Part shown: piece after piece, positions 1-42,421 of the stretch
Position numbering within the stretch: position 1 is the stretch's first letter
How the letters are laid out: the number at the start of each line of letters is the position of its first letter
DNA from: a virus
Length of the DNA: 42,421 bases
IMG/VR virus record: IMGVR_UViG_3300045965_000034
Span: 1 to 42,421 of that record
Direction: 5' to 3' (one strand)
The notes under the pieces: model-generated
Database searches by the model: none
What the model was told of the DNA's origin: nothing
The model's input: the letters and a program-made list of their open reading frames with translations, nothing else
Translations under genes and position numbers: made by a program

Positions 1-127
1 GAATTCCAGCAGGCGATCCTCGCCGGCATCTCGGCGATGCTGGCGTTCAAGGACGACCGCGGCGAGCCGATGAACGAGAACGCCCGGCAGTTCCTGGTGG
101 TGGTGCCGACGCCGCTCTACCTGATCG
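1..127. repeat. Terminal direct repeat, copy 1 (genome join)
   Basis: Bases 1-127 are identical to 42295-42421. Both copies lie inside the capsid gene in the same frame. A repeat of exactly 127 bases equals a common maximum assembly k-mer, so it most likely marks a closed circular assembly of a circularly permuted or circular phage genome rather than a true terminal repeat. The non-redundant length is 42,294 bp. Confidence 0.95.
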
Positions 128-438
128 CGGTCGCGGCGGTCTCGACGCTCACCACGGCGATGCTCGCGCAGAACCTCAACCCGAACATCATCGCCGGGCT
201 CCGCGTCGATGTGCAGATGAACGCGCGGCTAACCTGGACGGACTCGTTTGCGATCTTCCGCACCGATGCGCCGACCAAGGCGTTCATCAGGCAGACCGAG
301 CAGGAAATCGAGTTCAAGGCCAAGGCCGAGGGCTCGGAATTCGAGTTCGACAACGACGCCTGGCAGTTCGGCATCGATGGCTGGCGCGGCGCGGGCTACG
401 GCGATTGGCGGCGGGGAATCTACGTCGTGATGACCTGA
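1..438 (+). CDS. Major capsid protein, Mu gpT-like (3' part)
   Basis: This is the C-terminal part of the major head subunit that begins at 41770. The reading frame is open from base 1 (EFQQAILAGISAML...) and stops at 438. Joined across the 127-bp terminal overlap it gives a 320-residue protein. The fragment carries the conserved C-terminal half of the Mu-like gpT family, with a stretch of hydrophobic beta strands (QFLVVVPTPLYLIAV) and an acidic/aromatic tail ending GDWRRGIYVVMT. The family forms the icosahedral shell. A hairpin terminator follows 35 bp after the stop. It is not a 5'-truncated pseudogene: the missing start is at the other end of the window. Confidence 0.9.
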   Translation, partial: EFQQAILAGISAMLAFKDDRGEPMNENARQFLVVVPTPLYLIAVAAVSTLTTAMLAQNLNPNIIAGLRVDVQMNARLTWTDSFAIFRTDAPTKAFIRQTEQEIEFKAKAEGSEFEFDNDAWQFGIDGWRGAGYGDWRRGIYVVMT

Positions 439-472
439 TCGACCGCGTTTCGCGTTTTTTGTCGCACGTCGA

Positions 473-500
473 GGGCCGCGCCGCAGAGGCGCGGCCCTTT
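473..500 (+). terminator. Hairpin terminator after the capsid gene
   Basis: A perfect 10-bp GC stem (GGGCCGCGCC / GGCGCGGCCC) with a 5-base loop is followed by TTT. It lies between the capsid stop and the next gene. The U-run is short, so it may be a partial terminator that tapers expression after the very abundant capsid message, or an mRNA-stabilising hairpin. Confidence 0.7.
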
Positions 501-542
501 GCATTGGGTAAGAGCATCTGCGAACTGCAAAAGGAGATCGTC

Positions 543-866
543 ATGATTCAATGCCGCGTCGATCACGGCGTCGCGAAATTCGGAGCCGGGCAGACACTTG
601 TTCTGACCGCCGAGCAGATCAATCCGCGACGGCACAACCTCGATGTGCCGAAGGACTGGGACGGCAAGCAGCCGGCCGAGGTCAGGTCGACCGCGCCGCT
701 GGATTTCAAGGCGGGCGAGGTCGTCGGCGTGCCAGAGGTCGAGCGCAGGCTTGACGGCGTGCTGGTGCCGCTCGACGGGCAGCCCGCGCGCGTCGCGAAG
801 CCTGCGGCCCCGCCGGTCAACATCAAGGGCGAACCCAAGCCCGCTCCCCGCCGCTCGCACGGCTAA
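543..866 (+). CDS. Hypothetical phage protein, 107 aa
   Basis: The start is set by a strong Shine-Dalgarno (AAGGAGATCGTC then ATG); an earlier in-frame ATG at 405 overlaps the capsid gene and is rejected. The product begins MIQCRVDHGVAKFGAGQTL and ends in a proline/lysine-rich basic tail. I recognise no domain. Its place right after the capsid gene and before the head-tail joining gene suggests a small structural or head-completion protein, but that is inference from position only. Confidence 0.75.
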   Translation: MIQCRVDHGVAKFGAGQTLVLTAEQINPRRHNLDVPKDWDGKQPAEVRSTAPLDFKAGEVVGVPEVERRLDGVLVPLDGQPARVAKPAAPPVNIKGEPKPAPRRSHG

Positions 867-881
867 GCCCCGGAGGCTTCC

Positions 882-1637
882 ATGGCCCTTGGCAACCCAT
901 CCGGCCCGGTGATCTGCGGCGTCGGCAGCGACGGCGGCATCTATCCGTTGGCGATGGACAAGGACACCGGCATGTTGCTGGTGCAGCTTGCGACCTCGCC
1001 GACGATCGAAATCGGCGACGTGACGCTGCTGGCCGGTGCGGCCATCGTCGGCAAGGTCGGCATCGACCAGACCGCGCCCGGCACGACCAACGGCGTCCAG
1101 GTCAACGCGGCCCTGCCGGGGGGCGAGGCCCATGTCGGCCAGGTCGGACAGACGGCCGCGGTGATCGCGGCGTCCGCGACGCTGGTGCGGCCAGCCGACA
1201 CCACGGCCTATGCGTCGGGCGATCTGGTCGCAAACTCGGTCACCGCAGGGTCGGTTGCTGCGCGCTCGTTCACCACCGCCGCCCGGATCAGCGGTGGCAA
1301 CGGCAAGGTGGTCGGCGCGAAGATTCAGAAGTCGACCAACAGCGTCACCAACGCGGCGTTCCGGCTGCATCTGTTCACGGTCGTTCCAACATTCGCGAGC
1401 AACGGCGATAACGATCCGATATCCGGCAACGTGGTGGCATCGGCCAAGGGCTATATCGGCTATATCGACATCGCGGCCATGACCGGCTTCTCGGATGTGG
1501 CCTGGGGCTTCGGCACCGGCAGCCTGCCGTTCGTTGCGGTCGCGCAGACCTTGTTCGGCGTGGTGGAGGCGCGCGGCGCCTATACGCCGGGCGACTCGGA
1601 GGTGTTTACGATCTCGCTCATGGTCGAGCAGAACTAG
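882..1637 (+). CDS. Putative virion structural protein, 251 aa
   Basis: The ATG follows CGGAGG by 5 bases. The N-terminal half is rich in glycine, valine and threonine with short beta-type stretches (GVGSDGGIYPLAMDKDTG, GKVGIDQTAPGTTNGVQVN). The C-terminal half contains alternating hydrophobic segments typical of a beta-sandwich. I have the impression that similar proteins occur beside capsid and tail genes of other siphophages, as head fibre or decoration-type proteins, but cannot name a family. No signal peptide or transmembrane segment is seen. Confidence 0.75.
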   Translation: MALGNPSGPVICGVGSDGGIYPLAMDKDTGMLLVQLATSPTIEIGDVTLLAGAAIVGKVGIDQTAPGTTNGVQVNAALPGGEAHVGQVGQTAAVIAASATLVRPADTTAYASGDLVANSVTAGSVAARSFTTAARISGGNGKVVGAKIQKSTNSVTNAAFRLHLFTVVPTFASNGDNDPISGNVVASAKGYIGYIDIAAMTGFSDVAWGFGTGSLPFVAVAQTLFGVVEARGAYTPGDSEVFTISLMVEQN

Positions 1638-1646
1638 CCCGCGACA

Positions 1647-1967
1647 ATGCCGGTCGAATCCGCCGACGACCGTCTGACGTTCCTCGATCCCGACGAATTC
1701 GGGACCGAGGCGGCCTACACGCCGTTGAACGGCACCGCTGCGGACATCGCCGGCATCTTCAACAATCCGCATCTGCCGGTCGTGGTCGGCGAACACGTTG
1801 CAACGTCGGACGCGCAGCCGACGTTTCTCTGCCGCACGGACGACATCCCAGCCGATGCACAGGGTGGCGATGCCGGCGACACGCTCGCGGTTGACGGCGT
1901 GACCTATCGTGTCACTGACCTACATCCGGACGGTTCCGGCATGACGCTGGTCGTGCTGGGCGGTTGA
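1647..1967 (+). CDS. Head-tail joining protein (lambda FII-like)
   Basis: This 106-residue protein resembles the phage head-tail attachment family of lambda gpFII: an N-terminal helix-forming segment (ADIAGIFNNPHLPV) and a beta-rich C-terminus ending VDGVTYRVTDLHPDGSGMTLVVLGG. Family members sit at the neck, connecting the filled head to the tail. It lies 4 bases upstream of the tail completion gene, in the order expected of lambda-type late operons. No strong Shine-Dalgarno precedes the ATG, so translation may be coupled to the previous gene, which ends 9 bases upstream. Confidence 0.7.
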   Translation: MPVESADDRLTFLDPDEFGTEAAYTPLNGTAADIAGIFNNPHLPVVVGEHVATSDAQPTFLCRTDDIPADAQGGDAGDTLAVDGVTYRVTDLHPDGSGMTLVVLGG

Positions 1968-1971
1968 TCCG

Positions 1972-2430
1972 ATGTCTCACGTCCGCACCCAAATCCGCAA
2001 CGCCGTGGTTGCGGCGCTGGCGGGTCTTCCGACCACGCAGGGGCGCGTGTTCTCGGGCCGCACGCATCCGCTCGGCAAGGTGCATCTGCCGACGCTGCTC
2101 ATCTATGCGACCGAGGAAGTCTCCGACGCCGACACGATGGGCTCGGCGCCGATCCTGCTGCGAACGCTGACGCTCTCGGTCGAGGGCCGTGCGGTGACGG
2201 TTGGCCCGAACGCCGCGCGCGACATCGAAGAAACGCTGGACCGGATCGCGGCCGAGGTCGAGGCCAAGATCGTCGCGGATCCGTCGCTCGACGGGTTGAC
2301 GAAGGAAATCACGCTGACGGCGACGCGGATCAACGCGCAGTCGCCGGGCGAAAGCCACGCGGGCGAAGTCCGCATGGAATATCGCGTGCTCTACCGCACG
2401 GCAGAGAATGCGCCGGCAACGGCGGTCTGA
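1972..2430 (+). CDS. Tail completion/terminator protein (gpU-like)
   Basis: This 152-residue protein has the layout of phage tail terminator or completion proteins: N-terminal helix (RTQIRNAVVAALAGL), a strand segment HLPTLLIYATEEV, then a long central helix (DIEETLDRIAAEVEAKIVAD) and a C-terminal strand (GEVRMEYRVLYRT). Such proteins cap the tail tube and stop its polymerisation. The position between the head-tail joining gene and the tail tube gene supports this. The family assignment is from pattern, not alignment. Confidence 0.65.
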   Translation: MSHVRTQIRNAVVAALAGLPTTQGRVFSGRTHPLGKVHLPTLLIYATEEVSDADTMGSAPILLRTLTLSVEGRAVTVGPNAARDIEETLDRIAAEVEAKIVADPSLDGLTKEITLTATRINAQSPGESHAGEVRMEYRVLYRTAENAPATAV

Positions 2431-2469
2431 AGTCGTTTTTCCAGCCATCACGAACAACAGGAGATCGCC

Positions 2470-2862
2470 ATGGCAACCCACCACGGCAAGGACGGCTCTG
2501 TGAAGGTCGGCTCGAACACGGTGGCCGAAATCCAGTCCTGGACGCTGCGCGTCCGCAACAACCCGGCCGACGACACCGCAATGGGCGACTCGTGGGAGAC
2601 ACACCTTGCTGGCATCGGCTCATGGGATGGGTCGGTGCGCTGTTCTTGGGACGAAACCGACACCAACGGGCAGGAGGCGATGCTTCAGGGTGCATCGATC
2701 ACGCTGAACCTCTACCCGGAGGGCGCCGACTCCGGCGACAAGTACTACACCGGCACTGCGACCATCACCGAGATCGGGATCGATACCAACCGCTCGAACA
2801 TCGTGACGCGCGAGTTCAATTTCCGCGGCAACGGCGCGCTGACCTATCCGGGCACGGTGTAA
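2470..2862 (+). CDS. Major tail tube protein
   Basis: A good ribosome site (CAGGAGATCGCC then ATG) precedes a 130-residue, beta-rich protein (VKVGSNTVAEIQSWTLRV, GSWDGSVRCSWDETDTNGQ, GTATITEIGIDTNRSNIV). This matches the small tail tube protein family of siphophages that stacks as hexameric rings to form the tail lumen. Its place immediately before the frameshifted chaperone and the tape measure gene is diagnostic for a tail tube gene. Confidence 0.8.
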   Translation: MATHHGKDGSVKVGSNTVAEIQSWTLRVRNNPADDTAMGDSWETHLAGIGSWDGSVRCSWDETDTNGQEAMLQGASITLNLYPEGADSGDKYYTGTATITEIGIDTNRSNIVTREFNFRGNGALTYPGTV

Positions 2863-2867
2863 GCGCC

Positions 2868-3188
2868 ATGGCGGTGATTGACCAGATCGTCGCACACTAC
2901 AACGCGACCAAGGATCAGTTCGTCGAGGTCCCGGAGTGGGGCGTCGATGGCGTGCCGCTGAAAATCTACTTCAAGCGGCTCACGCCGCTGGCGTCGACCG
3001 AATTGTTCAAGAACGCGGTCGAGAACGTCGACATTGTGATCTCTCGCGCGCTCGATGCTGACGGCAATAAGATGTTCACGCTGGAGCACAAGCAGACGCT
3101 TCGGCGGAATGCCGATTCCTCGGTGATCGCACGCATCGCGGCCGAGATGGTTAAATCGACGCCGGCCGAGGTCGCGGAAAAAAACTGA
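2868..3188 (+). CDS. Tail assembly chaperone, short form (gpG-like)
   Basis: The 106-residue 0-frame product starts at an ATG 5 bases after the tail tube stop and ends just after a run of seven A residues. It is mostly helical (LTPLASTELFKNAVENVDIV). In lambda-type phages gpG and its frameshifted form gpGT load the tape measure and recruit tail tube subunits; neither stays in the virion. The gene ends in ...GAA AAA AAC TGA, a canonical slippery site directly upstream of the 0-frame stop. Confidence 0.8.
   Translation: MAVIDQIVAHYNATKDQFVEVPEWGVDGVPLKIYFKRLTPLASTELFKNAVENVDIVISRALDADGNKMFTLEHKQTLRRNADSSVIARIAAEMVKSTPAEVAEKN
3179..3185 (+). other. Programmed -1 ribosomal frameshift site (A AAA AAC)
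   Basis: The heptamer A AAA AAC lies in the correct phase (3180-3182 AAA, 3183-3185 AAC in frame 0), with the 0-frame TGA immediately after. Slipping back one base opens the next frame, which stays open until 3331, two bases before the tape measure ATG. Position, phase and downstream extension all match the G/GT frameshift of siphophages. Confidence 0.9.
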
Positions 3189-3331
3189 GAAGCGATCCCG
3201 AGCGTTTGATGCTGTTCGCGCTCGCGGATCGCCTGCACAAGACCGTCGCCGAGATCGAGAACCTGACGCTCGACGAGATCGCCGAGTGGCGGGCCTATTG
3301 CAAGATTCGGAAAGAACAGGAAGACCGCTGA
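3185..3331 (+). CDS. Tail assembly chaperone, frameshift extension (gpT part of GT)
   Basis: This -1 frame is entered by slippage at 3179-3185. It adds 48 residues (LRSDPERLMLFALADRL...NLTLDEIAEWRAYCKIRKEQEDR) to give a fusion of about 154 residues. It contains the helical, acidic segment ending in a tryptophan-bearing helix and basic tail typical of T extensions, which bind the tail tube protein. It has no start of its own with a credible ribosome site and is too short to be noticed as an independent gene. Confidence 0.85.
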   Translation: MRSDPERLMLFALADRLHKTVAEIENLTLDEIAEWRAYCKIRKEQEDR

Positions 3332-3332
3332 C

Positions 3333-5366
3333 ATGGCGCAAGCCGAAGTCCTTCCGATCGAACTGACCGCCACCCACAAGGGTGGTTCGGCGTTCGCGGC
3401 GTTGCGCCGCGATGTCGAGGGTGCGCGCACGTCGCTCCGCTCGCTCAACACGGCTGCGGAGACGGCGATCGAGGCGCTTGCCACGGGCGGCAAGTCGCTG
3501 CTCGCCGTGGCGGGGCTCGGCGCTGTTGCGGCGGCGGTCAACAAGCTGATCGATCTGTCGGACAAGCTCGGTGAGAAGGCGTTGCGGCTGCGCGAGTTCG
3601 CCGCCACCACGGCGCTGTCCACCATGCAGCTCCAGGCGCTGACCAACGCTGCGGAAAACCACGGCAACAAGGCCGAGCAGGCCGGGTCTGCGGTGCAGAA
3701 GTTCACCGCCGGGTGGGAGCAGATGCGCCGCGGAGGCGGGCAGATGCTCGAAGAGATCCGGCGCATTGATGCCCAACTCGCCCGCGACATGCAGCAGGCC
3801 GGCGATGCGGCTGCGGCATGGGACATGCTCGCCCAGGCGGTGGACCGCGCCTCGGTCTCGCAGCGCAACCTGTTGTTGCGCGCGGCCGGCGGCAAGGAGG
3901 GCGTCGCCGTGCTGACCGGCATGCTGGGCGACACGTCCAGGGCCGGCGGCCTCAACATGCTCGCCGAGCAGGCGAAGATGGCCGGCGATGTCATCGACAA
4001 GGAGTTGATCCAGAAGCTTGCGACGCTCAAGGCGCAGGCCGACGCGGCCGGCGAGCGCCTGCGGGACAAGATCGGCCTGATTGGTGCCGAGACCGAGCTT
4101 CGGCACGCCAAGGAGCTCCGCGAGGATCTGATCGCGATCATCGACAAGATCCAGAATTTCTCGCCATCGTCGGCCTGGACGAATTTCGTCGAATGGTGGT
4201 CGAAGGGCGGCTTGTCGCTGCTGCAGGGCCGCAAGCATATTCCGGCGGCGCCGGAAATAACCGTCAACAAGGCCCCCGACCTTGGGTTTCGCGTGCCGGG
4301 TGCGGATCAGGCATTGCGTAATGCGCCGGCCGCGGCCGAGCGATTGCCGCGCACGCCCGAGCAGCTTCTCGACGACCAACGCCAGATCAACGCGCTGCTC
4401 GGCGCCGCCGTGACGCCGGCCGAAACCTATCTGGAGCGGGTCCGCCAGATCAACGCCGAGGTGGAGAAAAACAAGGATCTGCTGCCGTTCCAGAAGCGCG
4501 CGCTCGATGCCGCCGCGCTCGCGCACAACGGGGCGGTCCTCGCGATGCGAGAGCAGCTCGGCATCGCGCGCGAGGGCGAGATCGCCGATACGAAATGGGC
4601 ACTCGCCAAGGAGCAACTCGGCAAGGCCGGAGTCAAGAGCGCCGAGGACATCGCGACCGCCGAGCGGATCGTGCGCAAGGAAGCACAACTGACCGCCGAG
4701 GCGATCAAGGTGCGCGCGTCCGAGACGCCGGCCCTGACGCGCCTGGCGATCGATTCCAACAAGCTCGCGACCAACCTGGACAGCGAACTGGCCGCGGCGC
4801 TGCGCGGCACGACCTCCGACATTTTTGCGATGGCCAAGGGCACCGACACGCTGTCGGCCGGGCTTGAAAAGATGAGCACCCGAATCCTGGAGGCGGTCGC
4901 GAACGCGCTCCTGCTCAAGCACGTGGTCGGCCCGATTGCGGGCGGTCTCAGCGCGGGAATCAGCGGCGGCATTGGGTCGCTGCTCGGCAGCGCGCACGGC
5001 AATGTGTTCGGCCCCGGCGGGCTGGTGCCGTTTGCGGCGGGTGGGATCGTGACGCGGCCGACGATCTTTCCGTTTGCCAACGGCACCGGCCTGATGGGCG
5101 AGGCCGGGCCTGAGGCGATCATGCCGCTGCGCCGCGACTCGCAGGGGCGGCTCGGCGTCGCGGCAGAGGGTGCCGGCGGTGGCACCACGGTCATCGTCCA
5201 GAACTATTCGTCAGAGCCCGCCCGCGAGGAACGCTCGCGCGGGCCTGACGGCCGCGAGATGGTCAAGGTGATCATCGGCGAGGTCACGAAGGCGATCGGG
5301 GCGGGCGACATGGATAGCGTGCTCGGCCAGCGCTTCGGGTCCAAGCCGGTCGGCGTGAGGCGGTGA
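3333..5366 (+). CDS. Tail tape measure protein
   Basis: The 677-residue protein sets tail length; at about 1.5 angstrom per residue, the usual relation, it predicts a tail near 100 nm. The N-terminal half has a hydrophobic segment (SLLAVAGLGAVAAAVNKLI, residues about 55-73) and long coiled-coil-like helices. The C-terminal part has glycine-rich hydrophobic sequence (VVGPIAGGLSAGISGGIGSLL) and the conserved gpH-type motif MGEAGPEAIMPLRR near residue 588. It is preceded by the chaperone frameshift pair and followed by distal tail genes. Confidence 0.93.
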   Translation: MAQAEVLPIELTATHKGGSAFAALRRDVEGARTSLRSLNTAAETAIEALATGGKSLLAVAGLGAVAAAVNKLIDLSDKLGEKALRLREFAATTALSTMQLQALTNAAENHGNKAEQAGSAVQKFTAGWEQMRRGGGQMLEEIRRIDAQLARDMQQAGDAAAAWDMLAQAVDRASVSQRNLLLRAAGGKEGVAVLTGMLGDTSRAGGLNMLAEQAKMAGDVIDKELIQKLATLKAQADAAGERLRDKIGLIGAETELRHAKELREDLIAIIDKIQNFSPSSAWTNFVEWWSKGGLSLLQGRKHIPAAPEITVNKAPDLGFRVPGADQALRNAPAAAERLPRTPEQLLDDQRQINALLGAAVTPAETYLERVRQINAEVEKNKDLLPFQKRALDAAALAHNGAVLAMREQLGIAREGEIADTKWALAKEQLGKAGVKSAEDIATAERIVRKEAQLTAEAIKVRASETPALTRLAIDSNKLATNLDSELAAALRGTTSDIFAMAKGTDTLSAGLEKMSTRILEAVANALLLKHVVGPIAGGLSAGISGGIGSLLGSAHGNVFGPGGLVPFAAGGIVTRPTIFPFANGTGLMGEAGPEAIMPLRRDSQGRLGVAAEGAGGGTTVIVQNYSSEPAREERSRGPDGREMVKVIIGEVTKAIGAGDMDSVLGQRFGSKPVGVRR

Positions 5367-5369
5367 GCC

Positions 5370-5726
5370 ATGCCGGAGAATTGGCCGGCCGTGAACCAGG
5401 TCGTGTTGCGGGCATCTGTCTCCGAAAAGCCCGAGCGCAACGTGCGCTCGTTCCAGCCCGAATTCGGCCCGCCGATGGAAGGCCGCCGCACCTCGGTATC
5501 TACCGATGTGTTCGCATTTACCGGGCGTGTCACCAGCAACGAATGGGACACGCTGATGGCGTGGTATCGCGACACGCTGAAAGACGGATCGTTGACGTTC
5601 ACGCGCAATCACCCGCGCACAGCCGCCGCGGGCGGCACCTATCACTTCATGGAGCCGCCGGCGCTTGGCGGCCCACACGGCGCGACTTATCGCGAGGTTT
5701 CCTACCGCATGCGGAAACTGCCCTAA
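5370..5726 (+). CDS. Minor tail protein, 118 aa
   Basis: It starts 3 bases after the tape measure stop. It has a beta-rich layout (DVFAFTGRVTSNEWDTLMAWYRDTLKDGSLTF) resembling small distal-tail proteins found after tape measure genes, in the position of lambda gpM. In the tail tip such a protein joins the tube end to the hub. Assignment is by position and general resemblance; no named domain is certain. Confidence 0.65.
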   Translation: MPENWPAVNQVVLRASVSEKPERNVRSFQPEFGPPMEGRRTSVSTDVFAFTGRVTSNEWDTLMAWYRDTLKDGSLTFTRNHPRTAAAGGTYHFMEPPALGGPHGATYREVSYRMRKLP

Positions 5727-5730
5727 AGCC

Positions 5731-6279
5731 ATGCCGCGCGACATCACGGACGGCTTCCGCAACGAGGCGCAGGCGCAGCGCACGTCGGAAGTCTTTCTCT
5801 ACTTCGTGACCATATACGCATCGACGCTCGCGCAGCCGGTGCGGGTGGTCTCCGAGATGGGCTCGATCAGCTACGCCAACGGGCTGCCGATCAACTACAA
5901 GCGCAGCGGCCTGCTCTATTCGGCAATCCCGTTCGATGTGGAGATCCTGACCGACACCGAGCGCCCGCCGCGCGCGGTCGCTCGGATGGCCAACATTGAC
6001 CGCGTGCCGGGCGAGGTCGTGCTGCGGTTGCGGACCTCACCGCGGATCAAGCTGGAAATCCTCGCACTCTCAGACTTCGGGGACGATGTCGACGAAGACA
6101 ACGCCCGCGTTCCGACCGGAACGCCGGTCATCGAGTATTCGGCGGACTTCCTGCGGTTTGCGAACGTTCGCGGCGATGCGGTTGCGATCGAGGCCGAGTT
6201 GCGATCGTTCGATTTGTCGCAGGAGCCTTGGCCATCGGTGCGCGCGACCGCCGAACGGCTGCCGGGGCTGTTCCGGTGA
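5731..6279 (+). CDS. Minor tail protein, DUF1833-like
   Basis: The start ATG lies 4 bases after the previous stop, giving 182 residues. The sequence runs SEVFLYFVTIYASTLAQPVRVV, then a central PFDVEILTDTERPPRAVARM and NIDR, as in the DUF1833 phage family, which occupies the lambda gpL position. The family is believed to be part of the distal tail. The gene overlaps the NlpC/P60 gene by 4 bases (GTGA). Confidence 0.65.
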   Translation: MPRDITDGFRNEAQAQRTSEVFLYFVTIYASTLAQPVRVVSEMGSISYANGLPINYKRSGLLYSAIPFDVEILTDTERPPRAVARMANIDRVPGEVVLRLRTSPRIKLEILALSDFGDDVDEDNARVPTGTPVIEYSADFLRFANVRGDAVAIEAELRSFDLSQEPWPSVRATAERLPGLFR

Positions 6280-6716
6280 CGATGGGCGTCCCGGCCTGGG
6301 CGGGCCGCTATATCGGCATCCCGTTCGTCGAGGAAGGATTCGACGAGGCCGGCTGCCACTGCTGGGGCCTGGTGCGGCTCGTGATGTGGCGCGAGCGCTC
6401 GATCGAGTTGCCGCGGCACGGTGACATTTCGGCCGGCGATCTTGCGGCGATCTTGCGCGCGACCGCAGAGGAAAAGGCGAGCGGGACATGGGTTCCGGTC
6501 GTGGGCAAGCCGCAGCCGTTCGACCTGCAATTGATGTGGGCGCATGCGCGCGTCAACGGCAAGCCGATCCGCGACGAAGGACACGTCGGGATCATGCTGA
6601 CCGAGACGATGATGCTGCACGTCGAGAAGGCGACCGACTCGTGCGCGGTGCCGCTCAAGGATGTGTCGCGCCGGCTGATCGCGGCCTATCGGCACCGGGA
6701 GTTGGTCGCGGGATGA
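6276..6716 (+). CDS. NlpC/P60 tail peptidase (gpK-like)
   Basis: Cys/His peptidoglycan endopeptidase domain, 146 residues from the GTG that overlaps the previous stop (an ATG at 6282 is the alternative). The catalytic cysteine sits in the motif CHCWGLVRLV (Cys29) and the catalytic histidine in EGHVGIML (His103). In lambda gpK and its relatives this domain sits at the tail tip, where it helps tip assembly and may open the cell wall at entry. It is flanked by the DUF1833-like and gpJ-like genes, the normal order. Confidence 0.85.
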   Translation: MTMGVPAWAGRYIGIPFVEEGFDEAGCHCWGLVRLVMWRERSIELPRHGDISAGDLAAILRATAEEKASGTWVPVVGKPQPFDLQLMWAHARVNGKPIRDEGHVGIMLTETMMLHVEKATDSCAVPLKDVSRRLIAAYRHRELVAG

Positions 6717-9514
6717 ACGCGCCGCTCAAGCGCAATCACGGCGGCGTGCCGGTCGTCTGGTCGGATCGCGCGCTCGGCACGCCGCGGATCGCGGTGTTCG
6801 CGCAAGGGGCGACCATCGCCGATCTGGTGCGCCAGGCGATCGGGCGTCACGGCCTGCCGGCGCATTTCGCCGATCGCGGTGCAGTCGCGATCAACGGCGA
6901 GCCGGTGCCGCGCGAGTGGTGGCTCTACGTGCGGCCGAAGTCGGTTGCGGGCCGCGACATCGTGGTGACGTTCTACTGGCCGCTCGCCGGCGGCGGCGGC
7001 CAGGGCGGCAAGAATCCGCTGGCCACGGTCGCGATGATCGGCGTGCTGGTGGCGGCGCTTGCCGCAGGCCCCTTCGTCGGACAGTTCGCATGGTTTGCGC
7101 TCGGCGGGCTGGGCGTTGCCCCCGCGCTGGTCGGCTCGCTGGCGTCGGCCGCGATCGGCGTCGGCGGGTCGCTTGCGGTCGCGGCGCTGACCGGCCCGCC
7201 GAAGCAGGAAGACCCGGCCGCGGCGCCCGGCATGCCGGTTTCCGAGCAGGCCGCCGCGCTCGCCGGCAACGTTCTCAACCCTGGCGGCGCGGTGCCGCGG
7301 GTGATCGGCACGCACATCGTCTATCCGCCGTTCGCGCAGGAGCCGATCGCCGAGATCATCGAAGCCGACCGGGTGCGGATCGAGGCGCTCTATGTGCTGA
7401 CCGGCGGCCACGACATCGACGACGTGCGCTTCGGCGGCATCGGGGCCGACTCGATGGAGAACGTCGAGGTCGAGACGTTCGAGGGTCAGACCTCGGCCGC
7501 GGCGGTGACGCTCGCCGATGTTCACGCCGCGATCACGCTCGTCGAGCGTCAGGGCAAGGCACATCCGATCGCCGTTGAAGTGTCGCACCACCAGATCGAT
7601 GGTGCCGACGGCGACTATTCGATCCTGCAGGACCAGGACGATCCCGAAGGCGACCTGCCGGTGTGGCACGCCGTCGTGACCGGCGTCGATCCAGATCAGT
7701 TCTGGATCAACCTGGAGTGGCCGGGCGGGATCAACTGGGCCGAGGGCGCGGGGTTTGCGTTCGCGGTCCCGATTCGCGTCCGCATGCGTCGCCGAGGCGA
7801 TGAAGACTGGATCTACATTCCGGAAATCCACGTCAACGCGACATCCACCAATGCGCTGCGGCGCTCGATCCGCCTGATATGGGATGAGCCGCCGGACGTG
7901 CTGCCGACGCCGCAGAGCGCGCGCGGTGTGCATGCAGCCTGGAAGCACGTGCCCGGCCAGGACACGACGCCTGCAACCGACGCCTTCGATGCGGACGCGC
8001 ATTTCTCTGCCGGTGCCGGCGATGATCTGCTGGACGCTGCGACCTACCTCACCAGCAAGGTGGAGAACGTCGAGCTCTATCCGCACTATGCCGGGATCTA
8101 TCTGCACGGCGAGACCTTCGAGAGCGACGGCGACCGCTGGGAGGTGCAGTTCAAGGTCGGCTGCGCGTATCCCAAGGTCTCGCTTAATTCGAGCTACGTC
8201 ATGGCGGCAAGCGACGTGGTGCCGAATCCGGCGACGTTCGATTTGTTCCACTATTTCAGTGTCGGCGGCATCCACTGTACGCCGGTCAAGATTACCGCCG
8301 TCACGGCGATGTGCCGGGTCGATCGCTGCTTCTCGATCTGGCACGAACACCCGATCCAGTCGGCCGACTTCGCGGCGATTGCGGTTCGCACCATCGGTCA
8401 GCAACTCGGCCAACTGTCCGCGGTCGCGGCCGGCTACGTGCAGGACTGGGACGGCTCGGCGTGGGCAACATGGGAAACGACGTCGAACCCGGCGCCGCAC
8501 TATCGCGAGGTCATGGCGGGCCGGCTCAACGCCGATCCGCTGCCGGCCGATCTCGTCGGCGATGACGTGCTGGTGGAATGGCGGCAGGAGTGCATCGACA
8601 ACGACTACACATGCGACGCCGTGGTCAACGGCCGCTCCGGCGACGATGTCCTCAACATGCTGGCGTTTTGCGGCTATGCCCGGCCACGTCAGTCCGAGAC
8701 CTGGGACGTGCTGATTGATCGCGACCGCTCGGGTGACGCCCCGACGCAGATATTCAGCTTTCGCAACATGCGGTCATTCAGGTTCGAGCGCACGTTTGCC
8801 AACCGCCCGACCGGCTTCCGCGTCAAGTTCGACGATGTCGCGGACGACTACAAGGAAACCACGGTCACGGTGCTCGATCCGCTCGATCCGGATGCCGACA
8901 CGTCGAGACTTGAGGAAATCGGCTACGAGGGCTTTGTCGACGAGGATAAGACCGTCGCGCGAGCGGAATTCGATCTCAAGCAATCCGATCTGCGCTTCGT
9001 GTTCTATTTCGGGGAATGCGGGATCGAGTCGATCGTCTGCCGGCGCGGCGATCTCGTCGGCGTGCAGCATGACGTGCTCTCGCGGCCTGTCGGGTCGGCG
9101 CGCATCAAGTCGGTGACGACATCGGGAGGCAACGTGACCGGCCTGGTGCTCGATGGCTCGATTCCGCTGGAAGCATCCGAGGCGTTCTATCTGTCGGACG
9201 GCGACGATGACTTCTACACCGAATCCGGCGGCGAGGACTTCTATCTCGACGGGGACGTCGGTGTTGCAATCCGGCTGCTCGATCAAACGCTGCTGACAAA
9301 GCAGATCGTCGCGAGCGGCGGCGAGGCTAAGACCGTGACGTTCTCGACGCCGTTTGCGATCCCTGGCGGCGGCGTGCTCGCCGCCGACTGCCTCCTGGTG
9401 TCCGGCGACCTCGCATCCGAGTACTCGCGGATGATCGTCTTCGACATCGCGCCGAAGAATGACCTTGAAGCCACACTGACCTTCGTCCCAGAAGCGCCCG
9501 AGCTATTCCAATGA
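6713..9514 (+). CDS. Tail tip / host specificity protein (gpJ-like)
   Basis: The ATG overlaps the stop of the previous gene (ATGA), giving 933 residues. The N-terminus has a ubiquitin-like domain (IAVFAQGATIADLVRQAIGRHG) and a hydrophobic glycine/alanine segment around residues 100-165 that combines gpI-like features with the tip protein. The central part has the baseplate-hub type sequence seen in gpJ-like proteins (VENVELYPHYAGIYLHGETF; SGDDVLNMLAFCGYARPRQSETWDVLID). The protein is the hub at the end of the tail and usually carries or positions the receptor-binding domain. Only 13 bases separate it from the fibre gene. Confidence 0.85.
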   Translation: MNAPLKRNHGGVPVVWSDRALGTPRIAVFAQGATIADLVRQAIGRHGLPAHFADRGAVAINGEPVPREWWLYVRPKSVAGRDIVVTFYWPLAGGGGQGGKNPLATVAMIGVLVAALAAGPFVGQFAWFALGGLGVAPALVGSLASAAIGVGGSLAVAALTGPPKQEDPAAAPGMPVSEQAAALAGNVLNPGGAVPRVIGTHIVYPPFAQEPIAEIIEADRVRIEALYVLTGGHDIDDVRFGGIGADSMENVEVETFEGQTSAAAVTLADVHAAITLVERQGKAHPIAVEVSHHQIDGADGDYSILQDQDDPEGDLPVWHAVVTGVDPDQFWINLEWPGGINWAEGAGFAFAVPIRVRMRRRGDEDWIYIPEIHVNATSTNALRRSIRLIWDEPPDVLPTPQSARGVHAAWKHVPGQDTTPATDAFDADAHFSAGAGDDLLDAATYLTSKVENVELYPHYAGIYLHGETFESDGDRWEVQFKVGCAYPKVSLNSSYVMAASDVVPNPATFDLFHYFSVGGIHCTPVKITAVTAMCRVDRCFSIWHEHPIQSADFAAIAVRTIGQQLGQLSAVAAGYVQDWDGSAWATWETTSNPAPHYREVMAGRLNADPLPADLVGDDVLVEWRQECIDNDYTCDAVVNGRSGDDVLNMLAFCGYARPRQSETWDVLIDRDRSGDAPTQIFSFRNMRSFRFERTFANRPTGFRVKFDDVADDYKETTVTVLDPLDPDADTSRLEEIGYEGFVDEDKTVARAEFDLKQSDLRFVFYFGECGIESIVCRRGDLVGVQHDVLSRPVGSARIKSVTTSGGNVTGLVLDGSIPLEASEAFYLSDGDDDFYTESGGEDFYLDGDVGVAIRLLDQTLLTKQIVASGGEAKTVTFSTPFAIPGGGVLAADCLLVSGDLASEYSRMIVFDIAPKNDLEATLTFVPEAPELFQ

Positions 9515-9527
9515 CAGAGGCGATACA

Positions 9528-12500
9528 ATGACGGCAGCCGTCCGCCAGACCCCGACTCCCGAGAACGGCTATCCGTCCGGCGTCGGCGAGAAAACGCACG
9601 CGCGCGCGGTCAACACCGAGGTCGCGGCGCTCTGGGGCTTGGGGCCGGAGAGGCTGATCGACGTCGGCGGGACTGCGAACGCGATCACGGCGACCTCCGA
9701 CACGGATGTCGTGGGTGCGGCGGTCTCTTACACCGAAGGCAAGATCTACGAGCTGGTGCCGGTCGCGACCAATACCGGCGCGGTTACGATCAACATCGAC
9801 TCGATTGGCGTGACCGACGTGCTGAACCTGTACGGCTTGCCGCTGGTCGAGGGGGACCTGGTCGCCGACCGCCTTTGCCTGTTGGTGCGAGCGGGCGTGT
9901 CGTTCCGGCTCATGGCCAACATGGACATTGAGCAGCCGGTCACGGTTCACACTCCTCCAGAGTTTGCGTCACCAACAAGACTGCGCGCTGGGCAGAAGGT
10001 GCTCCAGCCTAAGAACTTCGACATCGTGCCTGGAGTCCACACCTTTGAGCAGGCGCAGCTGAATAGCGCGGGCTGGAACGCTCTGTTTGAGGCGTTGACC
10101 GCCGATGGCACCGGTCGCATCGAGAACGGGGACAACGACGTATATACGATCATTGGTGACGAGAGTATCTTCAGCGGGTTCGCCGCGATGGGGATCGCGC
10201 AAGACTGCAACGGTGTTCGCTGGAATTTCAACGGTTCCAGGTTTCAGATTTTCACCGAAGATGCTTTTGATATCCTTCAGGTCATGTTTCACTGGCAGCG
10301 GTGTACTGACGTTCGGATCACTGGCTACAATCGTCAGTGCGAGATGCCATTTCCACTTGGCGTCGGTGGTGCATACGATCACTACATCGACGAGTGCGTT
10401 GACTTTGAAATTCAGGGACAGTCTCGCAGAAGCGTTGGCATTCTGTTTCTCAACCGTTGGCCAACGGGCGGCGTCCCAGAGCGAACACGCTCACGGAACA
10501 TCAAGTTTGATCTGTACGCTGAGGAAGTTGCTTACCCCATTCTGGCGGTCAACGACGGCGACAATCTTGTTGGAACATTGCGCGCCGAGACGTGTGGCCG
10601 CGCCGTAGCCTACGCCAACATTCGCAACTTCGACGTGGTGGCGAGAGCGCGCAACTGCCAGTTGAACGGCTGTGTGATCGGCCACTACACGAACGACGAT
10701 CCAGATGAGTCCGTGACGTCGGGCAAGGTCCACTACACAGACATCGATAGTGACGAGATCATCACGTCACCGGTCCACGTCAACTTCCAGCAGGGAGACA
10801 ACACGGGCATCCCGAAGAACGGCCGGTTTGATGTTGAGGTTGAAGTCTACATCAAGGTGCCGGCGGCAGGCTCGGGTGCGATTTTTAACATCGCCCAATA
10901 TGGCGGCACTAACTCTCTTCCGGTGTTTGACGACGTTGGTGGCGTCCAGAACTTGAAATTCAGCGGCACCATTCTGGGCGACTTGGGCGACTTGGGGTAC
11001 CTGGGACAGGAGGCCTACGGGTGGGGTCCGCTATCCTCGCTCGATGTCAAGTTGACTGACATTAATGCTCCTGATCTCACAGGTGGTCCTGTTGGACTTC
11101 AGCTTGGTCCCTACGGGCGTTTCACGCTGGGCAATATCTATGCCCCTAACATGCTTTTGACATTTGAGAGCACTCGTCCGACGCTTGACGTTGTCGGTCA
11201 GGTTACCATGGCAAATTACGAAGCGTCGGTGGCCGCCTCGAAGATGGTGGAGATTTCCGACGGAGCCGTGAACGATCTGGCTCTGCGTTTCATCGAGGAC
11301 GCCAACACCGGGCTGTTCCGCATCGGAGCCGACAACATCGGTATGGCGATTGGAGGTGCGAAGTCGTTTGAACTTTCGACTGCCAGCACGGCGGTGGGGC
11401 ACAATTCGCTTCCCGTCACGTCGGTCGGAACCTTCAACACCGCGTTCGGCCTGTTCACTCTCGCGGCCAACACGTCGGGTACGGGCAACACCGCAGTCGG
11501 GTACAACGCTCTCGCGCTGAACACGACGGGCAATGGTAACGTCGCAGTCGGTGGCACCACGCTCGTTTCGAACACGACGGGTGAGAGCAATACTGGATGT
11601 GGGTCGGGAGCACTGGCAAACAACATTGGCGGCGACAGCAATGCCGCGTTCGGTCACTCCGCCCTGGCAGCAAACACGGAGGGAGTCGCCAACACGGGAC
11701 TTGGTACGGGTGCTCTCGGAGCAAATGTTACGGGCTCCAACAACACTGCCGTTGGTCATCAGGCGCTGATACTGAACACGGTTGACGGTAACACCGCTGT
11801 CGGCGGCAATGCTCTAGACGTGAGCACAACCGGCACCGGGCTCGTCGCTGTGGGAAAGGACGCTCTCGGAGCCAACACGACAGGCTCCAACAACACCGCT
11901 GTCGGCGCTGGAGCATCGGACGCTGTCACTACTGGGACGGGGAACACGGCAGTCGGCAAGGACGCGCTGGGAGCTAACTTGATCGGCACGAACAACACCG
12001 CTGTCGGCCTCAACGCTCTGCTGCTCACTACCGGCTCCAACTGCACCGCAGTCGGCAAGGACGCTCTCGCGACCAACACGACGGGCGTCAATACCGCTGT
12101 CGGTGCTCTGGCGATGGCCGCCAACACGACGGGCACGAGTAACACCGCGTTCGGCGGAGGCGCGCTCCAGTCCAACACTGTCGGCATCAGCAACGTCGCC
12201 TTCGGCCACGGCGCGATGAACATCAACACCACCGGAGGCACCAACGTCGCGGTCGGGGCTGGTGCTCTCGGATCGAGCACGACGGCTTCGGGCAACACGG
12301 TAGTCGGCTACAACGGGATGGTGCTGAACACGACTGGAGCGGCCAACGTCGCTGTCGGGTTGCAAGCTCTCGACGCAAACACGACTGGAAACAACAACGT
12401 CGCTGTCGGTCACAGCGCTCTGGGCGCGAACACGACTGCCGCCGACAACGTTGCGGTCGGTCACTCCGCGCTCCTGGTCAACGTCACTGGTACGCAGAAT

Positions 12501-14810
12501 ACTGCGGTCGGAACGAGTGCTCTCGCGGCCAACACTGCGAGCAGCAACACGTCGGTTGGATATCAGGCGATGCTGGCCACTACGAGCGGCGCCAACAACG
12601 TCGCTGTCGGCGCCAGTGCTCTAGGCGCCAACACCATCGGGGCCGGCAACGTAGCTGTCGGCAAGGCCGCTCTCGGAGCGAATACGGAAGGGAATAACAA
12701 CACTGCTGTTGGCTTGTCTGCTCTTGCCGCCAACACCACGGCAGTCGGCAACGTAGCTGTCGGGCAGAACGCGCTCGCCCTGAACACGATTGGCGATGAC
12801 AACGTTGCCGTTGGTCAGAGCGCGCTCGCGTCTAACGTGTCCGGCACCGACAACACCGCAGTCGGCAAGAACGCGCTCACCCTGAATACGGGCAATAACA
12901 ATACAGCGGTCGGCTCCGGCGCGCTCGACGCCAACACGTCGGGCGCGGGGAACACTGCGATCGGCCAGAACTCTCTCGGAGCGAACAGTACCGGCAACAA
13001 CAATACCGCCGTCGGCATCACCGCGCTTCGGGACAACAACGGCAGTGGCAATTCCGCGTACGGGTATCAGGCTCTGCTGGTTAATTCGAGTGGATCTAAT
13101 AACGTTTCTATCGGCGCAGCCTCGATGACTGCCAACACGACGGGCAACAGCAACACGGCGATTGGAGTGTCGGCTCTGACGGCAAACACCGAAGGAGCCA
13201 ACAACACCGCCGTTGGTCTGAGCGCTCTTGGTTCGAACACTACCGCCGGCAACAATACGGCAGTCGGCTATCAAGCGATGCTCGCTAACCAGACGGGCAC
13301 GCAGAACACCGCTGTCGGCCTCCAGGCTCTCGACGCAAACGTGTCCAACGTGCAGAACGTCGCTGTTGGCCAGAGCGCGCTCGGCGCGGCCACCGCCAAC
13401 AACAACACGGCGGTCGGCTTCAACTCGATGATCCTCAACACGACGGGAGCAGAGAATACCGCGATTGGACATGCCACTCTCGACGCCAACCTGACGGGCT
13501 CCAACAACGTCGCAGTAGGCAAGGACGCATTGGGCCTGAACACTGCCAGTGACAACACGGCGGTGGGCCATAGCGCGCTGGACGCGAACACGTCGGGTAC
13601 TGGAAATACTGCTGTTGGTAAGAACGCGCTGGGGGCGATTGCTACTACAAACGACAGCACTGCTGTCGGCTACCACGCACTGCTGGCCAATACCGCCGCC
13701 AACAATACGGCAGTCGGTTCCTTGGCGCTTGATGCAAACACGTCAGGAACTGGAAACACCGCAGTCGGTAAAGATGCTCTTGGTGCGATCACCACCACGA
13801 ATGACAGCACTGCGGTCGGGTACCAGGCGCTCCTCGTTAACACGGCGGCCAACAACACTGCGGTTGGTTCTTCCGCGCTCGACGCCAATACGTCAGGTAC
13901 CGGTAATACCGCCGTTGGTAAGGACGCTCTTGGGGCGATCACTACTGCGAACGATAGTACTGCCGTGGGTTATCAGGCCCTGTTGCTCAACACTGCTGCG
14001 AACAACACTGCAGTTGGCTCCGGGGCTGCAGATGCCACCACCACAGGTGCCGGTAACGTGGCGGTGGGCAAGGACGCGCTGGGGACCAGCACAGAAGGTG
14101 ATAACTGCGTTGCTCTGGGGCTCAACGCTCTCCTGGCCAATACGACGGCAGACAATAACGTTGCTGTCGGCTCCAGCGCGCTAGTGGCAGTCAATACCGG
14201 CGGCAACAACGTCGCCATCGGCTTCCAGGCTGGCAACACGCTCACGACGGGCACCGGCAACACCATCGTCGGTCATGACTCCGACACCTCGGCTAACAAC
14301 TCCGTAGACCAGATCGTGCTGGGCCGGGGTGTCACAGGTGTCGCCAACGCCGCAATCACGTTGGGTAACGCGACACGTGCCATCACGTGTAATTATGACA
14401 CGGATCAAACGTGGGACGCTCCCTCCGACGAGCGCATGAAGAACGTTCGGGGCAACTCCTCGCTGGGCCTCGCGTTCATCTGCTCGCTTCAGCCGATGGA
14501 GTACACGTTCAAGCCCCACTCGGAGTGGCCGAAGGAATGGGGCGTGGCTCCCGATGCGCCTCAGGTCGATCCCGAGCACGTAATGCTTGGCCTGCTCGCA
14601 CAGGAGGTCAAGGCGTCGCTGGAAGCGCAGGGCAACCCGACGTTCCACGGATGGGATGTCCAGAAAAACGGCCAGCAGATGATCGGTGAGTCTGCTTTCG
14701 TTTACCCGCTGATCAACGCGGTGAAGGAGCTCGCCGACCGCGTCAAGGAGCTGGAAGCGGAAGTACGGCGGATGCAGGGGATGCAGATCATGCCCGTGTC
14801 GAAGAACTGA
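9528..14810 (+). CDS. Giant tail fibre with YadA-like repeats and S74 chaperone
   Basis: Residues 1-140 form the probable virion anchor. Residues 150-600 look like a beta-helix/lectin-type region, with more A/T-rich codons than its neighbours. A fibre motif (RFIEDANTGLFRIGADNIGM) leads into about 57 repeats of roughly 17 residues, consensus N-T/V-AVG-x-x-AL-x-x-NTTG-x-x-N, from residue 621 to 1578. The C-terminal 128 residues are an intramolecular chaperone of the peptidase S74 family, starting at SDERMKN (Ser1633, Lys1638), with a final coiled coil (VKELADRVKELEAEVRRM). The chaperone trimerises the fibre and cuts itself off. At 1760 residues it is the largest gene in the genome. Confidence 0.9.
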   Translation: MTAAVRQTPTPENGYPSGVGEKTHARAVNTEVAALWGLGPERLIDVGGTANAITATSDTDVVGAAVSYTEGKIYELVPVATNTGAVTINIDSIGVTDVLNLYGLPLVEGDLVADRLCLLVRAGVSFRLMANMDIEQPVTVHTPPEFASPTRLRAGQKVLQPKNFDIVPGVHTFEQAQLNSAGWNALFEALTADGTGRIENGDNDVYTIIGDESIFSGFAAMGIAQDCNGVRWNFNGSRFQIFTEDAFDILQVMFHWQRCTDVRITGYNRQCEMPFPLGVGGAYDHYIDECVDFEIQGQSRRSVGILFLNRWPTGGVPERTRSRNIKFDLYAEEVAYPILAVNDGDNLVGTLRAETCGRAVAYANIRNFDVVARARNCQLNGCVIGHYTNDDPDESVTSGKVHYTDIDSDEIITSPVHVNFQQGDNTGIPKNGRFDVEVEVYIKVPAAGSGAIFNIAQYGGTNSLPVFDDVGGVQNLKFSGTILGDLGDLGYLGQEAYGWGPLSSLDVKLTDINAPDLTGGPVGLQLGPYGRFTLGNIYAPNMLLTFESTRPTLDVVGQVTMANYEASVAASKMVEISDGAVNDLALRFIEDANTGLFRIGADNIGMAIGGAKSFELSTASTAVGHNSLPVTSVGTFNTAFGLFTLAANTSGTGNTAVGYNALALNTTGNGNVAVGGTTLVSNTTGESNTGCGSGALANNIGGDSNAAFGHSALAANTEGVANTGLGTGALGANVTGSNNTAVGHQALILNTVDGNTAVGGNALDVSTTGTGLVAVGKDALGANTTGSNNTAVGAGASDAVTTGTGNTAVGKDALGANLIGTNNTAVGLNALLLTTGSNCTAVGKDALATNTTGVNTAVGALAMAANTTGTSNTAFGGGALQSNTVGISNVAFGHGAMNINTTGGTNVAVGAGALGSSTTASGNTVVGYNGMVLNTTGAANVAVGLQALDANTTGNNNVAVGHSALGANTTAADNVAVGHSALLVNVTGTQNTAVGTSALAANTASSNTSVGYQAMLATTSGANNVAVGASALGANTIGAGNVAVGKAALGANTEGNNNTAVGLSALAANTTAVGNVAVGQNALALNTIGDDNVAVGQSALASNVSGTDNTAVGKNALTLNTGNNNTAVGSGALDANTSGAGNTAIGQNSLGANSTGNNNTAVGITALRDNNGSGNSAYGYQALLVNSSGSNNVSIGAASMTANTTGNSNTAIGVSALTANTEGANNTAVGLSALGSNTTAGNNTAVGYQAMLANQTGTQNTAVGLQALDANVSNVQNVAVGQSALGAATANNNTAVGFNSMILNTTGAENTAIGHATLDANLTGSNNVAVGKDALGLNTASDNTAVGHSALDANTSGTGNTAVGKNALGAIATTNDSTAVGYHALLANTAANNTAVGSLALDANTSGTGNTAVGKDALGAITTTNDSTAVGYQALLVNTAANNTAVGSSALDANTSGTGNTAVGKDALGAITTANDSTAVGYQALLLNTAANNTAVGSGAADATTTGAGNVAVGKDALGTSTEGDNCVALGLNALLANTTADNNVAVGSSALVAVNTGGNNVAIGFQAGNTLTTGTGNTIVGHDSDTSANNSVDQIVLGRGVTGVANAAITLGNATRAITCNYDTDQTWDAPSDERMKNVRGNSSLGLAFICSLQPMEYTFKPHSEWPKEWGVAPDAPQVDPEHVMLGLLAQEVKASLEAQGNPTFHGWDVQKNGQQMIGESAFVYPLINAVKELADRVKELEAEVRRMQGMQIMPVSKN
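11388..14261 (+). repeat. About 57 tandem ~51-bp coding repeats
   Basis: These are the DNA repeats encoding the YadA-like fibre shaft. Unit length is 48-54 bp. Amino acid sequence is strongly conserved while codons vary freely, so few long exact DNA repeats exist. Near the end, three copies of a 150-bp higher-order unit (three repeats each) occur in register at about 13558, 13708 and 13858, which indicates recent duplication there. It is coding DNA, not a CRISPR or origin iteron array. Confidence 0.9.
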
Positions 14811-14829
14811 GTTGCAATTAATTTGCAAC
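14811..14829 (+). other. Inverted repeat between fibre and endolysin genes
   Basis: GTTGCAA, a 5-base loop, TTGCAAC. It begins at the base after the fibre stop codon and is followed by a GC-rich imperfect hairpin around 14832-14856. There is no T-run, so a mild attenuator or an mRNA processing site is more likely than a full terminator. Confidence 0.4.
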
Positions 14830-14888
14830 GGGCGCCTGCCCCTATGGGCGGCCCGCAACAATCTCAAATCAAAGTCTCGGGGGTTTTC

Positions 14889-15548
14889 ATGCGAGCATTT
14901 CTCGCCGCGCTTTGCCTTGCCTGCGTGCTTTCGTTTCCATCGGAGATCAAAGCGGCCGGGGATCAGTGGGATATTCTTCGTCCGAAGTTCGTGGAATTTG
15001 GATCGAAGGTCCGGCCGAAGGCAGAGCGCCGCGCGCGTCATCGTGCGGCACCGGCAGCGGCGTCCCGGCGCGTGAAGCCTAAGCAGGCCCCACCGCGCGA
15101 GATCGCCCCGCCCTCGGTCGCGCAGAAGCCGAACATCCTCAAGGCTTACGGTGCAGAGATCGCGAAGCGTTCGGTCAGCCTTTCCGGCGTGGTGCCGCAG
15201 CTCGCCGCCAAGGCCCGCGAGATCGTAGAGACGTGCGGGAGCAAAGTGATCAGCGCGGTGCGCAACACCCGTGTCCGCGGCTCGGGGCGCATCTCGCTGC
15301 ACGCCTCGGGGCGCGCCGTCGATCTCGCCGGCAATCCCTCCTGCATTCAGGCGATGACGCGCGGCTGGCCGGGCGGCATGAGCACGGATTATTCGAGCGT
15401 GCGTCCCGTGCACTACCATCTGAGCTATGGCGGCCGTGAGCACGGCAAGCGGTTTGCGCACTACACCGGCCGGCACGCGCGCCGCTACGCCAAAAGCTAT
15501 CAGAACTCGCGCGTCCGCTACGCCAAAAGCTATCAGGCGGCGATGTGA
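14889..15548 (+). CDS. Secreted M15-type endolysin
   Basis: 219 residues. The N-terminus is a Sec signal peptide (MRAFLAALCLACVLSFPSEIKA) with probable cleavage near residue 22, followed by a basic linker. The catalytic domain has the M15 zinc signature SLHASGRAVD (His138, Asp145) and VHYHLS (His177). Such enzymes cut the peptide bridges of peptidoglycan. A signal peptide means export by the host Sec system rather than through holin pores, so the holin would act as a trigger. The C-terminus carries a duplicated RYAKSYQ segment. Start chosen at the ATG after CTCGGGGG; an upstream in-frame start at 14823 would bury the signal peptide. Confidence 0.8.
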   Translation: MRAFLAALCLACVLSFPSEIKAAGDQWDILRPKFVEFGSKVRPKAERRARHRAAPAAASRRVKPKQAPPREIAPPSVAQKPNILKAYGAEIAKRSVSLSGVVPQLAAKAREIVETCGSKVISAVRNTRVRGSGRISLHASGRAVDLAGNPSCIQAMTRGWPGGMSTDYSSVRPVHYHLSYGGREHGKRFAHYTGRHARRYAKSYQNSRVRYAKSYQAAM

Positions 15549-15898
15549 TGGCCGAGTGGAGCCGATACCGCCGCATCGAGCGGCAGAAGCACATCCGGCA
15601 TGACGTGTTCGCCAGTGTCGCGGTCGCGGTGCTCGCTGCAGTCGTCGCGTGGGCGTTGATCCTGTGGCTGGTGCGGTCGGCGGGAGCGCACTCCTGGTAT
15701 CCGGCCGAATGCTGCTCCGGCCACGACTGCGCGCCGGTTGAGCCCTCGCGCGTGCGCGTCGGGAGGGGTGGCTACTGGCTCGACGGCAAGTTCATTCCAC
15801 AAGCCAACGTGCGCCGCTCGCTCGATGGCGAGTATCACGCCTGCTTTCCGCAGCCGCATAACCTGCGGTGTTTCTTTGCTCCGGTGCCGGCGATATGA
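15548..15898 (+). CDS. Membrane-anchored Cys-rich protein
   Basis: 116 residues; the ATG overlaps the endolysin stop (TGATG). A basic N-terminus is followed by one transmembrane helix ([21 protein letters not shown]). The probable periplasmic part has spaced cysteines ([15 protein letters not shown], ...[18 protein letters not shown]) that could form disulfides. I recognise this domain pattern from conserved hypothetical proteins of rhizobial genomes and phages, without a known function. Position inside the lysis cassette suggests an envelope role, for example assisting lysis. Confidence 0.75.
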
Positions 15899-15914
15899 TG
15901 ATCCGGTCGCACTA

Positions 15915-16139
15915 ATGTCCCGGCTGATCCGTTTTCTCGACGCCCACACCATCCTCGACCCCTTCATGGGCTCTGGCACCACTGGCGTTGCCTCCGTCAA
16001 GCTCGGCCGCAAGTTCATCGGCATAGAGATCGAACCGAAGTATTTCGAGATCGCGTGCAAGCGCATCGGGGACGCGCTCAAGCAGCCGGATATGTTCATC
16101 GAGAAGCCGAAGCCGCTCAAGCAGGAGATGATGCTGTGA
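15915..16139 (+). CDS. Orphan SAM-binding fragment of a beta-class DNA methyltransferase
   Basis: 74 residues that match only the C-terminal part of N4/N6 DNA methyltransferases: motif [13 protein letters not shown] (residues 15-26) and the following [21 protein letters not shown]. The catalytic (D/N/S)PP(Y/F) motif and target recognition part are absent, and no matching upstream sequence exists: the frame upstream overlaps the previous gene and resembles a methyltransferase for only about 6 residues (DDPVALM). It may bind S-adenosylmethionine or act with a host subunit, or be a remnant. The intact frame and close packing argue that it is expressed. Confidence 0.7.
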
Positions 16140-16621
16140 TATGGGCAATCCTTGCCGCGTTGTTCGGCCTGCTGCTGTTCTATGCCGTCATCGGTCGCGC
16201 CTGGCTGAAGCGGCAGGAGTGGACGCAAGGGTTCTTTGCGTTCGTCGAGCCGATCGAGCGCCGGTTGTTTCTGAAGTCCGAAACGATCCTCGCCGGTCGG
16301 CTGCTCTGGCTCGTCAGCGGGATCGTCACCGCCTACGACTTCGTGGCGCTCTTTGCCTCGCAGCTCGACTGGACGCCGGTCACGTCGCGGCTGCTCGCCG
16401 GCGTGCCGGAGGACATGCGTCCGCTGATCGTGTCGGCTGCCATCAGCCTGATCGGCCTCCTGATCAACTGGCTGCGAAAGCGCACCACGAAGCCGCTGGA
16501 GGTGGTGGCGGCTCCTGACAAGCCGCCGCCGACCGTGGCGTCGGCGGTGCAGCGCGTCGAGATGGCGAACGCCAACGCGGTTGCTGCGATCGAGAGCGCC
16601 AAGGCCAAGGGGCAGGTCTGA
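16136..16621 (+). CDS. Multi-TM membrane protein of the lysis region
   Basis: 161 residues from a GTG that overlaps the previous stop (GTGA), with AGGAG 8-9 bases upstream. Three hydrophobic segments are visible: [18 protein letters not shown] at the N-terminus, [19 protein letters not shown] in the middle and [17 protein letters not shown]. The C-terminus is hydrophilic and alanine/lysine-rich. It could be a second holin or antiholin beside the 3-TM holin that overlaps it downstream. No named family recognised. Confidence 0.7.
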
Positions 16622-17322
16622 TGGATTGGGTTGCAGTCGGCAAGCTGATTGCGCCGCTCGCCCCGGTCGCCGGCTCGATCCTCGGCGGGCTCATCCCGGT
16701 CCCCGGCGGCTCGGTGATCGGCCAGAAGTTCGGCGAAGCCATCGCCCGCGCGTTCGGGGTCGATCCGACGCCCAAGGCTGTGAGCGACGCCGTTGCCGCG
16801 GCCGGAGAGGAAACCGCCCGCGCCAAGATCAACGCCGCACTGGAGCAGTGCCGCGCGGAAATCTCAGGGTTCGTCGAGCTCGAGCGGCTGCACACGCAGG
16901 CCGTCATCGCGTCCCTGACGCAGACCAACGAGACGATGCGCGTCGAGGTCCGGCCGGAAAACCGGCATTGGTTCTACACCGGCTGGCGGCCCACGGCGGG
17001 CTGGCTGTTCAATCTGTTCGCGACGGTGTTCGGCGTGCTGCTCGCCTGGGCGAGCGTGGTCGCGATCCTGGGCAACGCAAAGCCGCTCGATGTCCTGCAC
17101 AACGCATGGCCGCTCTATGCGGCGTTTCTCGGCGCACTCGCGCTGATCGTCGGCGTGTACATGAGCGGGCGGTCGTTCGAAAAGGGCAAGGCGATCGAGC
17201 AGGGCGCGCCCGTGGTGATCAAGCCTCCGGTGATCATCCCGGAGGTCAAGCCGCCTCCGGCGACGAAGCCGGCGGCACCGCCGGCAAGGCCGCCCGGAAA
17301 GACTCACGACGCCGTGAACTGA
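16621..17322 (+). CDS. 3-TM phage holin
   Basis: 233 residues, ATG overlapping the previous stop. The N-terminal part has a glycine/proline hydrophobic segment (APVAGSILGGLIPVPGG) and a helical region; the core shows HWFYTGWRPTAGWLFNLF, a signature I associate with the 3TM holin superfamily also found in gene transfer agents, followed by two transmembrane helices (VFGVLLAWASVVAILG; LYAAFLGALALIVGVYM). The C-terminal tail is proline/lysine-rich. Holins assemble in the inner membrane and time lysis. Confidence 0.75.
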   Translation: MDWVAVGKLIAPLAPVAGSILGGLIPVPGGSVIGQKFGEAIARAFGVDPTPKAVSDAVAAAGEETARAKINAALEQCRAEISGFVELERLHTQAVIASLTQTNETMRVEVRPENRHWFYTGWRPTAGWLFNLFATVFGVLLAWASVVAILGNAKPLDVLHNAWPLYAAFLGALALIVGVYMSGRSFEKGKAIEQGAPVVIKPPVIIPEVKPPPATKPAAPPARPPGKTHDAVN

Positions 17323-17385
17323 AAGGCGGGACGCCCCGGATGCGCGAACACCCGGAGCGCCCCTGACCATCTGGAGCACTGACAT

Positions 17386-17751
17386 TTGCTGTCCGGCCAG
17401 GTGATCATCACGCTTGCAAGCTTCGTCCTGACGGCCGGCGTGACGCTGGTCGTGGTGACGCGGGCGCTCTCCAAGGTCGAACTGTCGCTGCGGGCGGCGA
17501 TCGTCGCGTCCAAGGACGAGGTCGAGGAAAAGATCGCCGAGCTGCGCCGCGAGTTCGAGGCCAAGGCCGATCGGCAAAGCAGAGAGTTCGGCGAGACGAT
17601 CAGGGCGCTCAAGGAGCACGTGCACCGGATCGAGACCTGGGCGCGCGACGAGTTCGTGCGTAAGGCGAGTTTCGAGGGGGCCGTCTCCCGCATCGAGAGG
17701 TCGATCGAGCGGATGGAAAAAAAGATCGACAAGATCGCGGAAGCCGACTAG
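17386..17751 (+). CDS. Putative inner-membrane spanin-like protein
   Basis: 121 residues from a TTG start (CTGGAG 9 bases upstream). One N-terminal transmembrane helix (VIITLASFVLTAGVTLVVV) is followed by a long charged coiled coil (VEEKIAELRREFEAKADRQ... SRIERSIERMEKKIDKI). This topology fits an i-spanin, which spans the periplasm and fuses membranes at the last step of lysis. No outer-membrane o-spanin lipoprotein was found overlapping it, so the role is not settled. The preceding 63 bases form an imperfect GC hairpin and hold no gene. Confidence 0.6.
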   Translation: MLSGQVIITLASFVLTAGVTLVVVTRALSKVELSLRAAIVASKDEVEEKIAELRREFEAKADRQSREFGETIRALKEHVHRIETWARDEFVRKASFEGAVSRIERSIERMEKKIDKIAEAD

Positions 17752-17758
17752 ACGGCCC

Positions 17759-19072
17759 ATGTCGCAATCCAACCTCACCCGCAAGGCCGCCACAGAAACG
17801 ATCCGCTTCGTCTCAGGTGCGCTGGCGGACGGCTTCAAGATCACCGGCAATCCGAATGCTCTGACGGAGGGCTGGCGGCGCTACTGTGCCGCGCGAAAAA
17901 AGCGGCTGGGGCGCATCTCGTTTCGTGGCCGTGTCGATCGCGCAAACGAACTCTACAACATCAAGCCGAGCATCAAGAGCGGCCGGAAACTTCGCCAGCC
18001 CTACCGCGCCAAGCAGGAGAAGCGCGGCGCGGATCAGATCGCCGACCAGGTGCTCTACTGGCTGCGCAAGCCTAACAAGCTTGGGCCGAAGACCGTTGCC
18101 GAGCTATCGGCCCGCACCCGTGCCTCGGTGCACGAGATCCGCGCCGCGATCAAGCTTCTGGAACAGCGCGGCGTCAACGTCACGCAGATAGGCGACCGCT
18201 TCGACATCCTGTCGCGCCCGCCGCAATCCTACACCGAAGGCGCGGCCCTGGAGATCGAGTCGCGACCTGACGGCTCCTACGTGTTCGCCGCGATCGGCGA
18301 CTTGCACGCGGCATCGAAGCACACCCGATGGGACGTGCGCGAGCATCTGATCCGGGAAGCCGAGAAGGCGAACGCGCAGGCGATCTTCGATACCGGCAAC
18401 TGGATCGACGGCGAGGCGAACTTCAACCGCTACGACCTCGAGGTGATCGGGCTCGAGCAGCAGTGCCAGATGCTCGCCCGTCGGCATCCGAAGACGAGCC
18501 TCCCGATCTACGCCGTCTCGGGCGACGACCACGAAGGCTGGTACGCCCAGCGCGAGGGCATCGATGTCGGCAAATACTGCGCCAACATCATGCGGGCCGC
18601 GGGCCACGACTGGAACGACCTCGGCTACCAGGAGGCCCACGTCACGCTGCGCCATGCCGGGAGCGGCAAGACCGCTTCGCTCGCCGTGGTGCATCCCGGC
18701 GGCGGCTCGGCCTATGCGCTGTCCTACTCGATCCAGAAGATCGTCGAGAGCTACGAAGGCGGCGAGAAGCCACACGCGGCCTTCTACGGCCATTACCACA
18801 AACTGTGGGCCGGCATCATCCGCAACATCTGGGTCGTCCAGACCGGCTGCGCGCAGGATCAGACCTCGTTCATGCGCAAGAAGCGCCTCGAGGCCCACGT
18901 CGGCGGCGCGATCGTGCAGTTCAAGCAAGACCCGCGCACCGGGGCATTGCTCGAGATGACGACAAGGCTGATCCGCTACTTCAACACTGGGTTCGAGCGA
19001 GGCACCGGCCGCTGGTCGCACCACGGCCCGGTGCGGCAGCCGAAGCGCTCGATCGGCGCGATCCGCGCGTGA
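17759..19072 (+). CDS. Calcineurin-like metallophosphoesterase with N-terminal winged helix
   Basis: 437 residues. All metal-binding motifs are present: GDLH (180-183), GNWID (213-217), GDDHE (255-259), a conserved His in VVHPGGG (312) and GHYH (344-347). The N-terminal 150 residues include a winged-helix-like segment (DQVLYWLRKPNKLGPKTVAELS... IRAAIKLLEQRGVNVTQIGDRFDI), so the enzyme may act on nucleic acid. Related phage enzymes exist but their substrate is unknown to me. It starts 7 bases after the spanin-like gene, near the end of the late operon. Confidence 0.85.
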   Translation: MSQSNLTRKAATETIRFVSGALADGFKITGNPNALTEGWRRYCAARKKRLGRISFRGRVDRANELYNIKPSIKSGRKLRQPYRAKQEKRGADQIADQVLYWLRKPNKLGPKTVAELSARTRASVHEIRAAIKLLEQRGVNVTQIGDRFDILSRPPQSYTEGAALEIESRPDGSYVFAAIGDLHAASKHTRWDVREHLIREAEKANAQAIFDTGNWIDGEANFNRYDLEVIGLEQQCQMLARRHPKTSLPIYAVSGDDHEGWYAQREGIDVGKYCANIMRAAGHDWNDLGYQEAHVTLRHAGSGKTASLAVVHPGGGSAYALSYSIQKIVESYEGGEKPHAAFYGHYHKLWAGIIRNIWVVQTGCAQDQTSFMRKKRLEAHVGGAIVQFKQDPRTGALLEMTTRLIRYFNTGFERGTGRWSHHGPVRQPKRSIGAIRA

Positions 19073-19082
19073 GGCTTGGAAC

Positions 19083-19247
19083 ATGCGCCGCAACCGGCGA
19101 AAGGTCGTCAAACGGCGATCGCCGCGGCGGGCGCTGGTCCGGCACGGGATCGATGTCACGGTCGAGCCTGACGACGACGAAGAGGAGGGATGCCGTCGCG
19201 ACATCCAGGGGCCAGGCAACGACGACAAGCCCGAGACATCGGACTGA
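19083..19247 (+). CDS. Small charged protein, 54 aa
   Basis: The ATG lies 8 bases after GAGG that overlaps the previous stop. The product has a very basic N-terminal half (MRRNRRKVVKRRSPRRALVR) and an acidic C-terminal half (EPDDDEEEGC). No domain recognised. It is the last gene of the rightward late transcript; its stop codon touches the first attP arm repeat. Confidence 0.5.
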   Translation: MRRNRRKVVKRRSPRRALVRHGIDVTVEPDDDEEEGCRRDIQGPGNDDKPETSD

Positions 19248-19446
19248 AATCCCGCCAAAACTTCGCCAATGAATAAGGGGGTTAACGGGGTTGAAATCCC
19301 AATGACTAACGGGTGAAAACCCGCATTCGGCCGCGATTGCTCCGATCCGCTTCCCGTTCGGGACGAAGGGGTCGCGAGTTCAAATCTCGCCACTCCGACC
19401 AGTAAAACAGGGGTTGCCCGCAAATCCCGCCAATACGTCCGCCAAA
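19247..19446. other. attP: Phage attachment site attP (tRNA-Pro type)
   Basis: Bases 19355-19401 form the 3' half of a tRNA: anticodon loop TTCGGGA (anticodon CGG, proline), T stem-loop GCGAG-TTCAAAT-CTCGC, acceptor strand CACTCCG, discriminator A and CCA. The 5' half is absent, as expected for an attP that restores a host tRNA-Pro gene upon integration. Two exact 12-bp direct repeats, AAATCCCGCCAA, flank the core at 19247 and 19422 and resemble each other further (then TTCGCCAA / TCCGCCAA); a related GAAATCCCAATGA lies at 19293. These look like integrase arm sites. The integrase gene starts its 3' end 10 bases away. No gene in this stretch. Confidence 0.85.
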
Positions 19447-19455
19447 ATAACGGCC

Positions 19456-20643
19456 CTACGTTCGCTTTTTGCCCCCGGCCCGCCCTCTGTGGCGGGCTTT
19501 CCGTTTTAACGCATGGGCGGGCTTCCTGCGGGCTTTGGGCGTCCCGCCCGGCCGGTCGAAAACCGACCATGCCGCCCTCTGGTGGTCCGGGTGGTTGTGC
19601 CCGTAGACCCGGATCAGGGTTTCGACCGACATGCCGAGATAGCCCGCCGCCTCCCATGGCGGGGCACCGCGCTGCATCATCCATGTCGCCGCGGTGTGGC
19701 GCAGCGCGTGCGGCGTCACGTCGGCATCGAGCGCGGCGTCCCTCACGGCTTGCCGGAACGCCTTCGCCATCCGGCCGATCGGCTCCCCGTTCCATTCGAC
19801 CGCGTAGCGTTGGCCGGATTTCTTCCAGCGGCGAAGGTGGGCGAGCAGCCGCCGCGGCAGCACGATCGCCGGCTGGCGCTTCTTGGTCTGCCGGCGGTGC
19901 GCACGGGGATGGAAGACGCCGCGCTCGAGGTCGATATGCCCGCGGCCTGCTGTCGGCTGCAGGGCTGCTTCCACGATCGCACCCGCCCGCCGGCCGGCGT
20001 AAAGCGCGACCAGGATGAAGCGGGCGACATGCCGGCGGGTGTAGCGGGTCTTCGTCTTGCCGCTCTGCTCGTCCTTCGCCCGCCATGCCGCGAGCACCAG
20101 GCGCGCGGCCTCGGACCGTGTGAGCCAGCGCTCCCGCGCCGGCCGCCGCGGCGGCAGCGGCACGCTGATCACCACCCGGATGTGCCCCTCGTTGCGGTAG
20201 TGGTTGATCGCGGCTCGAAGATCCTCGAGCTCCCGGCGTGCCGCGGCATCCGTCGAGCGCTGCGCCACGTAGGCGCGGCAGAGCGCGCCGTTGATCTGCG
20301 ACAGCCGCTTGTCGCCGAAGAACCTCAACAGGATCGAGATGCGCGAGAGCGTAGCCGACGGGTCGGCGTGTCGTGGGGCTACGTCGCGGGCGTAGACCGC
20401 GAGCGCGTCCGCGACCGGGACGCGAACCGGATCACGTTCGCCTTCGGCCGCGCGGGTGACGTGCTTTTCCGAGATGTAGCGCGCGAGTTCTCTCTCAGCT
20501 CCTGCACGATCGTCTGACAGGCATCGCGTGCTCTGCTGATGTCGTCCGTCGATAATGAGCCAGACGGCGGGATGAGTTCGTCGCGCGCCCGCTCGGCGTT
20601 CTTCCCTGAGCCAGAGTCTCGGGCCTTGCCCGCGAGGCGGCAT
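19456..20643 (-). CDS. int: Tyrosine recombinase (integrase)
   Basis: 395 residues. Catalytic residues are visible: Arg in LYAGRRAGAI (218/219), HALRHT (His312, Arg315) and Tyr347 in RVYGHNHPD. The N-terminal arm-binding part includes PRLWLREE and the SAM-like core-binding region (residues about 70-160). It inserts the phage at the tRNA-Pro attB through the adjacent attP. The first 265 bp overlap the excisionase-like gene in another frame; the start is kept here because recognisable integrase sequence (WLIIDGRHQQSTRCLSDD) begins within the overlap. Confidence 0.9.
   Translation of the reverse strand: MPPRGQGPRLWLREERRAGARRTHPAVWLIIDGRHQQSTRCLSDDRAGAERELARYISEKHVTRAAEGERDPVRVPVADALAVYARDVAPRHADPSATLSRISILLRFFGDKRLSQINGALCRAYVAQRSTDAAARRELEDLRAAINHYRNEGHIRVVISVPLPPRRPARERWLTRSEAARLVLAAWRAKDEQSGKTKTRYTRRHVARFILVALYAGRRAGAIVEAALQPTAGRGHIDLERGVFHPRAHRRQTKKRQPAIVLPRRLLAHLRRWKKSGQRYAVEWNGEPIGRMAKAFRQAVRDAALDADVTPHALRHTAATWMMQRGAPPWEAAGYLGMSVETLIRVYGHNHPDHQRAAWSVFDRPGGTPKARRKPAHALKRKARHRGRAGGKKRT
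19478..19507 (+). terminator. Rho-independent terminator of the late operon (inside int)
   Basis: GCCCGCC, 6-base loop, GGCGGGC, then TTTCCGTTTT on the + strand. It lies within the last codons of the leftward integrase gene and faces the rightward late transcript, so it ends late transcription just past attP. Confidence 0.75.
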
Positions 20644-20840
20644 AACTCACGCATCCGTCTGATGTCGGCGAGCGTGGTGTAATCCTTGCCCGCCACGCGC
20701 TCGATGGCAAGCCGCCCCCGCTGATGTTCCAACCGCAATCCGTGGGCCGACATGCTGCCGTCCGGGTACGCAATCGCCGCCGCCACGTCGAGCCGAAGCG
20801 GCGTGTCGGGGGCGACTTCGATGGCCGGGCGGTTGCTCAC
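20379..20840 (-). CDS. Excisionase-like DNA-binding protein
   Basis: 153 residues. The N-terminal 75 residues (PLRLDVAAAIAYPDGSMSAHGLRLEH...GRLAIERVAGKDYTTLADIRRMRELC) have the layout of small winged-helix/AlpA-type excisionases that I associate with rhizobial prophage integrase neighbourhoods. The C-terminal half is low-complexity, serine/arginine-rich and lies over the integrase start. It would direct excision and perhaps regulate int. Co-transcribed with int from the leftward promoter. Confidence 0.65.
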   Translation of the reverse strand: MSNRPAIEVAPDTPLRLDVAAAIAYPDGSMSAHGLRLEHQRGRLAIERVAGKDYTTLADIRRMRELCRLAGKARDSGSGKNAERARDELIPPSGSLSTDDISRARDACQTIVQELRENSRATSRKSTSPARPKANVIRFASRSRTRSRSTPAT

Positions 20841-20843
20841 ATC

Positions 20844-21050
20844 CTATCCTTGACCATCACAAAACGTGAGGTTTGAGTCGGCAATCGCCCGCACGGTCGC
20901 GAGCGCCATGGCCGCATTTGCCGATGGAGAGTTGTTCTTGTCGCAGACCGAGATTATCGCGGCCAGCGCGTCCTTCATGCGGACATTCTCGACGAATATC
21001 CTTGCGAGTTGCACCCTTGCACGGTCGCTGAGTCCTTGGGGCTCGTTCAT
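20844..21050 (-). CDS. Small hypothetical protein, 68 aa
   Basis: The ATG at 21050 has GGAGA 11 bases upstream; an in-frame start at 21107 would overlap the gene before it. Helical product (MNEPQGLSDRARVQLARIFV ... ALAAIISVCDKNNSPSANAAMALATVRAI). No domain recognised. Member of the leftward early operon, 3 bases upstream of the excisionase-like gene. Confidence 0.6.
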   Translation of the reverse strand: MNEPQGLSDRARVQLARIFVENVRMKDALAAIISVCDKNNSPSANAAMALATVRAIADSNLTFCDGQG

Positions 21051-21090
21051 ATAAAATCTCGTCTCCGCGACTGTGACCCGCTCATTTCGC

Positions 21091-21273
21091 TTACAAGCGC
21101 CGCTCAATCTTCCAGTCGATTTCTGACCCGCTCGCCACCCCGGTTTGAAGGTAGAGATAGGTCAGTTCTGGGACTGAGACGGAGAGCCCAGCCGTCTCTG
21201 CACCCTCGATAGCCAAGCGCAGTTCCTTGAGCTTGTCGCGGATGTAGCGCGCGTGGCGTTCGTCGGGGGCCAT
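21091..21273 (-). CDS. Small hypothetical protein, 60 aa
   Basis: Product MAPDERHARYIRDKLKELRL... with a helical, charged N-terminus and a tyrosine-containing segment (VPELTYLYLQTGVASGSEI). Possible small helix-turn-helix or adaptor; no family recognised. Leftward early operon. Confidence 0.55.
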   Translation of the reverse strand: MAPDERHARYIRDKLKELRLAIEGAETAGLSVSVPELTYLYLQTGVASGSEIDWKIERRL

Positions 21274-21287
21274 GTCTCACTTCCTGT

Positions 21288-21479
21288 TTAGAAGCGCAGT
21301 GGCGCGATTTTGGCGTCGATGTAGCGGTCCAGCGCGTTCATCAATTGGGCCATGTTGTTCTGATATTGCCCCTCGCTCCATTGATGGGCGTAGCGAAGTG
21401 CGCCGATCGCTTCGTGCAGATCGCCGCGAGCCAAATTGAGTTGGCGCATTTCTTCGCTGACCTTTCCATGAGCCGCCAT
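21288..21479 (-). CDS. Small hypothetical protein, 63 aa
   Basis: Fully helical product (EEMRQLNLARGDLHEAIGALRYAHQWS...AQLMNALDRYIDAKI), a two-helix hairpin by appearance. The ATG follows directly on the stop of the upstream gene. Unknown function; a small helical phage protein of this type could bind a host or defence protein. Confidence 0.6.
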   Translation of the reverse strand: MAAHGKVSEEMRQLNLARGDLHEAIGALRYAHQWSEGQYQNNMAQLMNALDRYIDAKIAPLRF

Positions 21480-21809
21480 CTAACCCTCCTGCTTTAGTGT
21501 CTGCTCATCTGTGAGAGCGCGCCGCGTCTCGATCTCGTAACGCCCACAAAGTTCAGCGAGGTTCTGCATACCTTCGTCTCTCTCAGGCTTGCTGGGCCGG
21601 TGTTGCATCCGCCGCTGCGGCAGGCGGCGGGTGCTGTCGTCAAGATCAATCTCGGCGAAGAAATACCCGCTCGCACCGCACACAGCCAACGCGACGAAAT
21701 ACCCAAGCATCGCGCCGGTCTCGCCAGCCAAGGCAAGGCCAACGGACATGCACAGTAGCATCAAGATGGTGCAGTAAGAGATTAAACCGAGCACGACCAA
21801 AATGACCAT
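21480..21809 (-). CDS. Small membrane protein with two TM helices
   Basis: 109 residues. Two hydrophobic stretches at the N-terminus (VILVVLGLISYCTILMLLCM and LALAGETGAMLGYFVALAVC, continuing to GASGYFFAEI), then a hydrophilic C-terminal domain with basic and acidic residues (RLPQRRMQHRPSKPERDEG). An inner-membrane protein of the leftward early operon. Roles such as superinfection exclusion are possible but not shown. Confidence 0.6.
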   Translation of the reverse strand: MVILVVLGLISYCTILMLLCMSVGLALAGETGAMLGYFVALAVCGASGYFFAEIDLDDSTRRLPQRRMQHRPSKPERDEGMQNLAELCGRYEIETRRALTDEQTLKQEG

Positions 21810-21846
21810 CTATTCGCCCTCCGTCACTCGCAGGTCCAATGAGCGA

Positions 21847-22050
21847 CTAGGGTGCCGCGTGCTTTCTGGCGCGCAGCCAATGCTGGGCTTCCTCGATCTT
21901 GGTCAACGCCAGCGAGTAGGTGCGGTGCCGCCCGAGTTCTTCGATCTCAAGGCGCGTCCGGGTTAAACCGATCATCAGGTCGTCGATCTTGTCGTCCTGT
22001 TCCGGCGTCAGGCCGTTGTTGAACGCCATCGCCGTGTTCTGCTCGCTCAT
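21847..22050 (-). CDS. Acb2/Tad1-hairpin-like small protein (candidate anti-CBASS/Thoeris sponge)
   Basis: 67 residues: a short acidic N-terminus, helix 1 (TPEQDDKIDDLMIGLTRTRL) and helix 2 (RTYSLALTKIEEAQHWLRAR). The second helix has the pattern R-x-x-S-x-A-x-T-K-x-E-E-A-x-x-W-L that I associate with the two-helix hairpin of the phage Acb2 and Tad1 families. Those proteins sequester cyclic nucleotide signals used by CBASS and Thoeris defence. The start follows GAGGGA by 6 bases. Family membership is by pattern only; function is inference. Its 5' end overlaps the upstream gene by 104 bp. Confidence 0.6.
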   Translation of the reverse strand: MSEQNTAMAFNNGLTPEQDDKIDDLMIGLTRTRLEIEELGRHRTYSLALTKIEEAQHWLRARKHAAP

Positions 22051-22294
22051 ATCGTTCCCTCATGATTTCCGCGCCGTGTTGAAGTCCCTCAAGGTAGGCC
22101 GACGCGATGACCTGCCAGAGTTCCAGCGACCGGCCGCGCCGGATGCTGGTCATGTTTCTTTCGGCACTCGGGCCGCAGAGGTGCCAAGCATCGGCCCATT
22201 GCTGTTCCGTCAGGCGCATGGACGAGAAGTCGCCTACCGGGACAACCGGGATCGACGGCCCGAACCTGACGAAATGCGCTTGCTTGGTCCTCAT
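21947..22294 (-). CDS. Hypothetical protein, up to 115 aa
   Basis: The core MRLTEQQWADAWHLCGPSAE...SLELWQVIASAYLEGLQHGAEIMRERYE looks like a real helical protein; a start at 22219 (Met26) is as likely as 22294, as neither has a strong ribosome site. The last 30 residues (EHGDGVQQRPDAGTGRQDRR) are read out of frame over the beginning of the Acb2-like gene and are low complexity. No family recognised. The 54 bases upstream hold no gene. Confidence 0.5.
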   Translation of the reverse strand: MRTKQAHFVRFGPSIPVVPVGDFSSMRLTEQQWADAWHLCGPSAERNMTSIRRGRSLELWQVIASAYLEGLQHGAEIMRERYERAEHGDGVQQRPDAGTGRQDRRPDDRFNPDAP

Positions 22295-22348
22295 TCAGTG
22301 TACGCCGTAATGCGAAGCTCTCAGTCTCGCTTCCCGAACCTCAGTGGA

Positions 22349-22774
22349 TCACCACGCGCCGCCCGGCCTCGTGTCCCAGGCTCGCGCGGTGGTCGCGCGG
22401 CGCAGCATGTCGGCCTGGGTCGGCGTTGCGATGATGATCCTGTTCTCGATCACGAGCACGTCTGTCGGCTCGCGATACAGCATGACGAAGTGCGGCGCGT
22501 TCCGGCGCTTCCATTGACGGCGGGTGCCCTTTCGGCCTTCCCGTTTGTTCGGGCACCGTGGACGCACCCAGGAGCCGCGCACGTCCCGTGCCGTCCGCGC
22601 TTGCGCCTGGGCATCAACCTCGCGAACCTGCATTCCGCCATAGGTCCATGGCATCATGCGGCGCTCGACGCGCTCCTTAACATCCTCTCCGGTCAGAGGG
22701 ACGCGCTGCGGACGCGGCTGCGGGTCGGCGCGATGCACCGTTGTCCACCTATCCAGATCGTCAAACACAGCCAC
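22349..22774 (-). CDS. Hypothetical basic protein, 141 aa
   Basis: GTG start with AAAGGG about 10 bases upstream. The middle is rich in arginine and lysine (CPNKREGRKGTRRQWKRRN), followed by a strand-rich part (APHFVMLYREPTDVLVIENRIIIATP). May bind nucleic acid; no domain recognised. Leftward early operon. Confidence 0.5.
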   Translation of the reverse strand: MAVFDDLDRWTTVHRADPQPRPQRVPLTGEDVKERVERRMMPWTYGGMQVREVDAQAQARTARDVRGSWVRPRCPNKREGRKGTRRQWKRRNAPHFVMLYREPTDVLVIENRIIIATPTQADMLRRATTARAWDTRPGGAW

Positions 22775-22809
22775 AGCGAAGCCCTTTCGTAATGTGATGT
22801 CAGTGACGC

Positions 22810-23205
22810 TTACTCAGCAGCCTCAGCGCACCACGTTGGGTGCTGGCTCGCCATGTGGCGAGCGACGTTTCCGAACGTGCGATTGCAGCACGGGCAGACG
22901 CCGTGCCCGACGCGGTTCCTGATCCTGGTCACGACGCCGCGCGTGGCGCTCAACCGGCGCTCCGTCTCCTGACGCATTTCGCGCTGGCGTTTGATCTCAT
23001 CATCACGCTCGGCGATCCGCTGTGCCAGGAGGTCGCGTTCGCGACGCAGTTTATTGGCATCGCTCTCGCCGACTGCAAACACTTGGCCGTGGCCGTATCC
23101 GCAATAGAACTTGACCGCACCCCGACCATGGTCGGCGGCCTCGTAAAGCGCATCTGGAATCCAGACTTCGCACTTGCAGCGGACGCATGGGCCAACGGTT
23201 CGCAT
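22810..23205 (-). CDS. Zinc-ribbon and zinc-finger protein
   Basis: 131 residues. N-terminal ribbon CVRCKCEV with a later FYCGYGHGQ, a central coiled coil (DANKLRRERDLLAQRIAERDDEIKRQREM) and a C-terminal C2H2-type finger CPCCNRTFGNVARHMASQH. The layout suggests DNA or RNA binding by a dimer. The ATG follows CAGGAAACCCGCG. Function unknown; I associate the type with alphaproteobacterial phages. Confidence 0.65.
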   Translation of the reverse strand: MRTVGPCVRCKCEVWIPDALYEAADHGRGAVKFYCGYGHGQVFAVGESDANKLRRERDLLAQRIAERDDEIKRQREMRQETERRLSATRGVVTRIRNRVGHGVCPCCNRTFGNVARHMASQHPTWCAEAAE

Positions 23206-23226
23206 CGCGGGTTTCCTGATTTCCAG

Positions 23227-23568
23227 TCAGTGATTATTGGCCGGCGGGGTTGGCAGTTCCGCCGCCGGCCCACGTGCGACTTGATCGGGGGTGTGCTGGG
23301 CGTCGCACGTGTTTTCGAAATCGTGCTCGGGTTGCCTGATGCGGTATCGGTAGTGTCTCGGGTGCGGATCGTCCGGCAGGGTCGTGCGCTCGATCCGGCC
23401 GTAGAGGTAGAGGCGGGAGAGGCGCACGCTGGTCGAGGACATGCGCCAGCCCTTGAGCTCCGAGAGCTCGGCCGCCGTCATCCATGTGCCGTGCTCGAGC
23501 AGGGCGTCGAGCGTTTCGCGATGGCCCTGGTAGGCGGGCATCTTCGGGACGATCGAAGGCGAGCGCAT
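23227..23568 (-). CDS. Winged-helix protein, 113 aa
   Basis: Residues 15-75 form a winged-helix-like domain (TLDALLEHGTWMTAAELSEL...SSTSVRLSRLYLYGRIERTT), with a strand pair and a basic turn, then a flexible tail. Likely a small DNA-binding regulator. Strong ribosome site (GGGAG) overlapping the end of the HNH gene. No family name assigned. Confidence 0.6.
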   Translation of the reverse strand: MRSPSIVPKMPAYQGHRETLDALLEHGTWMTAAELSELKGWRMSSTSVRLSRLYLYGRIERTTLPDDPHPRHYRYRIRQPEHDFENTCDAQHTPDQVARGPAAELPTPPANNH

Positions 23569-23569
23569 G

Positions 23570-23968
23570 TCAGAACTCCCGGCCTGTTGTGCGGTTGATC
23601 GGGCGAGCGAACGGCCGAAGCGGGATCTTCACGTTCGACGCGACTGTTCCAGTGAGCGGCTTGTGAATGCGGGATTTGATCCCGCGGGCGAGATCGCGGA
23701 CGCGGTTCGACTTGGCGACGACAGGCTTGTCGTGGCTGTTGGTCTTGAAGCGCCAGCAGGTCTTCGTCAGCACCGCGCAGTTGTCGAGATCGTTCCGGTG
23801 CGAGATCGCGTCGGGATCGATGTGCTCATAGAACGTGTTGCCGGGGCCGAGTGCGCAGCCGCAGGCGACACGGAAGACATGCGGGATCAGGTGGCATTCG
23901 CAGATCCCGTGCGAGCGCTCGTAAGCCTGGCGCTTGGTGTCGGTGGAGAATTCGCGACGGCGGGACAT
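23570..23968 (-). CDS. HNH endonuclease-like protein
   Basis: 132 residues. The motif core is YEHIDPDAISHRNDLDNCAVLTKTCW, then KTNSHDKPVVAKSNR: histidine in EHI, asparagines in the middle and a basic helix, as in HNH nucleases. Cysteines before it (CECHLIPHVFRVACGC) may hold a structural zinc. Start set at the ATG overlapping the stop of the DUF4326 gene; 23971 (ATGATG) is equally possible. Unlike packaging HNH proteins it is in the early operon, so it may target host or competitor DNA. Confidence 0.75.
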   Translation of the reverse strand: MSRRREFSTDTKRQAYERSHGICECHLIPHVFRVACGCALGPGNTFYEHIDPDAISHRNDLDNCAVLTKTCWRFKTNSHDKPVVAKSNRVRDLARGIKSRIHKPLTGTVASNVKIPLRPFARPINRTTGREF

Positions 23969-24276
23969 CATCGGTTCGCGATCTCCAACAGCACGTCGGC
24001 GTGGCAGGGCTGATCGAGCGGGCAGAAGCAGGCGAGGTTTTTGCCGCGGAGTTCGGGCAGCGCGGAGATCAGGTCGGGGCACTCTGCGAGATACTCCCGG
24101 TAGAACGCGACTGCCTCCGCATTGGTGCCGACGTTTGGCGAATGCGCCGAACCGCTGCCGTACCTGACGCGAGGATTAACAACGCAGGGGTTGCCCCATT
24201 TCGTGCCGCGCGACACGACGACGGTGTTGTCGGGCATCTTCCAGCCCCTGGCGATGGGGAGTTTGAAGTGCTTCAT
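23968..24276 (-). CDS. DUF4326 family protein
   Basis: 102 residues with the family's typical sequence: VVVSRGTKWGNPCVV, AVAFYREYLAECPDLISALPELRGKNLACFCPLDQPCHADVLLEIAN. The cysteines and histidine in the second block could bind metal. The family is common in phages; its biochemical role is not known to me. Strong Shine-Dalgarno (GGGAGG). It overlaps both neighbours by a few bases. Confidence 0.8.
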   Translation of the reverse strand: MKHFKLPIARGWKMPDNTVVVSRGTKWGNPCVVNPRVRYGSGSAHSPNVGTNAEAVAFYREYLAECPDLISALPELRGKNLACFCPLDQPCHADVLLEIANR

Positions 24277-24716
24277 GTGTCCGCCTCCCGTGGTGCTTCA
24301 TCCTGATGGCGTTCGCCGTTGCGCTTTCGCTCGTCGGCTGTGGGCTGTTCGGGAACGATCGATGGCGCCTCGATCACCGGCAGCACATCGCCGATCTTTT
24401 TCCAGTCGCCGAACGAGCACCCGATGCGCGGATTGTTGTCGCGCAGATAGTCGTCGTATTCCCTGCCGCCGTCGCCGTCGTAGTCGAATTCGTGCTGGTC
24501 GTTCGGCTGCTCGATCACGCGCTCGGGATCGCGGCCGATGGCGGTGAGCCGCAGGATGAAATCCGTGTTCATCCGCTCCGAGCGCTCCCGGCATGGTGCG
24601 CAGGCGCAGATCGGATAGCCGAAGTCGTCGGTCGCGTGGTCGAAGCGCTGCGCTTCGTGCGCTCGCACCGTCGATGAAAACTGGTTGAGCATACTGCTGA
24701 TCCGATCACTCGACAT
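24273..24716 (-). CDS. Hypothetical acidic protein, 147 aa
   Basis: The ATG at 24716 has GTGGAG upstream; longer in-frame starts read into the gap before the next gene. Contains CACAPC (possible metal site), helices, and an acidic stretch (DQHEFDYDGDGGREYDDYLRD). No domain recognised. Its end overlaps the DUF4326 start (ATGA), so translation is coupled. Confidence 0.6.
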   Translation of the reverse strand: MSSDRISSMLNQFSSTVRAHEAQRFDHATDDFGYPICACAPCRERSERMNTDFILRLTAIGRDPERVIEQPNDQHEFDYDGDGGREYDDYLRDNNPRIGCSFGDWKKIGDVLPVIEAPSIVPEQPTADERKRNGERHQDEAPREADT

Positions 24717-24783
24717 GGGTACTGACTCCACGGTTACGGGTTGACACAACAGACAGACGGAAAGGGTGAGCGGGATCACTGGC

Positions 24784-25065
24784 TCAATCTCTGTCGCGAA
24801 CGTTCGGCAATTTCTCTTTGCCGAGCTGCACCAGCAGATTGAGGCCGCGCGCGATCTGTTCGGCGTCATGCTTGGCGTGAGGGTTGTCGCCGAAGTCATA
24901 CGCGGCGCAGACGATGCGGTAGGTATCCGGGCGCTCGTCGATCACATCATAGGTTATCGAGTTGTCGTCATGGTCCTGCCTGTGGACGACGTAGGGCGCC
25001 TTCGGCTGGTACGTCTTCTGAAGCGGACGCGGCTGGCGTTTGATCCGAACGACGTTGTCGCTCAC
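24784..25065 (-). CDS. Hypothetical protein, 93 aa
   Basis: GTG start with GGGAG upstream, overlapping the stop of the 54-aa gene (GTGA). Product SDNVVRIKRQPRPLQKTYQ... with a strand-rich centre (YDVIDERPDTYRIVCAAYDF) and C-terminal helix (DAEQIARGLNLLVQLGKEKL). Unknown function. The longer open frame upstream is antisense-type arginine-rich sequence and is rejected. Confidence 0.6.
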   Translation of the reverse strand: MSDNVVRIKRQPRPLQKTYQPKAPYVVHRQDHDDNSITYDVIDERPDTYRIVCAAYDFGDNPHAKHDAEQIARGLNLLVQLGKEKLPNVRDRD

Positions 25066-25226
25066 GACTGCGCTCCCGCAGCGTCGGCAATCTCTTGAAG
25101 CCGTGCGTCGATGGCGTCGATGCGAACCCCGATGAAAGGGTCGGATAAGCCGCCCTGCAGTGCGCGCATGAGGTTCGCGCGCTCGGATTCGAGGCGGTCT
25201 TTCTCGTCGGATTGGGTGTCGGTCAT
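25062..25226 (-). CDS. Small helical protein, 54 aa
   Basis: Product MTDTQSDEKDRLESERANLM...IGVRIDAIDARLQEIADAAGAQS, an amphipathic two-helix protein. ATG overlaps the stop of the gene before it, and its own stop overlaps the GTG of the gene after it. Both junctions use the same repeated DNA. Function unknown. Confidence 0.6.
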   Translation of the reverse strand: MTDTQSDEKDRLESERANLMRALQGGLSDPFIGVRIDAIDARLQEIADAAGAQS

Positions 25227-25241
25227 GACTGCGCTCCCGCA
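25062..25241 (-). repeat. Duplicated gene-coupling junction (19 bp, two copies)
   Basis: Bases 25062-25080 and 25223-25241 are identical at 18 of 19 positions. Read on the - strand each copy holds a ribosome site (GCGGGAG), the end of one gene (encoding AGAQS and stop) and the overlapping start of the next. The single difference turns ATG into GTG. Confidence 0.85.
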
Positions 25242-25474
25242 CGGTTGTCGACGATGCGGAAGCGGCTCTCATGCGCCATCAGGCGTCCGCCATCGTCGAA
25301 TTGGACGACGTGCCATTTCGGGTTGCCGCGAACGTGGTTGATGCCCGTCCCGTCGTCGTTCGACTTCCGCCAGCGCGCGATGGTGGCGCGTTCGGGCGCG
25401 ACCGCAGGAAAGCCGCCCATCGCGGGCGTTCCGTAAAACTCGATCCGCGTTCCGGCCTTGATGGTCTGTTTCAT
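25223..25474 (-). CDS. Hypothetical protein, 83 aa
   Basis: Beta-rich small protein (MKQTIKAGTRIEFYGTPAMG...ATIARWRKSNDD...KWHVVQFDDGGRLMAHESRFRIVDN), SH3-like by general appearance. Good ribosome site (GGGAGGG) in the end of the upstream gene, which it overlaps by 4 bases. Unknown function. Confidence 0.6.
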   Translation of the reverse strand: MKQTIKAGTRIEFYGTPAMGGFPAVAPERATIARWRKSNDDGTGINHVRGNPKWHVVQFDDGGRLMAHESRFRIVDNRAGAQS

Positions 25475-25713
25475 TGATTCCCTCCCGTGCGCTGGTGCGC
25501 GTCCTTCGCCTTCTCGTGAACCTTGATCCAGCGTGACCGCTCGCCCGCCGTCGTCGCGACGTTCGCATTCACACCCGCTGCAAAAGCGATCTCGGCTAAT
25601 GCCGTCCGTGCATCATCGAGCGGTGAGACGACCTTGACGGTGCGTCGTCCGAAAGCGGTGATGATCTCGGCTGGCACGGAAGGGGGCTCCCGTTGGGATA
25701 CGGGAGGACTCAT
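25471..25713 (-). CDS. Hypothetical protein, first gene of the leftward operon, 80 aa
   Basis: A proline-rich N-terminus, strand (EIITAFGRRTVKVVSPLDDA) and two helices (RTALAEIAFAAGVNANV; SRWIKVHEKAKDAHQRTG). The ATG is only about 6 bases after a TATAGC element, so the mRNA may be leaderless. As the first gene behind an operator it should be among the earliest expressed after infection. No family recognised. Confidence 0.6.
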   Translation of the reverse strand: MSPPVSQREPPSVPAEIITAFGRRTVKVVSPLDDARTALAEIAFAAGVNANVATTAGERSRWIKVHEKAKDAHQRTGGNQ

Positions 25714-25724
25714 GGCATAGCTAT

Positions 25725-25745
25725 AATTTCAATGCAATTGAAATT
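25725..25745. promoter_or_regulatory. Leftward operator/promoter (PL-like)
   Basis: AATTTCAA, 5 bases, TTGAAATT: a perfect 8-bp inverted repeat. Its - strand contains the 14-mer ATTGCATTGAAATT, which occurs again at 26753-26766 in front of the Cro-like gene. A possible -10 (TATAGC on the - strand) overlaps it and sits just before the first gene of the leftward operon. A repressor-binding operator controlling leftward early transcription is the simplest reading. Confidence 0.7.
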
Positions 25746-25761
25746 TTGATGTAGTTGAAAA

Positions 25762-26337
25762 CTAGCGGCGGCTGGTCTGGATCGATGTCACCACGCCGTT
25801 CCTGAGATAAACGTAATCGTAGCCGTAGACCAGTTGTTCGTGATCCCCGCCGACCGTTGTCGTGGTGTTGATTCGCTGCGGCCTGCCCCAGCATGAGGCG
25901 TAGACCTGGGCCCGCGTCATGCCGACCGAGACGCCACCACGGCGATCGCAATCAGCCTTCTCAGCCAGCTTCCGCTTGTGCTCGGTTTCGCTGTCGGCCG
26001 AAATCGTCTTGTACCAATCGATATAGCCGGTCCGACCGTCTGCCGTTCGGACCAAATAGGCATCGGGGCCGGCTGGGCCCATCACGGCACTCTCGATCGA
26101 AAACATCCCTGCGGCATAGTTGAAGCACTTCTCACGCGTGCGGTAGGTGTGATCCTTGGGCTGCTCACAGATCGCCAACGCCCCGCGGGAGGGGTTCACC
26201 CAAAGCTTGCGGCCGACGTACTCGTCTTGGGCATTGGCGACGGCAGTCGTTGAGGGATAATCAGGGATCGAGCTGACACAGCTTGCGGCCGATAGCGCAA
26301 CGACTGCGGCGCTTGCGATCCCCCGCGCCGTCTTCAT
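25762..26337 (-). CDS. Putative lipoprotein with BamE/SmpA-like domain, cotranscribed with the repressor
   Basis: 191 residues. The N-terminus is a secretion signal with a cysteine at residue 20 (AAVVALSAASC), an imperfect lipobox. The C-terminal part, GMTRAQVYASCWGRPQRINT...GGDHEQLVYGYDYVYLRNGVVTSI, follows the SmpA/BamE-like pattern found in small envelope lipoproteins. The central part has paired cysteines. It overlaps the repressor stop by 4 bases, so it should be made in the lysogen. That makes it a candidate lysogenic conversion gene, for example for superinfection exclusion at the envelope. Confidence 0.75.
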   Translation of the reverse strand: MKTARGIASAAVVALSAASCVSSIPDYPSTTAVANAQDEYVGRKLWVNPSRGALAICEQPKDHTYRTREKCFNYAAGMFSIESAVMGPAGPDAYLVRTADGRTGYIDWYKTISADSETEHKRKLAEKADCDRRGGVSVGMTRAQVYASCWGRPQRINTTTTVGGDHEQLVYGYDYVYLRNGVVTSIQTSRR

Positions 26338-26696
26338 TTTCGTCGGGTGCGCTTCTCGCCGACGATGACGGCGGCATGCTTTGCGATTTGGTCACGTTCC
26401 GCTGGCGTCGCCCGTGCGACGATCGACCATAGCGGCTCGTCGGCGCTCGGATCGGAGCTGATCACCATGCCGGCGTCGATGCCAAGCGCCGCGGCGAGCT
26501 TGTGCAGGCTTTCCGGGCTGTATCCAGCCGTGGCGTTCTCCACGCTCGACACCATGCCGACCGACATGTGGGCGGCTTCCGCCAGCTCTTCCTGCGTCCA
26601 GCCGCGAAGCTCGCGCCAATGCGCGAGATAGTTCTTGCGATAGCTAGGAGGCGGGGCCTTGTCCCGCCCGGTTTTGTAGGGGCCACGTTTTGACAT
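26334..26696 (-). CDS. XRE-family phage repressor (CI-like)
   Basis: 120 residues; helix-turn-helix WRELRGWTQEELAEAAHMSVGMVSSVENATAGYSPESL (about residues 25-65), then a short C-terminal helical region instead of a LexA-type protease domain. An in-frame ATG at 26759 would add 21 residues and lies about 9 bases after a - strand TATAAT; the 26696 start is preferred because family-like sequence begins there. Divergent from the Cro-like gene, as expected of an immunity repressor. Without an S24 domain, induction is probably not by simple RecA-stimulated cleavage. Confidence 0.8.
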   Translation of the reverse strand: MSKRGPYKTGRDKAPPPSYRKNYLAHWRELRGWTQEELAEAAHMSVGMVSSVENATAGYSPESLHKLAAALGIDAGMVISSDPSADEPLWSIVARATPAERDQIAKHAAVIVGEKRTRRK

Positions 26697-26741
26697 GGCC
26701 GAATTTTCAACGGCGGCTGTCAACAGTGCCACGGCACCACC

Positions 26742-26791
26742 TTGAATTTTTGATTGCATTGAAATTTTAACAGGATTATAGATTTCGCCCC
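26742..26791. promoter_or_regulatory. Divergent immunity promoters and operator
   Basis: Rightward: -35 TTGCAT (26754-26759), 17-bp spacer, -10 TATAGA (26777-26782), giving a transcript that begins about 3 bases before the Cro-like ATG. Leftward: - strand TATAAT at 26775-26780 with a poor -35, typical of a repressor-maintenance promoter. The shared 14-mer ATTGCATTGAAATT (26753-26766) covers the rightward -35, and further TTGAA half sites lie at 26742 and, inverted, near 26703. Confidence 0.75.
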
Positions 26792-27001
26792 ATGAAACTC
26801 GCCGACTGGTTCAAACTGCCGAACGACGACGGCTCCGAACGCCGCAAGGTCGCGTTCGCGAAGGCGATCGGCAAGACACCCGGCACGGTTACAGCCTATC
26901 TCGATGGCCGGGCATGGCCCGGCCGTGAGGCAATGGAGGCCATCGTCCGCGCGACTGGCGGCCAGGTTACGGCCAACGATTTCCTCGAGGCCGCCGAATG
27001 A
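26792..27001 (+). CDS. Cro/YdaS-like DNA-binding protein
   Basis: 69 residues: MKLADWFKLPNDDGSERRKVAFAKAIGKTPGTVTAYLDGRAWPGREAMEAIVRATGG. A compact helix-turn-helix of the YdaS/Cro antirepressor type. It diverges from the repressor across a shared operator and probably shuts off repressor synthesis in the lytic cycle. Its mRNA looks nearly leaderless, with no Shine-Dalgarno. Confidence 0.75.
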   Translation: MKLADWFKLPNDDGSERRKVAFAKAIGKTPGTVTAYLDGRAWPGREAMEAIVRATGGQVTANDFLEAAE

Positions 27002-27006
27002 GCGGG

Positions 27007-27315
27007 CTACATCAACTCGCGCTGTCGCGCTCGCCCTCGGAACGGGATCGAGGTCGAGCCCTCCGGGGCGCCCCCGTCGAACCAATCCCGCAGCGTTCCA
27101 CGGCAGCGCTCGAGGTCTTCCATCAGCCAGAACACGCGCGCCACGGGCGTGCAGTAAGGCTTTCCGCCATTGATGTTGGGATCGATGCGGTGCTGACCGA
27201 GCAGCACCGATACGCTCGATCCGATGCGGTCGACGCGGATTGGACGGGTGATATAAATCTCGACCACCGGCTCGGTCTCGATGACCGGCGGATCGAGCAA
27301 TTCCGACACACTCAT
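27007..27315 (-). CDS. Hypothetical protein, 102 aa
   Basis: ATG with GGGGG upstream (an ATG two codons earlier, 27321, is possible). Product SVSELLDPPVIETEPVVEIY...GKPYCTPVARVFWLMEDLERCRGTLRDWF with GC-rich third positions, so this strand rather than the long antisense frame is coding. Converges tail-to-tail on the Cro-like gene with a 5-base gap. Function unknown. Confidence 0.6.
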   Translation of the reverse strand: MSVSELLDPPVIETEPVVEIYITRPIRVDRIGSSVSVLLGQHRIDPNINGGKPYCTPVARVFWLMEDLERCRGTLRDWFDGGAPEGSTSIPFRGRARQRELM

Positions 27316-27363
27316 GAACACCCCCGAACTGGACGCAACAGAGAGTTTTACGACCGGGGAATT

Positions 27364-27474
27364 TTAAGTCGGATTGCAGGCATTGCAACCATCCGAAAGA
27401 TACTCGGCGGCGCGCGGAACCACGATTATTCCGAGGCTGGGTTCGTCCACCAACAGGCCCACAAAGACCAACAT
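27364..27474 (-). CDS. Possible very small gene, 36 aa
   Basis: MLVFVGLLVDEPSLGIIVVP... ending SDGCNACNPT, with a CxxC. It fills part of the 173-base gap between the two neighbouring - strand genes; an inverted repeat TTGCA-GGCAT-TGCAA lies in its 3' end (27374-27388). No clear ribosome site, so doubtful. Confidence 0.3.
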   Translation of the reverse strand: MLVFVGLLVDEPSLGIIVVPRAAEYLSDGCNACNPT

Positions 27475-27488
27475 TCATCGCGGGAACA

Positions 27489-27665
27489 TCACGGTTGCCC
27501 CTGCAGTTCGATACCCAGCGCCGCCACCAGGGCGTGTGCGGTCTCCTCCGAACAGGCGATCATCCCGACGCAAGCGGGCACCGGCTCGCCATTGAACAGC
27601 GCGATCAGGATATCGCCGGGCGCCGTGCGCGTGACCGCCACGCTTTTGAACCGGACGACCGTCAT
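27489..27665 (-). CDS. Small hypothetical protein, 58 aa, with start in doubt
   Basis: MTVVRFKSVAVTRTAPGDIL...FNGEPVPACVGMIACSEETAHALVAALGIELQGQP, with strongly GC-rich third positions. The same frame stays coding-like for about 40 codons upstream to 27787 (RVAPKLAPVGASRVECDAIR) but holds no ATG, GTG or TTG before a stop. Either the protein starts at this internal ATG or the 5' end has been lost or frameshifted. From here to 27863 no other gene is seen. Confidence 0.5.
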   Translation of the reverse strand: MTVVRFKSVAVTRTAPGDILIALFNGEPVPACVGMIACSEETAHALVAALGIELQGQP

Positions 27666-27863
27666 CGGCTCGTCCGCAAGTTGCTGCGCCGTCTCCGGAA
27701 TGGTCCGGATCGCGTCGCACTCGACCCGGCTGGCGCCGACCGGGGCAAGCTTCGGCGCGACCCTCTCTGTCGACTGCGGGCGGGAGACTCAACACCAACT
27801 CCCGCCCGCCCTTTCGCGTCCGCCTGTGACCCTGCCTGTTGCGTCCGCGTCCGGAGTTTCAAC

Positions 27864-28109
27864 ATGCGTACAGTTGAATCGCCTTCGCTTGCGCCGTCAT
27901 TGGAAATCAGGGGCACCCCGTTGCCCTGCGGTGCAACCGATTGCACCACAATTCACGCCGTGGTCGCTCGAGCGATCTGGCCGAGCAAAACCGCTGAGCA
28001 CTGGGCCGCTGCCGCAGGCGTCAAGCCGCGGATGGCGAAATACTGGCTCGCCGGCTCGCCTGTCTCCGCTGACGGCAAACTGCCGTTCGTGCGGCTGCTC
28101 GCGAAGTGA
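27864..28109 (+). CDS. Small HTH-like regulator, 81 aa
   Basis: ATG 8 bases after GGAG. The C-terminal part, AIWPSKTAEHWAAAAGVKPRMAKYWLAGSPVSADGKLPFVRLL, follows a helix-turn-helix pattern that I associate with rhizobial prophages. The N-terminus has two cysteines (PCGATDCTT). Probably the first gene of the rightward early operon and a transcription regulator. Confidence 0.65.
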   Translation: MRTVESPSLAPSLEIRGTPLPCGATDCTTIHAVVARAIWPSKTAEHWAAAAGVKPRMAKYWLAGSPVSADGKLPFVRLLAK

Positions 28110-28124
28110 ATTCGGGGCCGCGGC

Positions 28125-28337
28125 ATGAGCGGTCCGGTCATCACCGTCGAAATTGTCGTCGAGCCGATCGATGACCAATGGCGCCCGGCGTTCTACGCAG
28201 CCGGCGAGTTCATGTGGGCCGGGCCGTCGTCGCCAGATTATGACGTGGCCCTGCTGTATGCGCGGCACGCCGAAGACCTCGCCCGATCGTTAATCGGTTT
28301 TCGGAGTGCCGAGGCGTCACCGCAAACGAAACAGTGA
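28125..28337 (+). CDS. Hypothetical protein, 70 aa
   Basis: MSGPVITVEIVVEPIDDQWRP..., a strand-rich start followed by a C-terminal helix (YDVALLYARHAEDLARSLIGF). GGGG lies upstream of the ATG. No family recognised. The next 85 bases hold no convincing gene. Confidence 0.6.
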   Translation: MSGPVITVEIVVEPIDDQWRPAFYAAGEFMWAGPSSPDYDVALLYARHAEDLARSLIGFRSAEASPQTKQ

Positions 28338-28422
28338 TCGAACTTAGCCAACAGTCTTTCGTCGTAGCGTTGCTGTCAGAGTTGCGTTGTCCAAATCCTT
28401 CACGACTTGGGACAAGCCTCTC

Positions 28423-28641
28423 ATGCTTCGCATCGTCACCGACGACGACATGCACGCTTCGCTGAAATCATCTTCGCCGCTGCGTCGCTCATCCGTAGCG
28501 GCCGAGCGCGGCGGCACCTCGACGGATTCCCCAGCCCCCCAGGCCGCTGTCGAGCGTGCCGCCGCAGTTCTTCTCTTTCCATTCTGTCCGCACGCTATCG
28601 CCAATTCGAAGACACGATCAGAGCAGGGAGGGTGTTCGTGA
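28423..28641 (+). CDS. Doubtful small gene, 72 aa
   Basis: MLRIVTDDDMHASLKSSSPL... ending in SKTRSEQGGCS. The stop overlaps the next GTG start (GTGA), which favours it, but it lacks a good ribosome site and the middle is low complexity. The 300-base stretch 28338-28637 holds no better candidate. Confidence 0.3.
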   Translation: MLRIVTDDDMHASLKSSSPLRRSSVAAERGGTSTDSPAPQAAVERAAAVLLFPFCPHAIANSKTRSEQGGCS

Positions 28642-28814
28642 CCGTATCCACGCAGCAGCGATCGATCTTGGATCGTCGCGGCACATGTCGGAAATGCGAA
28701 AGCGACGACACGGATTTCAAATACGATTCCGTGTTCGACAGGGTGAAGGTGACCTGTCTTGTATGCGGATTCGTTGAGACGTGCTTGCCGGCGGATAAGG
28801 ACCAGTCCGCATGA
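28638..28814 (+). CDS. Small zinc-ribbon protein, 58 aa
   Basis: GTG start behind GGGAGG. Two CxxC pairs (CRKC and CLVC) separated by 21 residues form a rubredoxin-type zinc ribbon: GTCRKCESDDTDFKYDSV, then VKVTCLVCGFVETC. Small ribbons of this type bind nucleic acids or RNA polymerase. Overlaps the DUF6378 gene (ATGA). Confidence 0.65.
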   Translation: MTVSTQQRSILDRRGTCRKCESDDTDFKYDSVFDRVKVTCLVCGFVETCLPADKDQSA

Positions 28815-29164
28815 CATCCCGCATGACCGCATCACAGATCGCCCGCACGGCGGCGGACCTGGTCAGCGGCGACCGCGCGATCAACCACGGCGCCAAGCTG
28901 CCGAACCACCAGAAGATCGCCGATGTCTGGAATGGCATCCTGAAGGCCGCCGGCAAGGCGCCGATCGTAGCGCTCGACGCCCACGATGTCGCAAACATGA
29001 TGGAGGGGCTCAAGATCGCCAGGCGCTACTGCGGCGCGTTCAACGCGGACGATTACATCGACGGCGCGGGCTACGCCGCATGCGCAGGCGAGATCAAGGC
29101 CCAGATGATCCACAATGATCAATCTTGGGCCGATGCGGCCAAGACGAAGGTGAACCGCAGATGA
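28811..29164 (+). CDS. DUF6378-like protein
   Basis: 117 residues with the family pattern: DLVSGDRAINHGAKLPNHQK, IADVWNGIL, LDAHDVANMMEGLKIARR and FNADDYIDGAGYAACAGEI. All-helical. The family is widespread in phages next to nucleotide-metabolism genes, but its activity is not known to me. Four-base overlaps on both sides put it in the tight rightward operon. Confidence 0.75.
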   Translation: MTSRMTASQIARTAADLVSGDRAINHGAKLPNHQKIADVWNGILKAAGKAPIVALDAHDVANMMEGLKIARRYCGAFNADDYIDGAGYAACAGEIKAQMIHNDQSWADAAKTKVNRR

Positions 29165-29553
29165 TCGCGCTCTGGTATCTCGCCACGCCATACACGAATT
29201 ACGAGGCCGGCATCGAGGCGGCGTTTCGTGATGCGGCCGTGCTCGCGTCGAGGCTGCTGCGCGCGGGCTACCGCGTCTATTCCCCGATCGTGCACACGCA
29301 CCCGCTCGCAATCCACGGCGGCCTCGATCCTCTCGACCACTCGATCTGGCTCCCGTTCGACGAAGCGATGATGGAGCGCTGCGACCGATTGATCGTCGCG
29401 CACATGAAGGGCTGGCAGGCGTCGCGCGGCATCGCCCACGAGATCGAATTCTTCGAGCGGGCCGGCAAGCCGATCTGGGATCTCGATCCGGTGACGCTGC
29501 AGCTCGCCAAACGGCGCGGACCGATCACGCGCGAGGCTGTGACGGCCGCATGA
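29161..29553 (+). CDS. DUF1937-like, nucleoside deoxyribosyltransferase-fold protein
   Basis: 130 residues from the ATG that overlaps the previous stop. Pattern MIALWYLATPYTNYEAGIEAAF...SPIVHTHPLA...WLPFDEAMMERCDRLIVAHMKGWQASRGIAHEI fits DUF1937, a relative of nucleoside 2-deoxyribosyltransferases. The family may cleave or exchange the base of nucleosides, or act on signalling nucleotides; no substrate can be read from the sequence. Confidence 0.75.
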   Translation: MIALWYLATPYTNYEAGIEAAFRDAAVLASRLLRAGYRVYSPIVHTHPLAIHGGLDPLDHSIWLPFDEAMMERCDRLIVAHMKGWQASRGIAHEIEFFERAGKPIWDLDPVTLQLAKRRGPITREAVTAA

Positions 29554-30731
29554 CCACTCTCGCCCAATACGACGCAGCTCGAGCAGCCCTCGCGCAAGCG
29601 ACGCGCATCGATGAAGTGCTGCCGCTGTTGGACGAGTTCGAGCTCGCCAAGGTCCGCGCCCGTCAGATCAAGGACCAGGCGCTGTTGGCCGACGCGACCG
29701 AATTCCAGTTGCGGGCCGAGCGCAGGCTTGGCCAGGTCATCGAGGCAGCCAAGTCGGCCGGGCTGTTTCGGCAGGGCCGGCAGCCTGAAAAAAGTACCGG
29801 GCAGGAACCTTTTCGACCGACGCTCGCCGAAGCCGGGATCGACAAGAAACTGTCAGCCCGCGCCCAGGGCCGGGCATCCATTGCCGAGCAAGCCTTCGAA
29901 CTGATGGTGGCTCAGGCCCGCGAGCGGATTGCGGCGGGCGGGGCGAAGATCATCGACGACGCCAACCGGGCCGCCGACAAGCAGGCCGCACGCGCCGAGC
30001 GAGAAGCCGCCCTTGGCGCAAAGCAGGCCGCGCTCCCGAAAGCCCGCTATGGCGTCATCGTGGCGGATCCCGAATGGCGCTTCGAACCATGGTCACGGTC
30101 GACCGGCATGGATCGATCAGCCGACAACCACTATCCGACCTCCTGTCTCGACGTGATCAAGGCCCGCGACGTGCCGTCGATCGCAGCCGACGACTGCGTG
30201 CTGTTCCTGTGGGCGACCGTGCCGATGCTGCCGCACGCGCTCGCCGTGATGGAAGCCTGGGGCTTCGCCTACGTCTCGCACTACGTCTGGGACAAGCAGA
30301 AAGCGGGCACCGGCTACTGGAACCGCAACGTGCATGAGTTGCTGCTGATCGGCACCAGGGGAAAGATTCCGGCACCGGCGCCCGGCACTCAGAAGAACTC
30401 GATCATCGAGGCGCCGGCGACGAAGCACAGCGCGAAGCCGGAACTGTTCCTCGAGATGATCGAGGGCTACTACCCGAGCCTGCCCAAGATCGAATTGAAC
30501 CGCCGCGGCCCGCCGCGCAAGGGCTGGGCTGCGTGGGGCAACCAGGCCGAACCCGGCGAGTTCGACGCGACCACGGGCGAGCTCCATCCCCATCCCCGTG
30601 AGACTGCGACGCCGGAAAACACACCGGCAGTCGCGCATGAACCAATCGATCTCACAATCCCGGATTTCCTCCGTCGTGTTCCAGTTCCCCCGCGTGCTTC
30701 CATCTCGGATGACGCGGGGAACACCGGATGA
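29550..30731 (+). CDS. MT-A70 family DNA N6-adenine methyltransferase
   Basis: 393 residues. N-terminal helical region (residues 1-140, including TLAEAGIDKKLSARAQ) precedes the MT-A70 catalytic domain with VIVADPEWRF; Asp173-Pro-Glu-Trp176 is a variant of the DPPW motif. Later motifs are LFLWATVPMLPHALAVMEAWGF, VWDKQKAGTGYWNRNVHELLLIGTRG and KIELNRRGPPRKGW. It probably methylates phage DNA to evade restriction or to mark timing. There is no partner nuclease nearby, so it is an orphan. The Pro-to-Glu change in the catalytic motif is notable. Confidence 0.85.
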   Translation: MTTLAQYDAARAALAQATRIDEVLPLLDEFELAKVRARQIKDQALLADATEFQLRAERRLGQVIEAAKSAGLFRQGRQPEKSTGQEPFRPTLAEAGIDKKLSARAQGRASIAEQAFELMVAQARERIAAGGAKIIDDANRAADKQAARAEREAALGAKQAALPKARYGVIVADPEWRFEPWSRSTGMDRSADNHYPTSCLDVIKARDVPSIAADDCVLFLWATVPMLPHALAVMEAWGFAYVSHYVWDKQKAGTGYWNRNVHELLLIGTRGKIPAPAPGTQKNSIIEAPATKHSAKPELFLEMIEGYYPSLPKIELNRRGPPRKGWAAWGNQAEPGEFDATTGELHPHPRETATPENTPAVAHEPIDLTIPDFLRRVPVPPRASISDDAGNTG

Positions 30732-30976
30732 ATCCATTCCGCCCTCCGATCACCGATCCCATCGCAAGCCAATATCCCGATGCACCTGTGCTCGGGAGAA
30801 AGCCTGCACCATACGATTCCGACACGCTGAAGATGATCAACCGCAACGCCGGCAAGGTCTGTGCTGCTGAAATCGCTGCAGCACTCTGCTGGCCATTGTC
30901 CCGCCTGCAGCGGGTCGCCCGTGAGAACAGAATCAATCTTGCGCTCGAACGCGAGCGTGAGCCGAGGGGCGCATGA
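30728..30976 (+). CDS. Hypothetical protein, 82 aa
   Basis: The ATG overlaps the methyltransferase stop. The C-terminal half (DTLKMINRNAGKVCAAEIAAALCWPLSRLQRVARENRI) looks like a homeodomain-type helix-turn-helix, so a DNA-binding role is likely. Overlaps the next gene by 4 bases. Confidence 0.65.
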   Translation: MNPFRPPITDPIASQYPDAPVLGRKPAPYDSDTLKMINRNAGKVCAAEIAAALCWPLSRLQRVARENRINLALEREREPRGA

Positions 30977-31434
30977 TGGCGGCTCCCTACAATCCATCGA
31001 CGCTCGAGCTGATACGGGCTGGTGCGTCATCGCGCGAACTCGGATGGGATGCATCGTTCTATGCGAGCGTGTGCCGCAAGCATGGCATCGAGGGTGTGCC
31101 ATATCCGACCGTGAAGGCGACCCTGCCGTTGCCTGCGGACGACCCGAACGCTTTGCATTGGTCCATGGCGGCCGGCGTCATTCGGCGCGGCGAGGCATTC
31201 GTCAGTCTCTCAGCTCAGCAGGCCGTGCTGTTCAACACCCTGTTTCGCCGCCGCAAGGACGAGCACTTCGTCCCCGGTGAAGTGCTCTGCAATCAGATCG
31301 GCGAGCGATCCCGTGTCAGCCAGATCGTGCGGGTGATGAATCCGAAGATCGAGCCGCTTGGCATCCGCATCAAGACAAAATTGGCGAAGCACGGCGGCTA
31401 TCGGCTGATCGACATGCGAGAGGGCGGCGCATGA
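30973..31434 (+). CDS. Winged-helix DNA-binding protein, 153 aa
   Basis: The N-terminal third has a GcrA-like or homeodomain-like helical segment (LELIRAGASSRELGWDASFYASVCRKHGI). The C-terminal 75 residues follow the OmpR-type winged helix pattern: SLSAQQAVLFNTLFRRRKDE, CNQIGERSRVSQIVRVMNPKI, then RIKTKLAKHGGYRLID. Probably a transcription regulator of the early-to-late switch. No receiver domain. Confidence 0.65.
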   Translation: MMAAPYNPSTLELIRAGASSRELGWDASFYASVCRKHGIEGVPYPTVKATLPLPADDPNALHWSMAAGVIRRGEAFVSLSAQQAVLFNTLFRRRKDEHFVPGEVLCNQIGERSRVSQIVRVMNPKIEPLGIRIKTKLAKHGGYRLIDMREGGA

Positions 31435-31634
31435 TCGGCCCGCCCGCCCCCATCCGTCTCGACGGCATCGTGTTCTTCAACGACAGGCAGGAGCATGAGT
31501 TCGTCCGGAAGGCCGAACGGCGCGCACATGAGATGGTGGCAGATAAGCTGATTGGCGGCGAGTGGTTCACCATCTCAACCGACGAAGCGCAGGCTGTCGC
31601 AGCGGGCGCGCTCGACGAAGCAAAAGCCACATGA
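31431..31634 (+). CDS. Hypothetical protein, 67 aa
   Basis: MIGPPAPIRLDGIVFFNDRQEHEFVRKAERRAHEM..., a small alpha/beta protein ending in an alanine-rich helix. Overlaps both neighbours by 4 bases. No family recognised. Confidence 0.6.
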   Translation: MIGPPAPIRLDGIVFFNDRQEHEFVRKAERRAHEMVADKLIGGEWFTISTDEAQAVAAGALDEAKAT

Positions 31635-32554
31635 TCATCCGCCGCAAGCACACCGCCAACTTCGCCACCATTAGCAATGCGCTGGCGAATGACGATCGCC
31701 TGCAGGCGGACGAGATCGGCGTGCTGTACTACCTGCTGTCGCGTCCGCACGACTGGGAGGTGAGGCGACCGCAGCTGGCCAAGCGCTTCGGCTATGGCCG
31801 CGAGGCGATCAAGCGGGTGATGTGGAACACGATGCGCTGCGGCTGGGTGGTGGCGCAAAAGACGCAATTGACCGATGGGCGTTTCTTCACGGTCTACGAG
31901 GTCCGGGACGAGCCGGGGCCTGAGCTTTCGGACGAACAGATTCGCGCCGCTTTGTCGCTGGGGTCCAGCGAGGCGGGCGAGGGCGATACCGAGGGCGACC
32001 GCACCGGCGAGCCAACGACCGACCCGCCGGCAACCGGCGACCCACCTACGGGTCAGCCAGCGACGGCTCAGCCAGCGACGGGTAACCCGTATGTGGCTCC
32101 TATAGAAGGAGTCACTAAAAACGGATTCACTAAGGACGGAATCCACCAAAGCGGATGGGCGTTTTCGGACGTTCGGGCGAAGTGGCCCGCCGACCACGTG
32201 GTGAGCTCGTTCGCCGCCGAGCAGGCATTCGCGGCTCTCAACGAGACGATGCGGGCGGCCTGCCATGACGGGATAGCGCCCTACCTCGCCGAGTGCGCCG
32301 CCAAGGCCCGCAAGGTCTGCGACCTGACAACGTTCATCCGGGAGCGTCGCTGGGAGAAGTTCCAGGTGATCAAGCCGTCAACCGAAATGTGCTCGATCAA
32401 GGCGTACTCCCCTGAATTCTACCGATGGCGGGAATACCGGCTTGCTATCGGCGACCACGACAGCGTGAAGGCGATGGACATCATGGCAAAACTCGGCCGG
32501 GAGATCACCGTGCCGTCACGCTGGCCGCCGCCGCTCCCGGCTATCGCGTCGTAA
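31631..32554 (+). CDS. Replication-type winged-helix protein, 307 aa
   Basis: The N-terminal domain (IRRKHTANFATISNALANDDRLQADEIGVLYYLLSRPHDWEVRRPQLAKRFGYGREAIKRVMWNTMRCGWV, residues 3-75) is the helix-turn-helix found in phage replication initiators. A threonine/proline-rich linker (residues 120-155) leads to a helical C-terminal domain. As the only candidate replication gene in the genome it may bind the origin and recruit host replication proteins. The linker region is a natural site to look for an internal origin. Confidence 0.6.
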   Translation: MIIRRKHTANFATISNALANDDRLQADEIGVLYYLLSRPHDWEVRRPQLAKRFGYGREAIKRVMWNTMRCGWVVAQKTQLTDGRFFTVYEVRDEPGPELSDEQIRAALSLGSSEAGEGDTEGDRTGEPTTDPPATGDPPTGQPATAQPATGNPYVAPIEGVTKNGFTKDGIHQSGWAFSDVRAKWPADHVVSSFAAEQAFAALNETMRAACHDGIAPYLAECAAKARKVCDLTTFIRERRWEKFQVIKPSTEMCSIKAYSPEFYRWREYRLAIGDHDSVKAMDIMAKLGREITVPSRWPPPLPAIAS

Positions 32555-32604
32555 ACCGATTTCCGCGTGTCCTTCGGCCCTTTGGAATCTGGAGAGTGCA
32601 AACG

Positions 32605-33336
32605 ATGCACGGCAACATGGCCGAGGTCTATTCCGAGTTCTGGCGGATGCATGAGTTCGCCGAGAGGATCGAGGCCGAGATCACGGCTGCGGCTCGGTTG
32701 CAGGCAAGCCTCGAGGCCGAGATCACCGAAGGCGCAACCGCGAACTGGTATCTCGTGCATGCGCGCCCAGGCGAGGACGAGCGGGCGTTGCGCTGGCTTG
32801 CGCGACGGCGCTTCGGCTGCTTCCGACCCATGACGCAACGGCGTCAGGGCGAGGCGCGGGTGCAGGGTTGGCAGGCGGCCTTTCCGGGTTGGCTGTTCGT
32901 GTTCGCGTGGAACATCCAAGATCGCGAAGGACGCTGGATCGTCCCCAAGGAGCGGATCACCAACGTCCCCGGCGTTTCCGGCATGCTGTGCGACCCCGCA
33001 AGCGGCAAGCCGGTGCCGATTCCTGACGTGTTCGTGCAGGAGGTCCGCGCCTGGAGCTGGGACTACAACGACCATGCGCCTCGGGCGTGGCGGCGTGGCC
33101 AGGCGCAGGCCCGCAGCAACACGGCGATCAGGTCGAAGGCCCGCAAGCCGACCAAGCGGGAGCGCACCATGCTCGACGCCCTCAAGGGCAGGCTCAAGGA
33201 TTGCGGCCTCTGGACGCAATCCACACTGGACAGCGCGTGTGGTCTTGCCCCCAACCAGAGAATCGCCCTATACGAAACTCTCCTGCATGCACGGCCGTCT
33301 GGGGCGGGTTGCGCCACTCTCAACGGGGCGCGGTAA
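32605..33336 (+). CDS. NusG-like transcription antitermination protein
   Basis: 243 residues from the ATG behind GGAGAG. Residues 50-150 follow the NusG N-terminal domain: NWYLVHARPGEDERALRWLARRRFGCFRP, then FPGWLFVFAWNIQD...WIVPKERITNVPGVSGML and PVPIPDVFVQEVRA. The C-terminal 80 residues are basic and helical and do not look like a KOW domain. NusG paralogues bind RNA polymerase and make it read through terminators. As the last gene before two hairpins and the late operon, it is the likely late-gene activator. Confidence 0.8.
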   Translation: MHGNMAEVYSEFWRMHEFAERIEAEITAAARLQASLEAEITEGATANWYLVHARPGEDERALRWLARRRFGCFRPMTQRRQGEARVQGWQAAFPGWLFVFAWNIQDREGRWIVPKERITNVPGVSGMLCDPASGKPVPIPDVFVQEVRAWSWDYNDHAPRAWRRGQAQARSNTAIRSKARKPTKRERTMLDALKGRLKDCGLWTQSTLDSACGLAPNQRIALYETLLHARPSGAGCATLNGAR

Positions 33337-33359
33337 TTCCCGACAGATTAGGCCACAAA

Positions 33360-33438
33360 GACCGGCACAGCGCATAACCCGCGTGCCGGTCGTTTGGTGA
33401 ACTGCGTATCGAGCCCGGCCCATGGTGGTCGGGCTTTT
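33360..33438 (+). terminator. Tandem hairpin terminators between NusG-like gene and late operon
   Basis: Hairpin 1: GACCGGCAC / GTGCCGGTC, 9-bp stem (33360-33391) followed by GTTT. Hairpin 2: AGCCCGGCC / GGTCGGGCT, 9 pairs with one G-U (33412-33435) ending in TTTT. No gene lies between 33337 and 33451. They separate early and late transcription and are natural targets for antitermination. Confidence 0.75.
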
Positions 33439-33451
33439 GCGTTCATAGGGT

Positions 33452-34237
33452 GTGGCACCCACGCAAGGATTCTCGATCAGCGTCAAGCACGATCTCGACG
33501 CCTTCCTGCGGCGGTTGACCGACGTCGAGAAACAGGAAGTCCCATTCGTTACGGCCTACGCGCTCACCAAAACGGCGCAGGACATCAAGGACGAAGAGGT
33601 CAAGGTGATGGCGCGGGTGTTCGATCGCCCGACGCGATTCACCCTGAATGCGCTGTTTGTGAAGCCGGCCACCAAGCAACACCTCAAATCCCATGTGCTG
33701 TTCAAGGAAGGCTTCGGCTCGATACCGGCATGGCACTACCTCGGACCACAGGTTGAGGGCGGTTCGCGTGTCAAGAAATCGCACGAACGCGCCTTGGAGC
33801 GCGCTGGCATCCTGAAGTCGAGCGAATTCGTTGTTCCAGGGCAGGGCTTCCCGCTCGACGCCCAAGGCAACATGCCGGGCGGAATGCTCACCCGCATCCT
33901 GTCCGACGTTGGGGCCAATTCTGATCCGCTGCAAAACACCACAGCGAGGTCGCGCAAGCGCAACCGTCGCAAGAACCGTGGCCGCTATGTGGTGCTGCGC
34001 CCAGGTGGGCAGTCAGGGCTCGCCGGCTCGAACCGCAACGTGGCGCCGGGCATCTATCACCGTGTCGGTGGGAACGCACTCAAGCCGGTGCTGATGTTCG
34101 TGTCGCCCCCTCAGTACCGGAAGCGATTCCCGTTCTACGAGACCGCCAAGGCGGTCTTTCAGCAGAGGTTCGCGATGCGCTTCCGCGAAGGCTGGCAGCG
34201 CTACGTGGTCAACAGCAATCAGCGCAAGGCTGCATAA
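33452..34237 (+). CDS. Conserved phage protein, possibly minor tail/gpZ-like, 261 aa
   Basis: GTG start right after the second hairpin. The N-terminal part (VPFVTAYALTKTAQDIKDEEVKVMARVF) resembles gpZ-type minor tail proteins, which also begin with such a helix. The remainder is basic (TARSRKRNRRKNRGRYVV) and ends in a helix with many aromatic residues (KRFPFYETAKAVFQQRFAMRFREGWQRYVV). First gene of the late transcript, far from the other tail genes. Assignment uncertain. Confidence 0.55.
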   Translation: MAPTQGFSISVKHDLDAFLRRLTDVEKQEVPFVTAYALTKTAQDIKDEEVKVMARVFDRPTRFTLNALFVKPATKQHLKSHVLFKEGFGSIPAWHYLGPQVEGGSRVKKSHERALERAGILKSSEFVVPGQGFPLDAQGNMPGGMLTRILSDVGANSDPLQNTTARSRKRNRRKNRGRYVVLRPGGQSGLAGSNRNVAPGIYHRVGGNALKPVLMFVSPPQYRKRFPFYETAKAVFQQRFAMRFREGWQRYVVNSNQRKAA

Positions 34238-34252
34238 CCAGGGATCATCGCC

Positions 34253-34672
34253 ATGGCAGCACTCAGCATCACGGCGTCCAACGTCCTGCTCTATACGGGC
34301 ACGCCTCTCGCCGATCAGGTGGCCGGTGCGGCGTTCACGGCTGGTGCGGCCGTCTACAAGAGCGACTCGGGGACATGGCTCAAGGCGCAATGCGACGGCA
34401 CCGCGGTTGAGGCGGGCGCAAACGGCATAGGCATTGCGCTCGGCACGGCCGATGTGGCAGGGGCTCGTGTCAGCATCGCAGGCCCCGGCTGCAAGGTCAC
34501 GCTCGGGACGGGCACCGCAGGTGTCCCCTACTTCCCAGGGGCGACGGCGGGCAACCTCAACGAACTCGCCGACCTCGCCACGACCAACAAGGTCACGATC
34601 GCGTGCATCGGCATCGGCTCGAACCGTGTGCTGGTGGTGGGCGCCTACGACGCCGGCTCGGTGGTGCCGTAA
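34253..34672 (+). CDS. Decoration-like structural protein, 139 aa
   Basis: Beta-rich protein with glycine-rich turns (AAFTAGAAVYKSDSG, ANGIGIALGTADVAGARVSIAGPGCKVTLGTG, NKVTIACIGIGSNRVLVVGAYDAG). The pattern resembles DUF2190-type capsid cement proteins: a G-I-A-L strand, then a V-S-I-A-G-P-G strand. A normal ribosome site (CAGGGATCATCGCC) precedes the ATG. Unusually, it lies upstream of the terminase genes, while another decoration-like gene lies beside the capsid gene. Confidence 0.6.
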   Translation: MAALSITASNVLLYTGTPLADQVAGAAFTAGAAVYKSDSGTWLKAQCDGTAVEAGANGIGIALGTADVAGARVSIAGPGCKVTLGTGTAGVPYFPGATAGNLNELADLATTNKVTIACIGIGSNRVLVVGAYDAGSVVP

Positions 34673-34701
34673 GCGCTCACGGGTCCTCCCACGACCACCC
34701 C

Positions 34702-34798
34702 CCGACGCGAGTAATTCGCACCGCGTCGGTTGGCCAGTCACAGCGGTTTGTTGCTGCCTTAAAACCGAGCCTTAAATGGCCGGGCTTAAAGACTTAAA
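34702..34798. other. Possible packaging site (pac/cos) with four CTTAAA boxes
   Basis: The 138-base gap before the terminase small subunit holds no gene. It has an 8-bp hairpin (CCGACGCG / CGCGTCGG, 34702-34729) and four CTTAAA boxes at 34758, 34771, 34785 and 34793, an A/T motif that stands out in this GC-rich genome. Repeated boxes beside a small terminase gene are typical of its DNA recognition site. A late promoter is the alternative. Confidence 0.45.
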
Positions 34799-34810
34799 AA
34801 GGGCGGTGCG

Positions 34811-35482
34811 GTGAATGTGGAATCTGCCGGCGAGGTCCCGATCTCTCGTTCCGAGTTCGCCCGCCGCCGCAACGTCAGCCCGGCGCGGGTGACGCAGTGG
34901 GTCGATGGCGGCAAGATCGGCAAAGGCGCGCTGGCCGGCGACAAGGGCAAGGGCTGCAAGCTTTACGAGTCGGTCGCGGTCGCCGATTTGCGACGGCGGC
35001 TCGATGTCGACCAGGTCGCCGGCAACGGGATCGATACCAACCTGACGCTGTCGGCACCGGCCGCGGCGTCACCACCACAGCCGTCCGCAAAGCCACAGGC
35101 CCCGGCGGACAACTTCGATCCGGTCGAAGAGCAGATCAAGCGCGAGCGCCTGGAGCAGCTCCAGCGCGCGAACCGCAGGGCCGCCGAGGAAGAACAGGCC
35201 CGCGCCGGCCGACTCACCAACGCCGAGGTCGCCGCGGCGCAGATGGCCAAGGTTGCCGCGAGCGTGGTGACGGTCTACGAAGGCGCGCTGCCGGCGGTTG
35301 CGACCGCGCTGTCGGCGCAGTTCAACATCCCGCAGCGCGATGCGCTGCATCTGTTGCGTGCCGAATTCCGCAAGGTGCGGGTCAATGGCGCGGCTGAAGT
35401 GAAGGCAGCCGCCGCGGCGTTGCCCGATGTCGTCGCGTTCGAGATCGAAGAGGCGGCCGAGCCCGAGATGGCCGACACGTGA
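34811..35482 (+). CDS. Terminase small subunit (Nu1-like)
   Basis: 223 residues from a GTG (AAAGGGCGG upstream). The N-terminus has a winged-helix DNA-binding motif (ISRSEFARRRNVSPARVTQWVDGGKIGKG), then a proline-rich linker and a long charged coiled coil (VEEQIKRERLEQLQRANRRAAEEEQ) with a C-terminal helical domain. This is the Nu1-type layout. It recognises the packaging site and recruits the large subunit encoded directly downstream. Confidence 0.8.
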   Translation: MNVESAGEVPISRSEFARRRNVSPARVTQWVDGGKIGKGALAGDKGKGCKLYESVAVADLRRRLDVDQVAGNGIDTNLTLSAPAAASPPQPSAKPQAPADNFDPVEEQIKRERLEQLQRANRRAAEEEQARAGRLTNAEVAAAQMAKVAASVVTVYEGALPAVATALSAQFNIPQRDALHLLRAEFRKVRVNGAAEVKAAAAALPDVVAFEIEEAAEPEMADT

Positions 35483-37420
35483 ATGTGCCTGCAGATCGCC
35501 AATGCGGAACGCCTGGCGATGCAGGCAACCGCCGCGGCGCTCGAGCCCGAGCCGCCGATCGATTATCTGACGTGGGCGGAAGCCAACGTCGTCTTCGCCG
35601 AGCACGAAAGCCAGTTTCCGGGACCGTACAACCGGGAGCGCTTCCCATACTTCGATGAAATCTTGCGGGCGCTTTCGCCCGACGATCCGTGCCGGATCGT
35701 GACGCTGATGGGTTCGGCGCAGATCGGCAAGACGGTCTGCGCCAACATCTTCACGCTCGGTTCGCTGGTGATGGGGAAGGGGACCTTCCTCGCGGTCCAT
35801 CCGACCGACACCAACGCCGAACTCTGGTCGAAAATGAAACTCGCGCCGATGATGCGCGGGATCGACCAGGTCAGGCGGTTGTTTCCGCAGCGCAGCCGCG
35901 ACGTCGCGGACTCGGTCACCTACAAGGAGCGCCGAGACGGCCAGGCGACGCTTCGCATCACGGGCGCGAACTCGGCAGCCTCGCTGTCGCAGATCACGAT
36001 CTTTCGGCAGATCCAGGACGACCTTTCGAAGTGGGAGGTCAACACCGCTGGCGATCCCGAGACACAGGCCGACAGCCGATCGCGGGCGGTCGACTTCGCA
36101 AAAATCTTCAAGGCATCAACGCCGCTGGTGCTGCCGGGGTGCCGGATCAGCAAGAGCTTCGAGGCCGGCTCGCAGGAATACCCTTACGTCCCATGCCCGC
36201 ACTGCGCCGAGATGCAGGTGCTGGAATGGGACAACATGCTTGCGGCGCTGGATCCCGAGCATCCCGAGAACGCGCACTTCACCTGCGTCGCGTGCGGCTG
36301 TGAAATCCACGAGCATCACCGGCCGCAGATGCTCAAGGGGTTCGAGTGGCGTTCGCGCAATGCCGGCGCGAAGCGGCAGCATCGATCATTCTGGATATGG
36401 TCGGCGTATTCCTACCTGCAGGGCTTCGAACAGCTCGCGCGTGAGTGGCTGAAGGCGAAGGGCGACTCGGAGCAGGAGCGCGTCTTTGCCAACGACTCAG
36501 CCGGTCGCGCATGGCGGGCGCAGAGCGAGGCCCCGCCGTGGGAGAAGATCAGGGACCGCGCCGCGCAGTCGCACTACCCGCGAGGCAATATCCCGGCCGG
36601 CGCGCTGGTCATCACGCTCGGCATCGATTGCCAGGGCGACCGGGTCGAGTGGCAGGCGGTCGGCTGGGGGCGGGAGTATCGCCGCTTTGTGATCGACTGC
36701 GGCGTGATCCCAGGTCACATCAGCGACGCCACGTGCCGGGAACGGCTCGACGCGCTGATGGTGCAGACCTGGGTGAACGCCGCCGGCCGGCGCATCGGGA
36801 TTGATCTTGCGGCGATCGACGGCAACGCCTGGACCGAGGATGTCTGGGGATGGGCGAAGCGGCACCCGCGGTCGAAACTGATCATGGTTCGGGGCCGCGG
36901 CGAGGATTCGGCGCCGCGCATCGCGCGGGTCAAGCGCGAGCGCAACGAGAGAACCGGAAAAATCCTCAAATACGTCGGGCGGTTTTTCCACTTCGGCGCC
37001 TCGATCATGAAGATGGCGCTTTACCGCGATCTCGCCAAGGAAGATCCGCTGCAGCCCGGTTACGTGTCGTTCCCGCGCGGGCTCGAGGACGAATACTTCC
37101 GGCAACTGACGGCCGAACGTCGAGAGCCGGTCAAGCGTCACGGCTTCACGGTGTACCGCTGGACCAAGGACGAGACGCAGGCGAACGAAATGCTCGACAC
37201 CATGAACCAGGCCGAGACTGCGGCAACGAAGTTCGGCGTGCGCGGTATGCCTGACGCATCTTGGCTCAAGTTCGAGCAGGAGCGCGAGGTGCCGCTGCAG
37301 CCGAGCCAGGGTGACATCGAGGATCTGATTCATCCGGGCGCGCCGCGGCCCGTGCCGCCTGTTGCCACCACTCCAGCGCGCGTTCGAGGCCGGCGCGTCG
37401 TGAGCGCGGGGATTGCCTGA
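35483..37420 (+). CDS. Terminase large subunit (GpA family)
   Basis: 645 residues. Walker A GSAQIGKT (77-84) and a Walker B-like ITIFRQIQDD (171-180) form the packaging ATPase. A zinc-binding insert CPHC...CVAC (238-241, 268-271) is typical of the GpA family. The C-terminal nuclease region includes ITLGIDCQGDRVEWQAVGWG, with the conserved Asp of the RNase H fold, and later IGIDLAAIDGNAW. It packages DNA into heads and cuts it. The ATG directly follows the small-subunit stop. Confidence 0.93.
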   Translation: MCLQIANAERLAMQATAAALEPEPPIDYLTWAEANVVFAEHESQFPGPYNRERFPYFDEILRALSPDDPCRIVTLMGSAQIGKTVCANIFTLGSLVMGKGTFLAVHPTDTNAELWSKMKLAPMMRGIDQVRRLFPQRSRDVADSVTYKERRDGQATLRITGANSAASLSQITIFRQIQDDLSKWEVNTAGDPETQADSRSRAVDFAKIFKASTPLVLPGCRISKSFEAGSQEYPYVPCPHCAEMQVLEWDNMLAALDPEHPENAHFTCVACGCEIHEHHRPQMLKGFEWRSRNAGAKRQHRSFWIWSAYSYLQGFEQLAREWLKAKGDSEQERVFANDSAGRAWRAQSEAPPWEKIRDRAAQSHYPRGNIPAGALVITLGIDCQGDRVEWQAVGWGREYRRFVIDCGVIPGHISDATCRERLDALMVQTWVNAAGRRIGIDLAAIDGNAWTEDVWGWAKRHPRSKLIMVRGRGEDSAPRIARVKRERNERTGKILKYVGRFFHFGASIMKMALYRDLAKEDPLQPGYVSFPRGLEDEYFRQLTAERREPVKRHGFTVYRWTKDETQANEMLDTMNQAETAATKFGVRGMPDASWLKFEQEREVPLQPSQGDIEDLIHPGAPRPVPPVATTPARVRGRRVVSAGIA

Positions 37421-37659
37421 TGGCCGGCATCACGATCGATCAGGCCGAAGCGCGGCTGACGGCGTGGCTTGAAGCCGACGCTGCCGTGTCGAGCGGCCAG
37501 GAGTACGAGATCGACACCGGCAACGGCCGCCGCCGGCTCAAGCGCGCTGACGCCGCCGAGATCCGGGCGAACATCACCTTTTGGGACGAAAAAGTGAAGA
37601 ACCTTGCCGGTGCATCGGCCGGCGGCCGGCGCCGCATCCGTTACGTGGTGAACGAATGA
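37420..37659 (+). CDS. Small connector protein (gpW/DUF6148-like)
   Basis: 79 residues: GITIDQAEARLTAWLEADAAVSSGQEYEI...RRLKRADAAEIRANITFWDEKVKNLAG. The two-helix-plus-hairpin pattern matches DUF6148, which occupies the place of lambda gpW between terminase and portal and probably sits in the head-tail connector. Overlaps both neighbours (ATGA). Confidence 0.75.
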   Translation: MAGITIDQAEARLTAWLEADAAVSSGQEYEIDTGNGRRRLKRADAAEIRANITFWDEKVKNLAGASAGGRRRIRYVVNE

Positions 37660-39287
37660 CGCTTGTTCGGATCGGTCGCCGCGAAGTCGAGGTCAAGTGG
37701 ACCTTGCTGGATCGCGCCATTGCGCAGCTCTCGCCTGCGCTCGGCATCGATCGCTGGCAGCGCCGGACGCAGATGGCGATGGCGGGCGTCGGCGGCTACG
37801 ACGGCGGTCGCCGCGAGCGGCGGGCGACAAAGCGCTGGCGGCCGGCGGAAGCCTCGCCCGATGCCGACACGCTGGGCGATCTGCCGGATTTGCGCGCCCG
37901 CGCGCGCGATCTGGCGCGCAATGTGCCGATCGCAACGGGCGCGCTATCGACGCGGGTCACCAACGTCGTCGGCGCCGGCCTCGCGCTGATCGCGAGCATC
38001 GATCATGAAACGCTCGGCATCACCGAAGAGGCGGCCGACGCGATGGAGCGCGAGCAGGAAAAGGAATTCGCGCTGTTCTGGCGGTCGGTCGATCTGACCG
38101 CGGTCCAGCACGGCGACGAGCTCGCGGCGCTTGCCTACCGCACGCAGAGCGAATCCGGCGACGCGTTGATCGTGCGGCGCTACCGGGAGCGGCCGGGCGA
38201 GGTCTACGGCACGCGGCTGCAGTTGCTCGAAGCCGATCGGCTCAGCAACCCGGATCGCGCGGCCGATGGCGACAAGATAGCGGGCGGCGTCGAGGTCGAC
38301 ACCGATGGAATGCCGGTCGCCTACCATATAAGCGACAAGCATCCGGGCGGGACGCGCGTCGCCGGCCTGAAATGGGAGCGCGTTCGTGCGCGCGACGACG
38401 ATGGCCGCCAACTGGTGATTCATCTGTTCGATCGGCTGCGCCCGGAACTGTCCCGCGGCGTGCCCTGGCTTGCGCCCGTCACCGAGCTCGTCAAGCAGCT
38501 CGGCGAGTACACCGACGCCGAAGTTCATGCCGCCGTCATCACGGCCAACCATACGTACTTCATCGAGACCGCTGCCGACGATGACGAGAACCCGGTCCTG
38601 GGCGAAGCGGATTCCACGCTCGCGGACAACGAGGTCAAGCTCGGCCACGGCGCGATCGTCAGCCTCTCGCCCGGCGAAAAGGTCAACGTGCCGCAGCCGA
38701 TGCGGCCGAACGCGCAGTTTGATCCGTTCTTTCTGGCGATGACGCGGCTGATCGGCGTTGCGCTGGAGATCCCGCAGGAACTGCTGATCAAGCACTTTAC
38801 GGCGAGCTATTCGGCATCGCGTGCCGCGCTCGAAATCGCCTATCAGGGCTGGATCAAGGAACGCAAGTCGCACGCCCGAAGGCTCTGGCAGGTCGCCTAC
38901 GAGTGGATGATGGAAGAGGCGGTTGCCAAGGGCCGGCTCAATCGTCCGGGTTTCTTCGCCGATCCGCGCATCCGCATGGCGTACTGCGGCGCCGAGTGGC
39001 GCGGCGCCGCGCGCCCGAGCCTCAATCCGAAGCAGGAGGCGGAGGCCGACGATCTCGATGTCAAGAACGGCTTCAAGACCGGCGAGCAGGTGTGCGCCGA
39101 ACGCACCGGCGGCGAGATCGAAAAGAAGATCACGCAGCGCGGCAAGGAAGTGAAACTTATCAAGGCTGCCGGCATCGTGCCGGAACAGCCGGCCAGCGCC
39201 GCGCAAGGTGATGCGCAGCGTAGCGACGAAAACAGTGACGACGACACCGACGACGAAACGCAACGACCGTCACGGGGGCGCGCATGA
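37656..39287 (+). CDS. Portal protein, lambda family
   Basis: 543 residues from the ATG overlapping the previous stop. Typical lambda gpB-type sequence: an N-terminal RARARDLARNVPIATGALST segment, central EADRLSNPDRAADGDKIAGGVEVDTDGMPVAYHI and the stem/wing region ALEIPQELLIKHFTASYSASRAAL. Portal dodecamers form the vertex through which DNA passes. The C-terminal 40 residues are acidic and low complexity (SDDDTDDE). Confidence 0.93.
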   Translation: MTLVRIGRREVEVKWTLLDRAIAQLSPALGIDRWQRRTQMAMAGVGGYDGGRRERRATKRWRPAEASPDADTLGDLPDLRARARDLARNVPIATGALSTRVTNVVGAGLALIASIDHETLGITEEAADAMEREQEKEFALFWRSVDLTAVQHGDELAALAYRTQSESGDALIVRRYRERPGEVYGTRLQLLEADRLSNPDRAADGDKIAGGVEVDTDGMPVAYHISDKHPGGTRVAGLKWERVRARDDDGRQLVIHLFDRLRPELSRGVPWLAPVTELVKQLGEYTDAEVHAAVITANHTYFIETAADDDENPVLGEADSTLADNEVKLGHGAIVSLSPGEKVNVPQPMRPNAQFDPFFLAMTRLIGVALEIPQELLIKHFTASYSASRAALEIAYQGWIKERKSHARRLWQVAYEWMMEEAVAKGRLNRPGFFADPRIRMAYCGAEWRGAARPSLNPKQEAEADDLDVKNGFKTGEQVCAERTGGEIEKKITQRGKEVKLIKAAGIVPEQPASAAQGDAQRSDENSDDDTDDETQRPSRGRA

Positions 39288-40201
39288 GTCTTCCGCTGAT
39301 TGCCGCCCGCGCGCTCAACACGCTGTTGATGATCGACCAGCGCAAGGCCGAAGCGATCCTCCTGGGTTTTGGCTGCAGGCTGGTCGACGGCGGCATCGTG
39401 ATCGAGAACGCGATCGGCGCGGTTGATCATGCGGCGTTCAATGCCGGCCGGCCATCGATGGGCCGGCTCGGCGATCGGCTCGGCCGCGCCTATGACGCGG
39501 CCGGCGCGGCGACGTTCGACATGGTCGGCAACGTCGCGGTGATCCCGATCGAGGGAACGCTCGTTCATAAGGGCGCATTCCTCGGCAAGTCGTCCGGCGA
39601 AACGTCGTATCAGGGATTGCAGACGCAAGTCTCGCGCGCGATGCGCGCCGATGCGGTCAAGGGCGTGGTGTTCGAGATCGACAGCTACGGTGGCGAGATG
39701 GCGGGCGCATTCGATACAGCCGACATGATCGCGCAGCTCTCGGCTGCAAAACCGACGATGGCGATCCTAACCGACAACGCGCTGTCGGCGGGCTATCTCA
39801 TGGCATCTGCGGCGCGGCAGATCGTGATGCCCGAGTTCGGCCGTGCCGGTTCGATCGGCGTGATCACCATGCACGCCGATTATTCGCGCAAGCTCGAAAA
39901 CGAAGGCATCAAGGTCACGATCCTGTCTGCCGGCAAGCACAAGGCGGACGGAAATCCGTTCCAGCCGCTGCCGGAGCCGCTGGCCAACCGAATCCGAGGC
40001 GAGGTCGAAGAGGCCCGCGGGCGGTTCGCCGAGCACGTCGGCCGCTTTCGCGGCGGGCGATTCACCGCCGAACAGGCGATGGCAACCGAAGCGCAGGATT
40101 ACCGCAGCGGCGACGCGCTGCGGCTCGGCTTGGTCGATGCCGTGGCGAAGCCCGCCGATGCGTTCGACGCCTTCGTGAGCGCGATCAACCGCAAAGGGTA
40201 A
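39284..40201 (+). CDS. Head maturation protease, S49 (gpC-like)
   Basis: 305 residues. ClpP/SppA-type fold with conserved VVFEIDSYGGEMAGAFD, nucleophile Ser168 in DNALSAGYLMASAA and a probable general-base Lys220 in LSAGKHKADGNP. The enzyme cleaves scaffold and portal during prohead maturation. The position between portal and scaffold/decoration genes is canonical. Confidence 0.9.
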   Translation: MSLPLIAARALNTLLMIDQRKAEAILLGFGCRLVDGGIVIENAIGAVDHAAFNAGRPSMGRLGDRLGRAYDAAGAATFDMVGNVAVIPIEGTLVHKGAFLGKSSGETSYQGLQTQVSRAMRADAVKGVVFEIDSYGGEMAGAFDTADMIAQLSAAKPTMAILTDNALSAGYLMASAARQIVMPEFGRAGSIGVITMHADYSRKLENEGIKVTILSAGKHKADGNPFQPLPEPLANRIRGEVEEARGRFAEHVGRFRGGRFTAEQAMATEAQDYRSGDALRLGLVDAVAKPADAFDAFVSAINRKG

Positions 40202-40207
40202 ATCCCG

Positions 40208-40801
40208 ATGACGCAGCAGACTTTGCTCGCGGCGATCCACGCCGCGACACACGAACCCGTGTCCGCACCGGCCACGGCAGCAACCAGCCAACCGAAGGAG
40301 ATCCCGATGGCTGAGACGCAGAACGGGCCGGCTGCGCCGGCCAAGAGCACGACCACCGCAGAGTTGCGGGCGCAGTATCCCGACTTGTGCGCGAGCCTTG
40401 TCGCCGAAGGCGCGACCGCCGAGCGCGACCGCATCGTCGGCATCGAAAATCTCGGCGCGCAGATGAAGGGTCACGAAACCCTGATCGCCGAGATGAAGGC
40501 GGACGGCAAGACCACGCCGGAGCAGGCCGCGGTGCGGATCATCGGCGCCGAGAACGCGCTGCGCGCCAAGCAGCTCACGGGCATCCAGGATGTCGAGGCC
40601 CACACCGGCAAGGTGGCGGCGGCGCCGCAGTCGGACCCCGGCCTCACCGCGACTGTGGCGGCAACGACCGCCGAAGGCTGGGCCGCCGAATACGGGGCGG
40701 CAACGCCGGCCGGTGCCAAACTGCGGGCCGAGTTCGCGACCAAGGAAGATTACGTCTCGTTCAAGGCGAACGAGAACAAGGTTAGCATTCTCCGCAAGTG
40801 A
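40208..40801 (+). CDS. Scaffold-like protein with internal start
   Basis: 197 residues from the first ATG, but a much stronger ribosome site (GAAGGAGATCCCG) precedes an internal in-frame ATG at 40307, giving a 164-residue form (MAETQNGPAAPAKSTTTAEL...). The core is helical (CASLVAEGATAERDRIVGIENL, MKADGKTTPEQAAVRIIGAENALRAKQL), in the pattern that often follows S49 proteases as a scaffold domain. The two starts recall lambda C/Nu3. A scaffold is degraded after capsid assembly. Confidence 0.7.
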   Translation: MTQQTLLAAIHAATHEPVSAPATAATSQPKEIPMAETQNGPAAPAKSTTTAELRAQYPDLCASLVAEGATAERDRIVGIENLGAQMKGHETLIAEMKADGKTTPEQAAVRIIGAENALRAKQLTGIQDVEAHTGKVAAAPQSDPGLTATVAATTAEGWAAEYGAATPAGAKLRAEFATKEDYVSFKANENKVSILRK

Positions 40802-40866
40802 GACTCGTCGCCGCCGCGAGCGGTGATCAATCCCTATCCATCCCCCAAACCTGAAGGATACCGCCA

Positions 40867-41649
40867 ATGACCACTTTGGCCATCAACCGCTCGCGCGACT
40901 ACGAGGGCGCGGTGCGGATCGAAGAGAACGCCTATCCGGTGATCGCGTCCGACATCATCTACGAGGGCGCGGCTGTCGGCATCGTTGCCGCGTCCGGCCA
41001 CGCCCGGCCGCTCGTGGCCGGCGACCGCTTCGCTGGCTTTGCTTCCGCTCGAGCCGACAACAGCGCGGGCGCTGCCGCCGCGATCAACGTCGACGTCAAG
41101 ACCTCCGGCCGCGTCAAGCTGCCGGTGACGGGCGCGGTCATCAGTGACAACGAGAGCCGCCAGGCGGTCTATGCGTCGGATGACGACACGTTCTCCTTCA
41201 GCCCCGTGGGCGGCTCGTTCGTCGGGTTCTTCGAGCGCTACATTTCGGCCGGCGTCGGCATCGTGGAGTTCAACTCTTCGTTCCGCGATCCGTGGGCGCG
41301 CTACACGATCCGCGAGGCTCTGACGGCAACGAAGACGTTCGACGCGCAGGATTGCGGCAAGTTGTTCTGGGCAACCGGCGACGGCACCGCGCTCACGCTG
41401 CCCTCGATCGCGGATGGGCTTTCCGGCCTCGCGATCGTCTCCGGCGGCGCCTTCGGCACGCAGGCGACCACCATCGATCCGGCCGCCGCCGACATGATCC
41501 TTGGACCCGACATCTCGGGCGGCGACAACAAGGATCTGATCAACACCAAGGCGACGCAGCGCCGCGGCGACTACGTCGTTCTGATCGCGGGCGACGCTGA
41601 CGGCTACATGGTGACCGAACTGCGCGGCATCTGGGCTCGCGAGGGCTGA
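40867..41649 (+). CDS. Head decoration-like protein, 260 aa
   Basis: The N-terminal 110 residues (VIASDIIYEGAAVGIVAASG...GDRFAGFASARADNS...VDVKTSGRVKLPVTGAVIS) have the pattern of capsid decoration/cement proteins. A second beta domain follows (FDAQDCGKLFWATGDGTALTLPSIADGLSGLAIVSGG), which looks like an immunoglobulin- or fibre-type surface domain. AAGGA precedes the ATG. Lies where lambda gpD lies, before the capsid gene. Confidence 0.75.
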   Translation: MTTLAINRSRDYEGAVRIEENAYPVIASDIIYEGAAVGIVAASGHARPLVAGDRFAGFASARADNSAGAAAAINVDVKTSGRVKLPVTGAVISDNESRQAVYASDDDTFSFSPVGGSFVGFFERYISAGVGIVEFNSSFRDPWARYTIREALTATKTFDAQDCGKLFWATGDGTALTLPSIADGLSGLAIVSGGAFGTQATTIDPAAADMILGPDISGGDNKDLINTKATQRRGDYVVLIAGDADGYMVTELRGIWAREG

Positions 41650-41666
41650 TCCTCTCTGTCTTGTTC

Positions 41667-41693
41667 ACGCACCCGCAAACAGTGCGGGTGCGT
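41667..41693 (+). terminator. Perfect 11-bp hairpin before the capsid gene
   Basis: ACGCACCCGCA, loop AACAG, TGCGGGTGCGT, followed by TGCG and no T-run. It lies in the 120-base gap between the decoration and capsid genes, which holds no gene. It may protect the capsid mRNA 5' end after processing or weakly terminate. Confidence 0.55.
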
Positions 41694-41769
41694 TGCGTAA
41701 CTCTTCCCCGGCGCGGCTCGCATGGCGCGGCCCGCTTGCATCATCAACCTCTGACAAGGACCAAAGCAC

Positions 41770-42421
41770 ATGAGCGACCTTCAGCTCCTGTCCAGCCGCG
41801 CCATCATCGGCATGTACTATGCGCGGCTCGAAACCGATCTCGGCATGGCCTGGATCGACGGCGTCTCCAACCTCTTCGGCTCCGACCAGTCGTCGGAGAC
41901 GTACAACTGGATCGGGCAGACCCCCGCGATGCGCGAATGGGTCGGCTCGCGCGCGGCCAAGGGCTTCAACGGCCAGGGCATCACGATCATCAACAAGCAT
42001 TACGAGTCGACGATCGAGATCAGCAAAAAGGACGCGCGCCGCGACAAGACCGGCCAGGTGCGCGTGCGCATGTCCGAGCTCGCCGACCGCGGGCAGACCC
42101 ATTGGGCAAGCCTCCTGTCGACGCTTCTGATCAACGCCCCGTCGACCGCGTGCTATGACGGCCAGTACTTTTTCGACACCGACCACGTTGATCCGGGTGC
42201 CGATTACCAGACCAGCCAGAGCAACGACATCACGGTCGACATCTCGGCGTTGCCGTGCGCGGTGCATGGCGTGGTGACGGCGCCGAGCGTCGAGGAATTC
42301 CAGCAGGCGATCCTCGCCGGCATCTCGGCGATGCTGGCGTTCAAGGACGACCGCGGCGAGCCGATGAACGAGAACGCCCGGCAGTTCCTGGTGGTGGTGC
42401 CGACGCCGCTCTACCTGATCG
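41770..42421 (+). CDS. Major capsid protein, Mu gpT-like (5' part)
   Basis: The ATG follows CAAGGACCAAAGCAC. The first 217 residues are present here; the frame then continues at base 128 (after the 127-bp overlap) for a total of 320. Diagnostic Mu gpT-type sequence: MYYARLETDLGMAWIDGVSNLF, ETYNWIGQTPAMREWVGSR, HYESTIEISKKDARRDKTG and YDGQYFFDTDHVDPG. It forms the capsid shell. Combination of a Mu-type capsid with lambda-type portal, protease and terminase makes this head module mosaic. Confidence 0.93.
   Translation, partial: MSDLQLLSSRAIIGMYYARLETDLGMAWIDGVSNLFGSDQSSETYNWIGQTPAMREWVGSRAAKGFNGQGITIINKHYESTIEISKKDARRDKTGQVRVRMSELADRGQTHWASLLSTLLINAPSTACYDGQYFFDTDHVDPGADYQTSQSNDITVDISALPCAVHGVVTAPSVEEFQQAILAGISAMLAFKDDRGEPMNENARQFLVVVPTPLYLI
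42295..42421. repeat. Terminal direct repeat, copy 2 (genome join)
   Basis: Identical to bases 1-127. One of the two copies should be removed to obtain the circular genome. Confidence 0.95.

Follow-up and report, generated by a model that had tools for sequence, protein, structure and literature searches.

A phage tail fibre with a 57-unit repeat shaft, probably YadA-like in at least its last units, an S74 C-terminus and saturated synonymous sites

The fibre gene and its phage

The sequence analyzed here, IMGVR_UViG_3300045965_000034 (42,421 bases, referred to as the window), is a complete IMG/VR virus record. Its tail module, which holds a tape measure gene and the fibre gene under study, lies at the opposite end of the record from the genes for terminase, portal, and head protease. 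Directly upstream of the fibre gene, across a gap of 13 nt, is a lambda J-like gene. The fibre protein matched the profiles phrog_6002, phrog_23837, and phrog_4636 (virion structural or tail spike, with E-values from 1e-136 to 1e-151), and these profiles matched across the repeat array in 7 to 15 stretches. On the basis of the J-like neighbour, the tail-spike PHROGs, and the presence of the repeat in 71 deposited phage records, many of them annotated as tail fibre or tail spike, we take the protein to be a tail fibre or tailspike, made by a temperate phage whose tail tip is J-like. The following features were identified:

6488..9514 (+): lambda J-like central tail fibre/tail-tip gene (phrog_31 'central tail fiber J', E 4.5e-40)
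9528-14810 (+): tail fibre/tailspike gene, 1760 aa, one intact open reading frame
9666..9917 (+): N-terminal domain of virion-attachment type, residues 47-130 (weak match to phrog_4900 'tail protein', E 3e-4)
9978..11384 (+): body, residues about 151-619, with no detectable relatives
11385-14258 (+): fibre shaft of 57 tandem units, residues 620-1577 (glycine-anchored count)
13554..14003 (+): three tandem 50-aa (three-unit) blocks (TRF, block comparison)
14259..14423 (+): last coils and neck ahead of the chaperone, residues 1578-1632 (sequence; beta strands in the terminal model)
14424..14807 (+): Peptidase_S74/intramolecular chaperone, residues 1633-1760 (PF13884; fold and profile of the MyRF ICA; S1633/K1638)

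Residues 47-130 may serve in virion attachment, and the N-terminus would join the fibre to the tail tip, to be followed by an unrelated body (residues about 150-619). Searches with residues about 151-619 gave no match in Pfam, NCBIfam, the PDB, or phage tblastn, and no orthologues of this N-terminal body were detected in phages or viral contigs; on visual inspection, the sequence pattern of these residues would fit the parallel beta-helix body of a tailspike.

At the other end of the protein, PF13884 (Peptidase_S74) scored 25.2 bits for the C-terminal fragment against a cut-off of 22, and 21.6 for the whole protein. The same region matched the MyRF ICA (7dc3) by structure (Foldseek probability 1.0, E 5e-3) and by profile (hmmsearch E 2.5e-9), and the S, D, R, and K of S74 are invariant in a 14-sequence alignment (A3). 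S1633 and K1638 form a Ser/Lys pair with a spacing of +5, equal to that of the dyads of endoNF (S911/K916) and MyRF (S587/K592), and a Pro precedes the Ser in MyRF as it does S1633 here (PMC8326128). The fibre has in common with endoNF, phi29 gp12, and MyRF the C-terminal S74 fold and the Ser/Lys pair, but those proteins have a short triple beta-helix stalk upstream where the window fibre has a long repeat array. Self-cleavage is predicted before S1633 with the participation of K1638, and the predicted mature fibre comprises residues 1-1632. The S74 domain would nucleate trimerisation and then cut itself off before Ser1633.

The phage carries an integrase gene (19456-20643, minus strand), just beyond which lies a tRNA 3' half (GGGGTCGCGAGTTCAAATCTCGCCACTCCGACCA, window 19357-19402) that is probably the attP core. 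The integrase together with this tRNA-like attachment core marks the phage as temperate, probably integrating at a tRNA gene. Among terminases of named phages the closest belongs to Sinorhizobium phage phi2LM21, and the relatives of the J gene come mostly from Rhodobacter, Rhodovulum, and rhizobial phages; an alphaproteobacterial host is suggested by these matches. The phage is a mosaic. Its head-module relatives (L249-L300) have terminases 55-100% identical to its own, and matches to the fibre and J genes were absent in the 27 records of such relatives that were searched, several of which are fragments and for which the search had no positive control; no close relatives were found when viral contigs were searched with the J gene. 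The identical terminase lies at positions 791-2725 of L249, a 7-kb IMG/VR contig. Elsewhere in the window we observed a phage-coded NusG-domain protein (32425-33336; PF02357, E 4e-9), possibly a dedicated antiterminator, an adenine methyltransferase of the MT-A70 type (29550-30731; PF05063, E 5e-19), and a weak match to the three-TM holin of gene transfer agents (16621-17322; PF11351, 24.7 bits versus a cut-off of 24.8). A diversity-generating retroelement was ruled out, since no reverse transcriptase was found in the record.

Repeat units and the fold of the shaft

Anchored on an invariant glycine, the array is an unbroken run of 57 units, of which 46 measure 17 aa and 11 measure 16 aa, and the longest chain of units in 1000 residue-shuffled arrays was at most 4. 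A first-pass annotation had counted about 57 units at 11388-14261, which was right to within a codon (11385-14258 as measured). The unit consensus is N-[TV]-A-V-G-x-x-A-L-x-A-N-T-T-G-x-x. That annotation also considered the repeat tightly conserved in protein, which is the case for the strongest positions (G5 in 57/57 units, A3 in 52/57, N1 in 50/57, and A8 in 49/57) but not for the unit as a whole, as mean pairwise identity over 13 positions is only 54% for protein, with 57% for DNA. TRF reported mainly a 150-nt period with three copies (13574-14021), plus a few shorter and weaker arrays.

The two single-chain models of the shaft disagree. The terminal model covers residues 1493-1760, i.e., the last five units, neck, and S74, was built from a 14-row alignment, and reached a pLDDT of 80 (76-92 in the repeats). 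It superposed on the left-handed beta-rolls of BoaA (3s6l; Z 13.0, 2.5 Å, 113 aligned), BpaC (7o23; Z 12.8), and YadA (1p9h; Z 12.2, 2.4 Å, 111 aligned), as well as on the ryegrass ice-binding protein (3ult; Z 15.0) and on phi29 gp12 (Z 13.5, but at 6.5 Å), and its Foldseek E-values to YadA heads were not significant. The mid-array model, which comprises eight units and was built from a 71-row alignment, reached a pLDDT of 73.5 (59-62 in the other four models, which disagree). The best superpositions of this model were with right-handed beta-helices (Z about 9-10.6), a fold that is also seen in viral models in BFVD.

On the mid-array model rests a rather doubtful alternative, namely that the shaft is a right-handed parallel beta-solenoid with one chain per helix, as in tailspikes, and not a YadA-like roll. 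Although the eight-unit model aligned to AlgE4 and the Sf6 and CBA120 tailspikes (Z 9-10.6, rmsd 2.1-2.7 Å) and similar monomer models of the repeat exist in BFVD (e.g., TM 0.93 to D6PIN1), the five mid-array models are of low confidence and differ from one another, and obligate trimers modelled as isolated chains often come out badly. Moreover, the model of better quality, in which the units keep their native C-terminal neighbours, matches left-handed rolls, and the array runs straight into a 14-residue step (IVLG...ITLG, within residues 1578-1632) of the kind found in YadA heads. We favour the terminal, left-handed model, because it retains the native surroundings of the units and has the stronger support, and consider that at least the last units probably form a YadA-like left-handed beta-roll, as in the heads of YadA, BoaA, BpaC, UspA1, and AtaA. 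The earlier description of the array as YadA-like agrees with the superposition of the last five units, but not with the right-handed mid-array model, nor was it borne out by profiles. YadA_head (PF05658) gave no Pfam match at E<=10, an hmmsearch of the repeat profile against the PDB revealed no link to YadA_head, and hhalign against a Variovorax YadA-head alignment aligned a single column, with shuffled controls scoring the same, so that the hhalign comparison carries no information either way.

YadA-like heads are built of layers of about 14 residues, or 15 in UspA1, versus 17 or 16 in the array, where a 14-residue step occurs only after the last unit. They share with the window repeat an invariant Gly and the register G-x-N-S-V-A-I-G, but differ from it in layer size, in the lack of a profile match, and in having a membrane anchor where the window fibre has S74. 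In a by-eye alignment, the YadA motif GxNSVAIGAxSxAx (PMC9543794) can be matched position by position to G15-x-x-N-T-A-V-G-x-x-A-L-x-A of the unit once N12-T13-T14 is treated as an insertion, and insertions in such rolls lie at the junction of two layers, after position 14 of the first and before position 1 of the second (PMC9543794). This suggests that the 17-residue repeat may be a YadA-like roll with a 3-residue insertion. The 57 beta-solenoid turns of residues 620-1577 would then be stacked into a rod, and this rod is most likely a trimeric, left-handed beta-roll resembling the YadA head, with 17 residues per turn in place of 14. Among YadA-like heads, that of BpaC also has triplet expansion, with 42 layers and a measured rise of 4.8 Å per layer (PMC9543794). 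With the same rise, 57 stacked beta-roll layers would give a shaft of about 27 nm. By the standards of tail fibres this is not long, contrary to the expectation of a very long flexible fibre.

Codon usage across the array

The array had been described as a fibre shaft on a phage with codon-randomised DNA, highly variable at synonymous positions, and both the 57 units and the codon statistics agree with that description. Identical residues at the 13 aligned positions of the units are encoded by the same codon 41% of the time; random draws give 39% +/- 2% with the codon usage of the array itself and 46% +/- 2% with the usage of the other genes of the phage. The longest exact DNA repeat within the 2.9 kb of the array was 18 nt (19.6 +/- 2.6 in synonymous-codon shuffles). 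Exact repeats of at least 20 nt were absent, but not significantly so, even with a column-specific null, and shared 12-mers and 15-mers were commoner than in synonymous shuffles. GC3 was 0.71 in the array versus 0.80-0.87 in the terminase, tape measure, and J genes, and the less GC-biased codon usage was also observed in the N-terminal part of the fibre gene. Since the same-codon rate and the longest repeat are at random expectation, the synonymous sites of the array are saturated and not diversified beyond chance.

The same holds across the family. We sampled 185 array ORFs from viral and bacterial contigs, 167 of which had enough comparable codons. Neighbouring units in these 167 arrays shared codons 0.014 less often than random draws (an excess of -0.014), and 82% of the arrays lay within 0.1 of the random-draw same-codon rate. 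Measured across the family, codon sharing between neighbouring units does not exceed chance, and synonymous randomisation is the ordinary state of the 17-residue repeat. Several relatives contain recent block copies with much higher codon identity, which indicates that duplication is ongoing in the repeat family. The units of the window array would be old; purifying selection would have held their protein sequence as drift saturated the synonymous sites, so that the DNA copies differ. As a whole, we assign a probability of about 0.8 to the reading of a tail fibre or tailspike with a YadA-like shaft of 57 units, a self-cleaving S74 end, and neutrally saturated codons.

That codon scrambling was itself selected, with identical DNA copies lost by recombination and synonymous divergence favoured, appears improbable. 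Exact DNA repeats of no more than 18 nt across 57 units would fit such selection, as would the blocks described below, but the same-codon rate and the length of the longest repeat are at, and not below, their random values, 12- and 15-mers are shared above expectation, long exact repeats are not depleted under the column-specific null, and neutral saturation is family-wide. The suggestion that synonymous variability limits recombination-driven loss is compatible with these data, but no excess over neutral saturation was detected by same-codon rate, exact-repeat length, or the column-specific null, and the related array of the IMG/VR phage L248 retains exact repeats of 68 nt.

The only point of some interest in this respect is that blocks nearly identical in protein have synonymous sites that are fully randomised. 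The three-copy 50-residue block (13554-14003) is the one visible block duplication in the window. Its copies are identical at 44-47/50 residues (88-94%) and 72-75% identical in DNA, while fourfold sites of the shared residues are only 31-37% identical, i.e., random, and 27-33 of the 44-47 shared codons are changed. The residues kept identical between the blocks include some at positions that vary freely in the rest of the array, and drift under structural constraint does not easily explain fixed protein with random codons. Similar blocks occur in L248 (4419-8531), with 75/80 aa identical and a same-codon rate of 0.44, beside its long exact repeats. Tandem blocks in the two arrays are thus 85-94% identical in protein with synonymous sites at or near random. 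It is very unlikely, however, that selection for synonymous divergence stabilises such arrays, with duplicated blocks surviving only if their codons are quickly randomised; equally unlikely is the corollary that blocks thereby stay about 90% identical in protein with no shared DNA stretch above 18 nt. The array is well suited to asking whether selection for synonymous diversity acts in natural repeat proteins.

Spread of the repeat and its relatives

Besides phages, the repeat was found in a few plasmids, in many bacteria, and in proteins of giant viruses (e.g., the adhesin of Bodo saltans virus). Among array ORFs with their C-terminus inside the locus, S74 was present in 58/79 viral and 43/67 bacterial ones. 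A YadA-like region with S74 was already reported in 2014 on a pelagiphage tail fibre (PMC3909814), where the YadA-like (3S6L) region is C-terminal; the window fibre shares this combination. That fibre differs in its T7-like N-terminus, and no array of comparable length was noted in it. The architecture, which had been deemed unusual, is accordingly of a known and widespread kind, to which the window adds a long and well-delimited example. A text search of the literature with the peptide NTAVG gave only unrelated matches among those listed.

The same kind of repeat with an S74 C-terminus, likewise annotated as tail fibre or tail spike, occurs in Pelagibacter phages HTVC111P and HTVC112P, Methylophilales phage Venkman (gp55), SPO1 (gp2.52), and P-SSM2, but these fibres have fewer units (12-13 of the same pattern in HTVC112P and Venkman) and different N-terminal parts. 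The nearest S74 and neck, 60-64% identical to those of the window fibre, were those of the IMG/VR phages L248, L246, and L247, whose terminases are unrelated to that of the window phage. L248 resembles the window array in its 61 units and synonymous randomisation, but its units are of 16-19 aa and arranged in 88-aa blocks. At 57 units the window array is therefore long but no record.

The first-pass annotation had further proposed the transfer of a bacterial adhesin architecture to a phage. The capture of a whole trimeric autotransporter adhesin gene is barely credible and, in such a form, refuted by the S74 C-terminus and the missing YadA anchor, which was absent from the fibre protein in Pfam searches; the YadA-like fold of the last units would be in keeping with it, but the unmatched YadA_head profile and the tail-gene context are not. 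In the P-SSM2 tail spike (L006, 5437-8721), a plastocyanin/azurin-like Copper-bind domain (PF00127, above cut-off) was observed beside the repeats.

Follow-up and report, generated by a model that had tools for sequence, protein, structure and literature searches.

The locus analysed here, a short open reading frame in a 42,421-nucleotide stretch of viral DNA (hereafter the window), raises the question of whether so small a protein can act as a sponge for the nucleotide signals of host immunity and, if so, which of the known sponges it resembles and which signal it would hold. The ORF of 67 residues is present at 21847..22050 (including the stop codon), as a preliminary description had proposed, and lies on the minus strand, which that description had omitted; the plus strand in the same frame is interrupted and holds no continuous ORF. 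Read from 22050 down to 21847, the gene, which we call from the ORF, a Pfam match and homologues, encodes MSEQNTAMAFNNGLTPEQDDKIDDLMIGLTRTRLEIEELGRHRTYSLALTKIEEAQHWLRARKHAAP. A Shine-Dalgarno-like GAGGG, read from the sequence, is found at 22057..22061 (minus strand), 6 nt upstream of the start codon (ATG, 22050).

A hairpin gene under protein-level constraint

A search with the Acb2/Tad1 hairpin HMM, which had been suggested as a check, matched PF24729 (Acb2/Tad1, hairpin domain) to residues 11-59 of the protein with 28.3 bits (E = 2.1e-6), the curated gathering cut-off being 27 bits. We also built Acb2 and Tad1 profiles from hairpins and scored them on the 757 stop-to-stop six-frame segments of the window. 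The protein scored 26.0-27.2 bits with the Acb2 and 29.3-29.5 bits with the Tad1 profiles, while none of the other segments scored (next best 5.0 and 4.3 bits, respectively), and the highest scores among 20,000 shuffled versions of it were 13.0 (Acb2) and 13.2 bits (Tad1). The pattern R-x-x-S-x-A-x-T-K-x-E-E-A-x-x-W-L, from which the assignment had originally been made, is found letter by letter as RTYSLALTKIEEAQHWL, spanning R43-TY-S-L-A-L-T-K-I-E-E-A-QH-W-L59. A single-sequence search of the PDB gave helical matches (ETO proteins, E 0.27-0.8), which we rejected as chance, and tblastn of the protein gave no match among 50,697 phage records or among 72,556 plasmids. Real Acb2 genes were fetched with a consensus-like Acb2 sequence, which had no other use.

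The AlphaFold2 model (28-row alignment, mean pLDDT 89.5) is a two-helix hairpin, as had been predicted, with long antiparallel helices at residues 16-39 (21934..22005, minus strand) and 43-64 (21859..21924, minus strand) and no strands. The second helix carries the core that Acb2 and Tad1 have in common, R43-x3-L47A48-x-T50K51-x-E53E54A55-x-H57W58L59. The same procedure applied to a bona fide Acb2 control, L071 (GRSREMSLAITKIEEAAMWAVKHITK), gave helices of the same lengths (17-40 and 44-65), preceded by a short N-terminal helix (residues 3-7). A short helix ahead of the hairpin is a feature of Acb2 (PMC10419184); residues 1-15 of our model are coil (low confidence for 1-10), with no N-terminal helix. 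In Foldseek searches of viral models (BFVD), Acb2/Tad1 hairpin proteins were among the top matches, the first with probability 1.00 and E 0.2; against the PDB, T4 Acb2 (7uq2) came fourth as a weak match (E 3.8, probability 0.33). Since even the control Acb2 found 7uq2, 8h2x and CbTad1 at E 0.37-2, Foldseek is consistent with the assignment but not decisive for a 67-residue hairpin.

The length of the ORF is no proof of a gene, because the window contains 378 ORFs with 40 aa or more and similar lengths are common; the case is carried by homology and selection. The GC content at the three codon positions (0.59/0.40/0.85) is a coding pattern typical of a GC-rich genome. Compared with its nearest relative, L001, the gene shows 4, 4 and 17 differences at codon positions 1, 2 and 3, and the comparisons with L002 (9/4/18) and L003 (10/6/19) show the same excess at third positions, which indicates purifying selection on the protein. 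That the ORF arose by chance in GC-rich DNA can be dismissed, as it has six homologues with selection at the codon level and a Pfam match that shuffled sequences fall far short of.

A separate branch and its phage setting

The six relatives of the same architecture (L001, L002, L003, L066, L067 and L085) are 58-90% identical to the window protein; L085 lies within a Rhizobiaceae metagenome-assembled genome (MAG). All seven members share F10, N12-G13-L14, D19-D20, D23, I27, I36 and G40 in the N-terminal half, and H42-R43, L47-A48, T50-K51-I52-E53-E54-A55, H57-W58-L59 and R62-K63 in the C-terminal half. The relatives score 18.5-27 bits with PF24729, and L066 alone passes besides the window protein; other Acb2-type genes of Rhizobiaceae genomes score 45-71 bits, against 18-28 for this clade. 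Outside the clade, the next relatives are Tad1 proteins of ~120 aa (35-43% identity), with an extra N-terminal part and an RGVEGT tail, which were recognised as Tad1 by a PDB profile search (4e-28). Acb2 proteins such as L071 are also among the relatives.

Profile–profile and HMM scores cannot separate Acb2 from Tad1 here, since the scores of the clade are similar for the two families. In an unrooted tree of 68 columns, Acb2 (100/96), Tad1 (94/86) and the clade (94/92) each fall on one side of a branch. The clade lies outside the Acb2 branch (100/96 for Acb2 without the clade, from few columns). It is nested in neither family, the exact branching order being unsure with so few columns. The Acb2/Tad1-type assignment of the preliminary description is thus supported by PF24729, by the fold and by both sets of relatives, and is refined: the window protein belongs with neither the plain Acb2 proteins nor Tad1, and forms a third branch beside them. 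A different oddity is a group of Acb2-type proteins (L160-L163) with YRVGINFNPNGDDxVxxIKR before a long loop, in which a shorter distance than in classical Acb2 separates the aromatic residue from the lysine.

The window encodes a terminase, a portal, an S49 protease, a tape measure, a tail fibre J and a tail-spike protein, together with a tyrosine integrase (phrog_1; 19456..20643, minus strand), an XRE-type phage (immunity) repressor (26334..26759, minus strand) and a Cro-like gene (26792..27001), from which we conclude that it comes from a temperate siphovirus-like phage. The central 24 kb had no near match among phage records except for a 58-bp stretch. A 1760-aa tail-spike or virion protein (9528-14810, plus strand) has many domain matches that recur along it, with as many as 15 stretches matching one PHROG. 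At 15930-16139 (plus strand) the window holds the 3' end of a DNA methyltransferase gene, as an orphan fragment that lacks the 5' part, with ~80% DNA identity to the complete methyltransferase genes of L003 and L085, both of them carriers of the clade. A full DNA methyltransferase (phrog_359; MTase_II in PADLOC), possibly anti-restriction, is encoded at 29550-30731 (plus strand).

The hairpin gene is part of a leftward block that runs from the repressor at its head to the integrase at its far end. The surrounding small ORFs are mostly without Pfam match, so that the "operon of ORFans" of the preliminary description holds as a leftward block of such ORFs; the hairpin gene may be expressed early or in the lysogen. 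A promoter scan gave nothing above chance. The sole clear Pfam match among these small ORFs is a DUF4326 protein (PF14216, 79.8 bits; 23968-24276, minus strand). A 191-aa lipoprotein-like ORF (25762-26337, minus strand; signal ...LSAASC) adjoins the repressor and is possibly a lysogenic-conversion gene. PADLOC found nothing of note on the ORFs around the hairpin gene; a 17.5-bit match of one neighbouring ORF to LmuB was discounted as a coiled-coil effect.

Likeness to L001 is confined to 171 bp, all within the hairpin gene, and the compared flanks are unrelated, which shows that this gene is exchanged on its own, as a cassette. In L002 and L003, homology runs on into the ORF upstream, which in the window is a 115-aa ORFan (21947..22294, minus strand) whose final 104 bp overlap the hairpin gene. 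Both relatives keep the upstream part of this ORFan, with the same overlap and stop, which suggests a conserved two-gene unit; the two genes may be translationally coupled.

Binding residues and the CBASS of one host

The preliminary description had named both CBASS and Thoeris signals as ligands of such proteins. We take the basic residue 15 positions after the Acb2 tyrosine (Y8 of T4, Y11 of p26), which is K26 of p26, to form with it the pair that holds cyclic dinucleotides. Of 41 Acb2 rows, 31 have this aromatic-x14-K/R pair, and several of those that miss it are truncated; none of the 7 clade members has it. Counted without gaps from R43, the lysine position holds M, T or I in 7 of 7 members, and is M26 in helix 1 of the window protein. 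In T4 Acb2, Y8A has been described as a binding mutant (PMC12657218, PMC12657230). The parts that hold the Thoeris signal are also lost: in Tad1, the surroundings of gcADPR are formed by the C-terminal tail and by loops that belong to the beta domain (PMC12043709), and the N-terminal beta domain and the tail are absent from all seven members. The alignment, with inferred numbering, places E37 and Y45 of the window protein at positions F82 and N92 of CbTad1. These two CbTad1 residues are presumably its contacts to gcADPR.

What is kept is the common core: R43, A48, T50, E53, A55 and W58 do not vary among 28 proteins from the clade, Acb2 and Tad1. T50 corresponds to T68 of T4 Acb2, where T68M has been described as lowering binding (PMC12657230); R43 is not universal in the superfamily, since T4 Acb2 has D61 at that place. 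Acb2 and Tad1 both bind trinucleotides at the ends of a trimer channel (PMC12043709), and PDB 8kbf is CbTad1 with cA3, which makes the shared core the natural candidate for a trinucleotide site. Because this core is kept and the dinucleotide pair of Acb2 and the ADP-ribose parts of Tad1 are not, a cyclic trinucleotide would be the likeliest ligand, and the original proposal narrows to a predicted cyclic-trinucleotide CBASS signal.

The MAG with L085 (G006) is the sole named genome holding a clade member; searches of 398 genomes from the order and 385 from the class turned up no further lysogen with the clade. On a different contig, G006 also encodes a complete CBASS operon (L172 5594-9130, minus strand) consisting of NucC, a CD-NTase, two HORMA proteins and TRIP13, flanked on both sides by transposase-like genes. 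Its NucC matches E. coli NucC (6p7o) at E 1.7e-113, and NucC is switched on by cA3 (PMC12043709). As strong NucC matches occur in only 2 of 151 sampled Rhizobiaceae genomes, the co-occurrence of this sponge candidate with NucC is unlikely to be due to chance, though it is one case (n=1), in a MAG that may be mixed.

The best joint explanation of these observations, to which we give a probability of about 0.75, is that the protein is a minimal Acb2/Tad1-superfamily sponge for nucleotide signals and that its likeliest ligand is a cyclic trinucleotide. In this mechanism, two-helix hairpins would most likely assemble into a compact hexamer, as known for Acb2 and Tad1, which would sequester a host immune signal without cutting it. 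A cyclic trinucleotide (cA3 or similar) would be bound at the trimer ends; with the signal held, the effector would stay off, which would counter CBASS with NucC or Cap4-type effectors. That the window protein acts as a sponge at all is highly probable. That its ligands are mainly trinucleotides, as predicted from conserved residues without coordinates and from a single MAG, has slightly less than an even chance. A further, tentative step, which we consider somewhat improbable, would make the clade a third subfamily with the smallest sponge architecture, in which the dinucleotide and ADP-ribose pockets were lost, leaving a sponge dedicated to cyclic trinucleotides that would act in Alphaproteobacteria against CBASS of the cA3/NucC type.

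The rival to be taken most seriously is an ordinary Acb2 whose dinucleotide pocket has been re-arranged: the protein would bind cyclic dinucleotides, with or without trinucleotides, F10 stacking on the base and R/K31, R62 and K63 replacing the lysine. It would fit the Acb2-like size and loop length and the missing beta domain, and F10, R62 and K63 are invariant in the clade, with R or K at position 31 in 7 of 7 members and F10 only one residue off the Acb2 tyrosine position. However, with M, T or I at the lysine place throughout, the aromatic-x14-K/R spacing gone and the clade set outside Acb2 in the tree, we regard this as unlikely, if worth keeping in mind. It is still less probable that the hairpin was kept as a scaffold with nucleotide binding lost, for some other role in lysogeny or the early block. 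The loss of several ligand residues and a family score close to the cut-off would agree with this, yet the most conserved stretch is exactly the Acb2/Tad1 common core, and purifying selection and exchange as a single-gene cassette fit a counter-defence gene. A shortened Tad1, which lost its beta domain and still binds an ADP-ribose-type Thoeris signal, is very unlikely, although Tad1 proteins give the best single-sequence matches beyond the clade, the two groups share FxNG ahead of helix 1 and HWL-x2-R within helix 2, and the unrooted tree puts the clade on the side of Tad1. Against it stand the missing beta domain and RGVEGT tail, the changed positions of the presumed gcADPR contacts and a hairpin loop two residues shorter than in Tad1.

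Comparison with known sponges

Sponges of the Acb2/Tad1 superfamily are already known, as are small Acb2 proteins (65-71 aa) in actinophages and Paenibacillus phages. What is new is a branch that, by its sequences, has neither of the known side pockets and lies mostly at or below the PF24729 cut-off; at such scores automated annotation misses these sponges, and the branch would flag them. Acb2 and Tad1 hexamers have two kinds of pocket, and a natural one-pocket branch, if confirmed, would show that the trinucleotide site alone suffices for selection, help to place the ancestor that Acb2 and Tad1 share, and offer a small, specific candidate scaffold for binding cA3. Should neither CBASS signal bind to the branch, this would suggest that Rhizobiaceae-type hosts use a signal as yet unrecognised.

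Other sponges with the same proposed mode of action are less close. Acb4 and Tad2 also sequester nucleotide signals (PMC11722364, PMC12043709), but their fold differs and we found no sequence relation to the window protein. The two sponges of the superfamily can adjoin one another: in Lactococcus phage CHPC971 (L079 1399-2077, gp67-gp68) an Acb2-like gene is followed on the same strand by a Tad1-like gene, both annotated as hypothetical.

With Tad1 (CbTad1; PDB 7uav, 8smd and 8kbf) the protein shares FxNG before helix 1 and a second helix like RENALALTKIEEAQHWLxxR; unlike Tad1, it has neither the N-terminal beta domain (~50 residues) nor the tail. With Acb2 (T4 Vs.4, PDB 7uq2; Pseudomonas phage p26, PDB 8h2j and 8h2x; PF24729) it shares the hairpin domain, the absence of a beta domain, a loop of the length found in L071 and the core SLAxTKIEEA followed by W. 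It also falls into the size class of the small Acb2 proteins of Sitara, Hanem, Sephiroth, Hoonter and oengus, and a hairpin without the Tad1 beta domain in ~65-95 aa, which is one mark of Acb2, describes it as well. In contrast to Acb2, it has neither the dinucleotide pair nor, in the model, the N-terminal helix, and its helix 2 ends in HWLRxRKH where Acb2 has MWAxxxI.
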